Of a stretch of 64,000 nucleotides of DNA, positions 1 through 64,000 are shown in pieces. The DNA is from Acidimicrobiaceae bacterium (GTDB lineage: Bacteria > Actinomycetota > Acidimicrobiia > Acidimicrobiales > Aldehydirespiratoraceae), in NCBI GenBank assembly GCA_009837445.1, contig VXTM01000010.1, positions 1 through 64,000 of the forward strand. Reading direction: 5' to 3'. Below the pieces are notes generated by a model. The model made no database searches. It was not told the DNA's origin and saw only the letters and a program-made list of their open reading frames with translations. The position numbers and the translations under genes are program-made. Within the stretch, counting starts at the first letter, position 1, and each line of letters starts with the position of its first letter.

Positions 1-110
1 CGCCCCCGACCCGCCACCGGCCCACGGACCATCGCCCCCACAAGCAGCCACCCAGGCCCGGCCGCTGTTCCCGGTGGACTAGCGGCGGCCGGTGAGTGTC
101 CGCAGGAGCG

Positions 111-884
111 TCAGACCGCGACTCTGCGGTAGAGCTGACGAGGCTCGCGGTCGAAATCGTTGACGGGATAGTGGAGTGTGAATCGGTTGTCCCAGAGCAC
201 CAGCTGGCCCGGGGACCACCGGACGCGGCAGGTGAACTCAGGCCGGGTGATGTGCGTCTCAAGGAACTCGAGTAGCGCCCTGCTCTCCTCGCTGGTCATG
301 CCGTCGAACCGGGTAACGAACATGTTGTTGACGTACAGCCCTTGGCGCCCCGACTTGGGATGGCGCCTGACCACGGGGTGCACGGCTGTGAGGTCGTGAT
401 GGTCCGGTCGACCCGGTCCGTCGTAGGAGTGGACCGCGCTCAGCCCGGCGAGCATCTCTTGCATCCCCGGGCTGAGCGCCTCGAACGCGGCGATCGAACT
501 CGCGAACAACGTGTCGCCGCCGATTGCTGGCACGGTTACGGCGTACAGGCCGGTGATCTTCCCGCAGGGGTCCTCGAACGTGGCGTCTGCATGCCATCCG
601 GAACCACCGAAGAGAGCGCCGTCAGGGTCCTTGCGCAGCTCGAGAACGGAGGGAAGTCCGGCAGCGTGCACGACCCCCTGATCCTCATGATGGATGTGCG
701 CCGGTCCGAACGCGTCCATGAACGCATCGAGCGAGTGGGGGTCCATCCCTTGTCCCGGCAGGACGACGACGAGATGGTCCGCCAGCGCGCTCTGTATGAG
801 CTCGATCTCGCTGAGTGGCGCGGGGTCGGCTCGACTACCGAGGATCGCGCCTATCTGCGTGGAGAGGGGAGTGACCTCAACCAT
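111..884 (-). CDS. TauD/TfdA-family Fe(II)/2-oxoglutarate dioxygenase
   Basis: A 257-residue protein of the length expected for TauD-type dioxygenases, which couple 2-oxoglutarate decarboxylation to hydroxylation of a small substrate. The HxD iron-binding motif is visible as H98-A-D100 and the distal histidine as H238 in LWDNRFTLHYP. The 2-oxoglutarate-binding arginine is R249 or R253 near the C-terminus. ATG at 884. It is the last gene of a minus-strand run (dehydrogenase, FAD oxidoreductase, amidase, dioxygenase) and starts 14 bp after the amidase stop, so it is probably co-transcribed. The substrate cannot be told from sequence; taurine is only one of many for this family. Confidence 0.88.
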   Translation of the reverse strand: MVEVTPLSTQIGAILGSRADPAPLSEIELIQSALADHLVVVLPGQGMDPHSLDAFMDAFGPAHIHHEDQGVVHAAGLPSVLELRKDPDGALFGGSGWHADATFEDPCGKITGLYAVTVPAIGGDTLFASSIAAFEALSPGMQEMLAGLSAVHSYDGPGRPDHHDLTAVHPVVRRHPKSGRQGLYVNNMFVTRFDGMTSEESRALLEFLETHITRPEFTCRVRWSPGQLVLWDNRFTLHYPVNDFDREPRQLYRRVAV

Positions 885-898
885 TGCGAGCGGCCGGG

Positions 899-2314
899 CT
901 AGGCGGGCGGGGCCACGTCGACGACCGCGGGGCCGATGCCGAGGACCTTCTCGATGTGGCTAGCCAGCGAGAAGAGTCTCGACTCCCCGTGGGGACGTCC
1001 GATCAGTTGGATCCCGACCGGGAGGCCGGTCTCGGATCGGCCGCAGGGGATCGTGATGACCGGAAGGGTGGTGGCGGTCACCGCGGCCGCGATCGTTAGC
1101 CAGCGGTAGTACTCGCTTGCCGGGAGCCCGTCGCCGTAACCGACGTAGCGCTCCTCGATCGGGAATGGCAGCACGGTGGCAGCCGGGCAGATCAGCAAGT
1201 CGTAGTCGCTCATGAAGTCGGCAGCCAGCTCGAAGACGCGTGCCTGCGCCGCAATCGAAGCCCGGACCGCGTCGCCGTCGACCGCGAGTCCCCGCTCGAC
1301 GTTCCACACCACCTCGGGCTTGAGAACATCGCGCGCCTTGGGGAGCCCGTCGCCCAGCAGGGCAGCGAACAACAGGGCCCTCGGGACGTCGAAGGCCACC
1401 TCGGCATCGGCGAGGTCGGGGTGGTCGGCCACGACCGCGATGCCGTCGCGCTCGAGGGCTTCCATCGCCCGGCTGCACACTTCCGCGACCTCGAAGGCCG
1501 TATCGGTGACGCCGAGATCGACGCTGAACGCAACCCGCTGCGGTGACTGCGGCGAGGCTGCGGCGTCGCGGAACGACTGCTGTGGCGGGGGCTTGCCGAG
1601 CCCGGCACGGGGACTCTCTCCCACCATGGCGTCGGCGAACAGGGCCAGGTCGGCGATGTCGCGGGCCATCGGCCCCTGCTGGGAGTGCACCTGGAACGGC
1701 ATCAGGGTCGGCCCGGTGGCGATCCGTCCCGGCGAGGGCCGCAGGCTGGTGACCCCGCAGAAGCTCGCGGGGGTGCGCAGCGAACCGGCCAGATCCGACC
1801 CCTGGGCCAGCCAGGCCATGCCGCTGGCCAGCGCAGCGGCCGCGCCACCCGAGGATCCACCGGGTGTGAGGCGTAGATCGTGGGGGTTTCGGGTGGGCCC
1901 GAAGACGTCGTTGAAGGTGTTGCCGCCTGCGCCGAACTCGGGTGTGTTCGACATCGCGTAGACCAGCGCGCCCTGAGACTCGACCGTCTCGACGATGATG
2001 TCGGATCGCTCGGGGACGAAGTCTTGCATGAGCCGCGATCCGAACGTTGTCCGCACGCCAGCAACAGGCGTGAGGTCCTTGATGGGAACAGGCAGGCCGG
2101 CGAGCAGGCCTCGCTCGGAGGGCGGGACCGACATGAGCCGGTCGGCGTGGCGGCGGGCCCGGTCGAAGCAGCGGGTCGGCAACGCGTTGAGCAGGTGGTC
2201 GACGGCCTCGATACGGGCCTGCACCGCGTCGAGGGCGTCGTGGGGGCTGACATCACCCGCAGCCAGGCCGGCGACCACGTCCCGTGCGCTCAGCCTGATC
2301 AGGTCGTCGATCAC
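899..2314 (-). CDS. Amidase signature family hydrolase
   Basis: A 471-residue amidase-signature enzyme, which hydrolyses a carboxamide to acid and amine. The Ser-cisSer-Lys triad can be assigned: K79 in PVPIKDL, cis-Ser S154 in GGSSGG, and nucleophile S178 in GSDLAGSLRTP. The family Gly/Ser-rich signature spans about residues 148-190. GTG start at 2314, 14 bp after the stop of the FAD oxidoreductase. The operon context (two oxidoreductases and a dioxygenase) suggests degradation of an amide or N-substituted compound. A GatA role is unlikely because no gatB or gatC is adjacent. Confidence 0.88.
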   Translation of the reverse strand: MIDDLIRLSARDVVAGLAAGDVSPHDALDAVQARIEAVDHLLNALPTRCFDRARRHADRLMSVPPSERGLLAGLPVPIKDLTPVAGVRTTFGSRLMQDFVPERSDIIVETVESQGALVYAMSNTPEFGAGGNTFNDVFGPTRNPHDLRLTPGGSSGGAAAALASGMAWLAQGSDLAGSLRTPASFCGVTSLRPSPGRIATGPTLMPFQVHSQQGPMARDIADLALFADAMVGESPRAGLGKPPPQQSFRDAAASPQSPQRVAFSVDLGVTDTAFEVAEVCSRAMEALERDGIAVVADHPDLADAEVAFDVPRALLFAALLGDGLPKARDVLKPEVVWNVERGLAVDGDAVRASIAAQARVFELAADFMSDYDLLICPAATVLPFPIEERYVGYGDGLPASEYYRWLTIAAAVTATTLPVITIPCGRSETGLPVGIQLIGRPHGESRLFSLASHIEKVLGIGPAVVDVAPPA

Positions 2315-2328
2315 GGGATGGCCGCCTG

Positions 2329-3687
2329 TCAGCCGTGGACTGACATCGAGGAGTTGGGGTTGACCTCGCGGTTGCGGCTGAACGTGCTCATGTCGATCGG
2401 CAGGCCCGTGTAGCGGCCCTCCACGACCAGCGGGTCGGCGTCGTGGTCGTGGCCGCCGTCAACCGCCTCGATCAACTCGGCCATGCAGTGTCCGGCCACG
2501 CCGGCGTTCTTGAACTGGTTGCCGCTGGTGCCGATGGCCACGTAGAAGCCGTCGAGGTCGGTGCGGTCATAGATGGGGATCCAGTCGTCGCTCACGTCGT
2601 AGAGGTCGACCACGCCCTTACGCTCGTGGGGCACGCCCAGCGACGGCAGCCGCCGGTTGAGTCGCAGGACCTGCGCCTCCCATTGGTCGGTACTGAGCCG
2701 CTGGTCGTATTCGTCGGGATCCACCCAGTCCTGGGGGTCGCAGCGGGGGTCGGTGCTGCCCACCAGGATGTGGTTGCCGGTCTCGGGCCGAAAGTAGATG
2801 CCGTTGTCGTCGTCGGCGATGTTGAAGCCGTCCCGCTCGTAGTCGAAGGCGGCCGGCCCCGGGGCGTGGTGGACCTCGTGGCGCAGGGCCCGGGTCTTGA
2901 TGTTCATCGACTCGTACACGCCGGCCATCCGGTTGATGAGGTACGAGTGGGGTCCGGCCACGTTCACCACCACCGGCGCGGCCACGGCCGTGTCGCCGTC
3001 GAGGGTCACGCCGGTCACCCGGCCGCCGGCCTGGCCGATGGCGGTCACCGCGGTGGCGAAGCGGAACTCGGCGCCGGCCGCCTCCGCGGCCCGCTGCAGG
3101 TTGTGGGTCGTGAGCTGGGGGTCGCTCACATAGCCGGCTTCAGGGGTGAACACCGCTCCGGGCAGCTGTTCGGTCGGGTCGGCCCAGAAGTCGGGGTCGT
3201 CGGGCCGCTTGGGCGGGCCGAACACTCCTGCGTCGAGGATCGGCATCCGCTCAACCAGCTCCTCGGTGGACCACTCCTCGTAGGCCACGCCGATGGCGTC
3301 GAAGTGGGGCAGCACCTTCAGGTAGTGGCCGCCGGGATCCTTCAGGACGGCCATGCCGCACTGCTTGTACTCGATGAGGCCCGACTCGTCGGAGGCTTCG
3401 AGGTACGCGGGCCAGTCGAGCCAGTACTGCAGGCCCTCGTAGGCCATGGCCACACCGGTGTAGGTCGAGTACGTGAACCGCACGATGGCGCACGAGTTGA
3501 CGGTCGAGCCGAAGCCCGCCGCGGGCAGCTTGTCCACGCACAGCACCCGCCGGCCCCGCCGTCCGAGTTCGAACGCGGTGGCCGCGCCGATCACGCCCGC
3601 GCCGATCACCACCGCGTCGAAGCTGCTGGCAGGGCTGCCGCGGCTGTCCGCGGCGTTTCGGCGGTCAGATGCCACGCCGGCGCTCAT
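2329..3687 (-). CDS. FAD-dependent oxidoreductase (DAO/sarcosine-oxidase-like)
   Basis: A 452-residue flavoprotein. The dinucleotide-binding Rossmann motif VIGAGVIGAATAFELG lies near residues 27-42, followed by an acidic end of beta-2 (VDK). The C-terminal part carries GTSGNQFKNAGVAG, a typical FAD-contact segment of the DAO family. Members oxidise amines such as sarcosine, dimethylglycine or D-amino acids. The ATG at 3687 lies inside the end of the upstream dehydrogenase gene (23 bp overlap), implying translational coupling. The pairing with an amidase suggests an N-alkyl amino acid substrate, which is inference. Confidence 0.85.
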   Translation of the reverse strand: MSAGVASDRRNAADSRGSPASSFDAVVIGAGVIGAATAFELGRRGRRVLCVDKLPAAGFGSTVNSCAIVRFTYSTYTGVAMAYEGLQYWLDWPAYLEASDESGLIEYKQCGMAVLKDPGGHYLKVLPHFDAIGVAYEEWSTEELVERMPILDAGVFGPPKRPDDPDFWADPTEQLPGAVFTPEAGYVSDPQLTTHNLQRAAEAAGAEFRFATAVTAIGQAGGRVTGVTLDGDTAVAAPVVVNVAGPHSYLINRMAGVYESMNIKTRALRHEVHHAPGPAAFDYERDGFNIADDDNGIYFRPETGNHILVGSTDPRCDPQDWVDPDEYDQRLSTDQWEAQVLRLNRRLPSLGVPHERKGVVDLYDVSDDWIPIYDRTDLDGFYVAIGTSGNQFKNAGVAGHCMAELIEAVDGGHDHDADPLVVEGRYTGLPIDMSTFSRNREVNPNSSMSVHG

Positions 3688-4849
3688 CCCTCATGTCGAA
3701 CGCGATTTTGACCGCGCCACGGCGTCCCGCCTCCGCAGCGTGGCCCAGGGCGTCCACGTAGCGGTCGAGCGGGTACAGCGCCGACACCAACCGGTCGAAC
3801 GCGACCTTGCCGGCGAGTTCGGTGGCCAGCTCGAAGCTGGTGGTGAGGCGGCCGTCGGCGCGGACCTCGGTGCCGTAGGCATAGCAGCCCACCAGCTCAA
3901 CCTCCCGGTGCCACAGGCCGGTCAGCTCGACCGTGACCGTGGCCGGCATCCCCAGCACCACGACCCGGCCTCGGGGCCGGCACAGCGACAGCGCCTCCGC
4001 CAGCGAGGCCGACGATCCGACGGCGTCGATCACGACATCGGCGCCGCCCGAGAGGTGGTCGCCGACCATGAACGACCTGGTGGCCCGGCGCACGGCCCGC
4101 TTCAGTTCGCCGGGTTCGACGGCCGCGTCGGCGCCGAACTCCAGCGCCAGCGCCCGCTGGGAGGAGTAGCGGGCTCCCACCATGATCGACGCCGGCTCGG
4201 TGAGGCCCCGCAGGGCGGCCACTGCCACCAAGCCCATGGTCCCGGCTCCGACCACGGCCACGGTGTCGCCCGGCCGGGCGCCGGATCGCAGGGCCGCGTG
4301 CACGCCACCCGCCACCGGCTCGATCATCACGGCCAGCTCGTCGCTCATCCAGTCGGGGACTTCGTGAAGCTGCGAGGGGTGGGCCACCAGCTCGGTCGAC
4401 CAGCCTCCGCCGGTGGACTTGCAGAATCCGGTCTGAAGCCCCGGCAGGAGGTGACCGCTCATCAGGTGCCGGTAGTCGTCGCCGTCGCCGGGTGCGGCTC
4501 CCGGGTAGGGAAGGTCGAAGCCGCGGGCCTCGTGCCCGAGCACGGGCTCGACGATCACCCGGCGGCCGTCGGCGGTGTCGGCCACGATCTCGTGGCCGGG
4601 CACGAACGGGAACGACACGTAGTCCTCGAAGTAGCGGGCCGAGCGGCCGTCGATGGTGGCCAGGTCCGAGCCGCAGATGCCCGTGAGCCTCGGGTAGACC
4701 CGCAGCCAGTCCTCTCCGGGCAGGTCGGGCGGGTCATCGTTGATCAGCTTGAGCGGTCCCCACCTCGCTCCCGCGCCGGGCCGGAGCCGTGACGCCAGCG
4801 CCGCGGCCACGTAGCGGGCCTCCTGGCGCGAGAAGCGCAACGCCTTCAC
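3665..4849 (-). CDS. Zinc-dependent alcohol dehydrogenase-like (MDR) protein
   Basis: A 394-residue medium-chain dehydrogenase. Catalytic zinc ligands are visible as C59 (GICGSD), H86-E87 (PGHE) and E177 (MIEPVAGG). The NAD(P) Rossmann motif is VGAGTMGLVAV near residue 200. The cysteine-rich structural-zinc lobe (normally four closely spaced Cys just after GHE) is absent: the stretch between residues 88 and 142 has no Cys at all. First gene of the minus-strand operon; GTG start at 4849, divergent from the LLM gene. Likely oxidises an alcohol or polyol; substrate unknown. Confidence 0.85.
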   Translation of the reverse strand: MKALRFSRQEARYVAAALASRLRPGAGARWGPLKLINDDPPDLPGEDWLRVYPRLTGICGSDLATIDGRSARYFEDYVSFPFVPGHEIVADTADGRRVIVEPVLGHEARGFDLPYPGAAPGDGDDYRHLMSGHLLPGLQTGFCKSTGGGWSTELVAHPSQLHEVPDWMSDELAVMIEPVAGGVHAALRSGARPGDTVAVVGAGTMGLVAVAALRGLTEPASIMVGARYSSQRALALEFGADAAVEPGELKRAVRRATRSFMVGDHLSGGADVVIDAVGSSASLAEALSLCRPRGRVVVLGMPATVTVELTGLWHREVELVGCYAYGTEVRADGRLTTSFELATELAGKVAFDRLVSALYPLDRYVDALGHAAEAGRRGAVKIAFDMRDERRRGI

Positions 4850-4870
4850 AATGACGGATCGTATCGAGAT

Positions 4871-4931
4871 TAGGGTTCACGGCCATGATGACTGCCGGGA
4901 TGGGCAGAGCGACGATCGGAGTCGGCGCGCC
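4871..4931 (+). promoter_or_regulatory. Putative -10 element (TAGGGT) and leader of the LLM gene
   Basis: TAGGGT at 4871-4876 matches the TANNNT -10 elements seen before other genes here (15355, 28806, 48832). It would start transcription near 4883 and leave a leader of about 49 nt before GTG 4932. No convincing -35 was found. This assignment supports the shorter start for the LLM gene and leaves room for a divergent promoter serving the minus-strand operon that begins at 4849. Confidence 0.35.
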
Positions 4932-5990
4932 GTGAAGCTGGGGCTCGGCCTGGACCTGTACCGGGGCGCGTCTCTGGAGGTGCCCGTGGCCTCGGTGCAG
5001 CTCGCGGAGCAGCTCGGATACCACAGCGTCTGGACGGCGGAGGCCTACGGGGCCGACGCATTGTCGCCCCTGGCCTTCCTGGCCGCACACACCCGCCGGA
5101 TCAAGCTCGCCACCGGTGTCGTGCAGGTCGACGCCCGCAGCCCGGCAGCCACCGCCATGCACGCCATGACCATCGACGCGCTGGCCGGGGGCGGGCGAAC
5201 CATCATCGGTCTGGGCGTGTCGGGGCCCCAAGTGGTGGAGGGCTGGCACGGCGCGGCCTGGGGCAAGCCGACGGCCAAACTGCGCGACTACACCGCGATC
5301 ATGCGCAAGGTGCTGGCCCGCGACGCGCCCGTCACCCACGACGGCGACGCCCTCCGGCTGCCCTACGACGGTCCTGGCGCGCTGGGCCAGGGCAAGCCGC
5401 TGCGGTCGATCCTGCATCCCTCGCCCGGCATCGAGATATGGATCGCAGCCGGTGGGGCCCGCAACGTAGCTCTGGCCGCGGAGGTGGCCGACGGCTGGCT
5501 GCCGATGGGCTACGGACCCGACGGAGCCGAGACCTACCGGGAGCCTCTGGAGCGGGGTTTGGCCCGCCGCCGCGGAGGTCTCCGACCCGACCCCGAGGCT
5601 TTCGGGTCGCTCTCGGTCGAGATCACCGACGACGTCCAGGCCGCCCTCGACGCCCGCAAGCCGCTGGTGGCCATGTACGTCGGCGGCATGGGAAGCGACA
5701 CCCACAACTTCCACGCCGAGGCCATGGCCCGGCGCGGGTGGCCGGAGGCCTCCGCCCGGATCGTGGAGCTGTGGCGGGCCGGCCGCCGGGACGAGGCCGT
5801 CGCCGCCGTTCCCGACGACTACATCGACTTCCAGTCGCTGGTCGGCCCGGCCCGGCGCATCCGGGCCCGGTGGCCCGAGGCGATACCCGCCGGCCTGACC
5901 GGTGCGATAATCCGGAGCCGAGACGACGAGGGCCTGAGGTTGGCCGCCGAGCTGGCCGGCACCCGCGACATCACGGGAGCGAACCCATGA
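4932..5990 (+). CDS. LLM class (F420-dependent-type) oxidoreductase
   Basis: A luciferase-like TIM-barrel oxidoreductase of 352 residues from GTG 4932. Similarity to the family begins at once (KLGLGLDLYRG) and continues through WTAEAYGADALSPLAFLA, IKLATGVVQ and ALAGGGRTIIGLGVSGP, the standard LLM strand order. An in-frame ATG at 4851 exists, but the extra 27 residues are low-complexity and would abut the divergent gene, so the GTG is preferred. Many actinobacterial members use F420; the cofactor here is inferred from lineage. Its stop overlaps the crotonase start as ATGA, so the two are coupled. Confidence 0.85.
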   Translation: MKLGLGLDLYRGASLEVPVASVQLAEQLGYHSVWTAEAYGADALSPLAFLAAHTRRIKLATGVVQVDARSPAATAMHAMTIDALAGGGRTIIGLGVSGPQVVEGWHGAAWGKPTAKLRDYTAIMRKVLARDAPVTHDGDALRLPYDGPGALGQGKPLRSILHPSPGIEIWIAAGGARNVALAAEVADGWLPMGYGPDGAETYREPLERGLARRRGGLRPDPEAFGSLSVEITDDVQAALDARKPLVAMYVGGMGSDTHNFHAEAMARRGWPEASARIVELWRAGRRDEAVAAVPDDYIDFQSLVGPARRIRARWPEAIPAGLTGAIIRSRDDEGLRLAAELAGTRDITGANP

Positions 5991-6790
5991 CCGGCGAGCA
6001 GCTGATCCTCATCGACGAGCCGGCCGAGCACGTCCGCCGTATCACGCTCAACCGTCCCCACAAGCGCAACGCCATCTCCACGCCGATGCGGGCCGCGCTG
6101 TTCGACGCCCTGCACCGCTTCGACGACGATCCCGACATCAGGGTCACCATCGTGCGGGGCGCGGGCCCCTGCTTCTCGTCGGGCTACGACCTGTCGGGCG
6201 GGCTCATGGACGATCCGCCCTACCCGTCCGCGCCCGGCGACGGCCAGTGGACCCGCCAGGCCAGCGACGGCTGGTTCTCCATCTGGGACCTGGCCAAGCC
6301 GGTCATCGCCCAGGTGCACGGGTACGCCTACGCCGGAGGCACCGAGCTGGCCGCGGCCTGCGACTTGGTGTACGTGGCCGACGACGCCCGGATCGGCTAT
6401 CCGGTCGTGCGGGTGGCTTCGCCGCCGGACTGGCAGTACCACACGCCGCTGATGGGAATGCGCCACGCCATGGAGGCCATGCTCACCGGCGACTCCGTCA
6501 CCGGCGCCGAGGCGGTCCGGATGGGATGGGCCAACCGGGCCTACCCGCCCGATGACTTGGAGGAGGCCGTGCTTGCCGTGGCGGAGCGCATCGCCGGTGT
6601 GGCCACCGACCTGGCCCAGATCAACAAGCGCATGGTGCATCGGGCCTTCGACGTGCTCGGTGGGCGGGCCGCGATCCGGTCAGGGCAGGAATTCCAGGCC
6701 CTCGCCGCTCACCAGGCGTCGGTGCGGGCCGCCATGGCCGAACTGCTGGGCTCGGTCAAGAAGGCCATCGGCGACACCCCGCCGACCTAA
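5987..6790 (+). CDS. Enoyl-CoA hydratase/isomerase (crotonase) family protein
   Basis: A 267-residue crotonase-fold protein starting at ATG 5987, overlapping the LLM stop by 4 nt. The two oxyanion-hole segments are recognisable: CFSSGYDLSG and GYAYAGGTELAAACD. The glutamate equivalent to hydratase Glu144 is present (GTEL). The second catalytic glutamate (Glu164 position, normally FGxPE) is replaced by valine in IGYPVVRV, so simple enoyl-CoA hydration is doubtful and another crotonase reaction (isomerisation, hydrolysis, retro-Claisen) is possible. Confidence 0.85.
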   Translation: MTGEQLILIDEPAEHVRRITLNRPHKRNAISTPMRAALFDALHRFDDDPDIRVTIVRGAGPCFSSGYDLSGGLMDDPPYPSAPGDGQWTRQASDGWFSIWDLAKPVIAQVHGYAYAGGTELAAACDLVYVADDARIGYPVVRVASPPDWQYHTPLMGMRHAMEAMLTGDSVTGAEAVRMGWANRAYPPDDLEEAVLAVAERIAGVATDLAQINKRMVHRAFDVLGGRAAIRSGQEFQALAAHQASVRAAMAELLGSVKKAIGDTPPT

Positions 6791-6906
6791 CGGGCGAGTC
6801 GAGCGCCCATCCGGGCCGACGGCCCGTAGCGGCTGCTAGGGCGCAGGCGAAGGGCAGCGCTGTAGTAGATTTTCAAATCTTTTCATATAGTTCTCCTCTC
6901 TTTGGG

Positions 6907-6997
6907 TTGTTGTTGTCGCATCAGGCTGCCATAGTGCTGTGACAAATACACGAAACAGCACAATACATCTTGTGTTGCTACCTAAAGGAGGATGTCA
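6907..6997 (+). promoter_or_regulatory. Promoter, leader hairpin and ribosome-binding site of the WXG100 operon
   Basis: This is an AT-rich island in a GC-rich background. TTGTTG at 6907-6912 and CATAGT at 6930-6935 are 17 bp apart and form a plausible -35/-10 pair. Just downstream, GTGCTGT (6934-6940) and ACAGCAC (6955-6961) are perfect inverted arms around a 14-nt loop, either an operator or a leader hairpin. A near-perfect Shine-Dalgarno AAAGGAGG at 6984-6991 lies 6 nt before ATG 6998. It touches the other ATG at 6992, so it decides the start. Confidence 0.45.
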
Positions 6998-7273
6998 ATG
7001 GCTGGTGACATGCTGGTGATGTCGAAGTCGCAGATGGAGCAGCTCGCGGTGATCTTCGCCCGGCAGAAGGAGACGGCGGAGGGGGTGATCAGCGCCATCG
7101 GTGCCGGTATCGATGGCACCACCTGGCAGGGAGCGAGAGCCGAACGGTTCCGCCAGCTGTGGGAGACGGAGTTCCGCCCCAATCTGCGGGCGCTGTGCGA
7201 CGCGCTGGGCGAGCACTCGGCGTTCATCACCGCTGAACTCCAGGCGGGCGTCAGCGCTCTCGACACCGTTTAA
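6998..7273 (+). CDS. WXG100 family (ESAT-6-like) protein
   Basis: A 91-residue, all-helical small protein with the hallmark W43-Q-G45 turn between two predicted amphipathic helices, close to the usual 95-100 residues of WXG100 proteins. These are secreted as helical-hairpin dimers by type VII systems. There is no signal peptide. The next gene, 51 bp downstream, is an FHA/FtsK-SpoIIIE ATPase of the EccC/EssC type, which recognises such substrates, so this is the likely cargo or a structural partner. The C-terminal YxxxD/E export tail of mycobacterial EsxB-type proteins is not evident. Confidence 0.88.
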   Translation: MAGDMLVMSKSQMEQLAVIFARQKETAEGVISAIGAGIDGTTWQGARAERFRQLWETEFRPNLRALCDALGEHSAFITAELQAGVSALDTV

Positions 7274-7324
7274 GCGCCGCCGGCCGGCCCCGGCCGCCGG
7301 AACCACGCGAGAAACGCACGGCCG

Positions 7325-10300
7325 GTGCGGGTCCGTCACCTCCGCGACGGCACAGAACAGGCCGTGGAGATCGACCCCCGCCTCGAGGGCTACACCGTGG
7401 CCGACCTCATGGCAGCGCTGGGGAGCCGATTCGACGGACCGTGCGATAGCTCCGCCGGCGTCAGGGTCGACGGGTGCTGGCACAGTCCCGACACCCCCCT
7501 CTCGTCGGTCCCGATCTGGGAGGGGGCCCTGCTCGAGATCGCTCCCGGCTCCGGGCAGTCCCCCTCCCAGTCACCCGACCAGCGGGCCGGAACGGCTCCC
7601 GGGACGTCGAACCGCAGCCAGGTCCTCGCAGTAACCGCGGGCCTGCGAGCCGGAACCCGGCACAGCCCGCCAGCGGTGGCAACCTGGACGATCGGTCGCT
7701 CAGGAGGCTGCGACGTGGTGCTCGACGACCCCGCAGTTTCTCTCCGCCATGCCCGGATCAGCGTGCAGAAGCCCGGCGCCCGGCCGGTGGTCGCCGACCT
7801 CGGCTCGCGCAACGGCACGGTCATGGCCGGTCGCCCCATGACCGGCCCGGCACCGCTACCGGCTGGAGCAACCGTCCGGCTCGGCGCTACCTGCCTGCAA
7901 TGGCGGACCGAGACCGACGACGCGCCCGCGGCCGTGCGCGCCGGCTTGGGCGCCGCCGCGGGCCGGATCCCGTTCAACCGGCCGCCCCGCCGCCGGCCCC
8001 CGACCTCGCCCGCAACCCTGCGGGTGCCGGCCGAGCCGCCACCCCGGCCGGATCCCGAGCCCCTGTCGTGGGCAGGCATCGCTCTGCCGGTGGCGGCCGG
8101 CCTGGTGCTTGCGCTGGTGTGGAACCCGTTCATGGCCGTGTTCGCGGCCCTGGGTCCGCTGATCACCATCGGCACCTGGTTGGAGCGGCGCCGGCGGAGC
8201 GCCCGGGCCCATCAGCGAACCTGCGAGGACATCGCCGGCCAGGTGAGACGCTTCGTGGCCGCGCTGCCGGCGGAGGCGGCTGCCGAGCGTCTCAGACGGG
8301 TGGCGCTGGTCCCCGACCTTGCCGAACTGGTGCGCCGGGCAGAGACCCCGTCGTTGCGCTGCTGGGAGCGCCGGCAGCACGATCCCGACGCCATGCGACT
8401 CGGGGCCGGCACGGCCGATGTGCCCTACTCGCCGCCGATCGAGGTGGACGGCGACGGTGACGCCGCGCCGCAGGCGCTGGAGGCGCTGGAGGCGCTGGAA
8501 CCTCTGTGCGATGTCCCGGTGGCGGTGTCGCTGGCGCCCGGCGATGTCGTCGGCGTCGTCGGTGCGCTGCCCGAGGCCCGGGCAGTGGCCCGGTCGCTGG
8601 TTCTACAGGCGGCCGTGCTTCACGGTCCCGCCGATCTGGCGATTACAGGCCTCGCCCCCGGCGGGGTACGGGAGTGGTCGTGGTTGCGCTGGCTTCCCCA
8701 CACCGCCGACGCAGCCGGCGGAGGCCCGGGCGCGCTGGTAGCAACCGAGCGCGCCGCGATGGCGGCCGCGGCCGAGATGGCGGCCGCCGATTGCACCCGG
8801 CGGATCCTGCTGGCCCTGATCGATGGATCCGAAGCCCTGACCGGCCGGTCCGCACCGGGGCGCACGCTGCTTGCCCTGCGGAGCACTGCCGCGGTCATCG
8901 TCACCACCGACGTGTGCGACCTCCCGTCCAACTGCACCACCATCGTGCTGGTCGATCACTCCGCCGGGGGCCTGCGGCTGGTCGACCCCCGCTCCGCGGC
9001 GACGCTGGCACCTCTCGTCGCGTGGGGCGTCACCACCGCGACCGCCACCCATGCCGCGGCCCGGCTGGCTCGACTGGACGACCCCGAACTGGGCCCCGGC
9101 CACGCCAACCTGCCCGAGTCGGTGTCGCTCGTGGACCTCATCGACGGCGAGCCGACCCCGGAGTCGGTGGCGCGACGCTGGCAGGCAACCAGGGGCACCG
9201 CCGATCTGCGGGTGCCGATCGGCGCCACCGCCGAAGGACCGCTCGTGCTTGATCTCGTGGGCGACGGCCCCCACCTGCTGATCGGCGGCACCACGGGCTC
9301 GGGCAAGTCGGAACTGCTGCGCTCGCTGGTGGCCGGGCTGGCGATGTCGGCTGATCCCGACCACGTCGCCCTGGTGCTCATCGACTACAAGGGCGGCGCG
9401 GCCTTCGACCGGTGCGCGGAGATGCCACACGTCGCCGGGATGGTGACCGACCTCGACGACCGCCTGGCCGAGCGGGCGCTGGTGTGTCTCGAGGCCGAGT
9501 TGCGCCACCGCGAGGAGCGACTCCGGGCTGCGGGAGCCGAAGACCTTGCCGCCTTCCGGGCCCGGAGCGGTCCGGCCGACGAGCCGCTACCGAGGCTGGT
9601 GGTCGTGGTGGACGAATTCGCCACGCTGGCGGCGGAGCTTCCCGACTTCTTGCACTCGCTGGTGGGGATCGCCCAGCGCGGCCGGAGCCTCGGCGTCCAC
9701 ATGGTGCTGGCCACCCAGCGGCCCGCGGGGGTGGTGACCGACGACATCAGGGCGAACACATCGTGTCGGATCGCTCTGCGGGTGACCGATCGCCACGACT
9801 CCAACGACGTGATCGACTCGCCGGCCGCGGCCCGGATCCCGCGTCAGCGGCCCGGTCAGGCGCTGGCCCGCCTCGGCCCAGGTGAGCTGGTGGCGTTCCA
9901 GTCGGCCCTGGTGACCGGCACCACGCCGCGAGGTTCCGGCGGTCTGCGGGTCGGCACAGACGGCGAGATGTCGGGCCCGCACTCCCGCGAACTCGTCTGC
10001 GGCTCGGACTCCGAGCCGGGACGCGACCCGGTGGAGCGCAGCGACCTGGACGCCGTGGTCGACGCGGTGACGGTCGCGCACCGGCGCCGGGGAGGCCGGG
10101 CACCGCGCCCGCCCTGGCCCGAGCCGCTGCCGGCCGAGGTGTCTGCGGGCAACCTGCCGACCAGGGTCGGAGCCGGCGATCCCGCCTCCTGGCTGGTGGA
10201 CGACCCGGCCCGCCAACGCCAGTTCGTCAGCGGGTGGCATCCCCGCGACGGCCATCTGGTGGTGGTGGGCGGCCCCGCATCGGGCACCTCCACCACGCTG

Positions 10301-11557
10301 GCCTCGGTGGCTCTCGACCTCTGCCGGTCCCATGGCCCCGACGACCTGCACCTCTACGGTCTCGACCTGGACGCCGGGCTGCTCTCCACGCTCGAGTGCC
10401 TTCCCCACGTGGGTGCGGTCATCGCCCCGACCGACGGTGAGCGTCGGGCCCGGCTCCTGCGATTGCTCGACGACGAGGTGACTGCCCGGCGGGCCGGCGG
10501 CGCGGCTGCCGCCATCGTGCTGGTGGTCGACGATCTCGGCGGGCTGGCACGGGCCCACGATCCGGTGCGAGACCCTGAGCCCCACCAACGGTTCGCCCGC
10601 ATGTGGAGCGACGGCGCCGCGGTGGGCGTCACCGTGGCGGTCAGCATCGCCCGGGCCGCCGACCTGCCACCGGAACTGGCCGCCTCCGCGGGTGTGGTGC
10701 TGGTCCACGCGACCGCGGATGCCGGCGAGGGCCTGCGCTTCGGCCTGCGCACCCCGACCGCGGGCCTGGCCGCGGGCCGCGCCGTCAGAGCCGGCGACGG
10801 CCTCGAGGTGCAGGTCGCCCGACCCGGCAGCGGCGACTTCGCAGCAGCCGCGGCCGAGGTGGCCGCCGACGCAGCACCGGCCGGGCGGGGACCGGCCCGG
10901 ATCGGCTCGCTACCTCCCAGGGTCTCCCTCGAGGACCTGCCCGGCGGCGCCCTTGTCGAGGATCGGCGCATCGACATCCGCTTCGCCATGGGCGATCTGA
11001 GCCTGGCGCCGACCGGCTTCGCGCTCCACGACGGTGAGCACGCCCTAGTGCTCGGGCCGCCCCGCACGGGACGCAGCTGCACTCTGGCCGCACTGGGCGC
11101 GGCCGCCCGCGGCACAGGGGTCGACGTGGTGGTCGTGGCCGACCGCCCCGGCGATCTGGCGCGGCTGCTGGGCGTGGAGCCGGTCCCCGCGGACGGTCTC
11201 GACGACCCCAACGGCCGGCGGCAGCTGCTGCTCGTCGACGACGCCGACCGCGTCAGCGACCCCTCCGGGCTGCTGGCTCGACTGGCCGCTGGCCGTGACC
11301 GCTCCTGCCATCTGGTGGCGTCGGCCACCGCCGAACGTGTCCGCGGGTCCTACGGCCACTGGCTCAACGAGATGCGGACCTGCCGGACCGGGGTGCTGTT
11401 CAGGCCCGGACCCCTCGACGGTGACCTGCTAGGCACGGCTCTGCCGGCCCGGCTGGAACTGCCGCCAGTACCGGGTCGGGGACTCATAGTGGCCGACGGC
11501 GCGGCCGCGGCGGCGCAGGTAGCGCTCGTGGGCGCGGCCAAGAGGCCGAGCGAATAG
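7325..11557 (+). CDS. FHA-domain FtsK/SpoIIIE type VII secretion-like ATPase (EccC/EssC-like)
   Basis: A 1410-residue protein. Residues 1-75 form a small beta-rich domain. Residues 100-195 are an FHA domain (R125 in IGRS, H142, S161-R-N163-G). About 248-295 hold a membrane hairpin. Three FtsK/SpoIIIE-type modules follow. The first has an intact P-loop (GGTTGSGKSE, G654-K661-S662) and Walker B VVVVD763-E764. The second (about 982, GGPASGTSTT) and third (about 1244, GPPRTGRSC) lack the P-loop lysine, as in EccC/EssC where only one module hydrolyses ATP. GTG start. FHA plus FtsK in one chain is closer to EssC than to mycobacterial EccCa/Cb. No eccB, eccD, eccE or mycosin gene is nearby. Confidence 0.9.
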   Translation: MRVRHLRDGTEQAVEIDPRLEGYTVADLMAALGSRFDGPCDSSAGVRVDGCWHSPDTPLSSVPIWEGALLEIAPGSGQSPSQSPDQRAGTAPGTSNRSQVLAVTAGLRAGTRHSPPAVATWTIGRSGGCDVVLDDPAVSLRHARISVQKPGARPVVADLGSRNGTVMAGRPMTGPAPLPAGATVRLGATCLQWRTETDDAPAAVRAGLGAAAGRIPFNRPPRRRPPTSPATLRVPAEPPPRPDPEPLSWAGIALPVAAGLVLALVWNPFMAVFAALGPLITIGTWLERRRRSARAHQRTCEDIAGQVRRFVAALPAEAAAERLRRVALVPDLAELVRRAETPSLRCWERRQHDPDAMRLGAGTADVPYSPPIEVDGDGDAAPQALEALEALEPLCDVPVAVSLAPGDVVGVVGALPEARAVARSLVLQAAVLHGPADLAITGLAPGGVREWSWLRWLPHTADAAGGGPGALVATERAAMAAAAEMAAADCTRRILLALIDGSEALTGRSAPGRTLLALRSTAAVIVTTDVCDLPSNCTTIVLVDHSAGGLRLVDPRSAATLAPLVAWGVTTATATHAAARLARLDDPELGPGHANLPESVSLVDLIDGEPTPESVARRWQATRGTADLRVPIGATAEGPLVLDLVGDGPHLLIGGTTGSGKSELLRSLVAGLAMSADPDHVALVLIDYKGGAAFDRCAEMPHVAGMVTDLDDRLAERALVCLEAELRHREERLRAAGAEDLAAFRARSGPADEPLPRLVVVVDEFATLAAELPDFLHSLVGIAQRGRSLGVHMVLATQRPAGVVTDDIRANTSCRIALRVTDRHDSNDVIDSPAAARIPRQRPGQALARLGPGELVAFQSALVTGTTPRGSGGLRVGTDGEMSGPHSRELVCGSDSEPGRDPVERSDLDAVVDAVTVAHRRRGGRAPRPPWPEPLPAEVSAGNLPTRVGAGDPASWLVDDPARQRQFVSGWHPRDGHLVVVGGPASGTSTTLASVALDLCRSHGPDDLHLYGLDLDAGLLSTLECLPHVGAVIAPTDGERRARLLRLLDDEVTARRAGGAAAAIVLVVDDLGGLARAHDPVRDPEPHQRFARMWSDGAAVGVTVAVSIARAADLPPELAASAGVVLVHATADAGEGLRFGLRTPTAGLAAGRAVRAGDGLEVQVARPGSGDFAAAAAEVAADAAPAGRGPARIGSLPPRVSLEDLPGGALVEDRRIDIRFAMGDLSLAPTGFALHDGEHALVLGPPRTGRSCTLAALGAAARGTGVDVVVVADRPGDLARLLGVEPVPADGLDDPNGRRQLLLVDDADRVSDPSGLLARLAAGRDRSCHLVASATAERVRGSYGHWLNEMRTCRTGVLFRPGPLDGDLLGTALPARLELPPVPGRGLIVADGAAAAAQVALVGAAKRPSE

Positions 11558-11741
11558 GCGGGCGCGACCGACCGGCCCGAGCGAGGCCGTGGCCCGAGCG
11601 GCCCGTGAGCGCAGCGAACAAGAGCGGAAATGACCACCTCGCCGAGCTATGCGGTTGCGCCCAACCGCGGCCGCTCAAAGTAGCGTCGAGACCCGGCGTG
11701 TCCGACCGGACCGCCGCAGTCGAGCCCTCCCGGAGCCCGCC

Positions 11742-12533
11742 GTGACCCATCCCAACATCCGCATCGAGACCGAAGGTGCGGTCACCACCGTCACCGTAGA
11801 CCGGCCCCGGCGCAAGAACGCCTGCACGCCGGCCATGTGGGCCGGGCTGCGCCACGGCTTCCGCGACATCGCCGAATCGTCGGCCCGAGCAGTGGTTCTC
11901 ACCGGCGCGGGCGGCGACTTCTGCGCGGGCGCCGATGTAGGCCCCGGCGACGACACAGAGGCAGGAGACGAGCCGAGCCGGCACCGGGTCGACCACATGC
12001 GCGACATCGGCGACACCGTGATGGCCATCCACGACTGCCCCCGCCCGGTAATTGCCAAGGTGGACGGCGTGGCGGTGGGCGCCGGCCTGGGAATGGCCCT
12101 CGCCGCCGACATGGTGTGGTGCTCGACCAGGGCCCGGTTCTCGCTGATCTTCGCCAGACGGGGCTTGAGCCTCGACTTCGGCACCTCGTGGCTGCTTCCG
12201 AAGCGCATCGGCCTGCACGAGGCCAAGCGGCTCGCCTTCACCGGCGAGATCATCGGTGCCGAGCGGGCCGCCGAACTCGGCATCGTCAACGAGGTGGTGC
12301 CGACCGACGAGCTCGACGCCGCAGTGGGCGAGGTGGCGGCCACCGTCGCAGCCGGACCCCCCATAGCGCTGGCCGGCTCCAAGCGCCTCCTCAACAACGC
12401 ATCCAACATCTCGCTGTTCCAGGCACTGGAGGCCGAGGGGCTGAGCCAGGGAGTGAACTTCGCTACCGGCGACACCAAGGAGGCCATGCGGGCCTTCATC
12501 GAGAAGCGCGACCCGGCCTTCAAGGGCTGGTGA
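11742..12533 (+). CDS. Enoyl-CoA hydratase/isomerase family protein (PaaG-like)
   Basis: A 263-residue crotonase from GTG 11742, preceded by a CGGAG motif; upstream in-frame codons are not conserved. The oxyanion segments are GDFCAGADVG and GVAVGAGLGMALAADM. Neither hydratase glutamate is kept, but an aspartate is present in GLSLDFGTSWLLPKRIG, the position of the catalytic Asp of PaaG-type isomerases. Isomerisation of an enoyl- or epoxy-acyl-CoA is therefore more likely than hydration. It stands alone, with 184 bp upstream and an iron-uptake promoter downstream. Confidence 0.85.
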   Translation: MTHPNIRIETEGAVTTVTVDRPRRKNACTPAMWAGLRHGFRDIAESSARAVVLTGAGGDFCAGADVGPGDDTEAGDEPSRHRVDHMRDIGDTVMAIHDCPRPVIAKVDGVAVGAGLGMALAADMVWCSTRARFSLIFARRGLSLDFGTSWLLPKRIGLHEAKRLAFTGEIIGAERAAELGIVNEVVPTDELDAAVGEVAATVAAGPPIALAGSKRLLNNASNISLFQALEAEGLSQGVNFATGDTKEAMRAFIEKRDPAFKGW

Positions 12534-12568
12534 CCTCGCCGGTGCTGGGAACCGCTTAACAGATGATG

Positions 12569-12615
12569 TTAGGTAGACTTGACGAACATTGACAAAGGGC
12601 CTATAGTCCCCGGCT
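12569..12615 (+). promoter_or_regulatory. Leaderless promoter of the iron-uptake operon with an overlapping dyad
   Basis: TTGACG (12579-12584) and TATAGT (12602-12607) are separated by exactly 17 bp, the best promoter in the window. Transcription would begin near 12614, two nt before ATG 12616, giving an essentially leaderless mRNA. Overlapping the -35 is an imperfect dyad, GTTAGGTAGACTTGACGAAC (12568-12587). It opens with TTAGGT as in DtxR/IdeR boxes but matches the 19-bp consensus at only about 11 positions. Iron repression is therefore a hypothesis supported by the gene content. Confidence 0.6.
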
Positions 12616-13680
12616 ATGCATTTCCGAATCCTCCCCGTCCTAGTCGCGGTCCTGATTGCTGGGGCCTGCTCAGGCAGCGAATCGCGAACCCTGGAAGGCG
12701 CCGCAGCTCAGATCTACGCAGGCGAGTGCGCGGGTAGCGACGGCCGCAATGTCACTGTCTACTCCGGACGGTCCGAGAACCTGGTAGGCCCGATTCTGGA
12801 GGCCTTCACCTGCCAGACCGGAACCGCGGTCGAGACCCGCTGGGGGAGCTCGACCGATCTCGCGCTCCTGCTGGCGGAGGAGGGCGACCGCACCGCGGCC
12901 GACGTGTTCCTGTCGCGCTCGCCCGGCCCGGTCGGCTTCCTCGAGGGCCGGGGCCTGCTCGGAACCATCAGCACCGAAGTGCTGGCGCTCTCATCGGAGG
13001 AGAATCGTTCAAGATCAGGCACCTGGGTCGGGTTCTCGGGACGCAAGCGGGTCCTGGTCCACAACGTCGACTCTGTTACCGGTTCCGATCTCCCGCAGTC
13101 CGTCTTCGACCTAACCGGCGACCGCTACCGGAACCGGGTCGCCATTCCCGCCACCAACGGATCCTTCCTCGACTGGTTCACCGTGTTCCGCGACCAGCAC
13201 GGCACCGGCACCGCCACCCAGTGGCTCGACGACATGGTGGCCAACGGCGCCCGCTACTACCCGAACAACCGCTCGATCGTGGAGGCGGCCGGGCGGGGCG
13301 AGATCGACATGGGCCTGGTCAACCACTACTACCAATACCAGGAGGCGGCCGCGGCGGGCGACAGCCACCGGGCCGCCAACCACGACTTCGCCGACGACGA
13401 CATCGGGTCACTGCTCATCATCACCGCGGCCACCGTCATGGCGGCCAGCGACAACGACGACGCGGCCAACGACCTGATCGCGTACCTGCTCTCCGCACCG
13501 GTCCAGCGCTACCTGACCGACGAGACCCTCGAGTACCCGCTGGCCGCCGGAGTGGCTCCCGCCGCGGTCCTGCCGTCGCTGAGCGCCTTGGAGATCGGCA
13601 CCGTGGACTTCGACGCCCTCGGGGGCGGCTTCACCGAGAGCCTCAACATCGTCGAAGCGAGCGGCATCCTTAACGAGTGA
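12616..13680 (+). CDS. Iron(III) ABC transporter substrate-binding lipoprotein (FbpA/AfuA-like)
   Basis: A 354-residue periplasmic-binding lipoprotein. An N-terminal hydrophobic segment ends in a lipobox at C18 (LIAGAC), giving a membrane-anchored protein. Family features include VTVYSGRSENLVGPILEAF near residue 47 and, importantly, paired tyrosines Y214-Y215 (NGARYYPNN) and Y238-Y239 (NHYYQY). The latter match the tandem Tyr pair that binds ferric iron in FbpA. ATG start directly after the -10 element. The stop overlaps the permease start (GTGA), so the two form an operon. Confidence 0.88.
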   Translation: MHFRILPVLVAVLIAGACSGSESRTLEGAAAQIYAGECAGSDGRNVTVYSGRSENLVGPILEAFTCQTGTAVETRWGSSTDLALLLAEEGDRTAADVFLSRSPGPVGFLEGRGLLGTISTEVLALSSEENRSRSGTWVGFSGRKRVLVHNVDSVTGSDLPQSVFDLTGDRYRNRVAIPATNGSFLDWFTVFRDQHGTGTATQWLDDMVANGARYYPNNRSIVEAAGRGEIDMGLVNHYYQYQEAAAAGDSHRAANHDFADDDIGSLLIITAATVMAASDNDDAANDLIAYLLSAPVQRYLTDETLEYPLAAGVAPAAVLPSLSALEIGTVDFDALGGGFTESLNIVEASGILNE

Positions 13681-15311
13681 GCACCCCCCACCCGCCAGAG
13701 GCCGAGAGACGGGAGCCCTTCCGCCCTCCGGCCGCGCCGCCACTGTTGCGGGTGGCGGGTCTGCTGATGGCGCTCGGGTTCGCGTTCCCGGGCGTCTACC
13801 TCGTGTACCGGAACTTCGTCGGGGGCGCCGATCCGGCCGGGCTGATCATCAGCAGCCGCACCCTCGGGCCACTGTGGCGCTCGCTGCGGCTGGCGGTGTC
13901 GGTGTCGGGCGCGGCGCTGGTGCTCGGCACCGCGCTGGCGTGGTTCACCACCCGCACCGAGCTGCCGTTCGCCCGACTCTGGCGGGTGCTGCTGCCCCTG
14001 CCTCTGGTCTTCCCAACCTTCGTCGGCGCGGCCGCGTTCATCCACACCCTCAACCCCGGCGGGCTGGCCAACGACCTGCTCTCAGGAATCGGGATCGACC
14101 GCACCCCCGAGCTCCGGGGCTTCAGGGGGGCGTGGCTGGTGCTGACCCTGATGACCTACCCCTACGTGTACCTGCCGGTAGCGGCACGGCTGCGGCAGCT
14201 CCCCAGCGCGCTCGAGGAGAGCGCCCGCGTGCTCGGCGACACTGCGCTGAAGGCGTTCGGGAGGATCTGCCTTCCCCAGATCGCCACCGCCATGGGCGCC
14301 GGAACGCTGCTGGTGTTCCTGTACACGCTGAGCGACTTCGGTGCGGTCCAGCTGATGCGCTACGACACCCTCACCCGGGCCATCGCCACGAACCAGCTTG
14401 CCAACCCGCCGGTGGCTCTGGCCCTCAGCCTGCTGCTGCTGGCGGTGGCCGCGCTGGTCGTGCTGGCGGAGCGGCGGTTCTCGCGCCGGCTGCCCGACGC
14501 GACCGGCAGCCGGTCGGATCGTCCCATGCTTTATAGCCTGGGGCGCGGGCGGACGCCGGCGGTGGCCTTTGTGGCCCTGTCGGCCGCCGCGGGCGTGGGA
14601 GCGCCCCTGGTGGCTCTCCTGGACTGGGCCGCCAGGGGAGTCCTGCGCTCGGCGACGGGCGGGCGGGCCCTGACGATCGACGGGTTCAAAGTTCTGGAGG
14701 CCACGGCCAACACCGTGGGCGCGAGCGTTATCGCCGCGGTGGTGTCGACCGCCGCGGTGCTGCCCATCGCCCTCCTGGTCGGGCGCTACCGGTCGAGGTC
14801 GGGAGGGCTGGCCCACGCCGTCGTCATCAGCACCTTCGCCTTGCCCGGCATCCTGATCGCGCTGTCGATGCGGTTCTGGACGCTGCGCTCGGACCTGGCG
14901 TTCGACCTGCTCAACGACACCATGGCCCTGCTGATCTTCGCCTACGTCGTCCGGTTCGGATCGCTGGCCATGGGTGTGACGCTGGTGGCCGTCCGCAGTG
15001 TTCCCGAAAGGCTGCACGACTCCGCCCGGATCCTGGGTGCTGGCCGGCTCCGGCGGTTCCTGGCCGTGGACCTCCCCATGATGGGGCCCGGTCTGGCCGC
15101 CGGTACCGGCCTGGTGCTGCTGTCGGTGATGAAGGAGCTGCCGATCAGCCTGTTCGTGTCGCCCCTGGGCTTCTTCACGCTGACCACCCAGATCTTCGGC
15201 TCCTTCGAGGAGGCCTTCATCGCCGAGGCCGGGATCATGGCGGTGGTACTGGTGGCCCTGTCGTTCGTGCTGACCTGGTTCCTGGTGATCCGCCGGGATG
15301 ACCTGCTCTGA
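13677..15311 (+). CDS. Iron(III) ABC transporter permease (FbpB-like, fused double permease)
   Basis: A 544-residue integral membrane protein made of two homologous permease halves, about 12 membrane segments in total. Each half has an EAA-type cytoplasmic loop (ESARVLGDTALKAFGRICLP near residue 180 and DSARILGAGRLRRFLAVDLP near 447) for contact with the ATPase. This duplicated layout is typical of FbpB/AfuB iron permeases. GTG start overlaps the binding-protein stop by 4 nt. No ATP-binding subunit follows; a hairpin and a bacterioferritin gene come next. The ATPase must be encoded elsewhere or shared. Confidence 0.88.
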   Translation: MSTPHPPEAERREPFRPPAAPPLLRVAGLLMALGFAFPGVYLVYRNFVGGADPAGLIISSRTLGPLWRSLRLAVSVSGAALVLGTALAWFTTRTELPFARLWRVLLPLPLVFPTFVGAAAFIHTLNPGGLANDLLSGIGIDRTPELRGFRGAWLVLTLMTYPYVYLPVAARLRQLPSALEESARVLGDTALKAFGRICLPQIATAMGAGTLLVFLYTLSDFGAVQLMRYDTLTRAIATNQLANPPVALALSLLLLAVAALVVLAERRFSRRLPDATGSRSDRPMLYSLGRGRTPAVAFVALSAAAGVGAPLVALLDWAARGVLRSATGGRALTIDGFKVLEATANTVGASVIAAVVSTAAVLPIALLVGRYRSRSGGLAHAVVISTFALPGILIALSMRFWTLRSDLAFDLLNDTMALLIFAYVVRFGSLAMGVTLVAVRSVPERLHDSARILGAGRLRRFLAVDLPMMGPGLAAGTGLVLLSVMKELPISLFVSPLGFFTLTTQIFGSFEEAFIAEAGIMAVVLVALSFVLTWFLVIRRDDLL

Positions 15312-15314
15312 CCG

Positions 15315-15348
15315 GGCCACGGCCGGACACGATCCGGAGTCCGTGGCC
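15315..15348 (+). terminator. Strong hairpin after the iron permease gene
   Basis: GGCCACGG (15315-15322) pairs with CCGTGGCC (15341-15348), and inside it CCGGA (15323-15327) pairs with TCCGG (15333-15337) around a 5-nt loop. The 13 paired bases start 3 nt after the permease stop and end just before the bacterioferritin -10 element. No T-tract follows, which is common for actinobacterial terminators. It probably ends the iron-uptake transcript. Confidence 0.6.
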
Positions 15349-15354
15349 TCCCGT

Positions 15355-15366
15355 TAGGGTGGGATC
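15355..15366 (+). promoter_or_regulatory. Leaderless -10 element of the bacterioferritin gene
   Basis: TAGGGT at 15355-15360 lies so that position +1, 7 nt after its last base, is the A of ATG 15367. No -35 is recognisable (that region is occupied by the hairpin). The same hexamer with the same or 1-nt different spacing precedes the genes at 28818 and 48845. Confidence 0.5.
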
Positions 15367-15837
15367 ATGCAGGGCTCACCGGAGATCATCGACTTCCTCA
15401 ACGAGGCGCTGGCCGCGGAGGTCACCGCCATAAACCAGTACTTCGTCAACTCCAAGGTGTGCGAGGACTGGGGCTGGACGCGGCTGGCCGCCAAAATGCG
15501 CGAGGAGTCCATCGAGGAGATGCACGACGCCGAGAAGCTGATGGACCGCATCCTGTACCTCGATGGGATGCCCCGGTTGGAGAGCCTTGCCGGCGTTCGG
15601 GCCGGCAAGACGGTCGAGGAGCAGATGGAGAACGACCGCCAGCTCGAGGTGGCCGCCATCGAGCGCTACCGCCGGGGGGTCGCCCTGGCCGAACAGCACG
15701 GCGATGTGGGCACCCGGGAGCTGCTCGAGCACCTCCTGGTCGGTGAGGAGGAGCATCTCGACTGGATCGAGACCCAGCAGAGCGCCATCGCCGACATCGG
15801 CATCCAGAACTATCTCCAGGCCCAGATGGGCGACTGA
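15367..15837 (+). CDS. bfr: Bacterioferritin with altered ferroxidase ligand
   Basis: A 156-residue four-helix protein, the normal length of bacterioferritin, which oxidises and stores iron in a 24-mer cage. Ferroxidase ligands E18, E51, E94, E127 and H130 and heme ligand M52 are all present at the standard numbering. The sixth ligand is not: the usual E-M-x-H is E51-M52-H53-D54, so His54 is replaced by Asp with a His moved to 53. ATG 15367 follows a leaderless promoter. Its position after the iron-uptake operon fits iron storage. The substitution could shift ferroxidase kinetics or mark a variant subunit. Confidence 0.92.
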   Translation: MQGSPEIIDFLNEALAAEVTAINQYFVNSKVCEDWGWTRLAAKMREESIEEMHDAEKLMDRILYLDGMPRLESLAGVRAGKTVEEQMENDRQLEVAAIERYRRGVALAEQHGDVGTRELLEHLLVGEEEHLDWIETQQSAIADIGIQNYLQAQMGD

Positions 15838-15893
15838 ACGCCCCGCTAGTCGGGGGGTTGGTCGGGTTAGTCGGGCCGAGCCGGCGGCACCAG

Positions 15894-18158
15894 GTGGATA
15901 GAACCGAATCCTTCCCGCGTCGCCAGGCCCGCACCCGGCGCTTCACCCTGGGCGAGCCCCGGGACTTCCGGGTGTCTGACGACGGCTCCCGGGTGACGTT
16001 CCTGCGCTCATCGGGCCCCGTCGACCCGGCCAACTCGCTATGGGTGCTCGATGTGGTCTCAGGGGTCGAGCGCTTGGTGGCCGATCCCGGCCGGGGTGCT
16101 GCGCACGACGGGGGCGACGTGCCCGCGGCTGAAAGAGCCCGGCGCGAGCGGGTGCGTGAGACCGCCTCCGGCATCGTCTCGTACGACGCCGACGAGGCGC
16201 TGACTGCGGCGGTGTTCGCCCTGGAGGGGCGCCTGTGGCGGGTGAGCCTCGTCGAGGGCGGCCCGCCCGAGCCGCTGGCTGCATCGCCGGGCGCGTTCGA
16301 TCCCCGGCTGTCGCCCGACGGTGTGCTCGTGGCCTACGTGGCCGGGTCGAGCCTGCGAGTAACCGGCGACGCCGCCGGCGACCGGGCTGTCGCCGGGGAG
16401 CCCGGCGAGACGGTGACCTGGGGTTCGGCCGAGTTCGTGGCGGCCGAGGAGATGGGCCGCACCCGGGGGCACTGGTGGTCGCCCGACAGCCGGCGCCTGC
16501 TGGCCGCCCGGGTGGACACGTCGCCGGTGCCGAGCTGGTGGATCGCCGACCCGGCGTCGCCCGACGCCGAGCCCGTCGGGGTCCGCTACCCGGCCGCCGG
16601 CGCGTCCAACGCCGAGGTGCAGCTCGCCGTGTTCGAGGCCGACGCGGGTTCCGGTGCGGGTGTCAGCGATGCCGGTTCCGGTCGCGGCCGGGTGGACGTG
16701 GCCTGGGACGAGAGCGGTTGGGAGTACCTGGCCGGGGTGCGATGGAGCGACGACGGGCTGCTGCTCACCGTCCAGAGCCGTGACCAGCGAACCCTTGGCG
16801 TGCTGCAGGCCGACCCGGACACCGGGGCCTGCCGGCTGCTGCGCAGTGTCACTGACGAGGCCTGGGTTGATCTCGTCCCGGGCGTGCCGAGGCTGGCCGG
16901 TTCCAGGCTGGTCACGGTCGAGAACCGGGAAGCGGATGGTTCTCCTGTCAGAAATCCACCGCAGAGGTGGAAATCTGACAGTAGTTCGGCGCGGACGGCG
17001 GATCAGGTAGCGGCCCGAAGTCTGTGCGTGGACGGCGAGGCCCTCACACCGGAAGACATGCAGGTCCGGGCCGTTCACCACGCCGACGAAGCGGGCGTGG
17101 TCGTCACCGCTTCGGTCGACCCGGCCGAGGTCCATGCCGCTCGGGTCGGGTGGGACGGCACCGTCGAGCGGCTCACCTCCGGGCCGGGGGTGCACGGCGT
17201 GGCCATGAGCGGCGACACAGCCGTCCACATCAGCCGCTCGATGGACCGGCCCGGGCGCCGGTGCGCGGTGCGGTCGGCGCGGCGGAAGGGGCCGGACCTG
17301 CTGATCCAGTCCCATGCAGCGGAGCCCGGCCTGGAGCTGAACGTCGAGATCCTCGAACTCGGACCGCGCCGGCTCGTCTCGGCCCTCGTCCTGCCAGCCG
17401 GGCAAGTCCGCGACGGCGACGCGCCGCTGCCGGTGCTGCTGGACCCTTACGGCGGGCCCCACGCCCAGCGGGTGCAGCGGGCCGAGGCGCTGTTCCACAC
17501 CTCGCAATGGTTCGCCGACCAGGGCTTCGCGGTGCTGGTGGTGGACGGCCGGGGCACGCCGGGCCGGGGTCCGGCCTTCGAGCGGGCCGTGCGGGGCGAT
17601 CTGGCCGGGCCCGTGCTCGAGGACCAGGTCGACGCCTTGAGGGCCGCGGCCGTCATCGAGCCGCGCCTGGACCTGTCGAGGGTGGCCATCCGGGGCTGGT
17701 CCTTCGGTGGGTACCTGGCCGCGCTGGCCGTGCTGCGCCGCCCCGATGTGTTCTCAGTTGCCATCGCCGGGGCGCCGGTTACCGACTGGCGGCTCTACGA
17801 CACCCACTACACCGAGCGCTATCTCGGCCATCCCGCCGAAGAGCCCGGCAACTACGAGCGCACCGACCTGACCCCGCTCGCCTCCGGGCTGGAGCGGCCG
17901 CTGATGCTCATCCACGGCCTGGCCGACGACAACGTGGTGGCGGCCCACACCCTGCGACTGTCACAGGCCCTCACCGAGGCCGGACGGCCCCACACCGTGC
18001 TGCCGCTGAGCGGAGTGACTCACATGACCCCCCAGGAGGAGGTGGCCGAGAACCTGCTGCTCATCCAGCTTCGCTTCCTGCAGGACGCCCTGGGAATGCC
18101 AGTATTGGCGCCCCGAGAGCAGCCGCCGCGAGACAATGAGGGAGCAGCCGGTGAGTGA
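15894..18158 (+). CDS. Prolyl oligopeptidase-family serine peptidase (dipeptidyl peptidase IV type, S9B)
   Basis: A beta-propeller plus alpha/beta-hydrolase peptidase that removes N-terminal dipeptides. With GTG 15894 as start (754 residues; an in-frame TTG at 15858 is the alternative), the catalytic triad is S603 (GWSFGGY), D678 (GLADDNVV) and H710 (GVTHMTP). The DPP-IV double glutamate that binds the substrate amino terminus is E185-E186 in VAAEEMGRTRGHWWSPD, placing it in S9B. No signal peptide is seen, so it is probably cytoplasmic. The propeller is interrupted near residues 351-363 by residues encoded by a palindromic DNA element. Confidence 0.88.
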   Translation: MDRTESFPRRQARTRRFTLGEPRDFRVSDDGSRVTFLRSSGPVDPANSLWVLDVVSGVERLVADPGRGAAHDGGDVPAAERARRERVRETASGIVSYDADEALTAAVFALEGRLWRVSLVEGGPPEPLAASPGAFDPRLSPDGVLVAYVAGSSLRVTGDAAGDRAVAGEPGETVTWGSAEFVAAEEMGRTRGHWWSPDSRRLLAARVDTSPVPSWWIADPASPDAEPVGVRYPAAGASNAEVQLAVFEADAGSGAGVSDAGSGRGRVDVAWDESGWEYLAGVRWSDDGLLLTVQSRDQRTLGVLQADPDTGACRLLRSVTDEAWVDLVPGVPRLAGSRLVTVENREADGSPVRNPPQRWKSDSSSARTADQVAARSLCVDGEALTPEDMQVRAVHHADEAGVVVTASVDPAEVHAARVGWDGTVERLTSGPGVHGVAMSGDTAVHISRSMDRPGRRCAVRSARRKGPDLLIQSHAAEPGLELNVEILELGPRRLVSALVLPAGQVRDGDAPLPVLLDPYGGPHAQRVQRAEALFHTSQWFADQGFAVLVVDGRGTPGRGPAFERAVRGDLAGPVLEDQVDALRAAAVIEPRLDLSRVAIRGWSFGGYLAALAVLRRPDVFSVAIAGAPVTDWRLYDTHYTERYLGHPAEEPGNYERTDLTPLASGLERPLMLIHGLADDNVVAAHTLRLSQALTEAGRPHTVLPLSGVTHMTPQEEVAENLLLIQLRFLQDALGMPVLAPREQPPRDNEGAAGE
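16945..16981. repeat. Palindromic element inside the dipeptidyl peptidase gene
   Basis: CTGTCAG (16945-16951) and TCCACC (16955-16960) are mirrored by GGTGGA (16966-16971) and CTGACAG (16975-16981), with a 5-nt loop and one 3-nt internal mismatch (AAA opposite AAT). The element is in frame and encodes residues around SPVRNPPQRWKSDSS, polar and unlike the surrounding propeller sequence. It looks like a small mobile palindrome inserted into coding DNA; I noticed no second copy in this window. Confidence 0.55.
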
Positions 18159-19368
18159 CACGCAGCCCGAGACGACCGCGGGAGCCGAGGCCGCGGTGGT
18201 GGCCGACCTACGCCGCGAGCGGCTGATGGACGGCCGGGCCTGGGACGACTTCTGCGACACGCTCAAGGCCGCGGGCCGCATCGTGGTGCGCGAGACCCCC
18301 GACGGTGACCCCCAGGACCGGGTGGAGGGGTTCCGTTACGTCACCCGGGTGATGATGATGGCCTCGGGCCGGGCCGTTGAGCGCCGGCTCCCCGGTACGC
18401 GGGCCCGGCCCATCAGGCTGGTCCCGCCGCCGCTTAGGGGCGGGATAGGGGTGCAGTCGCCAAACCAGGACCACATCGTGCAGCCGGTCGACGCCCGCTA
18501 CCGCTACCGGGTCACCGGCACCCTTGGCAGCGCCTACACCCACCTGTCGTCGTGGAGCCCGCCCATCCCCGGCGACGTCGGCGCCTTCAGTGTCGGTCTC
18601 GGAGCCGAGGACCACCTGCCCGGCTTCAACCCGAACATGGCGCTCACCCCCCACAGCTTCGTGCTCGCCGAGTTGGCCGCCGCCGACGGAACGGTGGACT
18701 TCGTCATGTCGGTGGATGACCCCGGCCCCGACGAGGTGTGGTTCCCGATGACCGCCCAGACCCGCGAGCTCATGGGACGGGTGGTCTACGAGGACCGCAG
18801 CTCCCAGTCGCCGCCCCGTCTTGAGATCCGGTGCCTCGACGAGCATCCCCGACCGGCCACGCCGGAGCCCGACGACATGGCCGCCCGCCTGGCGGTCGCG
18901 GGCCAGTTGGTGCTGGGAATGCTCAGCGACTACGGCGGATGGACCCGCGACCTGCTCACCCGCGAGAACCAGCTCGAGTACACCAAGGAATGGTACGAGC
19001 GCATCGGCGGGTCGCCCGACGACCGCCACTTCGAGTTCGGCTACTGGCGGCTTCAGCCCGGCACCGCGCTGGTGGTGGAGTTCGCCGAGCCCCGCTGCCA
19101 GCACTGGAACTTCCAGCTGTGCAATCACTGGATGGAGAACCTGGCCGACTACTTCCGGGGCCGGGGCTACGTGGACAGCGAGAACGCAGCCCGCGAGCCC
19201 GGCGGGCGGGTGCGCATCGTGGTGGCCGAGACCGACCCGGGCGTCGCCAACTGGATCGATCCCGGCGACCGGGACCACGGCGTGATGGGTCTGCGTTTCG
19301 TTCAGCCGGCGACCACCCCCGAGGTGTCAAGCCGCCTGGTCCCGATCGAAAGTCTGGCCGGGGCCTGA
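18151..19368 (+). CDS. DUF1214-like domain protein of unknown function
   Basis: A 405-residue soluble protein. The C-terminal third contains HWNFQLCNHWMENLADY, a run with DSENAA and a Gly-Arg-rich strand, and VVAETDPGVANWIDPGDR, resembling DUF1214/DUF1254-type proteins often encoded in actinobacterial catabolic regions. GTG 18151 is chosen because GAGGGAG (18138-18144) sits 6 nt before it; ATG 18136 lies inside that ribosome site. It overlaps the peptidase gene end by 8 nt. Biochemical role unknown; I see no catalytic motif I can name. Confidence 0.7.
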   Translation: MSDTQPETTAGAEAAVVADLRRERLMDGRAWDDFCDTLKAAGRIVVRETPDGDPQDRVEGFRYVTRVMMMASGRAVERRLPGTRARPIRLVPPPLRGGIGVQSPNQDHIVQPVDARYRYRVTGTLGSAYTHLSSWSPPIPGDVGAFSVGLGAEDHLPGFNPNMALTPHSFVLAELAAADGTVDFVMSVDDPGPDEVWFPMTAQTRELMGRVVYEDRSSQSPPRLEIRCLDEHPRPATPEPDDMAARLAVAGQLVLGMLSDYGGWTRDLLTRENQLEYTKEWYERIGGSPDDRHFEFGYWRLQPGTALVVEFAEPRCQHWNFQLCNHWMENLADYFRGRGYVDSENAAREPGGRVRIVVAETDPGVANWIDPGDRDHGVMGLRFVQPATTPEVSSRLVPIESLAGA

Positions 19369-19506
19369 GCGGCAGACCGGACCCGTCCGGACCTGCGTGA
19401 ATCTATGATCAACGTCGTTCGGGTTGTGCTCGCGTCGATAGTGCGCGAACATGGTCGGTGGCGTCTTCCTTGACCGAGGCCGCGTGGGCATTCGGTCACC
19501 TAGCGG

Positions 19507-19551
19507 GGCGGTGGTGCGCACTACCGGGGGGAGGAGGTGCGCACCACCGCC
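19507..19551. terminator. Perfect 15-bp inverted repeat between convergent genes
   Basis: GGCGGTGGTGCGCAC (19507-19521) and its exact reverse complement (19537-19551) flank a 15-nt loop. It lies in the 253-bp gap between the convergent DUF1214-like and LLM genes, where a bidirectional terminator is expected. There is no T-tract on either side. The perfect symmetry could alternatively make it a protein-binding site. The remainder of the gap (19369-19506, 19552-19621) shows nothing I recognise. Confidence 0.6.
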
Positions 19552-19621
19552 ACCGCACGCGGCGGTCCGCATGAGCCTGTCGCCGATCTTGAGCCCTGAG
19601 CGCGATGGCTGCAGCGACTTC

Positions 19622-20611
19622 CTACAGGCGCCGCCAGCACTCGTCGAACGCATTGATGGTGGCCATCCGGTCGTCCCCCAAGGGCAAGATGTTGATGGAG
19701 TCCACGCCCACCTGCTGCAGTTCAGCGAGTTGAGCCGTTACCCGGTCCCGATTGCCGGCTACGGCCATTCTCTGAACGAAGCTCACCGGCAACAATGAGG
19801 CGGCTTGCGCGGCCTCCTGGAACTCGCCCCCGCTGTAGGACTCACGGACCGCTCTCGTGATCTCGGGATCGAGCCCGACGAGATCACAGTAGATCGGCGC
19901 GGTCTGCGGGAACCAGGCGGCAATCGAGCGGGCTCCGGCGATGGCGGCCGGTTCGTCCTCGTCGATCACGCCGTAGACGAAGATCGCGATGTGCGGACGA
20001 GGTCTCCCTGCCCTGCTCGCGCCCTCGTCGACGCGGTCGAGCGCCCACCGGACCACAGCGGGGTCGAGGCCGCACAACAGGATCACCCCGTCGGCCACCG
20101 CGCCGGCAAGTTCGAGGGTGCGGGGCCCACTGGCTGAGACGAACACGGGCAGATCGGCCCTGGCGTCAAACCTCAGATGAGCATCGACCAGGCGAAACCC
20201 GGGTTCGTCGGCAGTCACGGATTCTCCGGCCAACAGCCTGCGGATCGCGGCGATGGCCGCCTCCAGTTCCGCAAGCCTGGCGGGCTTGGCCCCCAACGCC
20301 ATCAAGGGTCGATCTCCCGCTCCGATGCCCAGGACGGCACGGTCGCCTGCGATCTCGGCGAGCGTCGCCGCCGCTACCGCGGTCAGCGCGGGATGGCGGG
20401 TCACGGGGTTGGTGACCGCAGTCCCCAGTCTGAGTTGAGTGGTTGCTCTCGCAGCGAGGGCGAGGAGTTGGTACGGGTCGCGGGCGTGCAGCGATGACTC
20501 GGTCAGCCACAGGTTGTCGAATCCGGTCGCTTCGATGTGCCTCGCCATGTCGAGAAACTCATCGACTCCGTCGACACCCTGTAGGACTACTCCTCGCCGG
20601 ATGCTCGTCAT
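19622..20611 (-). CDS. LLM class (F420-dependent-type) oxidoreductase
   Basis: A 329-residue luciferase-like barrel protein. Characteristic segments are ARHIEATGFDNLWLTES, LRLGTAVTNPVTRHP and GDRAVLGIGAGDRPL, closest in style to methylene-tetrahydromethanopterin-reductase-like LLM enzymes. Final gene of the six-gene B12 mutase operon: its ATG at 20611 overlaps the CaiB-like stop by 4 nt. It may oxidise or reduce a pathway intermediate. F420 use is inferred from the lineage, not shown by sequence. Confidence 0.87.
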   Translation of the reverse strand: MTSIRRGVVLQGVDGVDEFLDMARHIEATGFDNLWLTESSLHARDPYQLLALAARATTQLRLGTAVTNPVTRHPALTAVAAATLAEIAGDRAVLGIGAGDRPLMALGAKPARLAELEAAIAAIRRLLAGESVTADEPGFRLVDAHLRFDARADLPVFVSASGPRTLELAGAVADGVILLCGLDPAVVRWALDRVDEGASRAGRPRPHIAIFVYGVIDEDEPAAIAGARSIAAWFPQTAPIYCDLVGLDPEITRAVRESYSGGEFQEAAQAASLLPVSFVQRMAVAGNRDRVTAQLAELQQVGVDSINILPLGDDRMATINAFDECWRRL

Positions 20612-21789
20612 GAGTGCGTCAGCCGATCCACGAGGTCGGATGGCACGCCGAACTCATCGAGCACCCCGCGGGTGTGCGCACCGAGCTCGGGGGGTCCGTC
20701 GAGGCGCGGTCGCTCCCCGTCGATGCGGAACGGTGGGTCCATCGCAGCGACGACGCTATCGCCGCCGTCGCTCGGTCTCCGCAAGATGTCGAGCGCCTCG
20801 ACCTGGGGGGACCCGAGGGCACGGAGGAGTGAGCGGACCTGACCGGCTGGGATCCCGGCTGCATCGAAGCGGTCGAGCCAGGCGGCGGCGTCGTCGGAGG
20901 CGAGTACGGCGTTGATCGTGGCGGTCAGCTCGTCCCGGTGCGAGACGCGAGCCGCATTGTCGACGAAGCGGGGATCAGAGAGCAGATCGGGCCGGCCGAG
21001 AACATCGCACAGGGTCTCCCAGAGTTGTTCGTTGCCTGCGCCGGCGAGGACCACGTCTCCGTCGCGGGCGGTGAATGCTCCGTAGGGTGCGAACGTGGGG
21101 GAGTGGCTGCCGAGCAGCGAGGGGCTGCTCCCGGCACTCACGGCGTCGCTGGCGATGGTTGTGAACGACGCCATGGCGAATTCCAGCAGAGACGAGCAGA
21201 CCTGGCTGCCGACCCCGGTCTCCTGCCGCGCCAGATGAGCCGCGAGGAGGGCGGCGACCGTCACGAGACCGGCGCCGATGTCCAGCATCGGCGCCCCGAC
21301 CTTCACGCTGCCCGACTCCGCGGAGCCGGTTACCGACATGAGGCCGCTCTCGGCTTGGACGATGAGGTCGAAACCACCCCGCGTCGCGTCGGGCCCGAGG
21401 TCGCCGAACGCCGAGATCGAAGCGTGGATCAGCCATGGGTGCCGCTGATGCACCGAGTCGTAGTCGAGGCCGTAGCGAGCCATGGATCCTGGCCGGGCGT
21501 TGTAGACCAGGAAGTCGGAGCCCGCGAGCAAGTGCTCCAGGGCCTGGGCACCGTCCGGCTGGCGGAAGTCCAACAGGACGCTCTCCTTGCCGCGGTTGAC
21601 CGATGCGAACAGGTTGGATCCGTCACCAGTGTCGGCCAGCCCCTGACCCCGGTAGGGGTCGCCGCCGGGGGGCGGCTCGATCTTGAGGACTCGGGCGCCC
21701 AGGCCGGCGAGGATCATCGTCATGTAGGACCCAGCCACGTACCGGGTCAGGTCCACGACCGTGGTGCCCGCCAGCGGTTCAGCTACCAC
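20608..21789 (-). CDS. CaiB/BaiF family (class III) CoA-transferase
   Basis: A 393-residue class III CoA-transferase, which moves CoA between carboxylic acids through an aspartyl-CoA intermediate. The catalytic aspartate is D170 in GAPMLDIGAG. The N-terminal nucleotide-like fold carries DLTRYVAGSYMTMILAGLGA and VLKIEPPPGGDPYR, typical of the family. It overlaps the mutase stop by 7 bp and the LLM start by 4 bp. In this operon it would make or recover the CoA ester that the B12 mutase rearranges. Confidence 0.9.
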   Translation of the reverse strand: MVAEPLAGTTVVDLTRYVAGSYMTMILAGLGARVLKIEPPPGGDPYRGQGLADTGDGSNLFASVNRGKESVLLDFRQPDGAQALEHLLAGSDFLVYNARPGSMARYGLDYDSVHQRHPWLIHASISAFGDLGPDATRGGFDLIVQAESGLMSVTGSAESGSVKVGAPMLDIGAGLVTVAALLAAHLARQETGVGSQVCSSLLEFAMASFTTIASDAVSAGSSPSLLGSHSPTFAPYGAFTARDGDVVLAGAGNEQLWETLCDVLGRPDLLSDPRFVDNAARVSHRDELTATINAVLASDDAAAWLDRFDAAGIPAGQVRSLLRALGSPQVEALDILRRPSDGGDSVVAAMDPPFRIDGERPRLDGPPELGAHTRGVLDEFGVPSDLVDRLTHS

Positions 21790-23378
21790 AGCGACGGCTC
21801 GCGATGCGTCCCGAACGCCTTCCGGAAGACATCGGACAACTCGCCGAGAGTGGCCCCGCGGCGTGCAGCTTCGATCAGAGGCTCCATCACGTTCTGGCCC
21901 GACATCGCTGCACGCGACAACGCTGCCAATGCGTCCGAGACGTCGTCACGGCCCGCGAGGTGCCGGTCCAGCCGGGCCAGCTGGCGGTCACGGGCCATCT
22001 CGTCGAGTTCAAAGAGCCGCAGTTCGGTCGCCTCCGCCTCCTCGACGTGGGCGTTGACACCGACTTTCACTGCGGTCAGGTTCGCCACCGCCATTTCGGA
22101 GCGGTATGCGCTCTCTGCAATCCAGCGCTGGGGCACGCCTGCCTCGATCGCCGCAACGGCGCCCCCCAGCCCGTCAATCACACCGATGAGCTCGGTGGCT
22201 CTGGCTTCGAGCTCATCGGTCAGGGCCTCGACGAAGTAGGACCCTGCCAAGGGGTCCACCGTGTCCGCTACACCGGTCTCGTGGGCGACGATCTGCTGGG
22301 TCCGGAGCGCCAGCGTGACCGCTTCGTCGGTCGGGATGGCCATCGCCTCGTCGTAGCCCATCACATGGATCGACTGGGCGCCTCCGAGGACCGCCCCGAG
22401 GCACTGGATCGTGGATCTCACAACATTGTTGAGAGGCTGCTGGGCGGTGAGCGTTGCTCCCGAGCAGCCCGAGAAGAACCGGAGCCGCATCGCTTCCGGG
22501 TTGGTCGCGCCGAACCGGTCGCGGGCGACCTGTGCCCAGAGACGGCGGGCGGCGCGGAGCTTCGCAACCTCTTCGAATATTTCGAGGGTCGTTGCGAAAT
22601 GGAACGAGAATCGCGGCGCGAACGCGTCGAACGACAGCCCCCGATCCACCAGCAGCTCGGCGTACGCGATCGCGTCGCTCATCGTGAAGGCAAGTTCCTG
22701 GACTGTATTGCACCCGGCCTCCCGGGCGTGATAGCCCGTGATCGAGATCGGGTTGAAACGCGGGACTTCGGAGGTGCAGAACTCCACGACGTCGCCCACC
22801 AGCCGCATCGACGGCTCCGGCGGGAAGATGAAGGTCTTGCGGGCCACGAACTCCTTGAGGATGTCGTTCTGCAGGGTGCCGGCCAGTTGCGACCTGTCGG
22901 CGCCCTGGCGCTCGGCCGCGACGAGATAGAAGGCGAGGATGATGGGCGCGGTCGCGTTGATGGTGAAGTTCACCGACAGGTCGCCGAGGGGGAGTCCCTC
23001 GAACAGTTCCGCCATGTCATCGGCGGTATCGATGGCAACACCGACCCGTCCGACCTCCGCCTTCGCGGCGGGAGCGGATGAGTCGAGCCCCAGCTGGGTG
23101 GGAAGGTCGAAAGCCACCGAGAGCGCCGTCTGGCCCTGATCGAGGAGGTAGTGGAATCTCCGGTTCGTGTCCTCGGCCGATCCGTATCCGGCGTACTGGC
23201 GCATCGTCCATAGGCGCTGGCGGTACATCTCGGCGTAGGGGCCGCGGGTGAAGGGCGGCTGTCCCGGAGCACCGATCCGCTCATCGAGGTCTGCCGGGTC
23301 GCCGAGATCGGCCGCCGTGTAGAGCCGGGCGATGGGGATTCCCGAAGCGGTTGTCGGATCCTGGGCGGTCTCGCTCAT
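21783..23378 (-). CDS. B12-dependent acyl-CoA mutase, large (catalytic) subunit
   Basis: A 531-residue TIM-barrel subunit of the methylmalonyl-CoA mutase family, without the B12-binding domain, which is the separate next-upstream gene. Using an offset of 27 to Propionibacterium numbering, the substrate-selecting residues are Y62 (Tyr89) in RQYAGYG and R180 (Arg207) in KEFVARKT, with H217 equivalent to His244. Isobutyryl- and 2-hydroxyisobutyryl-CoA mutases have Phe or Ile and Gln at the first two sites. A substrate with a free carboxylate, such as methylmalonyl- or ethylmalonyl-CoA, is therefore favoured. No epimerase or MeaB chaperone gene is adjacent. Confidence 0.9.
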   Translation of the reverse strand: MSETAQDPTTASGIPIARLYTAADLGDPADLDERIGAPGQPPFTRGPYAEMYRQRLWTMRQYAGYGSAEDTNRRFHYLLDQGQTALSVAFDLPTQLGLDSSAPAAKAEVGRVGVAIDTADDMAELFEGLPLGDLSVNFTINATAPIILAFYLVAAERQGADRSQLAGTLQNDILKEFVARKTFIFPPEPSMRLVGDVVEFCTSEVPRFNPISITGYHAREAGCNTVQELAFTMSDAIAYAELLVDRGLSFDAFAPRFSFHFATTLEIFEEVAKLRAARRLWAQVARDRFGATNPEAMRLRFFSGCSGATLTAQQPLNNVVRSTIQCLGAVLGGAQSIHVMGYDEAMAIPTDEAVTLALRTQQIVAHETGVADTVDPLAGSYFVEALTDELEARATELIGVIDGLGGAVAAIEAGVPQRWIAESAYRSEMAVANLTAVKVGVNAHVEEAEATELRLFELDEMARDRQLARLDRHLAGRDDVSDALAALSRAAMSGQNVMEPLIEAARRGATLGELSDVFRKAFGTHREPSLW

Positions 23379-23788
23379 GGCCCCTCCTGCCGGTTGTCGG
23401 CCAGAGCGGTGATGCGCTTCACGACGTCGGCGATGGCCGTGCCAGCCGGAAAGACTTCGTCGACGCCGATCTCGAGCAGGCGGGCGACATCGCGGGGCGG
23501 CACGATCCCGCCCACGACCACCGGCACGTGCTCGAGGCGGTGGAGGGAGCGTTCCGCGATCAGATCGGAGGCGATCGGGAGATGCGCCCCGGAGAGGATC
23601 GAGGCCCCGATCACGTCGACGTCTTCCTCCAGTGCCACCGTCATCATCTCGGTCGGGGTGGATCGAAGGCCGAGATAGATGACTTCACAGCCGGCGTCGC
23701 GGAGAGCGAACGACACGACCTTCGCCCCACGATCGTGGCCGTCGAGACCTGGCTTCGCGATCAGGATGCGTCGCCGGCGGGTAGTCAC
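23375..23788 (-). CDS. B12-binding small subunit of the acyl-CoA mutase
   Basis: A 137-residue cobalamin-binding Rossmann domain. The signature DxHxxG is D-G-H-D-R-G in AKPGLDGHDRGAKVV, whose histidine replaces the dimethylbenzimidazole ligand of cobalt. SILSGAH and VVVGGIVPP are the nucleotide-tail loops. GTG 23788 overlaps the M20 gene stop as GTGA, and the stop overlaps the mutase ATG as ATGA. Translation of the two mutase subunits is thus coupled, fitting a heteromeric enzyme. Confidence 0.9.
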   Translation of the reverse strand: MTTRRRRILIAKPGLDGHDRGAKVVSFALRDAGCEVIYLGLRSTPTEMMTVALEEDVDVIGASILSGAHLPIASDLIAERSLHRLEHVPVVVGGIVPPRDVARLLEIGVDEVFPAGTAIADVVKRITALADNRQEGP

Positions 23789-24978
23789 TCGGGTGCTGCC
23801 AGGGCCAACGCCGCAAAGACTGCATACACCTGCGTTGCCTCCTTGATGTCGGCCACCGGGAGGTTCTCGTCGGCACAGTACACGGGCTCGCCGCCAGGGC
23901 CGAAGATGACGGTGGGGATGTCCCCGCCGAAGCTCGCGGTATCGCCGAGCCAGCCGGCCGCCATCAGCTCTGGTTCCCGACCACGGACCTGGCGGACGGC
24001 TTCGACCATGGTTTGCACAACAGCCGAGTCTGGATCGGCCAGATACGGTGCCTTCACGTCCACCAGCTCGACCTCGGCGCGGAAGCGCCCGTCGCGGTGC
24101 GTGGCATTGTCGAGACATCGATCAATCTCGGCACGGACGGTCTCGATCGATACGCCGGGCTGGGGCCGGCAGTCGACCCGGATCACGCACTCATCGGGAA
24201 TCATCGACGGGCCCCCCGGAGGGAGTCCGCCATAGACCCGGCCGGGAGCCATCATGGTCTCTGTCCCGAAGCGCGCCGCGACCTCGGGGCTCAGCGCGGG
24301 CTCGAGCCTCGAGGCATCCAGCTCGAGAATGGCCAGTGCCGCCAGCGTGTTGGCGTTGATGGCGTGGTGCTTGTGGCACGTATGGGCGGACCGGCCCTGT
24401 GTGGTGACGTCGAAGTAGTAGCGGCCGCGGTGGCCGAGGAAGATCTCGTTGTCGGACAGTTCGCCCAGCACACACAGATCGGCATGATGGCGCTCGAAGT
24501 ACCGGATACTCCCCGTCTGGTCCCCCATGTGGTCGCTGACCGCTGCCATCGCGAGGGTGCCCCTGAGCGGCAGGTCGCACTCGCGGACGGCCTCGATGGC
24601 GGTGATCTGGCATGCGAGGGCGGCCTTCATGTCCATGATGCCGTGACCGAAGACGCGACCGTCGATGAGGTCGCCCGAGAAGGGTTCGGCTGCGGACCAA
24701 CCGATCGAGACCGGCTTGGTGTCCATGTGGCCGGTCATGACGACGCGGGGACCGTCACCGAAGGAGATCTCGCCGATGGCATTGGGGCGGTCGGGGAGCA
24801 CCGGTTGCAACTCGACGTTGGAGAAGCCGCGGTCGCGCATCGACGCGGCCAGGAAGTCGGCAAGATCCCCCTCGGCACCGAGGATGCTGGGTATGCGACA
24901 GACCTGCCGCGTCAGGTCGATTGCTCGTTGAGTGTCGACGGCTGCAAGAACACGGGCCGCAACCTCTGATGGCTCCAT
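23785..24978 (-). CDS. M20-family amidohydrolase with non-standard metal ligands
   Basis: A 397-residue M20/ArgE-DapE-like protein starting at ATG 24978. The first metal segment is normal (H84-M-D86 in MTGHMDT; D116 in GHGIMDMK; E173 in LGELSD). The usual catalytic Glu-Glu pair is replaced by D149-H150 (AVSDHMGD). The C-terminal metal histidine region reads VYC368ADENLP, with Cys where His is expected. It probably still binds metals in an altered geometry. The M20 protein at 31218 in the same window keeps the canonical set. In this operon it may release an acyl or amino acid moiety before CoA activation. Confidence 0.85.
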   Translation of the reverse strand: MEPSEVAARVLAAVDTQRAIDLTRQVCRIPSILGAEGDLADFLAASMRDRGFSNVELQPVLPDRPNAIGEISFGDGPRVVMTGHMDTKPVSIGWSAAEPFSGDLIDGRVFGHGIMDMKAALACQITAIEAVRECDLPLRGTLAMAAVSDHMGDQTGSIRYFERHHADLCVLGELSDNEIFLGHRGRYYFDVTTQGRSAHTCHKHHAINANTLAALAILELDASRLEPALSPEVAARFGTETMMAPGRVYGGLPPGGPSMIPDECVIRVDCRPQPGVSIETVRAEIDRCLDNATHRDGRFRAEVELVDVKAPYLADPDSAVVQTMVEAVRQVRGREPELMAAGWLGDTASFGGDIPTVIFGPGGEPVYCADENLPVADIKEATQVYAVFAALALAAPE

Positions 24979-24991
24979 CCTGAATCGCTCC

Positions 24992-25990
24992 CTATCCGCT
25001 CGGCCGCTCGGCCTCACCTGGACTCGCGGGACACATGATGCTTGTGGCAGGAACCGGCGCAGAGTCGAGCGTGAGCGTCGCGTCACGCATGACGCAGTCG
25101 AGATGCGCTCGCGCCGCGACGGTTCCTCCGTAGGCGATCGAGTTGCCGAGAGCGATGTGGGCAGTCCCCAGCGAGGACTCAGTCTCCATCGCGACCGCGC
25201 ACACATGACCAGCGGGGTTGAGTCCCAGGGAGACCTCGGCGAAGTTGGTCATCAACTCGTCATCGCAGCGCTCGAGCATGCCGGTGAGGCGATGGCTCTC
25301 TGGTCCCTCGGCGCCGACGAGGCGCCCTTCGTCGAAGGTGAGGACTACCGGGTCGGGCAGCGGGCCCATCCCCATGAACAACAGATCAGCATCGATGACG
25401 GCGACGCCGTGGGTGGTGCCCTCCAATGGAGCGGTGCCCGCCTCGATGTCAGGGGGCGCCATGTAGGACCCGGCCGTCCGGCAGATTCCGTGAAGCACCC
25501 GGCCGGGCCGTCCGGATACGGAGCCGCGGAGATCGGTGCCGGCAGGGGTGGTGAGTCGAAACTCCGACGCCTGAGTCCAGAGTTCGCCGATCTGTTCGGC
25601 GCGCGCCCGGAGTTCGTCAAAATCGACTGACAGCGGGCCGTCCACCCGCAGCGTGTCCAACGTGATCCCCGGCATGGCCAGATAGCGGACGCCCACCGCG
25701 TTGGCGTCGCGGCGGGCCTCGTTCGAGCCGATGAAGATGGAGGTCAGCTCGATAACGGCGTCGCTCTGCGCCATCGTTCGGGCGACACCGGGGGCGACTT
25801 CCGCTCCCGGGATGTCCAGCGGGGCCATCTCCAGTGTCGACGCGACTGCCGACCGCGCCTCGATCCCGGAGCGCAACAGGTCCGTGACCCGGCGGTCGCT
25901 GTCGGTGTCGGTCAGCAGCACCACGCGCTCGCCCGCTTGGACGCCGAGGCACCGGTCGAGCACATTGGCCACCGCGGCGGACACGTCCAT
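24992..25990 (-). CDS. M29/NicX-like metalloprotein (aminopeptidase T or dihydroxypyridine dioxygenase family)
   Basis: A 332-residue protein of the family shared by M29 aminopeptidases and NicX-type 2,5-dihydroxypyridine dioxygenases. Diagnostic segments are TNFAEVSLGLNP, GTAHIALGNSIAYGG and AHLDCVMRD; the last supplies an H296-x-D298 metal pair. First gene of the six-gene mutase operon, 13 bp before the M20 gene. Peptidase and ring-cleaving dioxygenase functions cannot be separated by inspection, and the choice would change the reading of the whole pathway. Confidence 0.75.
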   Translation of the reverse strand: MDVSAAVANVLDRCLGVQAGERVVLLTDTDSDRRVTDLLRSGIEARSAVASTLEMAPLDIPGAEVAPGVARTMAQSDAVIELTSIFIGSNEARRDANAVGVRYLAMPGITLDTLRVDGPLSVDFDELRARAEQIGELWTQASEFRLTTPAGTDLRGSVSGRPGRVLHGICRTAGSYMAPPDIEAGTAPLEGTTHGVAVIDADLLFMGMGPLPDPVVLTFDEGRLVGAEGPESHRLTGMLERCDDELMTNFAEVSLGLNPAGHVCAVAMETESSLGTAHIALGNSIAYGGTVAARAHLDCVMRDATLTLDSAPVPATSIMCPASPGEAERPSG

Positions 25991-26071
25991 GCGCCGCGAT
26001 GGTAGTCCGCCGGCTGCCAGCCGGACGCGTCGGCAGATCAGCCGGCGATCCCGCCTTCAGTTCCCGGCAGG

Positions 26072-27127
26072 TCAGGTCACAACGGTTAGTTCAGTGGCCT
26101 TGACTGACGCCCAGATGTTGAGACCCGGATGCAGTTCGAGTTCGTCGGCGGAGCGGCGAGTGACATCTGCCCTCACTTTGATCGGTCCGCCCAGATGTAC
26201 ACGGGCGCGCTCCCCGTCGATGTCGACACGCTCCAGTTCGGCCTGCCAGGCGTTGCGGGCGCTGCCGGCGGGCCGGTCACGGTGCAGGGTCACGGCGTGT
26301 GCCGGGAAGGTGACGTAGACGGGTCCTTCGGCCTCGGCGGCCACGGCGAGCACCAGACCGGCCTGGGTGGTGACTGATGTGCCACGGGCCAGGCCCGGGA
26401 CCACGTTCGCGCCGAGGAAGGTGGCCGCCCACTCGCACCCGGGCCGGGCTGTCACCTCCGCGACGGAGCCCCGGCTGGCCACCTCGCCGCTGTCGAGCAC
26501 TACCAGCTGGCGCGCCAGCGTGGCCACATCGACCGGGTCGTGGGTGATCAGCAGCGTGTGGCGGGCCGGTGACTCGCCGATGAGCGCCCGCAGGCCGGCC
26601 CGGCCCGAGGAGTCCACCGAGGCCAGCGGCTCGTCGACGATCAGGACCTCGGGCTCGGGGGCCAGGGCCCGGGCGATGGCCACTCGCTGGCGCTGCCCGC
26701 CCGACAGCGCCGCCGGGCGCTTGGACCACACCCCGGAGTCCACTCCGACGCGTTCGAGCAGCTCGCCGGCCCGCCGCCGGGCCGCAGTCCGGTCGGTGCC
26801 CGTCCGGCGCAGGCCGAATGCCACGTTGTCGACCACCCGGAGGTGACCGAAGAGCCGGAGATCCTGGAACACCATGCCCACCCTGCGCTGGTGGGCCGGC
26901 AGGTAGACGCCGGCTGCCGGGTCGTCGACCACCGTGCCGGCGATGGCCAGGCGGCCGCCGGCCAGGCGATCGAGCCCGGCCACGGCCCTGCCCAGCGTCG
27001 TCTTGCCCGTGCCGTTGGCGCCGACCACTGCGGTCACACCCTCGCCGATCTCCAGGCCGTCGACCCGCAGCGTCCAGCCCGATCGGACAACCCGTCCGTC
27101 AAGCGCGACGGTCATCGGGGCATCCAC
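26072..27127 (-). CDS. modC: Molybdate ABC transporter ATP-binding protein
   Basis: A 351-residue ATPase with P-loop GANGTGKTT, signature LSGGQRQRVAIARAL, Walker B VLIVDEPLASVD and switch histidine in LLITHDP. The C-terminal 110 residues form a TOBE-type domain with the repeat-like VDIDGERARVHLGG strand pattern, as in ModC. Its start overlaps the permease stop by 16 bp. It powers oxyanion uptake for molybdenum-cofactor enzymes. Tungstate or sulfate specificity cannot be excluded by sequence alone. Confidence 0.88.
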   Translation of the reverse strand: MDAPMTVALDGRVVRSGWTLRVDGLEIGEGVTAVVGANGTGKTTLGRAVAGLDRLAGGRLAIAGTVVDDPAAGVYLPAHQRRVGMVFQDLRLFGHLRVVDNVAFGLRRTGTDRTAARRRAGELLERVGVDSGVWSKRPAALSGGQRQRVAIARALAPEPEVLIVDEPLASVDSSGRAGLRALIGESPARHTLLITHDPVDVATLARQLVVLDSGEVASRGSVAEVTARPGCEWAATFLGANVVPGLARGTSVTTQAGLVLAVAAEAEGPVYVTFPAHAVTLHRDRPAGSARNAWQAELERVDIDGERARVHLGGPIKVRADVTRRSADELELHPGLNIWASVKATELTVVT

Positions 27128-27936
27128 CGGTCACGCAGGGTCACCAGCACCGCCAGCGCCACCGCCATCAGGACCAGGCTGATGGCCACCGCCGCCTCCG
27201 GATTGCGCTCCAGGGCTAGGTAGGTCTCCAGCGGCAGCGTGCGGGTGCGGCCCGGGAAGTTGCCGGCGAAGGTGAGCGTGGCTCCGAACTCCCCGACGGC
27301 CCGGGCCCACGCCAGGGCGGTTCCGGCGGCCAGCGCGGGCCGGATCGTGGGCAGCGTTACATGCAGCAGGGTGCTCCAGGCGCCTGCTCCGAGGGTGGCG
27401 GCCGCCTCGTCGAGGTCGTCGCCGGCCTGGCGCAGGGCGGCCTCGACGGTCACCACGAAGAACGGGAGGGCCACGAATGCGGCCGCTACCACGGCTCCGG
27501 CGGTGGTGAACGGCAGGCTCACACCGAACCACGAGTCGAGCCACTGGCCGACCAGGCCCCGCCGTCCCAGCGCGAACAGCAGGGCGGTGCCGGCCACCAC
27601 CGGCGGGAGCACCATGGGCAGCATCACCAGCGCCCGCACGACCCTTCCGAAGCGCAGGCGGCGCCGGGCCAGCACGAACGCCAGAGGCAGACCCAGCACC
27701 ACGCACGCCGCGGTGGCCACAAGGCTGACGATCAGCGACACCCGCAGCGCCTCCAACACCTCGGACTCGCCCAGCACGGTGGGCAGCGCCGACCACGGCG
27801 CCCGCTGCAGCAGCCCGACGATGGGCAGGGCCAGCAGGCCCAGGGCCACGAAACCCACGATTGTCAGAGCGGCCGGCGGCCGGCTCACTCCCGGATCGGG
27901 GCCGGGTGCGGTACGGGCGCCGCCTGGAGCGCTCAT
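27112..27936 (-). CDS. modB: Molybdate ABC transporter permease
   Basis: A 274-residue inner-membrane permease with about six membrane segments and the EAA loop DDLDEAAATLGAGAWSTLLHVTLPTIRP split around residues 175-200. AWARAVGEFGATLTFAGNFPGRTRTLPL near residue 220 is the family signature of ModB/CysT permeases. Starts inside the end of modA (4-nt overlap), consistent with a modABC operon. Confidence 0.9.
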   Translation of the reverse strand: MSAPGGARTAPGPDPGVSRPPAALTIVGFVALGLLALPIVGLLQRAPWSALPTVLGESEVLEALRVSLIVSLVATAACVVLGLPLAFVLARRRLRFGRVVRALVMLPMVLPPVVAGTALLFALGRRGLVGQWLDSWFGVSLPFTTAGAVVAAAFVALPFFVVTVEAALRQAGDDLDEAAATLGAGAWSTLLHVTLPTIRPALAAGTALAWARAVGEFGATLTFAGNFPGRTRTLPLETYLALERNPEAAVAISLVLMAVALAVLVTLRDRWMPR

Positions 27937-28718
27937 GGCGGTCCGAACCCGTGGGCCAGCAGAGCCTCGGCACCGGCGCCGCCGGTCTCGGTGAAGGCAT
28001 CCATCACGGCCTGCACCGCCGGCGAGGGCTCAGCCGACGCCGAGGCGATGAAGTAGCGGTTGGCATGGCCGTCCAACTCCGGAGCGTCGACCCTGGACAG
28101 TCCCACAACCGCGGCATCAGTGTCGTAGACCAGCCCCGCGTCGAGCTCTCCCAGCGACAGCTTGGCAGCCAGCGCACGGACGCTCAGCTCGAGGGTGTCC
28201 ACCGAGGGAACGATCCCGGCTTCATCGAGGGCCCGCCGGGCCAGCGTGCCGCAAGGGACCTCGGGGGCGCACAAGCCCACCAGCAAGTCCCGGCGAGCCA
28301 GATCCGCGAGCCCGGCGACGCCACCCGGATTGCCGGGCGCGGTGGCCAGCACGACCGTGTTGGTGGCGATCACCACTGGCTTCCCCCTGATCGATCCGTC
28401 GGCGGTGGCTCGGTCCATGGTGGCTGCATCGGCGGTGATCAGCACATCGGCGCCGGCTCCGGCCGAGAGCTGGGCCACCAGCGTGGAGCTGCCCGAGAGG
28501 ATCGCGGTGACATTGGGATCGCTGGAGGCCACGGCCTCGACCACATCGGTGAGCGACGAGGCCGCCATCACCACCACCTCACGGTCGTGTCGGGTCTCGC
28601 TGCCCCCGCTGCCGCTGCAGCTCACCCCGAGCAGCAGCGCGGCGGTCACGGCGATAGCGGCCTGCCGCCGAGTAGCCCGCCCCCGGCGGTGGTCGCCGTC
28701 GACGCTGCGCCCCGCCAT
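27933..28718 (-). CDS. modA: Molybdate ABC transporter substrate-binding lipoprotein
   Basis: A 261-residue binding protein. The hydrophobic N-terminus ends in a lipobox at C34 (LLGVSC). The mature protein begins with VVVMAASSLTDVVEAV, the ModA motif whose serines contact the oxyanion, followed by STLVAQLSAGAGADVLITAD. First gene of modABC, divergent from mscS across about 100 bp. No molybdenum-cofactor riboswitch was recognised upstream. Confidence 0.9.
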   Translation of the reverse strand: MAGRSVDGDHRRGRATRRQAAIAVTAALLLGVSCSGSGGSETRHDREVVVMAASSLTDVVEAVASSDPNVTAILSGSSTLVAQLSAGAGADVLITADAATMDRATADGSIRGKPVVIATNTVVLATAPGNPGGVAGLADLARRDLLVGLCAPEVPCGTLARRALDEAGIVPSVDTLELSVRALAAKLSLGELDAGLVYDTDAAVVGLSRVDAPELDGHANRYFIASASAEPSPAVQAVMDAFTETGGAGAEALLAHGFGPP

Positions 28719-28805
28719 AGGCGGCTGAATCTATCTAGGCTGCGCCGCCGCGCTGTCGCCGCACGGTCGACGACCCCGGCGAATCGCGACGCTCTGGTCG
28801 GCCTC

Positions 28806-28817
28806 TAGGGTGTCGCG
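28806..28817 (+). promoter_or_regulatory. Leaderless -10 element of the MscS gene
   Basis: TAGGGT at 28806-28811 predicts a transcription start exactly at the A of ATG 28818. No ribosome-binding site precedes the ATG, which fits a leaderless transcript, and no clear -35 is present. Confidence 0.5.
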
Positions 28818-29927
28818 ATGCTCATCCTCGCTCAGACATCAACCAGTCCCGGACTAGCGGACGCCTGCGGCACGTCGAACCGCGGCTTCGTCTGCGAGCG
28901 GGTCTTCGAATGGACCGACAACAGCAGCCTGGCCACCGCGGCCGACTGGCTGCTCGACCGGCCGATCCGCATCGCGTTCATCCTGCTGGTCGGATGGATC
29001 GTGACCCGGATCGCGAAGCGGGCCATCGTACGGTTCACCAAGCGCATCGCCGCCGCGCCGAGCAACTCGAGGCTGCAGAAGCTGCGTGAGAAGGGCCCGG
29101 GCAGGGCGCTCATAGACGAGGCGGCCCAGGCCCGGGCCGAGTCGCGGGCTGAGACCCTGGGCCACGTGCTGCGCAGCGTGGTGGTGGCGCTGGTGTGGAC
29201 CTTCGTCGCGTTGATCATCCTGGGCGAGATCGGAGTGAACCTCGCGCCGCTGATCGCGGGCGCAGGCATCGGCGGCGTCGCCCTCGGCTTCGGCGCCCAG
29301 TCGATCGTCAAGGACTTCCTGTCGGGCCTGTTCATGCTGATCGAGGACCACTACGGGGTAGGTGATTTCGTCGACCTCGGCTACGCCTCGGGCACGGTCG
29401 AGGAGGTGTCGCTGCGGTCGACCACCATCCGCGACGTCAGAGGCACGGTGTGGCACGTCCCCAACGGCGAGATCGCCCGGGTGGGCAACTACTCGCAGCT
29501 CTGGTCGAAGGCGCTGGTCGACGTCGAGGTGTCCTACGGCACCGATGCCCGCCTGGCGATGGGCATCATGCAGCAGGTGGCCGACGACCTCTGGAACGAC
29601 CCGGAGTGGGGCGGCGACGAGTTGTCCGAGGCGCCGACGGTCTTCGGCATCCAGAGCCTGGGCGCGTCTGGCATCGGCCTGCGTGTGGCGGTCAAGACCG
29701 AGCCGTCGCTGCAGTGGGCGGTGGAGCGCGAGATCCGGCTGCGCCTCAAGGAGGCCTTCGACGCAGCCGGTATCGAGATCCCGTTCCCGCAGCAGACCAC
29801 CTGGCTCCGCGACGACAGCGGGTTCTCCGCCACCACGCTCCCCGAAGCCGAGCAGGAGGTCTTCCGGGCGCTCTACGAGGAGCAGCACGCCCCGAGGCCC
29901 GAGGACGACTTCGAGGAGGGCCGCTAG
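28818..29927 (+). CDS. Small-conductance mechanosensitive channel (MscS family)
   Basis: A 369-residue membrane channel that opens on membrane tension to release solutes during osmotic downshift. Membrane segments lie around residues 55-72 and 117-150. The pore-lining TM3 is rich in Gly/Ala (LIAGAGIGGVALGFGAQSIVKDFLSG), followed by the MscS beta domain (GDFVDLGYASGTVEEVSLRST) and alpha/beta cytoplasmic domain. ATG start with no ribosome site and a -10 element immediately upstream. Monocistronic; 103 bp separate it from the ROK gene. Confidence 0.92.
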   Translation: MLILAQTSTSPGLADACGTSNRGFVCERVFEWTDNSSLATAADWLLDRPIRIAFILLVGWIVTRIAKRAIVRFTKRIAAAPSNSRLQKLREKGPGRALIDEAAQARAESRAETLGHVLRSVVVALVWTFVALIILGEIGVNLAPLIAGAGIGGVALGFGAQSIVKDFLSGLFMLIEDHYGVGDFVDLGYASGTVEEVSLRSTTIRDVRGTVWHVPNGEIARVGNYSQLWSKALVDVEVSYGTDARLAMGIMQQVADDLWNDPEWGGDELSEAPTVFGIQSLGASGIGLRVAVKTEPSLQWAVEREIRLRLKEAFDAAGIEIPFPQQTTWLRDDSGFSATTLPEAEQEVFRALYEEQHAPRPEDDFEEGR

Positions 29928-29992
29928 TTGCCTCGGACCCGCTACCGGGTCAGTTTGTAGGTCGAAGTGGGGGGCCAGCGTCGGGTTCTCGC

Positions 29993-30030
29993 TTGACATT
30001 CAAAATTTGTAAGGTAATGTTACTAACAAT
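29993..30030 (+). promoter_or_regulatory. Promoter and dyad operator of the amino-sugar operon
   Basis: TTGACA (29993-29998) and TAATGT (30015-30020) are 16 bp apart. A 23-bp dyad from 30007 to 30029 (TTGTAAG at the left, CTAACAA at the right, 7 of 11 positions symmetric) covers the -10 and start site. Such AT-rich dyads are typical of NagC/XylR-type ROK repressors, and the first gene is one, so autoregulation is likely. The predicted start near 30027 leaves only about 4 nt before ATG 30031. Confidence 0.6.
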
Positions 30031-31221
30031 ATGGCGGAGGGTTCTGGCTCGGGCGTGCTGAGGCTGCTCAGCGGGCAGCGAACAGTCGACGCCCTGTTCA
30101 CGGCCCATCCGGCTCGCATGTCGAGGGCCGGGATAGCCCGGGCCACCGGCCTGTCCAAGCCCACCGTGTCGGCGCTAGTCGCCGACATGGAGTCGGCGGG
30201 GTTGGTGCGGGTGTCCGACGAGAGTCCCAGCTCCGGATCGATCGGCCGGCCCGCCGCCCTCTACGAGTTGGTCCCCACCGCCCGGCACTCGGTGGTGGCC
30301 GACATCGGCGCGACCAAGGTCCTCGTCGGCGTATCGGACCTGTTCGGCAACCTCGTTGCGGAGAGGGAGCTCGCCACCGGACCGGACGCCCGGACCGCGC
30401 TCGACCGCCTGACCGCCGCAGCCGCGGAGTTGTTGGAGGACATAGACGGCGGTTGCCACGCGGTGTGCGTCGGAGTGCCGGGGATCTACCGGCCCGAACG
30501 CGACCGCGTGGAGCAGGCCCTCAACCTCCCGGGCTTCGACAGCCTGGCACTGCGCGGCTATCTCGCGGAGCGCTTCGACGCCCGCATCCACGTGGAGAAC
30601 GACGTCAACCTGGCCGCCCTGGGCGAGTTGACCCGGATGGGAGACGATCAGGCGGACGGCGACTTCGCGGCCATCTCGGTGGGCACCGGCATCGGCATGG
30701 GGATGGTCGTCGGCGGCGAGCTGTACCGGGGCGGCACCGGATCGGCGGGCGAGCTGGGCTCCCTGCTGCTGTCGATGCCCCAGCCGGATGCGGCCCCGGT
30801 GACCCTTGAGGATGTGGCCTCGGCGCCGTCGATCCGCAAGCGGTTCGGCAGGGCCATCGAGGACGGTCGCCGCTCGGATCTGGCCGCCAGCGCGGACGTT
30901 CCGGAGATATTCGCGGCGGCGGCCTCGGGCGACACTGCCGCCGCTGCGGTGCTGGACGAGGTTGCGGCGGCGATGGCGCTGGCCGTGTCGCACCTCTGCC
31001 TGATCGCCGACCCGACTCGGATCGTGTTCGGCGGCGGGGTCGGGGCCAACCCAGTGTTCGTCGACGCGGTTCGAGCCCATGTGGCCCGGCTCGTCGCCAT
31101 GCCGCCCGAGCTGGCAGCCTCCACGCTGGGCCGTCAAGCCGCCCTGGTGGGAGCGGTGTCGCTGTCGCTGCGGTTCGTCCACGAGTCGCTCGTGCCCGAG
31201 ATCCTCGGAGACCAACAGTGA
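30031..31221 (+). CDS. ROK family transcriptional repressor
   Basis: A 396-residue repressor. A winged helix-turn-helix (MSRAGIARATGLSKPTVSALVADMESAG, split around residues 30-58) is followed by a ROK sugar-binding domain: VVADIGATKVLVGVSD, VENDVNLAALGE and GTGIGMGMVVGGELYRGGTGSAGELG. The cysteine-rich zinc motif of many ROK proteins is absent. Heads the amino-sugar operon and overlaps the M20 gene by 4 nt (GTGA). Probably releases its upstream dyad when bound to the transported sugar or its phosphate. Confidence 0.9.
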   Translation: MAEGSGSGVLRLLSGQRTVDALFTAHPARMSRAGIARATGLSKPTVSALVADMESAGLVRVSDESPSSGSIGRPAALYELVPTARHSVVADIGATKVLVGVSDLFGNLVAERELATGPDARTALDRLTAAAAELLEDIDGGCHAVCVGVPGIYRPERDRVEQALNLPGFDSLALRGYLAERFDARIHVENDVNLAALGELTRMGDDQADGDFAAISVGTGIGMGMVVGGELYRGGTGSAGELGSLLLSMPQPDAAPVTLEDVASAPSIRKRFGRAIEDGRRSDLAASADVPEIFAAAASGDTAAAAVLDEVAAAMALAVSHLCLIADPTRIVFGGGVGANPVFVDAVRAHVARLVAMPPELAASTLGRQAALVGAVSLSLRFVHESLVPEILGDQQ

Positions 31222-32468
31222 CGAGCGCCGCGACCCGCGTGGCGGACGCCGTCGACGGCGACGCGGTGGTGGAGCTGGTCCGCGAGGCCGTCCACATCCC
31301 CAGTGTGACCCCCAACGAGGAGGCCTTCGCCCGCTGGGCCCGGCGCCAGATGGCCGAGTCCGACTCCTTCGACTCGGCCGAGCTCGTCGAGTGCGAGCCG
31401 GGCCGGCCCAACGTGCTGGCCACCGCCGGGGACGGGCATGGAAGGTCGCTGCTGCTGGCCGGCCACCTCGACACCGTGGCGACCGACGACTGGTCCCAGC
31501 ACTGGGCCGGAACCGACCGCGAGGACCCCTTCGGCGCCCACCTGATCGACGGCGAGTTGTGGGGCCGGGGCGTCGCCGACCAGAAGGCCGGCATCTGCGC
31601 CACCATCGAGGCGGTCCGAGCCTTCGGCCGCGCCGGACTGCGGCCCGCCGGCCGCGTAGCCGCGCTGTTCGTCTGCGACGAGGAGTCGGGCCAGCCCGGC
31701 AGCGGTGTCTCGGCCGGCATGAGGGCCGCGGTCGAGGGCCGCGCCGGGCCGCGGCCCGATGCGGACTTCGCGATCTACACCGAGCCCACGACCTCAGCGA
31801 TCTACACCGCCCAGATGGGCTTCCTGATCGCCGACATCGCATACACGGGAGTCTCCGCCTACTTCGGCCGGCCCGAACTGGGCGTCGACGCCCTGATGGC
31901 CGGGCACGGCCTGCTCGCCCGCCTGTGGGAGCACTCCGACCGCCTGCGGGCCTCGGTGCCCGCCCACGAACTGCTGGGCGAGGCCTTCCTGCTGGTCACC
32001 TCGGTCACCTCCGGAGGCAACATCGCGGTGCCGGGCCGGTTCGAGCTGTCCCTCATTCGCAAGATCCTTCCCGGCGAGAGCCTTGACGCCGCGGCCGACA
32101 GCATCCGGACGATCGCGGCGGACGTCGCGAGCGAGCACCGGGTCGAGTGCACCGTGGGGTTCAGCGCACCCCGGGACCACCAGTTCGGGGGCACGCCCGA
32201 CGAGGTGGCCCCCGACGATCCCGGGGTGGCCGCGCTGGCGCGGTCCATCGAGTCCGTGACCGGAGAGCCGGCCCGGATCGAGGGGGCGCCCTACTGGTCC
32301 GAGAAGCCCTTCCTGCGGGACCTCGGCATCCCCGGCGTGTACTTCGCCCCGGGCGACATCTCCAACTGCCACACACCGTTCGAGCGGCTCGCCATCGACG
32401 AGCTGGTGACGGCGACCCGCACCCTGGCGCACTTCATCGCCCAGTGGTGCGGCGCCCACGATCCATAA
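31218..32468 (+). CDS. M20-family amidohydrolase/deacylase
   Basis: A 416-residue M20 enzyme with a canonical dinuclear zinc site: H83-L-D85 (LAGHLDT), D121 (GRGVADQKAG), E155-E156 (CDEESG), a Glu in TEPTTS and a C-terminal His in NCHTPFE. Family members hydrolyse N-acyl amino acids, dipeptides or N-acetyl groups. No signal peptide, so it acts in the cytoplasm. Within an operon ending in nagB but lacking nagA, it is a candidate for deacylating the imported amino sugar or splitting it from an amino acid; this is inference. Confidence 0.88.
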   Translation: MTSAATRVADAVDGDAVVELVREAVHIPSVTPNEEAFARWARRQMAESDSFDSAELVECEPGRPNVLATAGDGHGRSLLLAGHLDTVATDDWSQHWAGTDREDPFGAHLIDGELWGRGVADQKAGICATIEAVRAFGRAGLRPAGRVAALFVCDEESGQPGSGVSAGMRAAVEGRAGPRPDADFAIYTEPTTSAIYTAQMGFLIADIAYTGVSAYFGRPELGVDALMAGHGLLARLWEHSDRLRASVPAHELLGEAFLLVTSVTSGGNIAVPGRFELSLIRKILPGESLDAAADSIRTIAADVASEHRVECTVGFSAPRDHQFGGTPDEVAPDDPGVAALARSIESVTGEPARIEGAPYWSEKPFLRDLGIPGVYFAPGDISNCHTPFERLAIDELVTATRTLAHFIAQWCGAHDP

Positions 32469-32490
32469 ACCGGACCCATAGGGAGGGGTC

Positions 32491-33681
32491 ATGACCACAA
32501 AATGCAAGAAGCCCAAATGGCTGCGACTCGTGTCGCTGCTGGCCGTGTTCGCGGTCGCTGCGGTCTCGTGCGGCGAGGACGACGACGCCGCGCCGACCAC
32601 CACAGCCGCGCCCGCGACCACAGCCGCGCCGACCACCACGGCTGCGCCGACCACCACGGCTGCGCCGGAACCAGCCCCCGAGCCGCCCAGGACCCAGGGG
32701 CCTGGTGGCGAGGAGGCTGTGGCGTCGAGCGAGGTCACCTTGAGCGGTGACGAGATCGCGGAGGTGCAGGCGGGCGGCTACACGGCCGCTTTGTTGTGGC
32801 ATACCTCGGGGGCGTTCACCGACGCGGTGAGCCAGGGCGCCCGGGACGCTTTCGCGGAGCTCGGGATCGAGGTCGTCGCGGAGACCAACGCCGACTTCGA
32901 CGCAGCCCAGCAGGCCAACGACGTCGAGACGGTGATGGCGCTGGACCCCGACATCATCATCAGTCTGGCCATCGGCCCTGACGCCGGCGCGGAGGCGTTC
33001 CGTCCCGCTGTGGACGCGGGCGTGCAGTTGGTGTTCTTGTCCAACGTGCCCCAGGGCTACGTCCACGGCCAGGACTACGTGGGCATCGTCACCGACGACC
33101 TCGCGGCCATGGGCATCACCGCCGCCGACCTGCTCGCCGATGCCCTGGGTGGCGAGGGCGAGGTCGGCTACATCTTCCACGACGCCGCCTACTACGTGAC
33201 CAACCAGCGCGACCAGGCGTTCAAGGCGTGGATCGAGATCAACTACCCCGGCATCGAGATCGTCGCCGAGCAGGGACTGGCCGATCCGGCCGCCGCGGAG
33301 GAGATCGCCACCGCCATGCTGACCCGCAACCCCGACCTCGACGGCATCTACGCCCCATGGTCGGCCGGTCCCGCCGACGGCGTGCTGGCCGCGCTGCGGG
33401 CCGCGGGCGCCTCCGATGTGGCCCTGGTGACCATGGACCTCGACACCAACGTGTCGCTCGACATGGTCGAGGGCGGCAACGTGGTCGGCATCGCGGCCGA
33501 CGAGGCCTACAACCTCGGCCGCACCATGGCCATCGAGGGCGCCTACGGGCTGCTCGGCAAGCCGGCCCCGGCGTTCGCGGTGGTGCCGGCCATCGGCGTG
33601 ACCGCCGACAACATCGTCGAGGGCTACCGCCAGTCACTGGTCACCGACCCACCCCAAGAAGTCCTCGACGCCATCGGCTAG
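32491..33681 (+). CDS. Sugar ABC transporter substrate-binding lipoprotein (RbsB-like)
   Basis: A 396-residue periplasmic-binding lipoprotein with lipobox cysteine C27 (AAVSC). A Thr/Ala/Pro-rich linker of about residues 34-65 leads to a type I sugar-binding fold: AALLWHTSGAFTDAVSQGARDAFAE split over 90-115, then ANDVETVMALDPDIIISLAIGPDAG. ATG 32491 is preceded by GGGAGGGG. It captures the sugar and delivers it to the permease encoded next. A strong RNA hairpin after the stop may keep its expression above that of the membrane components. Confidence 0.88.
   Translation: MTTKCKKPKWLRLVSLLAVFAVAAVSCGEDDDAAPTTTAAPATTAAPTTTAAPTTTAAPEPAPEPPRTQGPGGEEAVASSEVTLSGDEIAEVQAGGYTAALLWHTSGAFTDAVSQGARDAFAELGIEVVAETNADFDAAQQANDVETVMALDPDIIISLAIGPDAGAEAFRPAVDAGVQLVFLSNVPQGYVHGQDYVGIVTDDLAAMGITAADLLADALGGEGEVGYIFHDAAYYVTNQRDQAFKAWIEINYPGIEIVAEQGLADPAAAEEIATAMLTRNPDLDGIYAPWSAGPADGVLAALRAAGASDVALVTMDLDTNVSLDMVEGGNVVGIAADEAYNLGRTMAIEGAYGLLGKPAPAFAVVPAIGVTADNIVEGYRQSLVTDPPQEVLDAIG
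32595..32666 (+). repeat. 18-bp tandem repeats encoding the TTTAAP linker
   Basis: Four consecutive 18-bp units, the last two identical (GACCACCACGGCTGCGCC), encode a repeated Thr-Ala-Pro linker between the lipid anchor and the binding domain of the sugar-binding lipoprotein. Copy number is probably variable between strains. Confidence 0.75.
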
Positions 33682-33690
33682 AGGTCGAGC

Positions 33691-33743
33691 GGGCAAACTT
33701 GCCCCCAGCCCCGGCGGCGACGCGGGTTGAGTCGTCGCCGGGG
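33691..33743 (+). terminator. Double hairpin between binding-protein and permease genes
   Basis: GGGCAA (33691-33696) pairs with TTGCCC (33699-33704). Immediately after, 33709-33721 pairs with 33731-33743 over 13 bp, with one G-U pair and a 9-nt loop. Placed 10 nt after the binding-protein stop and 25 nt before the permease start, it is best read as a partial terminator or 3-prime stabiliser that raises binding-protein expression, as known in other sugar ABC operons. Confidence 0.55.
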
Positions 33744-33768
33744 CCCCGGGTCGATCAGTGAGGAACGC

Positions 33769-34770
33769 ATGACAGGAGACATCGCCGCGGGCGGACCGCT
33801 GCCCGCGGCCGCTCGCCAGTGGCTGGCCCGGCGGCGCCAGGACGCGGGGCTGCGCCCGTACGTGGTGTACATCGCCGCGGCGCTCATCTTCGGGCTGTTC
33901 GCCGTGATCCTGCGAGACGACGGGTTCCTGACCGCGTCGAATCTCCTCAACATCGGCCGCCAGGCCGCACCGATCGCCGTCATGGCCGTGGGGATGACCT
34001 TCGCGCTGGCGTCCGCGGAGATCGACCTGTCGGTCGGCTCGGTCACCGCCCTGTCCTCGCTGGTGGCGGCCGAGATGGTCGGGGACTACGGGTTCGCAGC
34101 CGGCGCGGCCGCGGCGCTGGCCGTCGGGGCCGTAATCGGGCTCGTCAACGGCGTGATCACGGTCAAGGTGCGCATCCCGTCGTTCCTGGTCACCCTCGGC
34201 ATGCTCGGGATCGTCAGCGGCATCGCCCGCAACATGAACAACCTGCAGTCGCTGCCCATCCGCAACGACGCCTTTCTTGCCGTCTTCGGCGCCGGGTCCC
34301 TCGGGCCGGTGTCGTCGCTGCTGATCTGGACCGTTGTGGTGGGCCTCGCCGGGCACCTCGTGCTGCACCAGCTCCGGTGGGGACGTCATGTGCTCTCGGT
34401 GGGCGCCGACCGATCCGCCGCGGCCGCCCTCGGGATCAACACCGCCCGCATCCGGATTACGGCGCTGATGACCAGCGCGGCCGCGGCGTCGTTCGCGGGG
34501 GTGCTCCTCGCCGGCCGGCTGGCCATCGGTCGCCACGACTTGGGGGAGAACCTGCTGCTCACCGTGATCGCGGCGGTGGTCATCGGGGGCACCAACCTCT
34601 TCGGCGGCCGGGCCTCGGTGGCCGGTGCCGTCGTTGGGTCGGTGGTGATGGCCATGCTCAACAACGGCCTGATCCTCATGGGCCTGCGGGTCGCAGACCA
34701 GCTGATCGCCCGGGGCGTGATCATCATCCTGGCGGTGGCGCTGAGCATGAGAGAGCAGAAGGAGGCCTGA
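33769..34770 (+). CDS. Sugar ABC transporter permease (RbsC-like)
   Basis: A 333-residue membrane protein from ATG 33769, chosen for the AGGA motif just upstream; an in-frame GTG at 33727 adds low-complexity residues only. About ten membrane segments. FALASAEIDLSVGSVTALSSL is the BPD-transport type 2 family signature, and GVLLAGRLAIGRHDLGENLLL a later conserved stretch. It forms the channel for the sugar bound by the preceding lipoprotein. The yhfX-like gene follows after 1 bp. Confidence 0.9.
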   Translation: MTGDIAAGGPLPAAARQWLARRRQDAGLRPYVVYIAAALIFGLFAVILRDDGFLTASNLLNIGRQAAPIAVMAVGMTFALASAEIDLSVGSVTALSSLVAAEMVGDYGFAAGAAAALAVGAVIGLVNGVITVKVRIPSFLVTLGMLGIVSGIARNMNNLQSLPIRNDAFLAVFGAGSLGPVSSLLIWTVVVGLAGHLVLHQLRWGRHVLSVGADRSAAAALGINTARIRITALMTSAAAASFAGVLLAGRLAIGRHDLGENLLLTVIAAVVIGGTNLFGGRASVAGAVVGSVVMAMLNNGLILMGLRVADQLIARGVIIILAVALSMREQKEA

Positions 34771-34771
34771 C

Positions 34772-35980
34772 GTGTTCCTGCGATCGCTGCTGGACCGCAA
34801 CCCGCGGTTCGTGGAGGCCGCCATAGAGCTTCATCAGGCCGGAGAGATCCCGGCCAACAGCTGCGTGCTCGACCTCGACGCCATTGAGTCGAACACGGCC
34901 GGCCTATGCCGGCAGGCCCGAGAGCTCGGCCTCACCGTGTACGCGATGACCAAGCAGCTCGGCCGAGCCCCCGGTGCCCTGGCTGCCATGGCCGGTGGCG
35001 GCGTCGACGGCTTCGTCGCGGTGGACATGGCCTGCGCCCGACCGATCGCGCGCCAAGGCCACAACCTCGGCCATCTCGGCCATCTGGTGCAGGTGCCATC
35101 GGCCGAGACCTCCGCGGCGGCCGGGCTCGAGCCCGACTACTGGACGGTCTTCTCCGAGAACAAGGCGGCCACGGCGGCGGCCGCGGCTCACCGCCTGGGA
35201 CGATCCCAGCGAATGCTGGTCCGGGTCTTCGCCGGCGGCGACGAGTTCTACCCGGGCCATGAGGGCGGCGTGGCCGTCGACGACCTGCCCGCCATGATCG
35301 ATCGCATCGCCCGAACCGAGGGTGCTGAGTTCGCCGGGCTCACCACCTTCCCGGCGCTGCTCTTCGACGTCGCCACCGCCGGGGCCAGGCTCACCCCGAA
35401 CGCCGAGACCCTAGCCCGGGCCGCGGAGATCGCCCGCCGCCACCCGGCTTGCCCGGAGCGCCTGGAGATCAACTCACCGGGCACCACCTCCACCGAGGTG
35501 CTGGCGATGCTGGCCGACTCGGGCGCAACCCAGGTCGAGCCGGGCCACGGGCTCACCGGCACCACCCCGCTGCACGCCGTGCAAGAACTCCCCGAGCGCC
35601 CCGCCGTTCTCTATCTCAGCGAGGTGGCCCACGTTCACCGGGGCGTGCCGCTGTGCTTCGGGGGAGGCCTGTACGTGGATCCGGTGTTCGGCGACTACGA
35701 GGTACGAGCGGTGGTGGCCCACGATCCGTCGGAGATCTCGACCGAGCCGGTGCCGGTGGACATGCCCGACCCAGCCGGCATCGACTACTACGCCCGCCTG
35801 CATCCCTCCGGCCGTCGCACGGTGGCGGAGGGCGCGACGGTGGTCTTCGGCTTCCGGGTGCAGGCGTTCGTGACCAGAGCGCTCGTCACCGGCCTGTCGG
35901 GAGTGTCGGACGGCGAGCCCCGGGTCGCCGGAGTGTGGAACGGCTTCGGCGATCCCGTCTCGTTCGGGGCCTCGCGGTGA
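34772..35980 (+). CDS. yhfX: YhfX-like PLP-dependent protein (alanine racemase fold)
   Basis: A 402-residue protein that matches my recollection of Escherichia coli YhfX along its whole length, including the start (FLRSLLDRNPRFVEAA), the PLP-lysine segment VYAMTKQLGR, GHLGHLVQVP, EPGHGLTGTTP, YLSEVAHVHRGVPLCFGGG and the end GVWNGFGDP. YhfX has an alanine-racemase-like PLP barrel but no firmly known reaction. It sits between the transporter permease and ATPase genes, with a 1-bp gap before and a 4-nt overlap after. Its substrate must belong to this pathway; an amino acid or amino sugar racemase/epimerase or lyase is plausible. Confidence 0.8.
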   Translation: MFLRSLLDRNPRFVEAAIELHQAGEIPANSCVLDLDAIESNTAGLCRQARELGLTVYAMTKQLGRAPGALAAMAGGGVDGFVAVDMACARPIARQGHNLGHLGHLVQVPSAETSAAAGLEPDYWTVFSENKAATAAAAAHRLGRSQRMLVRVFAGGDEFYPGHEGGVAVDDLPAMIDRIARTEGAEFAGLTTFPALLFDVATAGARLTPNAETLARAAEIARRHPACPERLEINSPGTTSTEVLAMLADSGATQVEPGHGLTGTTPLHAVQELPERPAVLYLSEVAHVHRGVPLCFGGGLYVDPVFGDYEVRAVVAHDPSEISTEPVPVDMPDPAGIDYYARLHPSGRRTVAEGATVVFGFRVQAFVTRALVTGLSGVSDGEPRVAGVWNGFGDPVSFGASR

Positions 35981-36759
35981 CCTCCGCCGCGACAGCCGAC
36001 CGGGCCGCGCTCGAGGTGTCGGGCCTGTCCAAGTCGTTCAAGGCCGTCCAGGCCCTCGACGACGTGGCCATGGATCTGCGCTACGGACGGGTGACCGCCC
36101 TCCTCGGCGACAACGGCGCGGGCAAGTCCACGCTGGTCAAGTGCATCTCCGGCGTGTACTCCCCCGACTCGGGAGTGATGCGGATCAACGGCGCCGAGCG
36201 GTCGGTCCCCTCCCCGGAGGTCGCCCGATCGCTGGGCATCGAGACCGTCCACCAGACCCTGGCCGTCATCGATCCTCTCGATGTGGTCGAGAACCTGTTC
36301 CTCAACCGGGAGCACACCCGGGGCGGGCGGATCGGGGCGTGGCTGGGAGTGCTCGACAAGAAGCGGATGCGGTCCGAATCCAGGGAGATCCTCGGCCGGC
36401 TCGACATCCGCATCCCGTCGCTGCGCCGGTCCATGAGCGCCCTGTCGGGCGGCCAGCGCCAGGCGGTGGCCATCGGCCGGGCAGCCGCCTGGGGCCAGCA
36501 GATCGTGCTGCTCGACGAGCCCGCGGCCGCCCTGGGCGTGGAGCAGGCGGCTCGGGTCCTCGACCTGATACGCAGCCTGCGCGACGCGGGCGTGGCCGTG
36601 CTCCTGATCACTCACAACATGGACCGGGTCACCGAAGTGTGCGACCGGGCCGTGGTGCTGCGCCAGGGCCGCAAGATCGCCGATGTCGATGTGGGCTCGG
36701 TGACCAAGGACGATCTCGTGGCCTACATAACCGGCGCCAGGACCGGCGATCTCGAATGA
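35977..36759 (+). CDS. Sugar ABC transporter ATP-binding protein (single domain)
   Basis: A 260-residue ATPase from GTG 35977 (GTGA overlap with yhfX). P-loop GDNGAGKST, signature SALSGGQRQAVAIGRA, Walker B VLLDEPAAALG and LLITHNM switch. Ribose-type ATPases usually contain two ATPase halves (about 500 residues); this one has only one and must work as a homodimer, as in the FrcA-like group. The stop overlaps the ROK kinase ATG as ATGA. Confidence 0.9.
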   Translation: MTSAATADRAALEVSGLSKSFKAVQALDDVAMDLRYGRVTALLGDNGAGKSTLVKCISGVYSPDSGVMRINGAERSVPSPEVARSLGIETVHQTLAVIDPLDVVENLFLNREHTRGGRIGAWLGVLDKKRMRSESREILGRLDIRIPSLRRSMSALSGGQRQAVAIGRAAAWGQQIVLLDEPAAALGVEQAARVLDLIRSLRDAGVAVLLITHNMDRVTEVCDRAVVLRQGRKIADVDVGSVTKDDLVAYITGARTGDLE

Positions 36760-37538
36760 GCGTCGAGTCCCTGCCCCAGCTCGGCATCGACGTCGGGGGC
36801 ACCAGCATCAAGGGCGCCATAGTCGACCTGAGCGCGGGTCATCTCGCCGGTGGCATCCACACCGAGCCGACGCCCCCGACCGCGACGCCCAGCGACGTGG
36901 TGGCGGCAATCGGCCGCATCGCGGCCGCGGTGGACTGGACCGGACCGGTCGGGGTGGCCCTGCCGGGCGTGATCGACGGATCGTCGCTGCGACACGCCCC
37001 CAATCTCTCCAGCGCCTGGGAGATGGACGGCGCACTGGCATGCCTCCGGGCTCCCGAGGGCGCCAACGCGGTGCTCATCAATGACGCCGACGCCGCCGGG
37101 TTGGCCGAGCTGACCTACGGCGACGCCGGCCTCGACCGCGACGGGCTGACCATCGTGCTGACCTTCGGCACCGGGATCGGCAGCGCCCTGCTGCACAACG
37201 GCGACCTGATCGCCAACTCGGAGCTCGGTGGCCTCGTCGGCTCGAACGGGCGCTTCGAGGAGATCGCGTCGGGCCGGGCGATCTCCAGCGAGGAATTGAC
37301 CCCAATGGAGTGGGCTCGACGGGCCCAACCCTTCTTCGACGAGTTGGAGGCCATGCTCAACCCGTCCCGCTGGGTGGTGGGCGGTGGGCTCAGCGAGAAC
37401 TTCGAACGGTTCGCGTCGAGGCTGCGGCTGTCGAAGCCCATCTCGGCGGCTCACCTCGGTGTCCTCGCCGGCGTCGTCGGCGCGGCCGTGGCCGCCAGCC
37501 GCGCCGGCCGAGACTCGGAGGGCTCTGCGCAGCGGTGA
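36756..37538 (+). CDS. ROK family sugar kinase (polyphosphate-glucokinase-like)
   Basis: A 260-residue kinase. Phosphate loop LGIDVGGTSIKGAIVD, catalytic aspartate in VLINDADAAGLAE, and LTFGTGIGSALLHNGDLIANSELGG are closest in style to polyphosphate glucokinases. The usual GHxE histidine is replaced (ELGGLVGSNGR), so sugar specificity may differ. It likely phosphorylates the imported amino sugar at C6 before NagB. Overlaps by 4 nt on both sides, in the middle of the operon. Confidence 0.82.
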   Translation: MSVESLPQLGIDVGGTSIKGAIVDLSAGHLAGGIHTEPTPPTATPSDVVAAIGRIAAAVDWTGPVGVALPGVIDGSSLRHAPNLSSAWEMDGALACLRAPEGANAVLINDADAAGLAELTYGDAGLDRDGLTIVLTFGTGIGSALLHNGDLIANSELGGLVGSNGRFEEIASGRAISSEELTPMEWARRAQPFFDELEAMLNPSRWVVGGGLSENFERFASRLRLSKPISAAHLGVLAGVVGAAVAASRAGRDSEGSAQR

Positions 37539-38275
37539 GGGTGGTCGTTGCCGCGTCTGCCCGCTCGGCCGCACGGGTGGCCGCAGACCTGGTCGAAGAG
37601 TTCATCACCGCATCGCCGTCGCCTGCGCTCGGACTGGCCACCGGCGAGACGATGGAAGCGCCATACGCGGAGTTGGTGCGGCGTCACCGTGAGCAAGGGC
37701 TGAGCTTCGCCGGCGCCCGCGTCTACCTGCTGGATGAGTACGTGGGCCTCGGCCGGCTCGACCGGCGCGCCTATCGCAATGTGGTGGACCGGCAGTTGGT
37801 CCGCCATGTCGATCTCGCACCCGGAGCGGTGCACGGACCGGATCCCCATGCGGCCGACCTGGACACCGAGTGTGCCCGCTACGAGCGTGAGGTCCGGGAT
37901 GCGAACATCGGGCTGCAACTGCTGGGCATCGGGGCCAACGGCCACATCGCCTTCAACGAGCCCGGCGAGCCGCTGGACAGCACCACCCGGGTCGTCACGC
38001 TGAGCCGGAGAACCCGAGCCGACAACGCCCGGTTCTTCCCGCACGGCCGGTCACCTGCTCAGGCCATCACCCAGGGCATTGCCACGATCAGCGCGGCTGC
38101 CCGTCTGGTGCTGCTCGCCTGCGGGGCGCACAAGGCTCCCGCAGTGGCAAGAGCCGTGGAGGGGCCAGTCACCGCTGAGGTGCCCGCCTCCGCGATCCAA
38201 CTGCATCCGGACGTAACGGTGGTGCTGGACCCGGGCGCCTCGTCCCGACTAACCGAGCGCGTCGCCGATCCCTAA
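37535..38275 (+). CDS. nagB: Glucosamine-6-phosphate deaminase (NagB family)
   Basis: A 246-residue NagB/6-phosphogluconolactonase-fold enzyme, slightly shorter than E. coli NagB (266). Conserved: LGLATGETM phosphate loop, D67-E68-Y-V-G-L (active-site base region) and GIGANGHIAFNEP with catalytic H137. It converts glucosamine 6-phosphate to fructose 6-phosphate and ammonia, which feeds glycolysis. Last gene of the operon. The C-terminal region is shortened, so allosteric control as in E. coli is doubtful. A related deglycase role is possible. Confidence 0.85.
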   Translation: MRVVVAASARSAARVAADLVEEFITASPSPALGLATGETMEAPYAELVRRHREQGLSFAGARVYLLDEYVGLGRLDRRAYRNVVDRQLVRHVDLAPGAVHGPDPHAADLDTECARYEREVRDANIGLQLLGIGANGHIAFNEPGEPLDSTTRVVTLSRRTRADNARFFPHGRSPAQAITQGIATISAAARLVLLACGAHKAPAVARAVEGPVTAEVPASAIQLHPDVTVVLDPGASSRLTERVADP

Positions 38276-38288
38276 GCTGGCGCACTCG

Positions 38289-39068
38289 ATGCGGTACGGA
38301 CGGATAGCTGTGGAGGGCGAGCCCCGCTGGGTTCGGGTCGTCGACGACGCGGTCCACGTGCTGACCGGCTCTCCCTTGGAGGGCGATCCCGCCGTCGAGC
38401 TGTCCCTGCCGCTCGGCACAGCGGCTCTCCTGCCGCCGGTGGTGCCGTTCGTGTTCTACGCGGTCGGCCTGAACTACCGCGACCACATTGAGCAGCAGCG
38501 GGCCGCGGGCCGGAAGGTCTCCGTGCCCGAGCGCCCGGAGGTGGGCTACCGGGCCAACAACGCGCTGATCGGGCACGGCGAAGCCATACGGGTGCCGCCC
38601 GACCTCACCGGCCGCTTCGAGGCCGAGGGCGAGGTGGTGGCGGTGATCGGCCGCCGGGTCCGCAACGCGTCGCGGGCCGAGGCCCAGGAGTCGGTGTTCG
38701 GCTGGACCATCGGCAACGACATCAGCGCCCGCGAGTGGCAGCGCGCCGACCGCTCCTTTTGGCGCAGCAAGAACAGCGACACGTTCAAGCCGATGGGGCC
38801 CTGGATCGAGACCGATGTCGACCCGATGGCTCAGACAACCTTCGTGCGGGTGAACGGTGAGACCCGGGCCGAGTTCGCCACCGGCGGCATGGTCTTCGAC
38901 CCGTGGGACTTCATCGTCGAGGCGTCCCGCTACATCACCTTCCATCCCGGCGATGTGCTGTGGATGGGCGCCGACTCGAACTGCCAGATCGGACCGGGGG
39001 ACGTAGTCGACGTCGAGGTCACCGGCATCGGGGTGCTCTCGAATCCCGTCGAGCCCGACACTCGCTGA
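38289..39068 (+). CDS. Fumarylacetoacetate hydrolase family protein
   Basis: A 259-residue FAH-fold hydrolase/isomerase. AVGLNYRDHIEQ, GEGEVV-type metal ligands (FEAEGEVVAVIGR), WTIGNDISAREWQ with the metal Asp, and FKPMGPW mark the family. Such enzymes cleave or hydrate acylpyruvates and oxo-diacids in aromatic and sugar-acid degradation. ATG 38289 lies about 4 nt after a predicted start from TAAGCT (38273-38278), so it may be transcribed independently of nagB, 13 bp upstream. Confidence 0.87.
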   Translation: MRYGRIAVEGEPRWVRVVDDAVHVLTGSPLEGDPAVELSLPLGTAALLPPVVPFVFYAVGLNYRDHIEQQRAAGRKVSVPERPEVGYRANNALIGHGEAIRVPPDLTGRFEAEGEVVAVIGRRVRNASRAEAQESVFGWTIGNDISAREWQRADRSFWRSKNSDTFKPMGPWIETDVDPMAQTTFVRVNGETRAEFATGGMVFDPWDFIVEASRYITFHPGDVLWMGADSNCQIGPGDVVDVEVTGIGVLSNPVEPDTR

Positions 39069-39089
39069 GGGGCCGAGCGCTCCCTTGCT

Positions 39090-39752
39090 TCAGGCGGCGC
39101 GGCGGGTGATGACCGAGACGCCGTCGCCCACCGGCAGCAGGGCCACCAGCACCCGCTCATCGGCTACGACATGGGCGTTGAAGGCCCGCAGCTGCTCCGT
39201 GGTGGAGTCCGTCTGGGCAGGGTTGGCCACGTGTCCGTCCCACAGCGTGTTGTCCACCAAGATCACTCCTCGTGCCGACAGCCGGCGCATCAGTTCCTCG
39301 TAGTAGGCGATGTAGGACCCCTTGTCGGCGTCGATGAACGCGAGGTCGACGGTGGGCTCCGGCGGCAGGGACCGCAGGCTGTCCAGCGCAGGCCCGATGC
39401 GCAGGTCGATGCGATCAGCCACGTTGGCACGCTCCCAGTGGTCGCGGCCGATGGCCGTCCACTCCTCGGAGATGTCGCAGCACAGCAGCCGGCCGCCCGG
39501 CGGTAGCGCCCTGGCCACGGCCAGAGCCGAGTAGCCGGTGAAGGTGCCCACCTCCACCGCGAAGCGGGGCCGGAGCAGGGTGGTGAGCAGGGTCATGAGG
39601 GCGCCCTGAGCGGGACTGATCTGCATGATGCTCGCATCGCCGAGAGCTGCCGTGGCCTTGATCAGATCCTGCTGCACGTCGTCGGGAGCAGTGCAGTGCG
39701 CCTCGATGTAGGCGGCAAGAGAATCGTCGAGGAACTCCGAGCGGGAACTCAT
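39090..39752 (-). CDS. Class I SAM-dependent O-methyltransferase (catechol/caffeoyl-CoA type)
   Basis: A 220-residue methyltransferase. SAM-binding motif VEVGTFTGYSALAVARAL near residue 57, LLCCDISEEW for the adenosyl ribose, and the divalent-metal motif FIDADKGSYIAYYE with NTLWDG place it with catechol- and caffeoyl-CoA-type O-methyltransferases. TAGCAT (39762-39767 on this strand) could start transcription 3 nt before the ATG, giving it its own promoter despite following the DUF1295 gene. Confidence 0.88.
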   Translation of the reverse strand: MSSRSEFLDDSLAAYIEAHCTAPDDVQQDLIKATAALGDASIMQISPAQGALMTLLTTLLRPRFAVEVGTFTGYSALAVARALPPGGRLLCCDISEEWTAIGRDHWERANVADRIDLRIGPALDSLRSLPPEPTVDLAFIDADKGSYIAYYEELMRRLSARGVILVDNTLWDGHVANPAQTDSTTEQLRAFNAHVVADERVLVALLPVGDGVSVITRRAA

Positions 39753-39764
39753 GAACTGTCGATG

Positions 39765-40544
39765 CTAGCGAGGTGCCCGGCGGGGCGGCATCGGGATGAA
39801 GGCGCTGGTGCGGGCCGCGTACTCGGCGTAGCCGGGGCGGCGCTTGCCGATGCTGCGCTCCAGCAGGGCCACTCCCGAGACCCTCAGCAGCAGGACCGTC
39901 ATCACCAGGGGTCCCGCGATCGTCCACCACGCCCCGGCCGCGGCGGCCGCTAGGTAAATGCCCCACCACACAACGCAGTCCCCGAAGTAGTTGGGATGGC
40001 GGCTGTAGCGCCACAGGCCCCGGTCCATCACCTGGCCGCGGTTGGCGGGGTCGGCCTTGAAGCGGCGCAACTGCTCATCGGAGACCGCCTCGAAGCCGAA
40101 GCCGACCGCCCACACCGCCGCACCGATCCAGTCCAGCCATCCCAGCGGCGACGGGCTGGGGTCGCCGAGCACCTCCTGCACCGGCAACGACACCACCACC
40201 GCCAGCAGCGCTTGGAGTATGAACACCACCAGGAGGCTCCACAGCCAGAACGGCGGCAGGCGCCGCCTCAGGGACTGGTAGCGGAAGTCCTCGGGCTCGC
40301 CCCACTTGCGGGCGGTCAGATGGCCGCCCAGCCGCAGACCCCACGCCGACACCATCACCAGCATCAGCCCGTCCCGGCCGCTGCCGGCGCCGTCACCCCA
40401 GAGCCACACCGACCAGGCGACGGCCACGAACACCATCGGCCACAGCGGATCCACGATCGATACGTCCCGCTTGATCAGGCTCACCAGCCAGCAGCCGCCC
40501 ATCAGCGCTCCGGCTACCAGCCCGGCCACGGCCAGAGCGCTCAT
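39765..40544 (-). CDS. DUF1295 family membrane protein (steroid 5-alpha-reductase-like fold)
   Basis: A 259-residue protein with about seven membrane segments. The DUF1295 signature LWRYSRHPNYFGDCVVWWGIYLA lies near residue 165, with IVDPLWP at the start and GYAEYAARTSAFIP at the end. The family shares the fold of steroid reductases and isoprenylcysteine methyltransferases, but its reaction is mostly unknown. ATG 40544 overlaps the stop of a truncated FabH gene by 4 nt. Confidence 0.88.
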   Translation of the reverse strand: MSALAVAGLVAGALMGGCWLVSLIKRDVSIVDPLWPMVFVAVAWSVWLWGDGAGSGRDGLMLVMVSAWGLRLGGHLTARKWGEPEDFRYQSLRRRLPPFWLWSLLVVFILQALLAVVVSLPVQEVLGDPSPSPLGWLDWIGAAVWAVGFGFEAVSDEQLRRFKADPANRGQVMDRGLWRYSRHPNYFGDCVVWWGIYLAAAAAGAWWTIAGPLVMTVLLLRVSGVALLERSIGKRRPGYAEYAARTSAFIPMPPRRAPR

Positions 40545-40969
40545 CCGACCTCGGTCCCCACCAGCACCACGGTGCCGGCTCTGCCGGTGGCGATGAGCAT
40601 GTCGGCCAGGTCCAGCCCGAACAGGAACCCGGCGCACTGCTGGCGCAGGTCGAAGACCGCGGCTGTTGCGAGGCCGGCCTTGTGCTGCACCGCCCCGGCG
40701 ATCCCCGGGTTCTGCCGGTCGGGGGTCATGGTGGCGCACACCACGGCGTCCACCCCGCCGGCGGCTAGGTCGGCGTCGTCCAGCGCGGCCGCGATGGCCT
40801 CGGCGGCCAGGTCGGAGGTGCCGGTGCCCGGATCCACGAACCGGCGGGACCTCACACCGGTTCGCGACAGGATCCACTCGTCGGTTGTGTCCATGATCCG
40901 GGTCAAGTCGTCGTTGGTGACGACGTTGGGCGGGACCGCGACTCCGGTCCCGACGATCACTGCAGGCAT
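40541..40969 (-). pseudogene. Truncated 3-oxoacyl-ACP synthase III (FabH N-terminal fragment)
   Basis: Only 142 residues, versus about 320-335 for FabH. It starts normally (ATG 40969, AVIVGTGVAVPPNVVTN), includes DEWILSRTGVRSRR and the cysteine segment DLRQQCAGFLFG, then ends abruptly after LVGTEVG. The catalytic His and Asn of the C-terminal half are missing and cannot be found downstream in any frame, because the stop is fused to the start of the DUF1295 gene (ATGA). A deletion joining the two genes is the simplest explanation. The fragment cannot carry out condensation alone. Confidence 0.8.
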
Positions 40970-41011
40970 GTCACGCCGATCCTACGGGCGGTCCCGTATC
41001 GTCGGGCGGCG

Positions 41012-42388
41012 ATGACCTCCCGGGCGCTGGCATGGTTCCGGCGCGACCTGCGACTGCACGACAATCCGGCCTGGGCCGCCGCCACTTCTCGTGATGAGGC
41101 CGTGGCGCTGGTCGTCCTGGAGCCTGCCCTGCTGGCCGCCGCGGGGCCGTGGCGGAGACGGGCCTACCTGGGAGCGGTGGCAGGGTTGGACCGGTCGCTG
41201 CGCTCATGGGGTGGGGCGCTGAGGGTGGCGACCGGCGACCCGGCCGAGGTCGTGCCCCGGGTGGCGGCCGAGATCGGTGCGGAGGCGGTGGCGGTGAACG
41301 CCGACGTGACCCGCTGGTCGGCGAGCCGGGACCGCCGGGTGGAGCGACGGCTCCAACGGCCGACCGAGCGCCACTGGGGCACCCTGGTCCATCCTCCCGG
41401 GAGCGTGCTGACCAGGGCCGGCGGGCTGTCCAAGGTGTTCACCCCGTTCTACCGGCGGTGGTCCGAGCGGCCGCTGCCTGCGGCGACCCGTCCCGGTCCG
41501 GCCGTCGTGCTCGAAGCGCCACCCGGATCGACGCTGACCGAGCAGCTCGAAGAGGAGCCGCCCTCAGCGTGGGGCGAGCAGGAAGCCGCCGACCGGCTCG
41601 AAGCCTGGCTCGAGCGGGTCGACTGCTACGACGAGCACCGGGACTCGGTGGCCACCGAGGGCACCTCGGGCCTGTCGGTCGCCCTGCGCTTCGGCCTGCT
41701 GTCGGCCCGTGGCGTTGCGGCCGCGGCCGGAGTGCACACGCCGGGCCGGGCCGCCTTCGTGCGCCAACTCGCCTGGCGGGACTGGTACGGCCACATCACC
41801 TGCGAGCATCCCGACATCGATCGGGTGGCGCTGCGGCCCGAATACGACCGCATCGCCTGGGCCGCGGGCGCCGTCGCCGAGGCAGGCTTCGAGGCTTGGC
41901 GGGCTGGCCGCACCGGCTACCCGATCGTGGACGCGGCTATGAGGGAGCTGGCCACCACCGGCTGGATGCACAACCGGCTGCGGATGGTGGCCGCCTCGTT
42001 CCTCGTGAAGGACCTGCTGATCGACTGGCGACGGGGCGAGCGCTGGTTCCGCCGCATGCTCACCGACGGCGACATACCCCAGAACGCGGGCAACTGGCAG
42101 TGGGTGGCCGGCACCGGTCCTGACGCAGCCCCCTATTTCCGGGTGTTCAATCCGGTGGCTCAGAGCCGCCGCCACGATCCCGAGGGCCAGTACCTGCGCC
42201 GCTGGCTGCCGGAGCTGGCCCGGCTGGCCGACGAAGCGATCCACGAGCCGTGGCGGCTGGCGCCGGCCGTGCTGGCCACCGCAGGCGTGCGCCTCGGTGT
42301 CGACTATCCCGCTCCCATCGTGGACCACGACGAGGCCCGGGAGCGGGCACTGGCGGCCTACCGGGAGGCGTTGGACATCTCCGGGTAG
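41012..42388 (+). CDS. phr: Deoxyribodipyrimidine photolyase (cryptochrome/photolyase family)
   Basis: A 458-residue flavoprotein that repairs UV-induced pyrimidine dimers with blue light. N-terminal photolyase domain: ALAWFRRDLRLHDNPA. C-terminal FAD domain: FVRQLAWRDWYGHI, TGYPIVDAAMRELATTGWMHNR, NAGNWQWVAGTGPDAAPYFRVFNP and the electron-transfer Trp region. ATG 41012 follows TATCGT (40997-41002) by 10 nt, nearly leaderless. The length and motifs fit class I CPD photolyase. An exposed, sunlit habitat would fit but is not proven. Confidence 0.93.
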   Translation: MTSRALAWFRRDLRLHDNPAWAAATSRDEAVALVVLEPALLAAAGPWRRRAYLGAVAGLDRSLRSWGGALRVATGDPAEVVPRVAAEIGAEAVAVNADVTRWSASRDRRVERRLQRPTERHWGTLVHPPGSVLTRAGGLSKVFTPFYRRWSERPLPAATRPGPAVVLEAPPGSTLTEQLEEEPPSAWGEQEAADRLEAWLERVDCYDEHRDSVATEGTSGLSVALRFGLLSARGVAAAAGVHTPGRAAFVRQLAWRDWYGHITCEHPDIDRVALRPEYDRIAWAAGAVAEAGFEAWRAGRTGYPIVDAAMRELATTGWMHNRLRMVAASFLVKDLLIDWRRGERWFRRMLTDGDIPQNAGNWQWVAGTGPDAAPYFRVFNPVAQSRRHDPEGQYLRRWLPELARLADEAIHEPWRLAPAVLATAGVRLGVDYPAPIVDHDEARERALAAYREALDISG

Positions 42389-42503
42389 GCCCGTGTTGGT
42401 GAATCCAGATATCACCGGATACATTCAAAGTAGACCTGTATCGCGGCCCTTCGAATGTGCTTCGTCTGGGCGCCAAGTGTCGGCTCGACCAGGAGAGGCC
42501 AGC

Positions 42504-42866
42504 ATGGCGCCGCTGCTGATGACCGTGGAGTTCACGCTTTGCGGGCTGTTGATGTTCAACCTGGGGCTGCTCGCCCCCATTCTCAGGAACAGGTGGTACC
42601 GCCGGCGGATGAGGCGCGAGCGCGCCGGCCGCGGCAAGGCCATCACCAAGAAGGACATCCGCGAGGAGCTCTGCCGCGACCCCGTGGCGGTGGAGATGTT
42701 CATGAGCGACGGCACGCCCGAGGATGTGCAGCGCTACCTGTACCTGGAGGCCGGACGCAGGGCGATCATGCGCAAGCGCAGGCAACTGGCCGACAACGAG
42801 AACGACTTCTTCGCCCCGCCGCGGCGCCCGGGGCCCGACCCGGGCTTCAGCGGCTGCCGCAACTAG
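42504..42866 (+). CDS. Small single-span membrane protein, unknown function
   Basis: A 120-residue protein from ATG 42504 with AGGAGAGG (42491-42498) 5 nt upstream. Residues about 5-28 are one hydrophobic helix, followed at once by a strongly basic stretch (NRWYRRRMRRERAGRGK) that sets the cytoplasmic side. The rest is charged and helical, ending in a Pro/Gly-rich tail. No known domain recognised. The gene stands alone between photolyase and an LLM enzyme. Confidence 0.65.
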   Translation: MAPLLMTVEFTLCGLLMFNLGLLAPILRNRWYRRRMRRERAGRGKAITKKDIREELCRDPVAVEMFMSDGTPEDVQRYLYLEAGRRAIMRKRRQLADNENDFFAPPRRPGPDPGFSGCRN

Positions 42867-42892
42867 CCGGTGCGCCGTAGCATCGTGCGTCG

Positions 42893-43846
42893 ATGGCGGC
42901 CATCACACCCCCGGGCGAATGGACCTACGGCGTCGCCCTGCCCATCCACACGCTCACCGCCACCCTGGCCGACCCGTGGGAGCACACCGCCACCGTCGAC
43001 AACCTGGTGAGCATCGCCCGCAAGGCCGAGCACACCGGCCACCACTTCGTGGGGGTGACCGACCACGTCGCCATTCCCGACAACGACTACGCGGCCCACA
43101 TGAGCACCACCTGGTACGACACGGTGGCAACCCTTTCGTACCTGGCCGCCTGCACCGAGACGGTCAACCTGGCCTCGGTGGTCTGGATCGCGGCCTACCG
43201 GCACCCGCTGCAGACCGCCAAGTCCTTCGCCACGCTCGACCATCTCTCGGGCGGAAGGGCCATCCTGGGTGTCGGCGCGGGCCACGTGGAGGCCGAGTTC
43301 GAGGCCCTCGGCGTGGACTTCGATGCCCGGGGACGGCTGCTCGACGAGACCCTGGAGGCGATCAGAGGCGCGTTCGACGACCGGTACGTCAGCCACTCAG
43401 GGGAGGCGTTCAGCTACTCCGACGTCGGGGTCGGCCCTGCGCCGGTGCGGGAGCTGCCCATCTGGGTGGGCGGCAGCGGCCGGGCCGCGTGGCGTAGGGC
43501 CGGGCGCCTCGGCGACGGGTACGTGCCTATGGGCAACCCGGTGGACCAGTACGGCGAGATCATCGACACGATGCACTCGGCTGCGGCCGCGGCCGGACGC
43601 GACGGGGCCCGCTTCGACGTGGGCCTCATGCCACCGTGGTGCTACCTGCTGGCCGATAGCGCTCCCGAGGGGCTGCCGCCGGTGATGGCCTTTGGCGTCG
43701 AGCCGGTCGCGGCCAGCATCCGGGCCGGGCGCGAGGCGGGGGCCAACACCTTCCATCTCAAGTTCCGGGCCCGCACCCTCGACGAGTACCTGGAGCAGTT
43801 CGACGTCTTCGCTGAGTCGGTCGTCCCCCTCGTCAACGAGGCCTAA
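42893..43846 (+). CDS. LLM class (F420-dependent-type) oxidoreductase
   Basis: A 317-residue luciferase-like protein. Segments KAEHTGHHFVGVTDHVAIP, YLAACTETVNLASVVWIAAYRHPLQTAKSFATLD (split) and GGRAILGVGAGHVEAEFEALGVDF follow the LLM barrel order. TAGCAT (42878-42883) lies 10 nt before ATG 42893, so the mRNA is nearly leaderless. Third LLM protein of the window. Convergent with the acyl-CoA ligase gene. Confidence 0.87.
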   Translation: MAAITPPGEWTYGVALPIHTLTATLADPWEHTATVDNLVSIARKAEHTGHHFVGVTDHVAIPDNDYAAHMSTTWYDTVATLSYLAACTETVNLASVVWIAAYRHPLQTAKSFATLDHLSGGRAILGVGAGHVEAEFEALGVDFDARGRLLDETLEAIRGAFDDRYVSHSGEAFSYSDVGVGPAPVRELPIWVGGSGRAAWRRAGRLGDGYVPMGNPVDQYGEIIDTMHSAAAAAGRDGARFDVGLMPPWCYLLADSAPEGLPPVMAFGVEPVAASIRAGREAGANTFHLKFRARTLDEYLEQFDVFAESVVPLVNEA

Positions 43847-43861
43847 CCGCTCCCATCTCGG

Positions 43862-45481
43862 CTAGTTGACGCGGCGGTCGTGGCCGGCCCAGAGCTGGTC
43901 GCGTAGGGCGAACTTCTGGATCTTGCCGGTGGCCGTCTTGGGCAGGTCGCCGAAGGTCACCGACTTGGGGGCCTTGAACCGGGCGATGCGGGACTTGACG
44001 TGCTCCACCAGGTCGGCCTCGGTGACGCCGGCACCGGTACGCAGCACCACGAAGGCGGCCGGCACCTCGCCCCAGGTCTCGTGAGGGGCGGCCACCACCG
44101 CGCACTCCACCACGTCGGGGTGCGACGCCAGAGCCTGCTCCACCTCGATCGAGGCGATGTTCTCGCCGCCGGAGATGATCACGTCCTTGGCCCGGTCACG
44201 CACCTCCACGTAGCCGTGGGCGTGCATCACGGCGACGTCCCCGGTGCGGAACCAGGTGCCCTCGGGACCCTCCACCGAGGCCGCCGTGGTGGCGTCGGGG
44301 TCCTTGTAGTAGCCGAGCATCACGTTGTTGCCCCTGATGGCGATCTCACCCTGGGTGGAGCCGTCGGCGGGTACGTCGGCCCCGTCGCCGTCGACCACCC
44401 GCACCGAGGACGTCACCAGCGTGCCCACCCCCTGGCGGGCCTTGATCCGGGCCTGTTCGGCAGCCGGCAGGCCGTCCCACTCGCGGCGCCAGTCGCAGAT
44501 CAGCGACGGCCCGTAGGTCTCGGTCAGCCCGTAGAGGTGGGTGACGTCGATGTTGAGCTCAGCCAGCTGGGTCAAAAGCGTGGGCGACGGCGGCGCGCCC
44601 CCGGTGGCCACCTTCACGGTGCGGGGCGCCGGCGCGGCGTCCGGGTGGTTCACCAGGCCGATCAGCACGGTGGGGGCCGCGTTGAAGTGGGTCACGCCGT
44701 CGTCGCGGATGTGGCGCCAGACCGCGCCCGGGTCGAGGACCCGCAGCATCACGTGCGTCCCGCCCACGGCGGTGACCGCCCACGGGTAGCACCAGCCGTT
44801 GCAGTGGAATATGGGCAGCGTCCACAGGAACACCGCGTCGCTGTCGAGCCCGCCCTGCGCGGCCATGGCCAACGCGTTGAGGTTGGCGCCCCGGTGCGAG
44901 TACATCACCCCCTTGGGGTGCCCGGTGGTGCCCGACGTGTAGTTGAGGCTCAGCAGCGACTGCTCGTCGGTGACCTCCACCCGGTGAGGGGCCGCGCCCG
45001 CCAGCAGGGCCTCGTACTCGCAGTCAGCGGCCCCTGAGGCGCCCGCGTCCTGCGACACCACCACCCGCAGGCCCGGGACCTGCCCCTCGATCGCTCGGGC
45101 CACTTCGGTCAGAGCGTGGTCGACGAACAGCACCTTGGACCCGGCGTGGCCCACGATCCAGGCCAGCTCGGGCGCGGAGAGTCTGGAGTTGAGGGCGTTG
45201 AACACCACTCCGGCCATCGGGAACCCGAACGTGGCCTCCAGAGCCATCGACACGTTGGGGGCCAGCACCGACACCGCGTCGCCGGGTTCCAGACCCAGGT
45301 CGAGGGTGGCTCCGGCCAGCCGCTCGCAGCGGTCGGCGAAGTCCTCGTAGCTGCGGCGCAGCGGCCCGTCTATCACCGCGGGGCGGTCGCCGTGCACCAG
45401 ACGGGCACGGTCGAGGAAGGCGACCGGCGTGAGCGGCACCGGCACGAACGGCGACGAGCCGATGGGTGCCCCCGCAGTCAT
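43862..45481 (-). CDS. Acyl-CoA synthetase (AMP-binding, FadD/DmdB-like)
   Basis: A 539-residue adenylate-forming ligase that activates a carboxylic acid with ATP and CoA. Motifs in order: SLNYTSGTTGHPKGVMYSH (ATP/AMP binding), YGLTETYGP, WFRTGDVAVMHAHGYVEVRDRAKDVIISGG, and C-terminal lysine in TATGKIQK. PIFHCNGWCYPW resembles medium-chain and methylmercaptopropionate-CoA ligases. Single gene, divergent from the small membrane protein at 45563. The acyl substrate is not predictable. Confidence 0.88.
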   Translation of the reverse strand: MTAGAPIGSSPFVPVPLTPVAFLDRARLVHGDRPAVIDGPLRRSYEDFADRCERLAGATLDLGLEPGDAVSVLAPNVSMALEATFGFPMAGVVFNALNSRLSAPELAWIVGHAGSKVLFVDHALTEVARAIEGQVPGLRVVVSQDAGASGAADCEYEALLAGAAPHRVEVTDEQSLLSLNYTSGTTGHPKGVMYSHRGANLNALAMAAQGGLDSDAVFLWTLPIFHCNGWCYPWAVTAVGGTHVMLRVLDPGAVWRHIRDDGVTHFNAAPTVLIGLVNHPDAAPAPRTVKVATGGAPPSPTLLTQLAELNIDVTHLYGLTETYGPSLICDWRREWDGLPAAEQARIKARQGVGTLVTSSVRVVDGDGADVPADGSTQGEIAIRGNNVMLGYYKDPDATTAASVEGPEGTWFRTGDVAVMHAHGYVEVRDRAKDVIISGGENIASIEVEQALASHPDVVECAVVAAPHETWGEVPAAFVVLRTGAGVTEADLVEHVKSRIARFKAPKSVTFGDLPKTATGKIQKFALRDQLWAGHDRRVN

Positions 45482-45562
45482 GCAGAAACGCTATGTGACC
45501 AAGTTCACGAATGCGACGGGCGGCGCCGGCCATTTAATGGACAAGGAGAAGGGAAGGAAGAT

Positions 45563-45907
45563 ATGACCTACGCAATCGTCATCCTGGCATTTCTGGCGCT
45601 GCCGGCGGCAGCCGCGGCAGCCCGGATCGCGGCCTACTACCGCTACGGCGTCCACGGCCGCCCCGACCTCGAGTCGGGCCACACCCGGGTCCTCTGGCCC
45701 GCCGAGGCCCTCTCCCGTGCCCGGCATCCGTCCCGGCTGGCCGCGGCCGGCCACTCGGGCACCAAAACTCGCCGGGCAACCCTGAGGCCCGTCTTCAACG
45801 TCGGCGCCACACCGGTTCCCGAGCGAGTCAGCCCCTGGCTGTCCGACAAGCACATCCGCAGGGAGTTCGACCTCGACAGCCCCGAGCACCGGGGACGCGC
45901 CGCCTAG
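45563..45907 (+). CDS. Small membrane-anchored protein, unknown function
   Basis: A 114-residue protein from ATG 45563, preceded by a purine-rich GGGAAGG. Residues 1-22 form one hydrophobic helix, followed by a Tyr/Arg/His-rich, mostly disordered cytoplasmic part ending KHIRREFDLDSP. No recognised domain. Its stop shares the palindrome CCTAGG with the stop of the convergent FadD3-like gene, so the two reading frames overlap by 4 nt tail to tail. Confidence 0.6.
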   Translation: MTYAIVILAFLALPAAAAAARIAAYYRYGVHGRPDLESGHTRVLWPAEALSRARHPSRLAAAGHSGTKTRRATLRPVFNVGATPVPERVSPWLSDKHIRREFDLDSPEHRGRAA

Positions 45908-47484
45908 GCGTCGGCAAGGTCCCCTAGTCGGGCTCGCAGCTCGTGCTTGAGCACCTTTCCTGAGGCGTTGAGGGGAAGCTCCGCCACGAACGTGACGCCC
46001 CGTGGGGCCTTGTAGTTCGCCATCCGGTCCCGGCACCAGTCGATCAACTCGGTCTCGGTCGCACCGGTGGCGGCTGCGCCGGGGGCGGGCACCACGAATG
46101 CGTGGCCGACCTCGCCCAGCCGCTCGTCCGGCCGGCCCACTACCGCCACCTGGCCTACCTGAGGATGGGCCAGCATCGCGGCCTCGATCTCGGCCGGGTA
46201 GGCGTTGAAGCCGCCGCAGATGAACATGTCCTTGAGCCGGTCGGTGATGACCACGTAGCCATCCTCGTCCATGGTTCCGATGTCGCCGCTGTGGAGCCAC
46301 CCGTCGGCGTCGATGGCAGCCGCGGTGGACTCGGGATCGTCGAAATAGCCGTCCATGACGTTGTAGCCGCGCACCACGATCTCGCCGGGCTCGCCGGTGG
46401 GAACCTCGCGGCCGCCAGGGTCGACCACCCGCACCTCCACGTCGTCGATGGCCCGCCCCGACGTGGCCGAGATCACCTCGGGCGGGTCGTCGTGGCGGCA
46501 CATCGTGGCGATGCCCGACGCCTCGGTGAGCCCGTAGCCGGTCACGATCACCTCGAAGCCGAGCCGCTGGCGCATGGCCTCGATCATGGGCACCGGCACC
46601 GGGGCCGCGCCGGTCACGGCCAGCCGCAGGGTGGACATGTCGAAGCTGTCGAGGTCGGCGTGGTTGAGGATGGTCTGATAGATGGCCGGCGGCCCGGGAA
46701 GCATCGAGATCCGCTCCTGCGGCACCCGGGCCATCACCGACGGCACGTCGAACACCGGGTGTGGGACCATGGCCGCGCCCGTCATCAGGCAGGCCAGGAT
46801 GCCGGCGTTGAGTCCGAAGGAGTGGAAGAACGGGTTGATGATCAGGTAGCGGTCGTCGTGGCGGAGCCCGATCACCGACGCCCAGCTCCGGTAGGCCCGG
46901 CACACCGGGCCGTGCTTGAGCACCACCCCCTTGGGCCTCCCCGTAGTGCCGGAGGTGAACATGATGTGGCACGGATCCTCTTCTGCGACCGCCGCAGGCT
47001 GCGAGCCGGCGTGAGCATCCGGCCGAGCCTGGGCGACGAAGTCCGAGAAGCCGACCGCTCCCGGCGGCACCGGGTGGCGCAGCGCCACCACCTCCTCGAC
47101 GCATGAGGGCACGCCCCCGCCGGCGGCCCGCAACAGGCCCAGGTGATCGGTGCCCAGGAAGTCGGTGGAGCAGAACAGCAGGCGGGCCCCCGACCGGCCG
47201 AGCACGTAGGCGGCCTCGTCGCCCTTGAACCGGGTGTTGATGGGCACGACCACCCCGCCCGCGGCGTGAACCCCGAGCGCGGCCACGGCCCACTCCCACC
47301 AGTTGGGTCCCCACAGTCCCACCCGGTCACCGGGAGCGAGCCCCCAGGCCGCCAGCGAGCCCGCCGTCCCGTGGACCCGGTCCCGGAGCTCGACGAACGA
47401 CAGCCGCAGCTGGCCGTCCACCAAGGCCTCGGCCCCGCCGAAGCGGGCCGCGGCGTCGTCGATCAGAGCCGGGATCGTGGTCAC
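45904..47484 (-). CDS. FadD3-like acyl-CoA ligase
   Basis: A 526-residue adenylate-forming ligase. Motifs: HIMFTSGTTGRPKGVVLKHG, VTGYGLTEASG, LHSGDIGTMDEDGYVVITDRLKDMFICGGFN (split) and NASGKVLKHEL with the catalytic Lys. The N-terminus (TTIPALIDDAAARFGG, PINTRFKGDEAAYVLGRS) is very like FadD3 ligases that activate steroid-ring (HIP) propionates. Overlaps the upstream P450 gene by 4 nt. Steroid-type substrate is inference from this pairing; other steroid-ring genes are not in view. Confidence 0.85.
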   Translation of the reverse strand: MTTIPALIDDAAARFGGAEALVDGQLRLSFVELRDRVHGTAGSLAAWGLAPGDRVGLWGPNWWEWAVAALGVHAAGGVVVPINTRFKGDEAAYVLGRSGARLLFCSTDFLGTDHLGLLRAAGGGVPSCVEEVVALRHPVPPGAVGFSDFVAQARPDAHAGSQPAAVAEEDPCHIMFTSGTTGRPKGVVLKHGPVCRAYRSWASVIGLRHDDRYLIINPFFHSFGLNAGILACLMTGAAMVPHPVFDVPSVMARVPQERISMLPGPPAIYQTILNHADLDSFDMSTLRLAVTGAAPVPVPMIEAMRQRLGFEVIVTGYGLTEASGIATMCRHDDPPEVISATSGRAIDDVEVRVVDPGGREVPTGEPGEIVVRGYNVMDGYFDDPESTAAAIDADGWLHSGDIGTMDEDGYVVITDRLKDMFICGGFNAYPAEIEAAMLAHPQVGQVAVVGRPDERLGEVGHAFVVPAPGAAATGATETELIDWCRDRMANYKAPRGVTFVAELPLNASGKVLKHELRARLGDLADA

Positions 47485-48767
47485 GCGTCCCAGGCCACCA
47501 GCAGCTGCCGGGGGCCCCGGAAGGTGATGTTGGGGAAGCGCTCCAGGCTCTGGCCCTCCACCAGCCGCAGCGACGGGACCCGCTCAGTCAGCACCTCCAA
47601 AGCGACGTTGGCCTCCAGGCGGGCGAGCCGGGCGCCGAGGCAGAAGTGGATGCCCTTGCCGAAGGAGATGTGGTTGCGGGCGTTGGGCCGGTGGATGTCG
47701 AAGTTGCCGGGGTCGTCGAAGATGTCGGGCTGGTGGTTGGCTGCGGCCAGGCTCATGAAGATGTTGGTTCCGGCGGGGACCTTCACCCCGGCCACCTCCG
47801 TGTCGACGTTGGCGACCCGCCGCCAGCTCGTCTGGGGCGACTCGAAGCGCAGCACCTCCTCCAGAGCGGCACCGACTAGCGACGGGTCCGCGCAGAGCTC
47901 GTCCCACTGGTCGCGGCGCGGCAGCAGGCAGATCAGCGCATTGGACAGGAAGTGGCTGACGATCTCGTGGCCCGCGAACGACAGGCCGTACACGATCGAT
48001 TCCACCTCCCGGTAGCTGAGCTCGGTGGCGTCCTGCTTGTGCACGGCCAGGAGCTCGGAGGCGTAGTCGTCTCCGGGGTCGTCCATCTTGGAGGCCACGA
48101 AGTCGCGGCAGTAGCGCCAGTACGACAGCATCTTGCGGGCGATCTCGGCCTGCTCGGCCTCCGACGGCTTGCCCCAGCTGAAGGCCAGCCGGTCCGAGCA
48201 CCACTCCTTGAGCTTCTCGTCGTCGCTGGTGGGGAACCCGATGAAGCGGTAGATCGTCTCGCCCGGCAGCGGGTGCGCGAACACGGGCACGAAGTCAGCG
48301 GGCGAGCTCTCGGCCAGAAGGGCGTCGACGAGATCGTGGCTGCGCCGGCGGATGTAGGGCTCCAGGATCCGCATGCGCCGGTTGGAGAAGCCCTTCTTGG
48401 TGTGGTTGCGGATCCGGCCATGATCGGGAGGCTGGCGGTTGGACATGACCGCCACCGGGTTGAAATCCGGCGCGGCCAGCACCGCGTGGGCGGCATCGCT
48501 GAGGGGGAAGACCGGGTCCTGCACGTTCTGGGAGCCGAACGTCTCGGGGTCCAAGAACACGTCGGTCACGTCGTCCATGCGGGTGACGACCAGGTAGCCC
48601 AACTCGCTGGAGTAGAAGACCGGCGTGTCCCGCAGCCCGTCGAGCACCGCATAGGGGTCGGCCAGGTAGTCGGGCGCGAACGGTGTGAAGCCGGTGACCG
48701 GGCAGCCCGACGGCGCAGGCGGAACCTCGTCGGGTACCCGGTGGTAGGACGCGTCGGTCTGAGTCAC
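47481..48767 (-). CDS. Cytochrome P450 lacking the I-helix threonine
   Basis: A 428-residue soluble P450. Heme ligand C376 in FGKGIHFCLGARLARLEA and the ExxR pair E304/R307 are intact. The I-helix oxygen-activation motif, normally AGxxT, is A265-G-H-E-I269: the Thr is replaced by Ile. Loss of this Thr usually uncouples monooxygenation or marks unusual chemistry. GTG 48767 with GAGAGGAG upstream. First gene of a two-gene unit with the FadD3-like ligase, so oxidation probably precedes CoA activation of a hydrophobic acid. Confidence 0.88.
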   Translation of the reverse strand: MTQTDASYHRVPDEVPPAPSGCPVTGFTPFAPDYLADPYAVLDGLRDTPVFYSSELGYLVVTRMDDVTDVFLDPETFGSQNVQDPVFPLSDAAHAVLAAPDFNPVAVMSNRQPPDHGRIRNHTKKGFSNRRMRILEPYIRRRSHDLVDALLAESSPADFVPVFAHPLPGETIYRFIGFPTSDDEKLKEWCSDRLAFSWGKPSEAEQAEIARKMLSYWRYCRDFVASKMDDPGDDYASELLAVHKQDATELSYREVESIVYGLSFAGHEIVSHFLSNALICLLPRRDQWDELCADPSLVGAALEEVLRFESPQTSWRRVANVDTEVAGVKVPAGTNIFMSLAAANHQPDIFDDPGNFDIHRPNARNHISFGKGIHFCLGARLARLEANVALEVLTERVPSLRLVEGQSLERFPNITFRGPRQLLVAWDA

Positions 48768-48831
48768 GGGCCGTCTCCTCTCTGAGGTGGCAGAGTAGTC
48801 CTCCGGCGTCTGTACTCCCAGCGACGTGCGT

Positions 48832-48844
48832 TAGGGTCAGAGCC
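48832..48844 (+). promoter_or_regulatory. Leaderless -10 element of glcD
   Basis: TAGGGT at 48832-48837 predicts a start at 48844, one nt before ATG 48845. No ribosome-binding site lies in between. Same hexamer as at 15355 and 28806; no -35 evident. Confidence 0.5.
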
Positions 48845-50374
48845 ATGGCCAGGACGCTCGCCGAGGCGACCCGCCGGGTGCTGGGATCGCGCCGGCGAGG
48901 CACACGCTCGCCTGCTGTCGCCCCGTCCGCTGGCGCTGGCGACGCTGCGCTGGTGGCCGATCTAGAGGTGGCCATCGGAGCCGACCGGGTGCGTGCCGAT
49001 GCGGCCGCCCGCTACCTCGCCTCCCGCGATGCCTCCATCTACCGGGAGGGTAACGCCGGGCCGGTTTGCTATCCGGACTCGACCGCCGATGTCGTGGCGT
49101 GCGTGCAGGTGGCGACCCGCCACGGACGGGCCGTATCCCCCCGGGGCGCGGGCACCGGCCTGGCCGGCGGCGCCGCCCCGCTGGGTCAGCCGGTGGTCCT
49201 GTCGATGACCCGGATGGACAAGCTGACCGAGATCGACCTCGACAACGGCGTGGCCTGGGTGCAGCCCGGCATCGTGAACCTCGACCTCACCCGGGCGCTG
49301 GCCCCGCACGGCGTGCACTACGCCCCCGACCCGTCCAGCCAGGCGGCCTGCACCATCGGCGGCAACGTGGCCAACAACTCCGGCGGTCCCCACTGCCTGG
49401 CCTACGGTGTGACCAGCGCCCATGTGCTGGCGGTGGAGGTGGTGCTGTCCGACGCCTCGGTGGTGACTCTCGGCGACCTAACCGCCGAGCCCGCCGGGTA
49501 CGACCTGCGCGGCGCGTTCGTGGGCTCCGAGGGGATGTGCGGCATCGCCACCGCGGTGGCCGTGCGCCTGACCCCCAACCCGCCCGCGGTGCGCACCATG
49601 CTGCTCTGCTTCGACAACGTGTCGGACGCGGCGGCCACCGTCAGCGCCATCATCGCGGCCGGGATCGTGCCCGCCGCCATCGAGATGATGGACCAGCGCT
49701 GCGTGACCGCGGTCGAGGACTTCGCTCAGGCCGGCTATCCCAAGGACGCCGCCGCGGTGCTGCTGGTCGAGGTGGACGGAGCGGCGGGGGGTGTCGCCAT
49801 CGCGGGGGAGCGGATCGCCGACATCGCCCGGCGCAACCAGGCCATCAGCGTTCGAACCGCTGCCGACGACGACGAGCGGGCCCGGCTGTGGAAGGGACGC
49901 AAGAGCGCCTTCGGGGCGGTGGCCAACGTGATGCCGGACTACTACCTGCACGACACGGTGGTGCCCCGCACCCGGCTGGTGGAGGTGCTCGAGAGCATCT
50001 ACGAGATCGTTGATCGCCACGACTTGCTGGTGCTCAACGTGTTCCACGCGGGCGACGGCAACCTGCACCCCATCCTGGCCTACGACTCCCGGGTGCCGGG
50101 CGCGGACGAGCGGGTGCATGCCGCGGGCCGCGAGATCATCGAGATGTCGCTGGACATGGGCGGAGCGCTCACCGGCGAGCACGGGATCGGGGTCGAGAAG
50201 CGCGAGTACATGAGCCGCATGTTCAGCGCGGTGGACCTCGACCAGCAGGCGCGGCTGCGGGCCTCGTTCGACCCGCACTGCCGCATGAACCCGGGCAAGG
50301 TTCTGCCCAGCGCGCACAGCTGCTCCGACATCGGCGCGTTGAGAGCCTCCGACGCGGCCGGCGTCTGGGGCTGA
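48845..50374 (+). CDS. glcD: Glycolate oxidase FAD subunit
   Basis: A 509-residue FAD-linked oxidase of the GlcD/D-lactate dehydrogenase type (GlcD is about 499). FAD-binding PP-loop PRGAGTGLAGGAAPLGQPVV and ASQAACTIGGNVANNSGGPHCLAYGVT are clear, and the C-terminus has NVFHAGDGNLHP and LTGEHGIGVEKREYM, which bind metal and substrate. It oxidises glycolate to glyoxylate with GlcE and the Fe-S subunit GlcF, both encoded directly downstream. Leaderless promoter. Glycolate is a common phytoplankton exudate, which would fit an aquatic organism. Confidence 0.9.
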   Translation: MARTLAEATRRVLGSRRRGTRSPAVAPSAGAGDAALVADLEVAIGADRVRADAAARYLASRDASIYREGNAGPVCYPDSTADVVACVQVATRHGRAVSPRGAGTGLAGGAAPLGQPVVLSMTRMDKLTEIDLDNGVAWVQPGIVNLDLTRALAPHGVHYAPDPSSQAACTIGGNVANNSGGPHCLAYGVTSAHVLAVEVVLSDASVVTLGDLTAEPAGYDLRGAFVGSEGMCGIATAVAVRLTPNPPAVRTMLLCFDNVSDAAATVSAIIAAGIVPAAIEMMDQRCVTAVEDFAQAGYPKDAAAVLLVEVDGAAGGVAIAGERIADIARRNQAISVRTAADDDERARLWKGRKSAFGAVANVMPDYYLHDTVVPRTRLVEVLESIYEIVDRHDLLVLNVFHAGDGNLHPILAYDSRVPGADERVHAAGREIIEMSLDMGGALTGEHGIGVEKREYMSRMFSAVDLDQQARLRASFDPHCRMNPGKVLPSAHSCSDIGALRASDAAGVWG

Positions 50375-50378
50375 ACCG

Positions 50379-51311
50379 GTGACGGAGTTCGACGAGGCTC
50401 TGCGAGGCTTCGCGGCCGAGGTCGGCTCGGACGGCCCGGTGTGCGTGCGGGGAGGCGGCACCCGCTGGAGCCTCGGCGGCGAGCCGGCGCCCGGCATCAG
50501 GGAGGTGGCCGCCCCCGCAGGGATCGTCGCCTTCGAGCCGGCCGAGATGACGGCGCGGGTGCGGGCCGGCACGCCGGTGACCGAGCTCCACGAGGAGCTG
50601 GCCGCGGCCGGCCAGCGCACCGCCCTCCCCGAGCGTGCGGGCGGGACGGTCGGCGGTGCCTTGATGGCAGGCGAGTCGAGCGTTGCCCGGCTGGGGCTGG
50701 GGCTGGTGCGCGACGCCCTGTTGCAGGTCCGCTACGTGTGCGCCGACGGCCGGATCGCCAGCGGCGGCGCCGGCACCGTCAAGAACGTCAGCGGCTTCGA
50801 CCTGTGCCGGCTGCTGGTCGGCTCGCTCGGAACCCTCGGGCTGGTGGGCGAGGCGCTGGTGCGCACCGTGCCGGTGGGGGAGGTCGAGCGCTGGGTGCGC
50901 CTGCCGGGAGCCGACCCTGGTGCGGTGCGGTCGTGCTTGACGGCAGCGTCGGTGCTGTGGGACGGCATCGACGTGTGGGCGTTCCTGAGCGGCTACGGGG
51001 TGGACGTGGACGAGGACCTGTCACGCCTGGCAGGACTGGCCGCAGAACCGCCCACCGACGTGGACGGGCCGCCCGACCTTCCGCCGCACCGCTGGTCGTG
51101 CACGCCTGAGCAGGCCGCGTCCTTCCGTGCGGGGAACGGTGCTGGGGGCCGGTTCGTCGCCGAGATCGGTGTCGGCGTGGTGCACGCCTCCGAGCCGCAG
51201 CCCGCTCGACCGGTCGATCCGGGAGTCGCGGAACTGAACCGGCGGTTCAAGGAGCGCTTCGACCCGACCGGCCGTCTCAACCCCGGCCGCGACCCCCTGC
51301 GGAAGCCCTGA
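50379..51311 (+). CDS. glcE: Glycolate oxidase FAD-binding subunit
   Basis: A 310-residue GlcE-like protein containing one FAD-binding PCMH half-domain (CVRGGGTRWSLGG, PERAGGTVGGALMAGESSVARLG, GGAGTVKNVSGFDLCRLLVGSLGTLG split) and a short C-terminal part ending FDPTGRLNPGRD. GTG start 4 bp after the glcD stop, so translation is coupled. It forms the second flavoprotein subunit of the membrane-associated glycolate oxidase complex. Confidence 0.88.
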   Translation: MTEFDEALRGFAAEVGSDGPVCVRGGGTRWSLGGEPAPGIREVAAPAGIVAFEPAEMTARVRAGTPVTELHEELAAAGQRTALPERAGGTVGGALMAGESSVARLGLGLVRDALLQVRYVCADGRIASGGAGTVKNVSGFDLCRLLVGSLGTLGLVGEALVRTVPVGEVERWVRLPGADPGAVRSCLTAASVLWDGIDVWAFLSGYGVDVDEDLSRLAGLAAEPPTDVDGPPDLPPHRWSCTPEQAASFRAGNGAGGRFVAEIGVGVVHASEPQPARPVDPGVAELNRRFKERFDPTGRLNPGRDPLRKP

Positions 51312-51399
51312 TGCGCCTGCAACCGCCGACCGGGCGAAATTGGTGCAGATTGTGGGCATATAGGGCCCGTTTCGTCATCAATATCGCTTCTGGGATCTC

Positions 51400-52575
51400 G
51401 TGATGCACCTTGGGTTGAACGACGACGAGCTGGTCGCGTGTGTGTCCTGCGGGCTGTGCCTGCCGCACTGCCCGACGTTTGTGATCACCGGGCGGGACAC
51501 CGAGTCGCCCCGGGGCCGGATCGCGTTGATGCGGGCCGTGCAGAACGAGGACGCACCGGTGACCGACGACCTGATCCGGTCGATGGAGACCTGCGTCCAG
51601 TGCCGGGGCTGCGAGACGGCCTGTCCCAGCGCGGTGCCGTTCGGCCACCTGATGGAGGGCACCCGGGCCGCGCTGGCCGACGCCGGCCGGATCACCCCCC
51701 GCTGGCAGCGGCTGGCGTTGAAGGGCCTGCGTCACCGCCGGCTGCTGATGGCGGGCTCGACCCTGCTGGCGCTGGCCATCCGGCTGCGGCTGGTGCCGAC
51801 CCGGCGGCTCGGGCTGCCGGCCCGGATGCCGCTGCGCCGGCCGCCGCTGCGGGCCTCCGGCAACGACGTGTGGCTGTTCACCGGTTGCGTGATGGACGCC
51901 TGGCAGCGAGACGTGCATCTGGCCGTGCAGCGGGTGCTGGAGGCCGCCGGGGTGGGAGTGGAGCCCACCGGCGGGGCCGCGCCGTGCTGCGGGGCGCTGC
52001 ACATCCACGCCGGGCTGGAGTCCGAGACCAAGGACATGGCCTGGCAGGTGATGGCCGGGCTGTCCGGCGATGACCGCCCCATCCTGGTTGACGCCGCTGG
52101 CTGCGGCGCCGCGCTGAAGGACTACGGCCACCTGCTCGGCACCGATGAGGCCCGGGCGTTCTCGGCCCGGGTGTTCGACGTGCACGAGTGGCTGGCCGGG
52201 CACCTGGACGAGTTGCGGTCCCGGCATCCGGTCGCTCCGTTGGACATCACGGTGGCCGTCCAGGACCCGTGCCATCTCCGCCACGTGCAGCGAGCCCATC
52301 AGGCCGTCCCCGAGGTGCTGGCCCCGTTCGTCACCCGGGTGGTGGCTCTCGATGACGACGGCCTCTGCTGCGGGGCCGGCGGCGCCTACTCGGTGATGGA
52401 GGCCGAGCTGTCCAGGGCAATCCGCGAGCGCAAGACCGCGGCTGTGGCCCGTTCGGGCGCGTCGGTGGTGGCCAGCGCCAACCCGGGCTGCTCGCTGCAT
52501 CTGGCCGCCACCGGCCTTGATGTGCGTCACCCCTTGGAGCTGGTCGACCAGGCCCTGTCCTCCTCCCGCGTCTGA
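51400..52575 (+). CDS. glcF: Glycolate oxidase iron-sulfur subunit
   Basis: A 391-residue protein with two [4Fe-4S] motifs at the N-terminus (CVSCGLCLPHCP and CVQCRGCETACP) and two CCG-domain motifs (APCCGALHIHAG and GLCCGAGGAY) that bind further cofactors and quinone-linked partners. GTG 51400 is followed directly by ATG 51403; either could start. An 88-bp gap separates it from glcE, with no convincing promoter. It transfers electrons from GlcDE to the respiratory chain. Confidence 0.9.
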   Translation: MMHLGLNDDELVACVSCGLCLPHCPTFVITGRDTESPRGRIALMRAVQNEDAPVTDDLIRSMETCVQCRGCETACPSAVPFGHLMEGTRAALADAGRITPRWQRLALKGLRHRRLLMAGSTLLALAIRLRLVPTRRLGLPARMPLRRPPLRASGNDVWLFTGCVMDAWQRDVHLAVQRVLEAAGVGVEPTGGAAPCCGALHIHAGLESETKDMAWQVMAGLSGDDRPILVDAAGCGAALKDYGHLLGTDEARAFSARVFDVHEWLAGHLDELRSRHPVAPLDITVAVQDPCHLRHVQRAHQAVPEVLAPFVTRVVALDDDGLCCGAGGAYSVMEAELSRAIRERKTAAVARSGASVVASANPGCSLHLAATGLDVRHPLELVDQALSSSRV

Positions 52576-52598
52576 CTCCCCGTCCTGAGCGACGGGAG
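52576..52598 (+). terminator. Short hairpin after glcF
   Basis: CTCCCCGTC (52576-52584) faces GACGGGAG (52591-52598) with a 6-nt loop and one bulged C. It starts directly at the glcF stop and could end the glcDEF transcript, but no T-tract follows. Confidence 0.4.
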
Positions 52599-52718
52599 CC
52601 CCGGGTGCTCGACCCGTGGACGGATTTCTTGTGGTGCCCGGGAACCGGCAGCCGGTTCGCGTCGTCGTAGGCAGCGAACGGGCGCACCGGGCGCCTGCCA
52701 CCTGGAGGAGGGTGACCG

Positions 52719-54608
52719 ATGGGAACCACAGGAATCAAGAGCTTCGCCACAAGACCGAAGCGGCACCTGATGTGGATAGGGGCAGTGCTGGCGCTGAGCC
52801 TGCTGGCGGTGTCCTGTTCGGGCGGCGATGAAGACGAGGCAGCCAGCGTGGCCACCTCCCCTGCCGTGGAGTATGGCGCCGAGCCAGATGCCGCGCCGTC
52901 CGACGTCGGCGGGGACCGCGACAGCTCCGGCAGTGTCGACATGCCTGCGGCTTCCACGACCTCTGCCAGCCGCACCTACGCAGAGGAGCCCATGGTCGAA
53001 GAGGAGCCCATGCCCGAGGCGGCCGCCGACTACGCGCTCGAGGCGTCGGAGGCGGCGTCGGTGGAGGCCTCGGAGGCCGCGGTTCAGGCCGCTGAGGCCG
53101 CGTTGGCGGCAGCGGCTGCCCAAGCCGACTCGACCACCAGCGGCGTGTCCCGGGCAGAGGCCGCCGCGTCGGACCGTGAGCGTGCCGAAGAGCGGCGCCG
53201 GAGGTGCCCGGAATGCGGGGCCAACACGTTCGAGGACTACGGCGTCAACCCGTTCGTGGACACCTACGAGGACGATCTGTCGACGTTCGCCCTCGACGTC
53301 GACACCGCGTCCTACGTGGTGACCCGCAACTTCCTGGAGGGCGGCCAGCTCCCGCCCATCGAGGCTGTGAGGGTGGAGGAGTTCGTCAACTACTTCGACG
53401 GCGGCTACCAGGCGCTGATCGACGAGTTCAACATCACGCTGGAGGCGGCCCCGACACCGTTCAGCGATCCCGACCGGGTGATGCTGCGGGTCGGCGTACA
53501 GGCTCCCGAGGTGCTGTCGGACCTCGTGATACCCGACAGCGTGGTGCTGGTGCTTGACCGCTCCGGGTCGATGGGCCAGTTGGCCGGTCCCTCAGACCGG
53601 CCCATGGAGCGGATGAGCCTGGTCCACGAGTCCGTCGAGCTGCTGCTGGGCGGCCTGCCCGGGCGCACCCGGGTCGGGATCGTCGCCTACAGCGACAGGG
53701 CCAGCGTCATCCTCGAGCCGACCAGAGTGTCCGGCAATGCGGACTGGATCATCGACGAGGTCCGCAGCCGTGTCCGCCCCGATGGCAGCACCAACGCCGA
53801 GGCCGGCCTGGTGTGGGGTTTCGACATGGCTCTGAGCGAGGCCGACGAAGGCCGCAACGTGCTCGTGTTGCTGCTGTCGGACGGCGTCGCCAACGTGGGC
53901 GCCACCCGCACCGACGACATCCTTGAGCAGATCGGCGAGCGGGGCGACATCGGCCTGTCCACCATCGGCGTGGGCCTGGGCCCGTTCAACGACGAGCTCA
54001 TGGAGCAGCTGGCCAACAAGGCCGACGGCACCTACCACTACATCGACACGCCCGACGAGGCCCGCCGCATCTTCGTTGAGAACCTCAACGCCATGCTGGC
54101 CTCGGTTGCCCGCGACGCCAAGATCCAGGTCGAGTTCGACCGGGACAAGGTGATCTCGTACCGGCTGCTCGGCTTCGAGAACCGGGCCATCGCCGACGAG
54201 GACTTCCGTGACGACACCCGCGACGCCGGCGAGGTCGGCGTGGGCCAGAGCTCGACCGCCCTCTACGAGGTGACCCTCGACCGGGGTTGGGACCGCAGCC
54301 GCGGGGCGATCGCCACCGCCACCCTGCGTTACCGCCGGCCGGCCAGCGAGCGGATCACCGAGACTTGGGCCAGCCTGCATCCCGACGACGTGGAGCACTC
54401 GTTCCGGGACGCCGGCGCTCACTTCCGGCTGGCCGTGGTGGCCGCCGAGTTCGCCGAGGTGCTGCGGGACAGCCCGTTCGTGGAGGATCGCAGCATGGAG
54501 GAGCTCGCCTACCAGGCCGACCGGGTGGCCGACGAACTGCGCCGCGACGCCGACGCCGAGGAACTCGCCGGCCTGATCGACGCCGCTAGGCGCATCCGCC
54601 GCCGCTAG
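52719..54608 (+). CDS. von Willebrand factor A domain lipoprotein (YfbK-like)
   Basis: A 629-residue surface lipoprotein with lipobox cysteine C33 (LAVSC). A disordered Ala/Glu-rich helix-forming stretch (about 105-160) ends in a C-P-E-C pair at 163-166. Then comes the YfbK-type N-terminal region (FALDVDTASYVVTRNFL, EFVNYFDGGY), a VWA domain with MIDAS D280-R-S282-G-S284, STNAEAGL and LLSDGVAN, and a C-terminal YfbK domain. ATG 52719 preceded by GGAGGAGGG. Probably a metal-dependent adhesion or scaffold protein outside the membrane; partner unknown. Confidence 0.85.
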   Translation: MGTTGIKSFATRPKRHLMWIGAVLALSLLAVSCSGGDEDEAASVATSPAVEYGAEPDAAPSDVGGDRDSSGSVDMPAASTTSASRTYAEEPMVEEEPMPEAAADYALEASEAASVEASEAAVQAAEAALAAAAAQADSTTSGVSRAEAAASDRERAEERRRRCPECGANTFEDYGVNPFVDTYEDDLSTFALDVDTASYVVTRNFLEGGQLPPIEAVRVEEFVNYFDGGYQALIDEFNITLEAAPTPFSDPDRVMLRVGVQAPEVLSDLVIPDSVVLVLDRSGSMGQLAGPSDRPMERMSLVHESVELLLGGLPGRTRVGIVAYSDRASVILEPTRVSGNADWIIDEVRSRVRPDGSTNAEAGLVWGFDMALSEADEGRNVLVLLLSDGVANVGATRTDDILEQIGERGDIGLSTIGVGLGPFNDELMEQLANKADGTYHYIDTPDEARRIFVENLNAMLASVARDAKIQVEFDRDKVISYRLLGFENRAIADEDFRDDTRDAGEVGVGQSSTALYEVTLDRGWDRSRGAIATATLRYRRPASERITETWASLHPDDVEHSFRDAGAHFRLAVVAAEFAEVLRDSPFVEDRSMEELAYQADRVADELRRDADAEELAGLIDAARRIRRR

Positions 54609-54664
54609 CGGCGACCGAGGGCTCCTCCTTCCCTGCGACTCACCCCCTGGAGGGGCCCTTACGG

Positions 54665-54705
54665 GGCTCGGCGGCCCGGTCTTGAGGGGACTGGGCCGCC
54701 GAGCC
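54665..54705. terminator. Perfect 13-bp hairpin between convergent genes
   Basis: GGCTCGGCGGCCC (54665-54677) and its exact reverse complement (54693-54705) enclose a 15-nt loop. It lies between the VWA gene (plus) and the membrane protein gene (minus), so it can end both transcripts. Confidence 0.7.
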
Positions 54706-54736
54706 TTGCCCGCGCCCCTGAGGCTCGCTCGACCAC

Positions 54737-55837
54737 TCAGGCGAATCCGAAGATGGGCGGGAAGACGACGACCACCACGGCGGCCCACACCGCGTACACG
54801 GGTGCGTAGGCCGTCTGCCACCGCTCCAGGGATGCGAAGGGCAGGCGTCCCCGCCAGAAGCGGACGTAGAGCCACGCCGACACGCTCAGGTTGGCGAGCA
54901 GGACCACGTTCTCTCCGAGGGCGGCGATGCGGTTGGGGGTGAGGCCGAAGTCCGACACCCGTCCCGCCATTGCTGCCAGCATCACGACGTCGGCGACCAG
55001 GGCGCTGGCAACCAGCACCAGTTGCACCCCGTCGAACGGCCCGAAGGGAGCCTGGGGGTCGCGGGCCGATATGGCGTAGAGCAGCAGGCCGAGCACCAGC
55101 GCCAGCACCAGGTCGAAGATGATGAGAACGTCGCGGTCGAAGTCGATGCCTCGCCTGGTCCACACCATGGCCGCCAGGAACGCCACCAGCATGGCGGCGA
55201 CCATCGGCGTGAACAGCCGTGTCAGCACCGGCGCCATGTTCTCGATGACGCTCTGCTTGGCCTCGACCAGCCACGAGGCCACCACCACCGCTCCGAGCGC
55301 GCCGCAGGCCAGCACCCACGACGAGACGAACTCCCCAGCGTCGATGTCTATGGCGGCGAACGCGGCCTGCGTCAGCGCGGCGAGCACCCCGCCGCCGAGC
55401 GCGATCAGCACGTAGTAGACGAACCACTCGCCGGTGAAGCGCACGTAGTCCATGCGCCGCCGGCTTGAGCGCCAGTCGCCTCCGGCGTAGGCGACGCCGA
55501 CCAGCAGCCACAGGGCGATCGGCAGGTGCAGAGCGGCGAGGACCTCGGTGTCGGAGCTGTCCTCGAACGGGTAGGCGTTGATGAAGACTGCGGCCGCGAT
55601 GAACGCCGGCGCCAGCAGGCGCAGGGCCCGGGCTACCGGCAACCCCCTGTTCCACACGAAGTAGCCCGCCATCGGCACCAGCGCGAACAGGCTGAGGTTG
55701 CGGGCGTAGAACTCGCCGTCGTCGATGAGGCTCGCTCCGAAGATCTCGGGCACCTTGATGGCGGCGGCCGCCATGAATGCGAACCCGATCATCACCAGGA
55801 AGTCGCGCCCGGTCGACTCGGCGCCGGGCTCCGGCAC
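54737..55837 (-). CDS. Polytopic membrane protein with upstream permease-prefix domain
   Basis: A 366-residue protein from GTG 55837 with about ten predicted membrane segments, among them FLVMIGFAFMAAAAIKVPEIFG and ALGGGVLAALTQAAFAAIDIDAG (split), DUF4153-like in general form. GTG 55837 is the only standard start in the frame, but the frame stays open upstream to a TAG at 56090 and encodes about 84 residues of a permease prefix domain (see the next entry). The true protein is therefore probably about 450 residues and begins at a non-standard codon. Transport substrate unknown. Confidence 0.7.
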   Translation of the reverse strand: MPEPGAESTGRDFLVMIGFAFMAAAAIKVPEIFGASLIDDGEFYARNLSLFALVPMAGYFVWNRGLPVARALRLLAPAFIAAAVFINAYPFEDSSDTEVLAALHLPIALWLLVGVAYAGGDWRSSRRRMDYVRFTGEWFVYYVLIALGGGVLAALTQAAFAAIDIDAGEFVSSWVLACGALGAVVVASWLVEAKQSVIENMAPVLTRLFTPMVAAMLVAFLAAMVWTRRGIDFDRDVLIIFDLVLALVLGLLLYAISARDPQAPFGPFDGVQLVLVASALVADVVMLAAMAGRVSDFGLTPNRIAALGENVVLLANLSVSAWLYVRFWRGRLPFASLERWQTAYAPVYAVWAAVVVVVFPPIFGFA

Positions 55838-56089
55838 GAGCTTCTTCCAGAGCCGGTCGGAGTGCTCCTGGGCGAACTCGCCCGACAGGGCGTCGACGCT
55901 CCCCAGCCGCTTGACGGCGATGAGGAAGGCTTCGTCCGGCGTCAGGCCCGCCTCTCCCAGGTCAGCAATCTGGTCTCGCAGATGGCCCTCGAGCTCCTCG
56001 GTGTCTGCGGTGTGGACGGCATGCTGCTGCTCGAGGCTGCCTCGCCACCGAGCAATCAGGACTTCGAGCTGGTCGTCGATGTCGGCAAG
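55838..56089 (-). other. Coding extension: permease prefix domain without a normal start codon
   Basis: Reading upstream in frame from GTG 55837 gives 84 sense codons up to TAG 56090-56092. They include TEELEGHLRDQIADLGEAG, TPDEAFLIAVKRLGSVDAL and GEFAQEHSDRLWKKL, a textbook permease prefix domain that should lead this membrane protein. No ATG, GTG or TTG occurs in this frame. The first codon after the stop is CTT (L-A-D-I-D-D-Q-L) and ATC is fourth. A non-canonical start, a recent start-codon mutation or a sequencing error are the options. It fills the otherwise empty 324-bp gap before the deaminase. Confidence 0.75.
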
Positions 56090-56149
56090 CTAGCGCTCGG
56101 CGCGGTGGCTCTGGTCGAGGCCGGTTGCCGGCCGTGGGGCAGTCCAGGC

Positions 56150-56161
56150 TTGAATGGGGCC
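56150..56161 (+). promoter_or_regulatory. Probable leaderless promoter of the cytosine deaminase gene
   Basis: TTGAAT at 56150-56155 places +1 exactly at the A of ATG 56162. TTGCCG at 56125-56130 is a possible -35 with a 19-bp spacer. No ribosome-binding site is present. Confidence 0.4.
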
Positions 56162-56602
56162 ATGGACGAGTTCATGCAGGCGGCCATCGACGAGGCCCGC
56201 AAGGGCCGGGGCGAGGGCGGCATCCCCATCGGGGCGGTGTTGGTGCACGACGGCGAGATCATCGGCCGGGGCCACAACCGGAGGGTGCAGATGGGCTCGG
56301 CCATCCGCCATGGCGAGACCGACGCTCTGGAGAACGCCGGGCGGCTCCCGGCTGGCGTCTACCGCGACTCGGTGATGTACACCACGCTCTCGCCGTGCTC
56401 GATGTGCACCGGGGCGATCCTGCTGTACGGCATCGGCGAGGTGGTCGTAGGCGAGAACCGGACCTTCATGGGGGAGGAGGCGCTGCTGGCCGAGCGGGGC
56501 GTGTCGGTGACCGTGCTCGACGACGAGACGTGCGTGACCATGATGCGGGACTTCATCGCGGCCGAGCCCGACCTCTGGAACGAGGACATCGGCGAGGACT
56601 AG
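56162..56602 (+). CDS. Cytosine deaminase, yeast (Fcy1) type
   Basis: A 146-residue zinc deaminase of the CDA fold. Ligands: H50-x-E52 (RHGETDALENAGR) and C79/C82 (LSPCSMC), with E52 the proton shuttle. The C-terminus WNEDIGED matches the end of yeast cytosine deaminase (WFEDIGE), whose Asp contacts cytosine, and TLSPC-MCTGAI-YGI and VVGEN are shared as well. It should convert cytosine to uracil in pyrimidine salvage. Bacterial CodA is an unrelated amidohydrolase, so this fungal-type enzyme is notable. tRNA adenosine deaminase is less likely given the C-terminus. Confidence 0.85.
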   Translation: MDEFMQAAIDEARKGRGEGGIPIGAVLVHDGEIIGRGHNRRVQMGSAIRHGETDALENAGRLPAGVYRDSVMYTTLSPCSMCTGAILLYGIGEVVVGENRTFMGEEALLAERGVSVTVLDDETCVTMMRDFIAAEPDLWNEDIGED

Positions 56603-56609
56603 GCGGGCT

Positions 56610-57743
56610 CTAGAGGCAGGCTTGGACGGCTTCGGCTATGCGGCGTCGCCGGATGTCGCCCATGAGGTCGGAGTCCATGCGGTTCATCACGTAGGCGATG
56701 CTCATGCCGCGGTCGAAGTCGATCGCGGCGAACGATCCGCCCCAGCCGCTCCAGAACATCTGGCCGGGCCCGACCCTGATCGTGCCGAGCTGGAAACCGA
56801 AGCCGAGGCCGTGGCGCATACGCACCATCAGCACCTTGTCGATGCTGTCGGTGTGCTCCTCCAAGGCCTGCCGCACGCTGGCCTCCGACATCAGCCGGAC
56901 CCCGTCCACGGCGCCCCCGCAGGCCAGCGCGGCGTGGACGCGGGCAACGGATCGGGCATTGCCGAAGCCGCCCGCGGCGGGAATCTCGGCCGCCCGCCAT
57001 TCTCGGGTGGCTGGCTCGGTGGCCGTCATCGGGCAGCTTGCCAGTGCCTTGACCGCGATGGAGTCGGCAGATACCTCGACGCCGTTGATCGTCAGCTTGT
57101 CGCCGCTGAACACCGGCGGCTGCAGGGCCGCCACCCGGTGGTCCTCGGAGGCGGGCAGGCTGATCCAGAAGTCGGCGCCGAGCGGCTCGGCCACCTCGGC
57201 GCGGAACCAGTCGGCCATGCGGCGCCCGGTGATGCGGTAGAGGATCTCGCTCTGGAGTTGGCCCTGGCTGACGGCGTGGTATCCCGAGGCGGTGCCCGGC
57301 TCCCACCACGGGGCCTGGGCCGCGAGGTTGGCGGCCACGCCGTCGAGGTCGTAGAGCTGCTCCATGGTGATGGGTGGGTCGAAGCCGGGCAGGCCGGCGG
57401 TGTGGGCCATCACGTGCCGGACCAGCACGCCGTCCTTGCCGTTCTGGGCGAACTCGGGCCAGTACTGAGCCACCGGGGCGTCGAAGTCGAGCTCGCCCCG
57501 GTCGGCCAGCATCAGCATGCAGGTGGCGGCCATGGTCTTGGTGGTGGAGTAGACGTTGACGATGGTGTCGCGCTGCCAGGGCGTGCCGTCCGTGTCGGCG
57601 TTTCCGGCCCAGATGTCCACCACGAACTCGCCGTCGACGGTCACCGCCGCGGCCGCGCCGATCTCCAGCCCCTCAGCGAAGTTGGCCTCGAAGGCGTCCC
57701 GCACAGCCTCGAACCCAGGCTTGCAGATCCCCTGAGTCTCCAT
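56610..57743 (-). CDS. Serine hydrolase, beta-lactamase class C/EstB-like
   Basis: A 377-residue protein from ATG 57743. The nucleophile motif SxxK is STTK in VNVYSTTKTMAATC. The second motif is Y-H-A (SGYHAVSQG) instead of YxN, and the third is a Gly/Trp-rich MFWSGWGGS rather than KTG. This pattern is typical of EstB-like esterases and D-aminopeptidase-like enzymes, not antibiotic-hydrolysing beta-lactamases. No signal peptide, so cytoplasmic. A resistance role is not supported. Confidence 0.85.
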   Translation of the reverse strand: METQGICKPGFEAVRDAFEANFAEGLEIGAAAAVTVDGEFVVDIWAGNADTDGTPWQRDTIVNVYSTTKTMAATCMLMLADRGELDFDAPVAQYWPEFAQNGKDGVLVRHVMAHTAGLPGFDPPITMEQLYDLDGVAANLAAQAPWWEPGTASGYHAVSQGQLQSEILYRITGRRMADWFRAEVAEPLGADFWISLPASEDHRVAALQPPVFSGDKLTINGVEVSADSIAVKALASCPMTATEPATREWRAAEIPAAGGFGNARSVARVHAALACGGAVDGVRLMSEASVRQALEEHTDSIDKVLMVRMRHGLGFGFQLGTIRVGPGQMFWSGWGGSFAAIDFDRGMSIAYVMNRMDSDLMGDIRRRRIAEAVQACL

Positions 57744-57757
57744 GCCCGGAGACTTTA
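57744..57757 (-). promoter_or_regulatory. Nearly leaderless -10 element of the serine hydrolase gene
   Basis: On the minus strand TAAAGT spans 57757 to 57752, so transcription would start near 57745, 2 nt before the ATG at 57743. This again fits the leaderless pattern seen across the window. Confidence 0.45.
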
Positions 57758-57848
57758 TCGATGACGTGCCGGAGGTCAGGGCAGTGGCCCGCAGCCCTAT
57801 GATCCCGCAGGGAGTGTGACACCCGAAGGCGAGCATGAGGGAGTGGCG

Positions 57849-58370
57849 ATGGGTTATCCCCGCCAAGAGATGGAGGAGATGTGGAGGCGGTGGACGGCGG
57901 CCAATGAGGCCGCCGAAGCTGCCAATGACTGGACCGGGCTCGGCGACTTCTACACGGAGGACGCCCACTACGCCTGGACGGTGGGCCATCACGGGGAGTT
58001 CGCCGCCCGCGGCCGCCAGGACATCATCGACCACGTCCTGGTGTTCGAGATGATCGGATTCGAGGGCTGGACCTACCCGTACGAGAAGGTGGTGATCGAT
58101 GACTCCAGGGGCGAGGTCGTCGGCTACTGGAGCCAGGTCACGCCGTTCACCGATGAGGCCGGCAGGCGGATTCAGACCAACGGCCTGGGGTGCTCGTGGT
58201 TCCGGTACGCCGGCGACTTCAAGTGGTCCGAGCAGATGGACCTGTTCGATGTCGACGACGTGCAGGGAGTCCTGAAGAAGCTCAACCGCCTCGGTCTGTT
58301 GAGCGACGCGTTCAAGGCCCGCCAGCAGCGTTACATCGACGGCACCGCGCCCGGCTCGCGCTTCGTGTAG
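57849..58370 (+). CDS. SnoaL-like (NTF2-fold) protein
   Basis: A 173-residue protein of the NTF2/SnoaL-like fold. The N-terminal helix MEEMWRRWTAANEAAEAANDW, FYTEDAHYAW, and strands DIIDHVLVFEMIGFEGWTYPYEKVVID (split) are typical. ATG 57849 is preferred because GAGGGAG lies 6 nt upstream; a GTG at 57816 close to a TATGAT element (57798-57803) is an alternative. Such proteins isomerise, dehydrate or bind small lipophilic molecules. The SDR gene follows after 17 bp and may act on the same compound. Confidence 0.75.
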   Translation: MGYPRQEMEEMWRRWTAANEAAEAANDWTGLGDFYTEDAHYAWTVGHHGEFAARGRQDIIDHVLVFEMIGFEGWTYPYEKVVIDDSRGEVVGYWSQVTPFTDEAGRRIQTNGLGCSWFRYAGDFKWSEQMDLFDVDDVQGVLKKLNRLGLLSDAFKARQQRYIDGTAPGSRFV

Positions 58371-58387
58371 GCATCGAGGAGGGGTAA

Positions 58388-59137
58388 GTGGACTCTCTGA
58401 GGGACGCGGCGGTGGTGGTGACCGGGGCCAGCTCGGGCATCGGCTTGGCGGTGGCCGAGCGCTTCGTGGCTGCTGGCGCTCGGGTGCTGACCGGCAGCCG
58501 GAGCGAACCGCCGGACGGGCTGGGCCGCTGGGTCCGCACCGACGTCGCCGACCCGGCCCAGGCCGACGCCCTGCTCGCCGCCGCGGTCGATGCCTTCGGC
58601 CGGATCGACGTCGTGGTCAACAACGCCGGCGTGAGCGTGGAGAAGACGGTGGCCGACACCACCGACGACGACTACGAGCATGTGATGGGCGTGAACGTGA
58701 AGGGCGTGTTCAACGTATGCCGGGCCGCAGTGCGCCAGATGACGGCCCAGCCCGACGGCGGCGCGATCATCAACGTCGGCTCGATCTCGGGCCACGTGTC
58801 CGACCACGCCATGGCGGTCTACAACGCGTCCAAGGCGGCGGTGCACGGCCTGACACGCTCGATCGCCATCGACCACGGTGCCGACGGCATCCGCTGCAAC
58901 GCGGTGGCGCCGGGCTGGATCGCCACCCCCATGGCCGACAGCACCTTCGAGTTGGCCGCTGATCCAGGGGCGGCCCGGGAGGCGGCGGTGCAGCGCCACC
59001 CGGTGGGCCGCCTGGGCCGTCCGGAGGATGTGGCCGGTCTCGTGCTGTGGCTGGCTAGCGACGAGGCCGCCTTCGTGTCCGGCAGCGTCTTCACCATCGA
59101 CGGCGCCCTAACCGCCCAAACCCCGATACCGCTCTAG
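58388..59137 (+). CDS. Short-chain dehydrogenase/reductase (SDR)
   Basis: A 249-residue classical SDR. Cofactor motif VVVTGASSGIGLAV, NNAGVS, catalytic Ser in INVGSISGH, and Y-N-A-S-K as the YxxxK motif. The end VSGSVFTIDGALTAQT is standard. GTG 58388 preceded by GAGGAGGGG. Probably an operon with the SnoaL-like gene. The substrate is unknown. Confidence 0.9.
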   Translation: MDSLRDAAVVVTGASSGIGLAVAERFVAAGARVLTGSRSEPPDGLGRWVRTDVADPAQADALLAAAVDAFGRIDVVVNNAGVSVEKTVADTTDDDYEHVMGVNVKGVFNVCRAAVRQMTAQPDGGAIINVGSISGHVSDHAMAVYNASKAAVHGLTRSIAIDHGADGIRCNAVAPGWIATPMADSTFELAADPGAAREAAVQRHPVGRLGRPEDVAGLVLWLASDEAAFVSGSVFTIDGALTAQTPIPL

Positions 59138-59156
59138 GCTCGGCCCCGTCGGGACC

Positions 59157-60359
59157 TTAGTCCTTCTCCAGGTTCTGAAGGATGTGGACCTTGCCATCGT
59201 ACTCGAGTGGTTGAACGCCAATGTTTCTGCCCTTCCACACACCAACGCTCGCATCGAGCACCCTGTAGATGTTTAGAGCTACATGACGAACATGCTCAAA
59301 GCCCGAGAGCCAGTGATGCTCATTCGCCAGTGCTTGTATGTCCTGAGAATTCTCTCGCACATGGTTTAGCCACTTGTCTACGAGTTCTGGGCCCAATAGC
59401 GAGTCTGACTTGCTGCTGTTCACGCGGCGAGTCGTCACGACGAAGTTCTCAATATGCGAGAGCCTCGTCCGCGACCACGGTATTACATGATCTAGAGAAC
59501 CTGAACTGACGCTGATTGGCTCGTCAGAAAGGACACACTTGCCACCTTGCAGCTCTATCAGTCCCCTTCGCATCTTGATTGAAGGCATACTTCTTTCTCG
59601 ACCGAACAGATGTGAGTGGATGTCGAATTCGATGGCGCTGAGACTGTTGATTCTTGCGACTAGTTCCGAGAACTTGAGTTCGATTAGCGAACGCAGCACT
59701 CCAGAGAATCTCGTCAGCTGTTCGGCGGCATCTGGAAACAATTCGATGCTGGACCCATGCTTGCTGTACAGAAACTCAACATGATGTCTATCAAGTTCTT
59801 GGAGCCGCGGCACGGGGTTCTTCCAGAGTGCATCGCCGATGAGTTTGACGGCCTGCCCTTTGCGTCGTCGCCAGACATCGCCTAATTCACCGCAGTTGCT
59901 CAATCTAAGGTCTATGACTTCGAGCGGCTGATCATGGAGTTTCTCGTCTTCGATCTGTCTGCCGATTTCTTGGAGCACTTCCCGGAGGCTGTGTATCTGT
60001 AGCATCGCGATGGTATCGGTAGTGGATTTCCCATCTCTATGCTTCTTGTTGACGTATGACTGACGGAGCGGTTCATCGCCATATGGTCGTCCGTGTTCCC
60101 AGTGAATGTTCAAGTAATGTGCAGCAAGGACGCTCTTTGAGATCCGTAGATCGTCTCTCGATAGAGTAGGCACGAGATCAAGTAGTACAAGAAGCAGACC
60201 CAGCTTATTGGTGCCAGTCTTTGGCGCGCGCCGCAGCACCTCAAGGACGCCTTGAATGGGATCGAGAGCTGATTGATCCAAAGGGCGGCCTGTGTTCACG
60301 TAGGCCACTCTAGCTCGGTGGGGTAAACAGACCCTGAGCACTACTTGCGGCTTGCCCAC
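59157..60359 (-). CDS. HNH endonuclease-domain protein, probable defence or mobile gene
   Basis: A 400-residue protein whose DNA is clearly poorer in GC (near 50% by eye) than all neighbours, indicating transfer. The C-terminal third has an HNH nuclease core: K274-C, D290-H291-V-I-P-W, N305 and N314-x-x-K317. The N-terminus (TNKLGLLLVLLDLVP, about 50-64) and YLNIHWEHGRPYGDEPLRQ (82-100) resemble a helical module found before HNH domains in stand-alone nucleases. GTG 60359 or GTG 60308 could start it. No methylase partner is present; a single-gene anti-phage or homing role is possible. Confidence 0.75.
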   Translation of the reverse strand: MGKPQVVLRVCLPHRARVAYVNTGRPLDQSALDPIQGVLEVLRRAPKTGTNKLGLLLVLLDLVPTLSRDDLRISKSVLAAHYLNIHWEHGRPYGDEPLRQSYVNKKHRDGKSTTDTIAMLQIHSLREVLQEIGRQIEDEKLHDQPLEVIDLRLSNCGELGDVWRRRKGQAVKLIGDALWKNPVPRLQELDRHHVEFLYSKHGSSIELFPDAAEQLTRFSGVLRSLIELKFSELVARINSLSAIEFDIHSHLFGRERSMPSIKMRRGLIELQGGKCVLSDEPISVSSGSLDHVIPWSRTRLSHIENFVVTTRRVNSSKSDSLLGPELVDKWLNHVRENSQDIQALANEHHWLSGFEHVRHVALNIYRVLDASVGVWKGRNIGVQPLEYDGKVHILQNLEKD

Positions 60360-60715
60360 GGATGAGTCGACTGTGGAACCCCTGGCGTGGGCGCTTCAAC
60401 CCCTGCTCACCACCGGCGGCGACCAGGCCGCGCAAGGCTCCCAGCCGCCCCTTGGCGATGGTCCATCGATTAGCGGGGAGCCTCAACGGGTGCTCCCGAT
60501 GCACTGGCGACCACGCTGCGATGGTCCTCAGTGATCCAGCCGATGCCGGTATCGACACCATACATTACTCTTCTATATTGACACAACTTGAGATATTAAG
60601 ACAATGAGTTAGACTCAAGTTCGCTGCCCTTTAGGGCTGTTCAGTCCTACCGGCGGCCTCGGAGCAGCCCTCGCGGCGCCCCAGCCGATCACACTTGAAC
60701 GGAGGGAGGGCCACG
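60360..60715. other. AT-rich intergenic region with inverted repeats upstream of the HNH gene
   Basis: This 356-bp gap contains no gene I can support. Its centre (about 60555-60625) is strikingly AT-rich. AACTTGAG (60585-60592) and CTCAAGTT (60614-60621) are perfect 8-bp arms around 21 nt, with TTGACA at 60578-60583 beside them but no fitting -10. GCCCTTTAGGGC (60626-60637) is a second small dyad. The first 180 bp are GC-rich and may be decayed coding sequence. The region could hold a promoter, an insertion boundary or a small RNA. Confidence 0.5.
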
Positions 60716-61135
60716 ATGGCCGCAACCCAAGCACAGCGCGCCGCGCTGTACACAGGCCTGGTGGAGTCGATGGACGAAGAAGCCGCAGACACCCTCATGG
60801 ACCAGCTCCCGCCCAGCGGCTGGGACCAGCTGGCCACAAAGGAGGACCTCGCCGGAGTAGAGCTGCGCTTGCAGGCTGTCTTGGCCGCGGCGGTCGCCGA
60901 GATGAACACCAAGTTCGCCGAGACCAACGGCAAGCTGGTGGAGACCAACGCCAGGATCACCGAGAGCAACGCCGAATTGCGGGTCGCCATGAACGAGGGC
61001 TTTGCTGAGGCTGCCAAGGGGCGGGCCGAGATCGTCAAGAGCCAGGCCAGGCAGCTCTACGTCATCGTCGCCACTATCGCCGCGGCCACCATCTCGATCT
61101 GGATAGCCCTCTTCACCGGAGCCTCCGGCGCGTAG
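60716..61135 (+). CDS. Coiled-coil protein with C-terminal membrane anchor
   Basis: A 139-residue protein from ATG 60716 with GGAGGGAGGG upstream. Residues about 40-110 form a heptad-rich coiled coil with a repeated unit (ETNGKLVETNARITESNAEL, NEGFAEA), and 112-134 are one membrane helix (LYVIVATIAAATISIWIALF). This tail-anchored coiled-coil plan resembles DUF1640/Bdr-like proteins. Function unknown. It lies between the HNH gene and the VapBC module, in the accessory patch. Confidence 0.7.
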   Translation: MAATQAQRAALYTGLVESMDEEAADTLMDQLPPSGWDQLATKEDLAGVELRLQAVLAAAVAEMNTKFAETNGKLVETNARITESNAELRVAMNEGFAEAAKGRAEIVKSQARQLYVIVATIAAATISIWIALFTGASGA

Positions 61136-61147
61136 CCGGCCAACCTG

Positions 61148-61540
61148 CTAGGGCTCGATGCGGGTGACGGTGGAGACCCGGTCGATTGTGCGGTCGAAGG
61201 ATGCGATGTCGTCTACGCCGGCCGTCTCGGCCAGCGCGACCAGGTAGGCGTCGCTGAAATCGATCCGGTGCACCTCGTAGACCTCGACGGCTCTCAGCAG
61301 CAGCCCGGGGTCCGCGGTCCGGATGCTCCCGAACGTGACTATCGATCGAGCCGACTCGGCAACCTGGCTTCTCGGGACCTCATAGAAAGACTCCAACACG
61401 TAGACGACTTCGGCCAGGATCAAGTCCGGCAGGATCAGTGCCTCGGCCGTCGAGAGGTACGCAGTGGCCCGAGCGGCAAGGTCGGGCGGGTCGCCCGTCA
61501 GATGACGGACCAGAACATTGGTGTCCAGCAGGGCTGTCAT
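61148..61540 (-). CDS. vapC: PIN-domain ribonuclease toxin (VapC family)
   Basis: A 130-residue PIN domain. The acidic active-site residues are visible: Asp in [12 protein letters not shown], Glu in LAEVVYVLE, Asp in [10 protein letters not shown] and Asp in ASFDRTID. VapC toxins cleave specific RNAs and are held inactive by VapB. ATG 61540 overlaps the antitoxin stop by 4 nt, giving the usual antitoxin-toxin order and coupling. Confidence 0.9.
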
Positions 61541-61785
61541 CGAGCCCGCTGCGCCCACCGGTCCCGGGCCGTCGAGCGCACCTCGTCCCAGTCCGCTCCT
61601 CGCTTGGTCGCCGGCACTTCCACCGTTCCGGCCAACTCCAGCAGGTCGGGGGTCCGGGCCATGATCGCCCGATTCTGCTCCACCCTGAACACCACCTTGT
61701 CCCCAGTCTCCAGAGCCAGCGCATCGCGCACCGACTTGGGAATCGTCACTTGGCCCTTCGAAGTGACCCGCGCCGCAACGTCCAC
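61537..61785 (-). CDS. vapB: AbrB/MazE-type antitoxin (VapB)
   Basis: An 82-residue protein with an N-terminal swapped-hairpin DNA-binding domain ([19 protein letters not shown], then GDKVVF) and a C-terminal toxin-binding tail ([15 protein letters not shown]). GTG 61785 has AAGGAG 6 nt upstream on the minus strand. It probably represses its own operon through the dyad just upstream and neutralises the PIN toxin. Confidence 0.9.
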
Positions 61786-61791
61786 GATTTT

Positions 61792-61818
61792 CTCCTTACA
61801 TTACCTCTGTAGTAAGGA
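61792..61818 (-). promoter_or_regulatory. VapBC operator dyad and ribosome-binding site
   Basis: TCCTTAC (61793-61799) and GTAAGGA (61812-61818) are perfect inverted 7-bp arms 12 nt apart. The proximal arm doubles as the AAGGAG ribosome site of vapB, and TAATGT (minus, 61803-61798) is a possible -10. Binding of the VapB-VapC complex here would block transcription and translation. Confidence 0.55.
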
Positions 61819-61890
61819 TACCAGTCGGCGGCGTACGAGAGCGACGGGCGACATTGCTCTCGCGCTCGCCGTTTGAGCACAATTGTCCTG

Positions 61891-62736
61891 ATGCCGGAGA
61901 GTGACGACGAGCGGGTCCAGCCCGCGTTGCATGCGGTTCTGACTAGCGATGTTGATGCGCTGCGGGCGGCACTCGAAGCCGATCCTGGGGCGGTGGACCT
62001 CAAGGTCGGCGAGAACACGATGCTCGAGTGGATGACCCAGCCGGAAGGGGGACCTCCGGCGCCTGAGATCGTCGAAGTGCTCATCGACGCGGGCGCTTAC
62101 CTGGATCGGGCCCTGAACCTCGCCGGGTGCTGGAACCTGGCCGACCTTTGCACACAGCTCTTGGCTGCCGGCGCGGACCCGGCAGCCCGGGCCGACGCCG
62201 GCATCACGCCGCTGGAGTCCGCGGCCATGCATAGCTCAACTGAGGCTGCCGACGTGCTCGTGGCGCACGGGCTGCACCGGCCCTCGCTCTGGCTGGCCGC
62301 AGCCGCGGGACGGCTGTCGGATGTGCAGCGCTGGGTCGCTGCCGACGGGTCGCTGCTGGCCGATCCCGGTCCGTACCGCCCGAACTGGGCCGACGTGGGC
62401 CGTCCGGCCGACGCTCCGCCGACCAACGACTCGGCCGAGATCGTGGGCGAGGCTCTCGTGTTCGCGGCCCTCAACGGCCGGCGAGCCGTCGTCGACTACC
62501 TCCTCGACGCTGGGGCGGACATCGACGCCCGTCCCTACCGCAACACGACCGGGCTGCACTTCGCCATCCAGTTCCAGCGCTCCGAGATGGTGAGGCACCT
62601 GCTCGACCGGGGCGCCTCCGTCACCATCGAGGACGCCAACTACGGCTCCAATGCCTCCGGGTGGGCCCAGGCCTGCGACGACGGCAGCGACACGGCGGCC
62701 GCGATCGGCGCGATGGTCGGCGCAGCGGGGGTCTGA
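61891..62736 (+). CDS. Ankyrin-repeat protein
   Basis: A 281-residue protein from ATG 61891 (an in-frame TTG at 61873 is the alternative). At least four ankyrin-type repeats are seen: DVDALRAALEADPG, IVEVLIDAGAYLD, LCTQLLAAGADPAARADAGITPLESAA, AVVDYLLDAGADIDARPYRNTTGLHFAI and MVRHLLDRGASVTIED. No signal peptide or catalytic domain. Likely a cytoplasmic protein-binding scaffold; sponge- and host-associated bacteria are often rich in such proteins, but that link is only suggestive. Confidence 0.8.
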   Translation: MPESDDERVQPALHAVLTSDVDALRAALEADPGAVDLKVGENTMLEWMTQPEGGPPAPEIVEVLIDAGAYLDRALNLAGCWNLADLCTQLLAAGADPAARADAGITPLESAAMHSSTEAADVLVAHGLHRPSLWLAAAAGRLSDVQRWVAADGSLLADPGPYRPNWADVGRPADAPPTNDSAEIVGEALVFAALNGRRAVVDYLLDAGADIDARPYRNTTGLHFAIQFQRSEMVRHLLDRGASVTIEDANYGSNASGWAQACDDGSDTAAAIGAMVGAAGV

Positions 62737-62764
62737 ACCGGCCGCCTGAACTGACGACTACAGC

Positions 62765-63550
62765 TCAGTTCGCTACGAAGCCCCCGTCGACGCACAGGAC
62801 CTGGCCGGTCATGAAGTCGCTGTCCGACGAGCACAGGAACATCACCGTGCCCACGATGTCCTCCGGCCAGGCCTGGCGGCGCAGCGCCTGGCTCTGGGCC
62901 ACCGCCTCCATGCGGTCGGGGGCGATGTGCTCGCCCACGGTCTCGGTGTTGGTCACCCCCGGCGCCACCGCGTTCACGGTGACGCCATAAGGCCCCGCCT
63001 CGCCGGCAAGGGCCCGGGTCAGGCCGATCACCCCGGCCTTGGAGGTGGTGTAGGCCGCCATCTGGGCCGGCCACATCAGATCGGTGCCCAAGGCCATATT
63101 CGACGAGATGTTGACGATCTTGCCGCCGCCCCGGTCCCTCATGTGGGGAAAGACCGCCTTGGCGCACAGCCAAGAGCCGATGACGTTCACCCGCTGCACC
63201 AGCTCGAACTCCTCCACCGGGACCTCCCAGAACGGGGTCCGGGGCTCGTCCAGGAACCGGAACATCACTGCCGCGTTGTTGATCAGCATGTCCACCCCGC
63301 CGAACCGCTCGACCGTGGCGCTTACCATGGCGTCGACGCTGGACTCATCGGTGATGTCCACCTCGATGGGCAGCGCCTCGCCGCCTGCCGCTTCGATGCG
63401 CTCGGCAGTGGCCTCGGCCTGTGCCCCGCGAATGTCGGCCACCGCCACGCGGGCTCCACCGGCGGCCAGCGCCTCGGCGTAGGCCGCCCCCAGACCGCCT
63501 GTCGCGGCCCCGGTGACGATGGCGGTCCTGCCCGCGAAGCGCTCAGCCAT
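62765..63550 (-). CDS. Short-chain dehydrogenase/reductase (SDR)
   Basis: A 261-residue classical SDR. Cofactor motif TGAATGGLGAAYAEAL (a spaced variant of TGxxxGxG), D-I-R after beta-2 suggesting NAD preference, NNAAV, Ser in NISSNMA, and Y-T-T-S-K as YxxxK. The C-terminus FMTGQVLCVDGGFVAN is standard. Stop 28 bp from the convergent ankyrin gene stop; 6 bp after the upstream DUF2339-like gene on the same strand. Substrate unknown. Confidence 0.9.
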   Translation of the reverse strand: MAERFAGRTAIVTGAATGGLGAAYAEALAAGGARVAVADIRGAQAEATAERIEAAGGEALPIEVDITDESSVDAMVSATVERFGGVDMLINNAAVMFRFLDEPRTPFWEVPVEEFELVQRVNVIGSWLCAKAVFPHMRDRGGGKIVNISSNMALGTDLMWPAQMAAYTTSKAGVIGLTRALAGEAGPYGVTVNAVAPGVTNTETVGEHIAPDRMEAVAQSQALRRQAWPEDIVGTVMFLCSSDSDFMTGQVLCVDGGFVAN

Positions 63551-63556
63551 CGGCGC

Positions 63557-64000
63557 CTACTCCTCGCCGGTCCCGGCAGGCTCGCCAGTATCGGCAGTCC
63601 CGGCAGGCTCGCCAGTATCGGCAGTCCCGCCAGTCTCGCCAGCATCGGCAGGCTCGCCTCCCTCGCCGGTTCCGCTAGTCCCGGCGGGCTCGTCGGCGTC
63701 GTCAGTCTCAAGCTCGTCGGATGCGGCCGGAGGTACCGGGGCGAGGTAGCCGACGATCAGCAGCAGCACCCCGACCACTATGAACGAGACAACCCGACCG
63801 AGCGCGGTGAGGCTGCTGAGATCGACCAGGAACAGCTTGGCCACCACCACCGCCATCCACGACGCGCCCGCCACCCACACCGACCGGCGGGCCAGGCGCA
63901 CCCCGGCCACCATCGACGACAGGGCGATCACCGCCCACAGGATCGACAGCGACGTCTGCAACTCGGTGGAGTCCCACAGCGACTCGAGATCCCACGGCAC
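63557..64000 (-). CDS. DUF2339-like membrane protein, C-terminal part (cut by window end)
   Basis: The visible 147 residues are the C-terminus of a larger membrane protein whose start lies beyond the window. Three membrane segments (SILWAVIALSSMVAGVRLA, ASWMAVVVAKLFLVDLSS and GRVVSFIVVGVLLLIVGYL) carry the DUF2339 end signature KLFLVDL. A disordered acidic tail of Gly/Thr/Glu/Pro-rich repeats follows. Function of the family is unknown. Confidence 0.75.
   Translation of the reverse strand: MPWDLESLWDSTELQTSLSILWAVIALSSMVAGVRLARRSVWVAGASWMAVVVAKLFLVDLSSLTALGRVVSFIVVGVLLLIVGYLAPVPPAASDELETDDADEPAGTSGTGEGGEPADAGETGGTADTGEPAGTADTGEPAGTGEE
63574..63627. repeat. 27-bp tandem repeat encoding GTADTGEPA units
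   Basis: Two exact copies of a 27-bp unit (63574-63600, 63601-63627) are followed by a degenerate third and fourth. They encode the acidic GTADTGEPA tail of the DUF2339-like protein on the minus strand. Slippage-prone, likely variable in copy number. Confidence 0.8.

Follow-up and report, generated by a model that had tools for sequence, protein, structure and literature searches.

In the window, by which we mean the whole analysed stretch of 64,000 nucleotides, we found an operon of six genes at nucleotides 19622-25990, all on the minus strand and all with open frames. Its best explanation is that it encodes the putative core of a catabolic pathway whose B12-dependent acyl-CoA mutase is of a new type; judged from its sequence, the mutase belongs to a seemingly undescribed type. 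The reading we favour, tentatively and at somewhat less than even probability, is that the pathway breaks down the pyrimidine of thiamine, or a close relative of it, and that the mutase turns (acyl)aminomethylmalonyl-CoA into aspartyl-CoA.

The first gene of the operon (25990-24992) encodes a putative NicX/M29-like metalloprotein of 332 amino acids. It is followed by M20a (24978-23785; 397 amino acids; PF01546 and PF07687), an ArgE/DapE-like hydrolase with a non-canonical active site, and by the two subunits of the mutase, the B12-binding small subunit (23788-23375; 137 amino acids, GTG start; PF02310) and the large subunit of the new subclade (23378-21783; 531 amino acids; PF01642). A CaiB/BaiF class III CoA-transferase (21789-20608; 393 amino acids, GTG start; PF02515) and an LLM-class oxidoreductase, probably F420-dependent (20611-19622; 329 amino acids; PF00296), complete the operon. 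The first gene and M20a are separated by 13 bp (24979-24991), and the remaining four junctions, in order, are overlaps of 4, 4, 7, and 4 nucleotides. The same-strand layout with one 13-bp gap and overlaps of 4-7 nucleotides given in the initial annotation was therefore borne out by the coordinates and the open frames; its gene families agreed with Pfam for five genes, and the NicX/M29 kinship of the first was recovered by PDB profile and Foldseek. The promoter and terminator scan of nucleotides 19200-26400 gave no signal above chance, and no riboswitch matched in the window at the Rfam gathering threshold.

The large subunit of the mutase matched PF01642 with 653.6 bits (cut-off 22.1) and TIGR00641 with 661 bits (cut-off 304), and the B12 subunit matched PF02310 with 83 bits (cut-off 32.1) and TIGR00640 with 142 bits (cut-off 57). 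The DxHxxG motif, which we take to be the cobalamin motif, was found within GLDGHDRG and was invariant in the 14 aligned B12 subunits. In the tree, 22 mutases formed a single clade with 100% SH-aLRT, apart from the references of methylmalonyl-CoA mutase (MCM), ethylmalonyl-CoA mutase (ECM), and 2-hydroxyisobutyryl-CoA mutase. The 22 were those of the window, of 13 loci from the first relatives' search (80 of 546 relatives taken in), and of 8 loci from the second; L131, L132, L135, L136, L140, and L141 duplicated counted loci and were dropped. The tree was built in quick mode, its flagged long branches include ECM, HcmA, and L002 of the window's own genome, and the joining of the clade with HcmA is not relied on.

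The substitutions F287H, H328F, Q330G, T365V, and N366M were present in all 22 clade mutases, and these letters in 0 of the 74 others. The MCM residues R207, H244, Q197, and E370 were retained, R207 in 22 of 22, and position 89 was occupied by Tyr in 12 mutases, including that of the window, and by Phe in 10. Arg207 with Tyr89 is presumably carboxylate-binding in MCM. The ECM substrate carries one extra carbon on the "methyl" of the MCM substrate; since the five ECMs also alter part of the same pocket (G at 328, V at 331, L at 365, and P at 366 in 5/5), the clade substrate is probably a substituted malonyl-CoA. We rejected an ordinary propionate operon in view of the clade, the pocket residues, and the canonical copies of MCM, MeaB, and epimerase that the genome carries separately. 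An ECM ortholog was ruled out by the residues (not 328G/331V/365L/366P), by the tree, and by the lack of any Ccr over cut-off in the window's own genome, and an HcmA ortholog by the tree and by Arg207 in place of Gln.

Among the matches listed, every other locus that carries this type of mutase (21 of 21) had all six genes together, and this recurrence indicates that the operon is more than a chance assembly. The hosts were Acidimicrobiia, Frankia/Parafrankia, and Acrocarpospora, and the order M20a-B12-Mut-CaiB-(M20b)-LLM was kept in the relatives; some of the 67 other loci are short contigs, which limits what missing neighbours there mean. The initial annotation had named, as evidence against itself, a mutase inside the ordinary MCM clade with neighbours not conserved in relatives; the window's mutase was found outside the MCM references and its neighbours are conserved. 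The idea that the six genes form a complete route was not supported, since among the matches listed 17 of the 21 relatives' loci add a second ArgE/DapE-like M20 hydrolase (M20b) and 11 add an epimerase-like gene, neither of which lies beside the window's operon.

The first gene had no Pfam or NCBIfam match at E 0.001, and its ortholog was present in all 21 relatives' loci among the matches listed. Against PDB profiles it matched NicX (7cn3; E 4.6e-8), and PF02073 gave sub-threshold matches in the first-gene proteins of two relatives. Foldseek with the predicted model, which is of low confidence (pLDDT 58) and was used for fold kinship only, returned NicX (E 9.2e-13) followed by the M29 aminopeptidases PepS, AmpS, and AmpT. 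As to the iron-ligand set of NicX, one His-x-Asp aligned in the 7cn3 profile alignment. The profile, PF02073, and Foldseek matches support a putative metalloprotein of the NicX/M29 fold.

In M20a (predicted model pLDDT 79), the Glu-Glu pair of DapE was replaced by His-Met in all 14 aligned sequences, and the last metal His by Cys, Ala, or Ser wherever a row of this alignment extends that far. We take this pair and the final His to be the catalytic and metal residues of M20 enzymes; M20a may not be an amidase. The M20b proteins keep both, as EEG[LV]GN and HT, in the 7 of 17 that were aligned, and a search run without a positive control gave no M20b match in the window's own genome. The two epimerase-like proteins tested, of 11, scored 101 and 86 bits against TIGR03081 (cut-off 115) and are thus relatives of methylmalonyl-CoA epimerase rather than assigned members. 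This gene sits inside the relatives' clusters, unlike in the window's operon.

The CaiB protein matched PF02515 with 351.4 bits, and its top NCBIfam model was succinate-glutarate CoA-transferase with 243 bits, below the cut-off of 750. The LLM protein matched PF00296 with 183.3 bits; its top models were the F420-dependent methylene-tetrahydromethanopterin reductases (Mer), with 191 and 162 bits against missed cut-offs of 276 and 349, and its best PDB match was also Mer (1z69). As the best scores are to Mer-type F420 reductases, below their cut-offs, reduction is at least as likely as the final oxidation that had been assigned to this enzyme.

The relatives' islands contained varying sets of TenA-family proteins, which are thiaminase-II-like, thiamine- or NMT1-type transporters, and a homologue of the thiamine-binding protein. 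Also found there were a GntR-type regulator, dehydrogenases for alcohols and aldehydes, amidohydrolases of the TRZ/ATZ and creatininase types, an amidase, and, below cut-off, a caprolactamase-like HyuA (a lactam-type hydrolase). Of the 17 genomes that fall outside the clade of the window, 8 had a TenA gene within 18 kb of the mutase, at 3.7-17.9 kb (G039, G106, G142, G288, G257, G305, G399, and Frankia EI5c), and G305 and G399 had further copies 50-60 kb away. Acrocarpospora (L044) was a clear negative for TenA near the module; in eight others (G380, G385, G423, G430, G467, G634, Parafrankia L047, and L038), the module contig is without TenA and breaks off no more than 15 kb from the mutase in at least one direction. 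The thiaminase II model TIGR04306 (cut-off 130 bits) was passed by four of the six TenA proteins tested (157, 134, 140, and 163 bits) and missed by those of L185 (104 bits) and L138 (63 bits). Thiamine- or NMT1-type transport genes were found in six loci forming two separate sets. The thiamine-type binding protein of L038 scored 221 bits against TIGR01254 (cut-off 93) and the L040 copy was 74% identical to it; L128, L129, and L139 contained NMT1 and Thiamine_BP genes, and L138 a Thiamine_BP gene with a partial NMT1 match. Weaker Thiamine_BP homologues (23-34 bits) occurred elsewhere in nine of 18 genomes. Both the TenA and the NMT1 family have other substrates as well.

The window's own clade consists of the window and four loci (G000, G001, G007, G009, and G013). 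In this clade no TenA exceeded 51 bits, the contig of the operon had none at all, and PF01910 gave no match. Its operon has neither M20b nor the epimerase nor the thiamine genes alongside, so that it may here take up a later intermediate of the pathway. The window's own genome had no AHY2 ortholog (best 40%). Elsewhere it contained a canonical MCM beside MeaB, plus a canonical epimerase; the absence of epimerase and MeaB noted earlier thus stands for the window's locus and fails genome-wide.

Because the partner genes are conserved and thiamine-handling genes are adjacent in some relatives, the operon may belong to a route that breaks down a portion of vitamin B1 or some comparable ring compound. 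In such a route, the LLM enzyme would reduce the ring and the hydrolases would open it to (N-acetyl)aminomethylmalonate, which CaiB would convert to its CoA thioester, plausibly from succinyl-CoA. The epimerase would provide the correct isomer for the mutase, the mutase would shift the carbonyl of the thioester onto the carbon that bears the nitrogen, giving aspart-1-yl-CoA, and an M20 enzyme would remove the acyl group. We infer this substrate, order of steps, and chemistry. In its most specific form, the proposal would have a new B12 mutase convert 2-(acyl)aminomethylmalonyl-CoA to aspart-1-yl-CoA and so salvage carbon in a bacterial pathway dedicated to mineralising the vitamin B1 pyrimidine; in this form it is unlikely.

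The same module and new mutase type could instead serve other cyclic amides, lactams, or N-heterocycles, with CaiB and the mutase acting on other 2-substituted malonyl- or succinyl-CoA and the thiamine-type genes as mere island neighbours. We regard this as a serious, though second, possibility: it is consistent with the creatininase and TRZ/ATZ amidohydrolases, the amidase, and the HyuA-like protein of the islands, with the lack of thiamine genes near the operon in the window's clade, and with Acrocarpospora, where a homologue of B6-type ABC permeases scored below cut-off and TenA is missing from the vicinity. It is opposed by the TenA genes within 18 kb in 8 of the 17 genomes, contig ends limiting 8 of the other 9, and by the fact that two separate groups of loci carry thiamine- or NMT1-type transport. 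The earlier generic reading, in which an amide or heterocycle releases an acid that is then activated and rearranged before the LLM enzyme oxidises it in a last step, matches the gene families but is very improbable, being not substrate-specific and at odds with the Mer-type scores, which suggest reduction over a last oxidation.

An ordinary MCM could also act in a pathway that yields methylmalonate, such as oxidative thymine breakdown, where CaiB would load methylmalonate from succinyl-CoA and the epimerase and mutase would regenerate succinyl-CoA. R207 in 22/22, Tyr or Phe at 89, the epimerase-like gene in 11/21 loci, and the sub-cut-off succinate-glutarate model of CaiB all agree with this reading, but it is made improbable by the separation of the clade from the MCM references, by F287H, H328F, Q330G, and N366M (22/22 vs 0/74), and by the canonical MCM beside MeaB and canonical epimerase that the genome already has. 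Least probable, and by our estimate very unlikely, is thiamine salvage or recycling of thiamine breakdown products with the mutase module as a passenger. The families TenA, NMT1, and Thiamine_BP are of the salvage type, but salvage requires neither a CoA-transferase nor a B12 mutase; at the Rfam gathering threshold seven island loci gave two tRNAs only and no TPP riboswitch, and the module persists in the window's clade without nearby thiamine genes. Degradation of thiamine's pyrimidine, or of a compound close to it, remains our preferred reading.

The established B12 acyl-CoA mutase types are few, and the literature consulted (PMC2847961; PMC12345177; PMC6759758) names methylmalonyl, ethylmalonyl, isobutyryl, and 2-hydroxyisobutyryl. 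In the part of the literature covered by our search, no published pathway with this six-gene set was found, in agreement with the initial annotation, and the step that decides the fate of the vitamin B1 pyrimidine ring when bacteria consume the vitamin was not described in the open literature searched. Pivalyl is a further B12 acyl-CoA mutase type. With its rebuilt active site, its fixed partner genes, and hosts that include named isolates (Frankia, Parafrankia, and Acrocarpospora), this new enzyme lends itself to direct testing. Should the thiamine link be true, these would be genes for the bacterial fate of the vitamin B1 pyrimidine ring, which would matter for how thiamine and HMP are turned over in sea water, sponges, and soil.

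Among known systems, the 2,5-dihydroxypyridine dioxygenase NicX and the M29 aminopeptidases share fold-level similarity with the first gene, which reaches NicX by profile only (E 4.6e-8) and without a Pfam match over cut-off. Genes of the TenA thiaminase II and thiamine/NMT1 ABC families are present in several relatives' islands, whereas the window's clade is without strong TenA and without Thiamine_BP. The window's mutase shares with MCM (two-subunit and fused) the family profile and Arg207, His244, Gln197, and Glu370, with two-subunit MCMs the separate B12 subunit, and, in 11 of 21 relatives' loci of its clade, an epimerase-like partner gene; it differs in its separate clade, in the letters H/F/G/V/M at 287/328/330/365/366, and in its CaiB and hydrolase operon with no MeaB on the contig. 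Like the ethylmalonyl-CoA mutase MeaA, it retains Tyr89 and Arg207 and is altered at 328, 331, 365, and 366, but the letters there are G/V/L/P in ECM, which retains Q330 and F287, and F/C,N/V/M in the clade, and it is 39% identical to the Ccr-linked ECM. In the PDB the large subunit matched HcmA, the 2-hydroxyisobutyryl-CoA mutase (4r3u), best, with 515 bits, and we take HcmAB to have a separate B12 subunit as the window's mutase does. At position 207 isobutyryl-CoA mutase presumably has Gln in place of Arg. HcmA itself contains Ile89, Gln207 instead of the carboxylate Arg, and the ordinary H328, Q330, and N366, whereas Arg207 was found in all 22 mutases of the clade.

In our study, the six-gene operon at 19622-25990 was found entirely on the minus strand and in open frames, as the initial annotation had placed it, with a gap of 13 bp between the NicX-like and M20 genes and overlaps of 4, 4, 7, and 4 nt at the remaining junctions. 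Pfam returned the families which that annotation had named (M20, B12-binding, MM_CoA_mutase, CoA_transf_3, and Bac_luciferase), and the six-gene observation itself was confirmed. At E 0.001, neither Pfam nor NCBIfam returned a match for the first gene. The sole convincing PDB match of a profile built from 14 of its relatives was NicX (7cn3; E 4.6e-8), and Foldseek with a low-confidence model of the protein placed NicX at the top, followed by M29 aminopeptidases. A 410-aa protein without Pfam or NCBIfam match adjoins the operon (18136-19368, plus strand), and counterparts accompany the operon in close relatives (e.g., L036 and L037). Molybdate-type ABC genes were found just upstream (26072-28718, minus strand); the ModC-like ATPase was recognized by NCBIfam below the cut-off, and the permease and the binding protein by sequence reading only.

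A pattern scan of GTDB genome contigs gave 546 mutase relatives, and tblastn with the six operon proteins on the 80 kept of these 546 showed the complete set in 13 loci (L035-L047), where the mutase was 63-98% identical. The other 67 kept loci (mutase at most 57%), some on short contigs, showed no NicX, M20, CaiB, or LLM match above 60 bits among the matches listed. Eight additional distinct loci held all six genes; six further fetched stretches were duplicates, and locus L139 was completed by L171. Joint conservation of the six genes, a check proposed in the initial annotation, was thus found in all 21 loci besides the window, with the first M20 gene (M20a) of L137 truncated at the contig end. 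The hosts span Acidimicrobiia to Frankia EI5c, Parafrankia EUN1f, and Acrocarpospora. M20a, B12, Mut, CaiB, and LLM kept this order, and the position of NicX varied. The conserved module is well supported. With strict E limits, whole-genome searches at the class level (E 1e-230, 395 genomes) detected the mutase type in 10 genomes and those at the phylum level (E 1e-210, 396 genomes) in 2, with the window's own genome counted in both.

A branch with 100% SH-aLRT support set the 22 mutases apart from the fused methylmalonyl-CoA mutases (MCMs; L001 of the own genome, human, P. shermanii, and M. extorquens), from ethylmalonyl-CoA mutase (ECM), and from two-subunit MCM-like sequences. The tree was built in quick mode with long branches flagged, and no sister group is claimed. 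The phylogeny called for at the outset gave a well-supported new subclade, apart from the MCM and ECM references. R207, H244, Y243, Q197, and E370 (P. shermanii numbering) were retained in all 22, and position 89 was Tyr in 12 sequences and Phe in the other 10. The substitutions F287H, H328F, Q330G, T365V, and N366M were fixed in 22/22, and the changed letters occurred in none of 74 compared sequences.

The relatives' clusters contained further genes. A second M20 gene (M20b) was present between CaiB and LLM in 17 of 21 loci, the exceptions being the closest relatives of the window (L035, L036, L037, and L039). M20b retained the Glu-Glu of DapE and the last His ligand (7 of 17 sequences aligned); M20a had His-Met at the Glu-Glu positions (14 aligned sequences), and its last His ligand was replaced by Cys, Ala, or Ser in those of the 14 rows reaching it. 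Only M20a was kept beside the operon in the window's clade. An epimerase-like gene was found by tblastn in 11 of 21 loci, and the two proteins tested scored 101 and 86 bits against TIGR03081, both below the cut-off of 115. A TRZ/ATZ amidohydrolase at least 66% identical to that of L129 (AHY2) occurred in 11 of 21 loci, L129 itself counted, followed by a GntR-type regulator in seven (two at a mere 31-34% identity), one Zn-alcohol dehydrogenase common to six (at least 65%), an AurF-like protein in five, and creatininase in four. The conserved AurF-like protein is of diiron oxygenase type (L128:17590-18540; also L138, L038, L040, and L139). An acyl-CoA carboxyltransferase gene (PccB/MmdA-like) was present beside AHY2 in L041 (18010-19572), L130, L133, and L134.

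The own genome contained a canonical MCM with adjoining MeaB (contig C7), a canonical epimerase (C4), and a second mutase (C29, locus L002) with Gln207, Phe89, Asp366, and another MeaB nearby; by residues, the C29 mutase is of isobutyryl- or 2-hydroxyisobutyryl-type. The search of this genome found no MeaB match on the window's contig (C9) and, in a search run without positive control, no M20b. The best AHY2 relative was 40% identical. TRZ/ATZ-type amidohydrolase matches at 23 places suggest a broad N-heterocycle or amide metabolism.

The TenA family (PF03070) was searched in 18 module-carrying genomes and 6 genomes behind loci, two of which yielded hits identical to those of G001 and G013, so that the window's clade was represented by 5 genomes and the remainder by 17. 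In 8 of these 17, TenA was located at a distance of 3.7-17.9 kb from the mutase: G039, G106 (three hits), G142, G288 (two), G257, G305, G399, and Frankia EI5c, whose genome has a single PF03070 hit. We estimate that chance would place TenA within 18 kb in about 0.5-3.5% of genomes, assuming 1-3 hits of at least 60 bits per 3-7 Mb genome, with thresholds picked after the data were seen and some genomes close kin. Against a thiamine link, TenA in Acrocarpospora was on other contigs only, despite a long module contig. Eight genomes without TenA on the module contig (G380, G385, G423, G430, G467, G634, Parafrankia, and L038) are limited by contigs that stop no more than 15 kb from the mutase on one or both sides. 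In the window's clade, TenA was near the mutase in 0/5, and the only matches elsewhere were weak, none exceeding 51 bits. Four TenA proteins out of six tested scored above the 130-bit cut-off for thiaminase II (157, 134, 140, and 163), and two fell short of it (L185, 104; L138, 63). Three paralogues flank one module in G106 (C31:32942, 53291, and 62497), which suggests divergent TenA functions within the island. In L184 (2292-4974), a caprolactamase-alpha-like HyuA, below its cut-off, adjoins a TenA passing the thiaminase II cut-off. The thiamine-type binding protein of L038 scored 221 bits against TIGR01254 (cut-off 93.4), and that of L040 was 74% identical to it. NMT1-type binding proteins were present in L128, L129, and L139 (62-72% identity), with a partial match in L138. 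Thiamine_BP homologues of 60-70 bits adjoin the module in G257, G106, G288, and G142. Among the 18 genomes examined, nine have lower-scoring homologues (23-34 bits) elsewhere.

We infer a route for the thiamine pyrimidine (HMP), in which its CH2OH would be oxidized to a carboxylate, C4 deaminated, the C5=C6 bond reduced, and the ring opened by hydrolysis, with C2 and its methyl lost as acetate. The remainder would be (N-acetyl)aminomethylmalonate, from which CaiB, the epimerase, and an MCM-type migration of CO-SCoA to the carbon bearing the nitrogen would give an aspart-1-yl-CoA. This single scheme would give roles to the CoA-transferase, epimerase, carboxylate Arg, changed pocket, ArgE-like M20, deaminase-type amidohydrolases, dehydrogenases, and TenA. 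The nearest rival is that the same module acts on a different ring amide. Our confidence in the HMP assignment is moderate to low, and lowest for the reduced clade to which the window belongs. Among open-licence PMC papers retrieved for the types of mutase, for the gene combination, and for the breakdown of thiamine, no title or abstract opening was recognizable as describing this set or a gene cluster for thiamine-pyrimidine breakdown.

The substrate of ECM, ethylmalonyl-CoA, has one carbon more on what is the methyl group in methylmalonyl-CoA. Five sequences were taken as ECM, namely L170, beside crotonyl-CoA carboxylase/reductase, and four plasmid-borne ones sharing 66-87% identity with it, two of which carry the annotation meaA. 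All five have G, V, L, and P at positions 328, 331, 365, and 366. Since ECM and the new type are both altered in the pocket, the new type probably acts on a malonyl-CoA with an extra group on the side chain.
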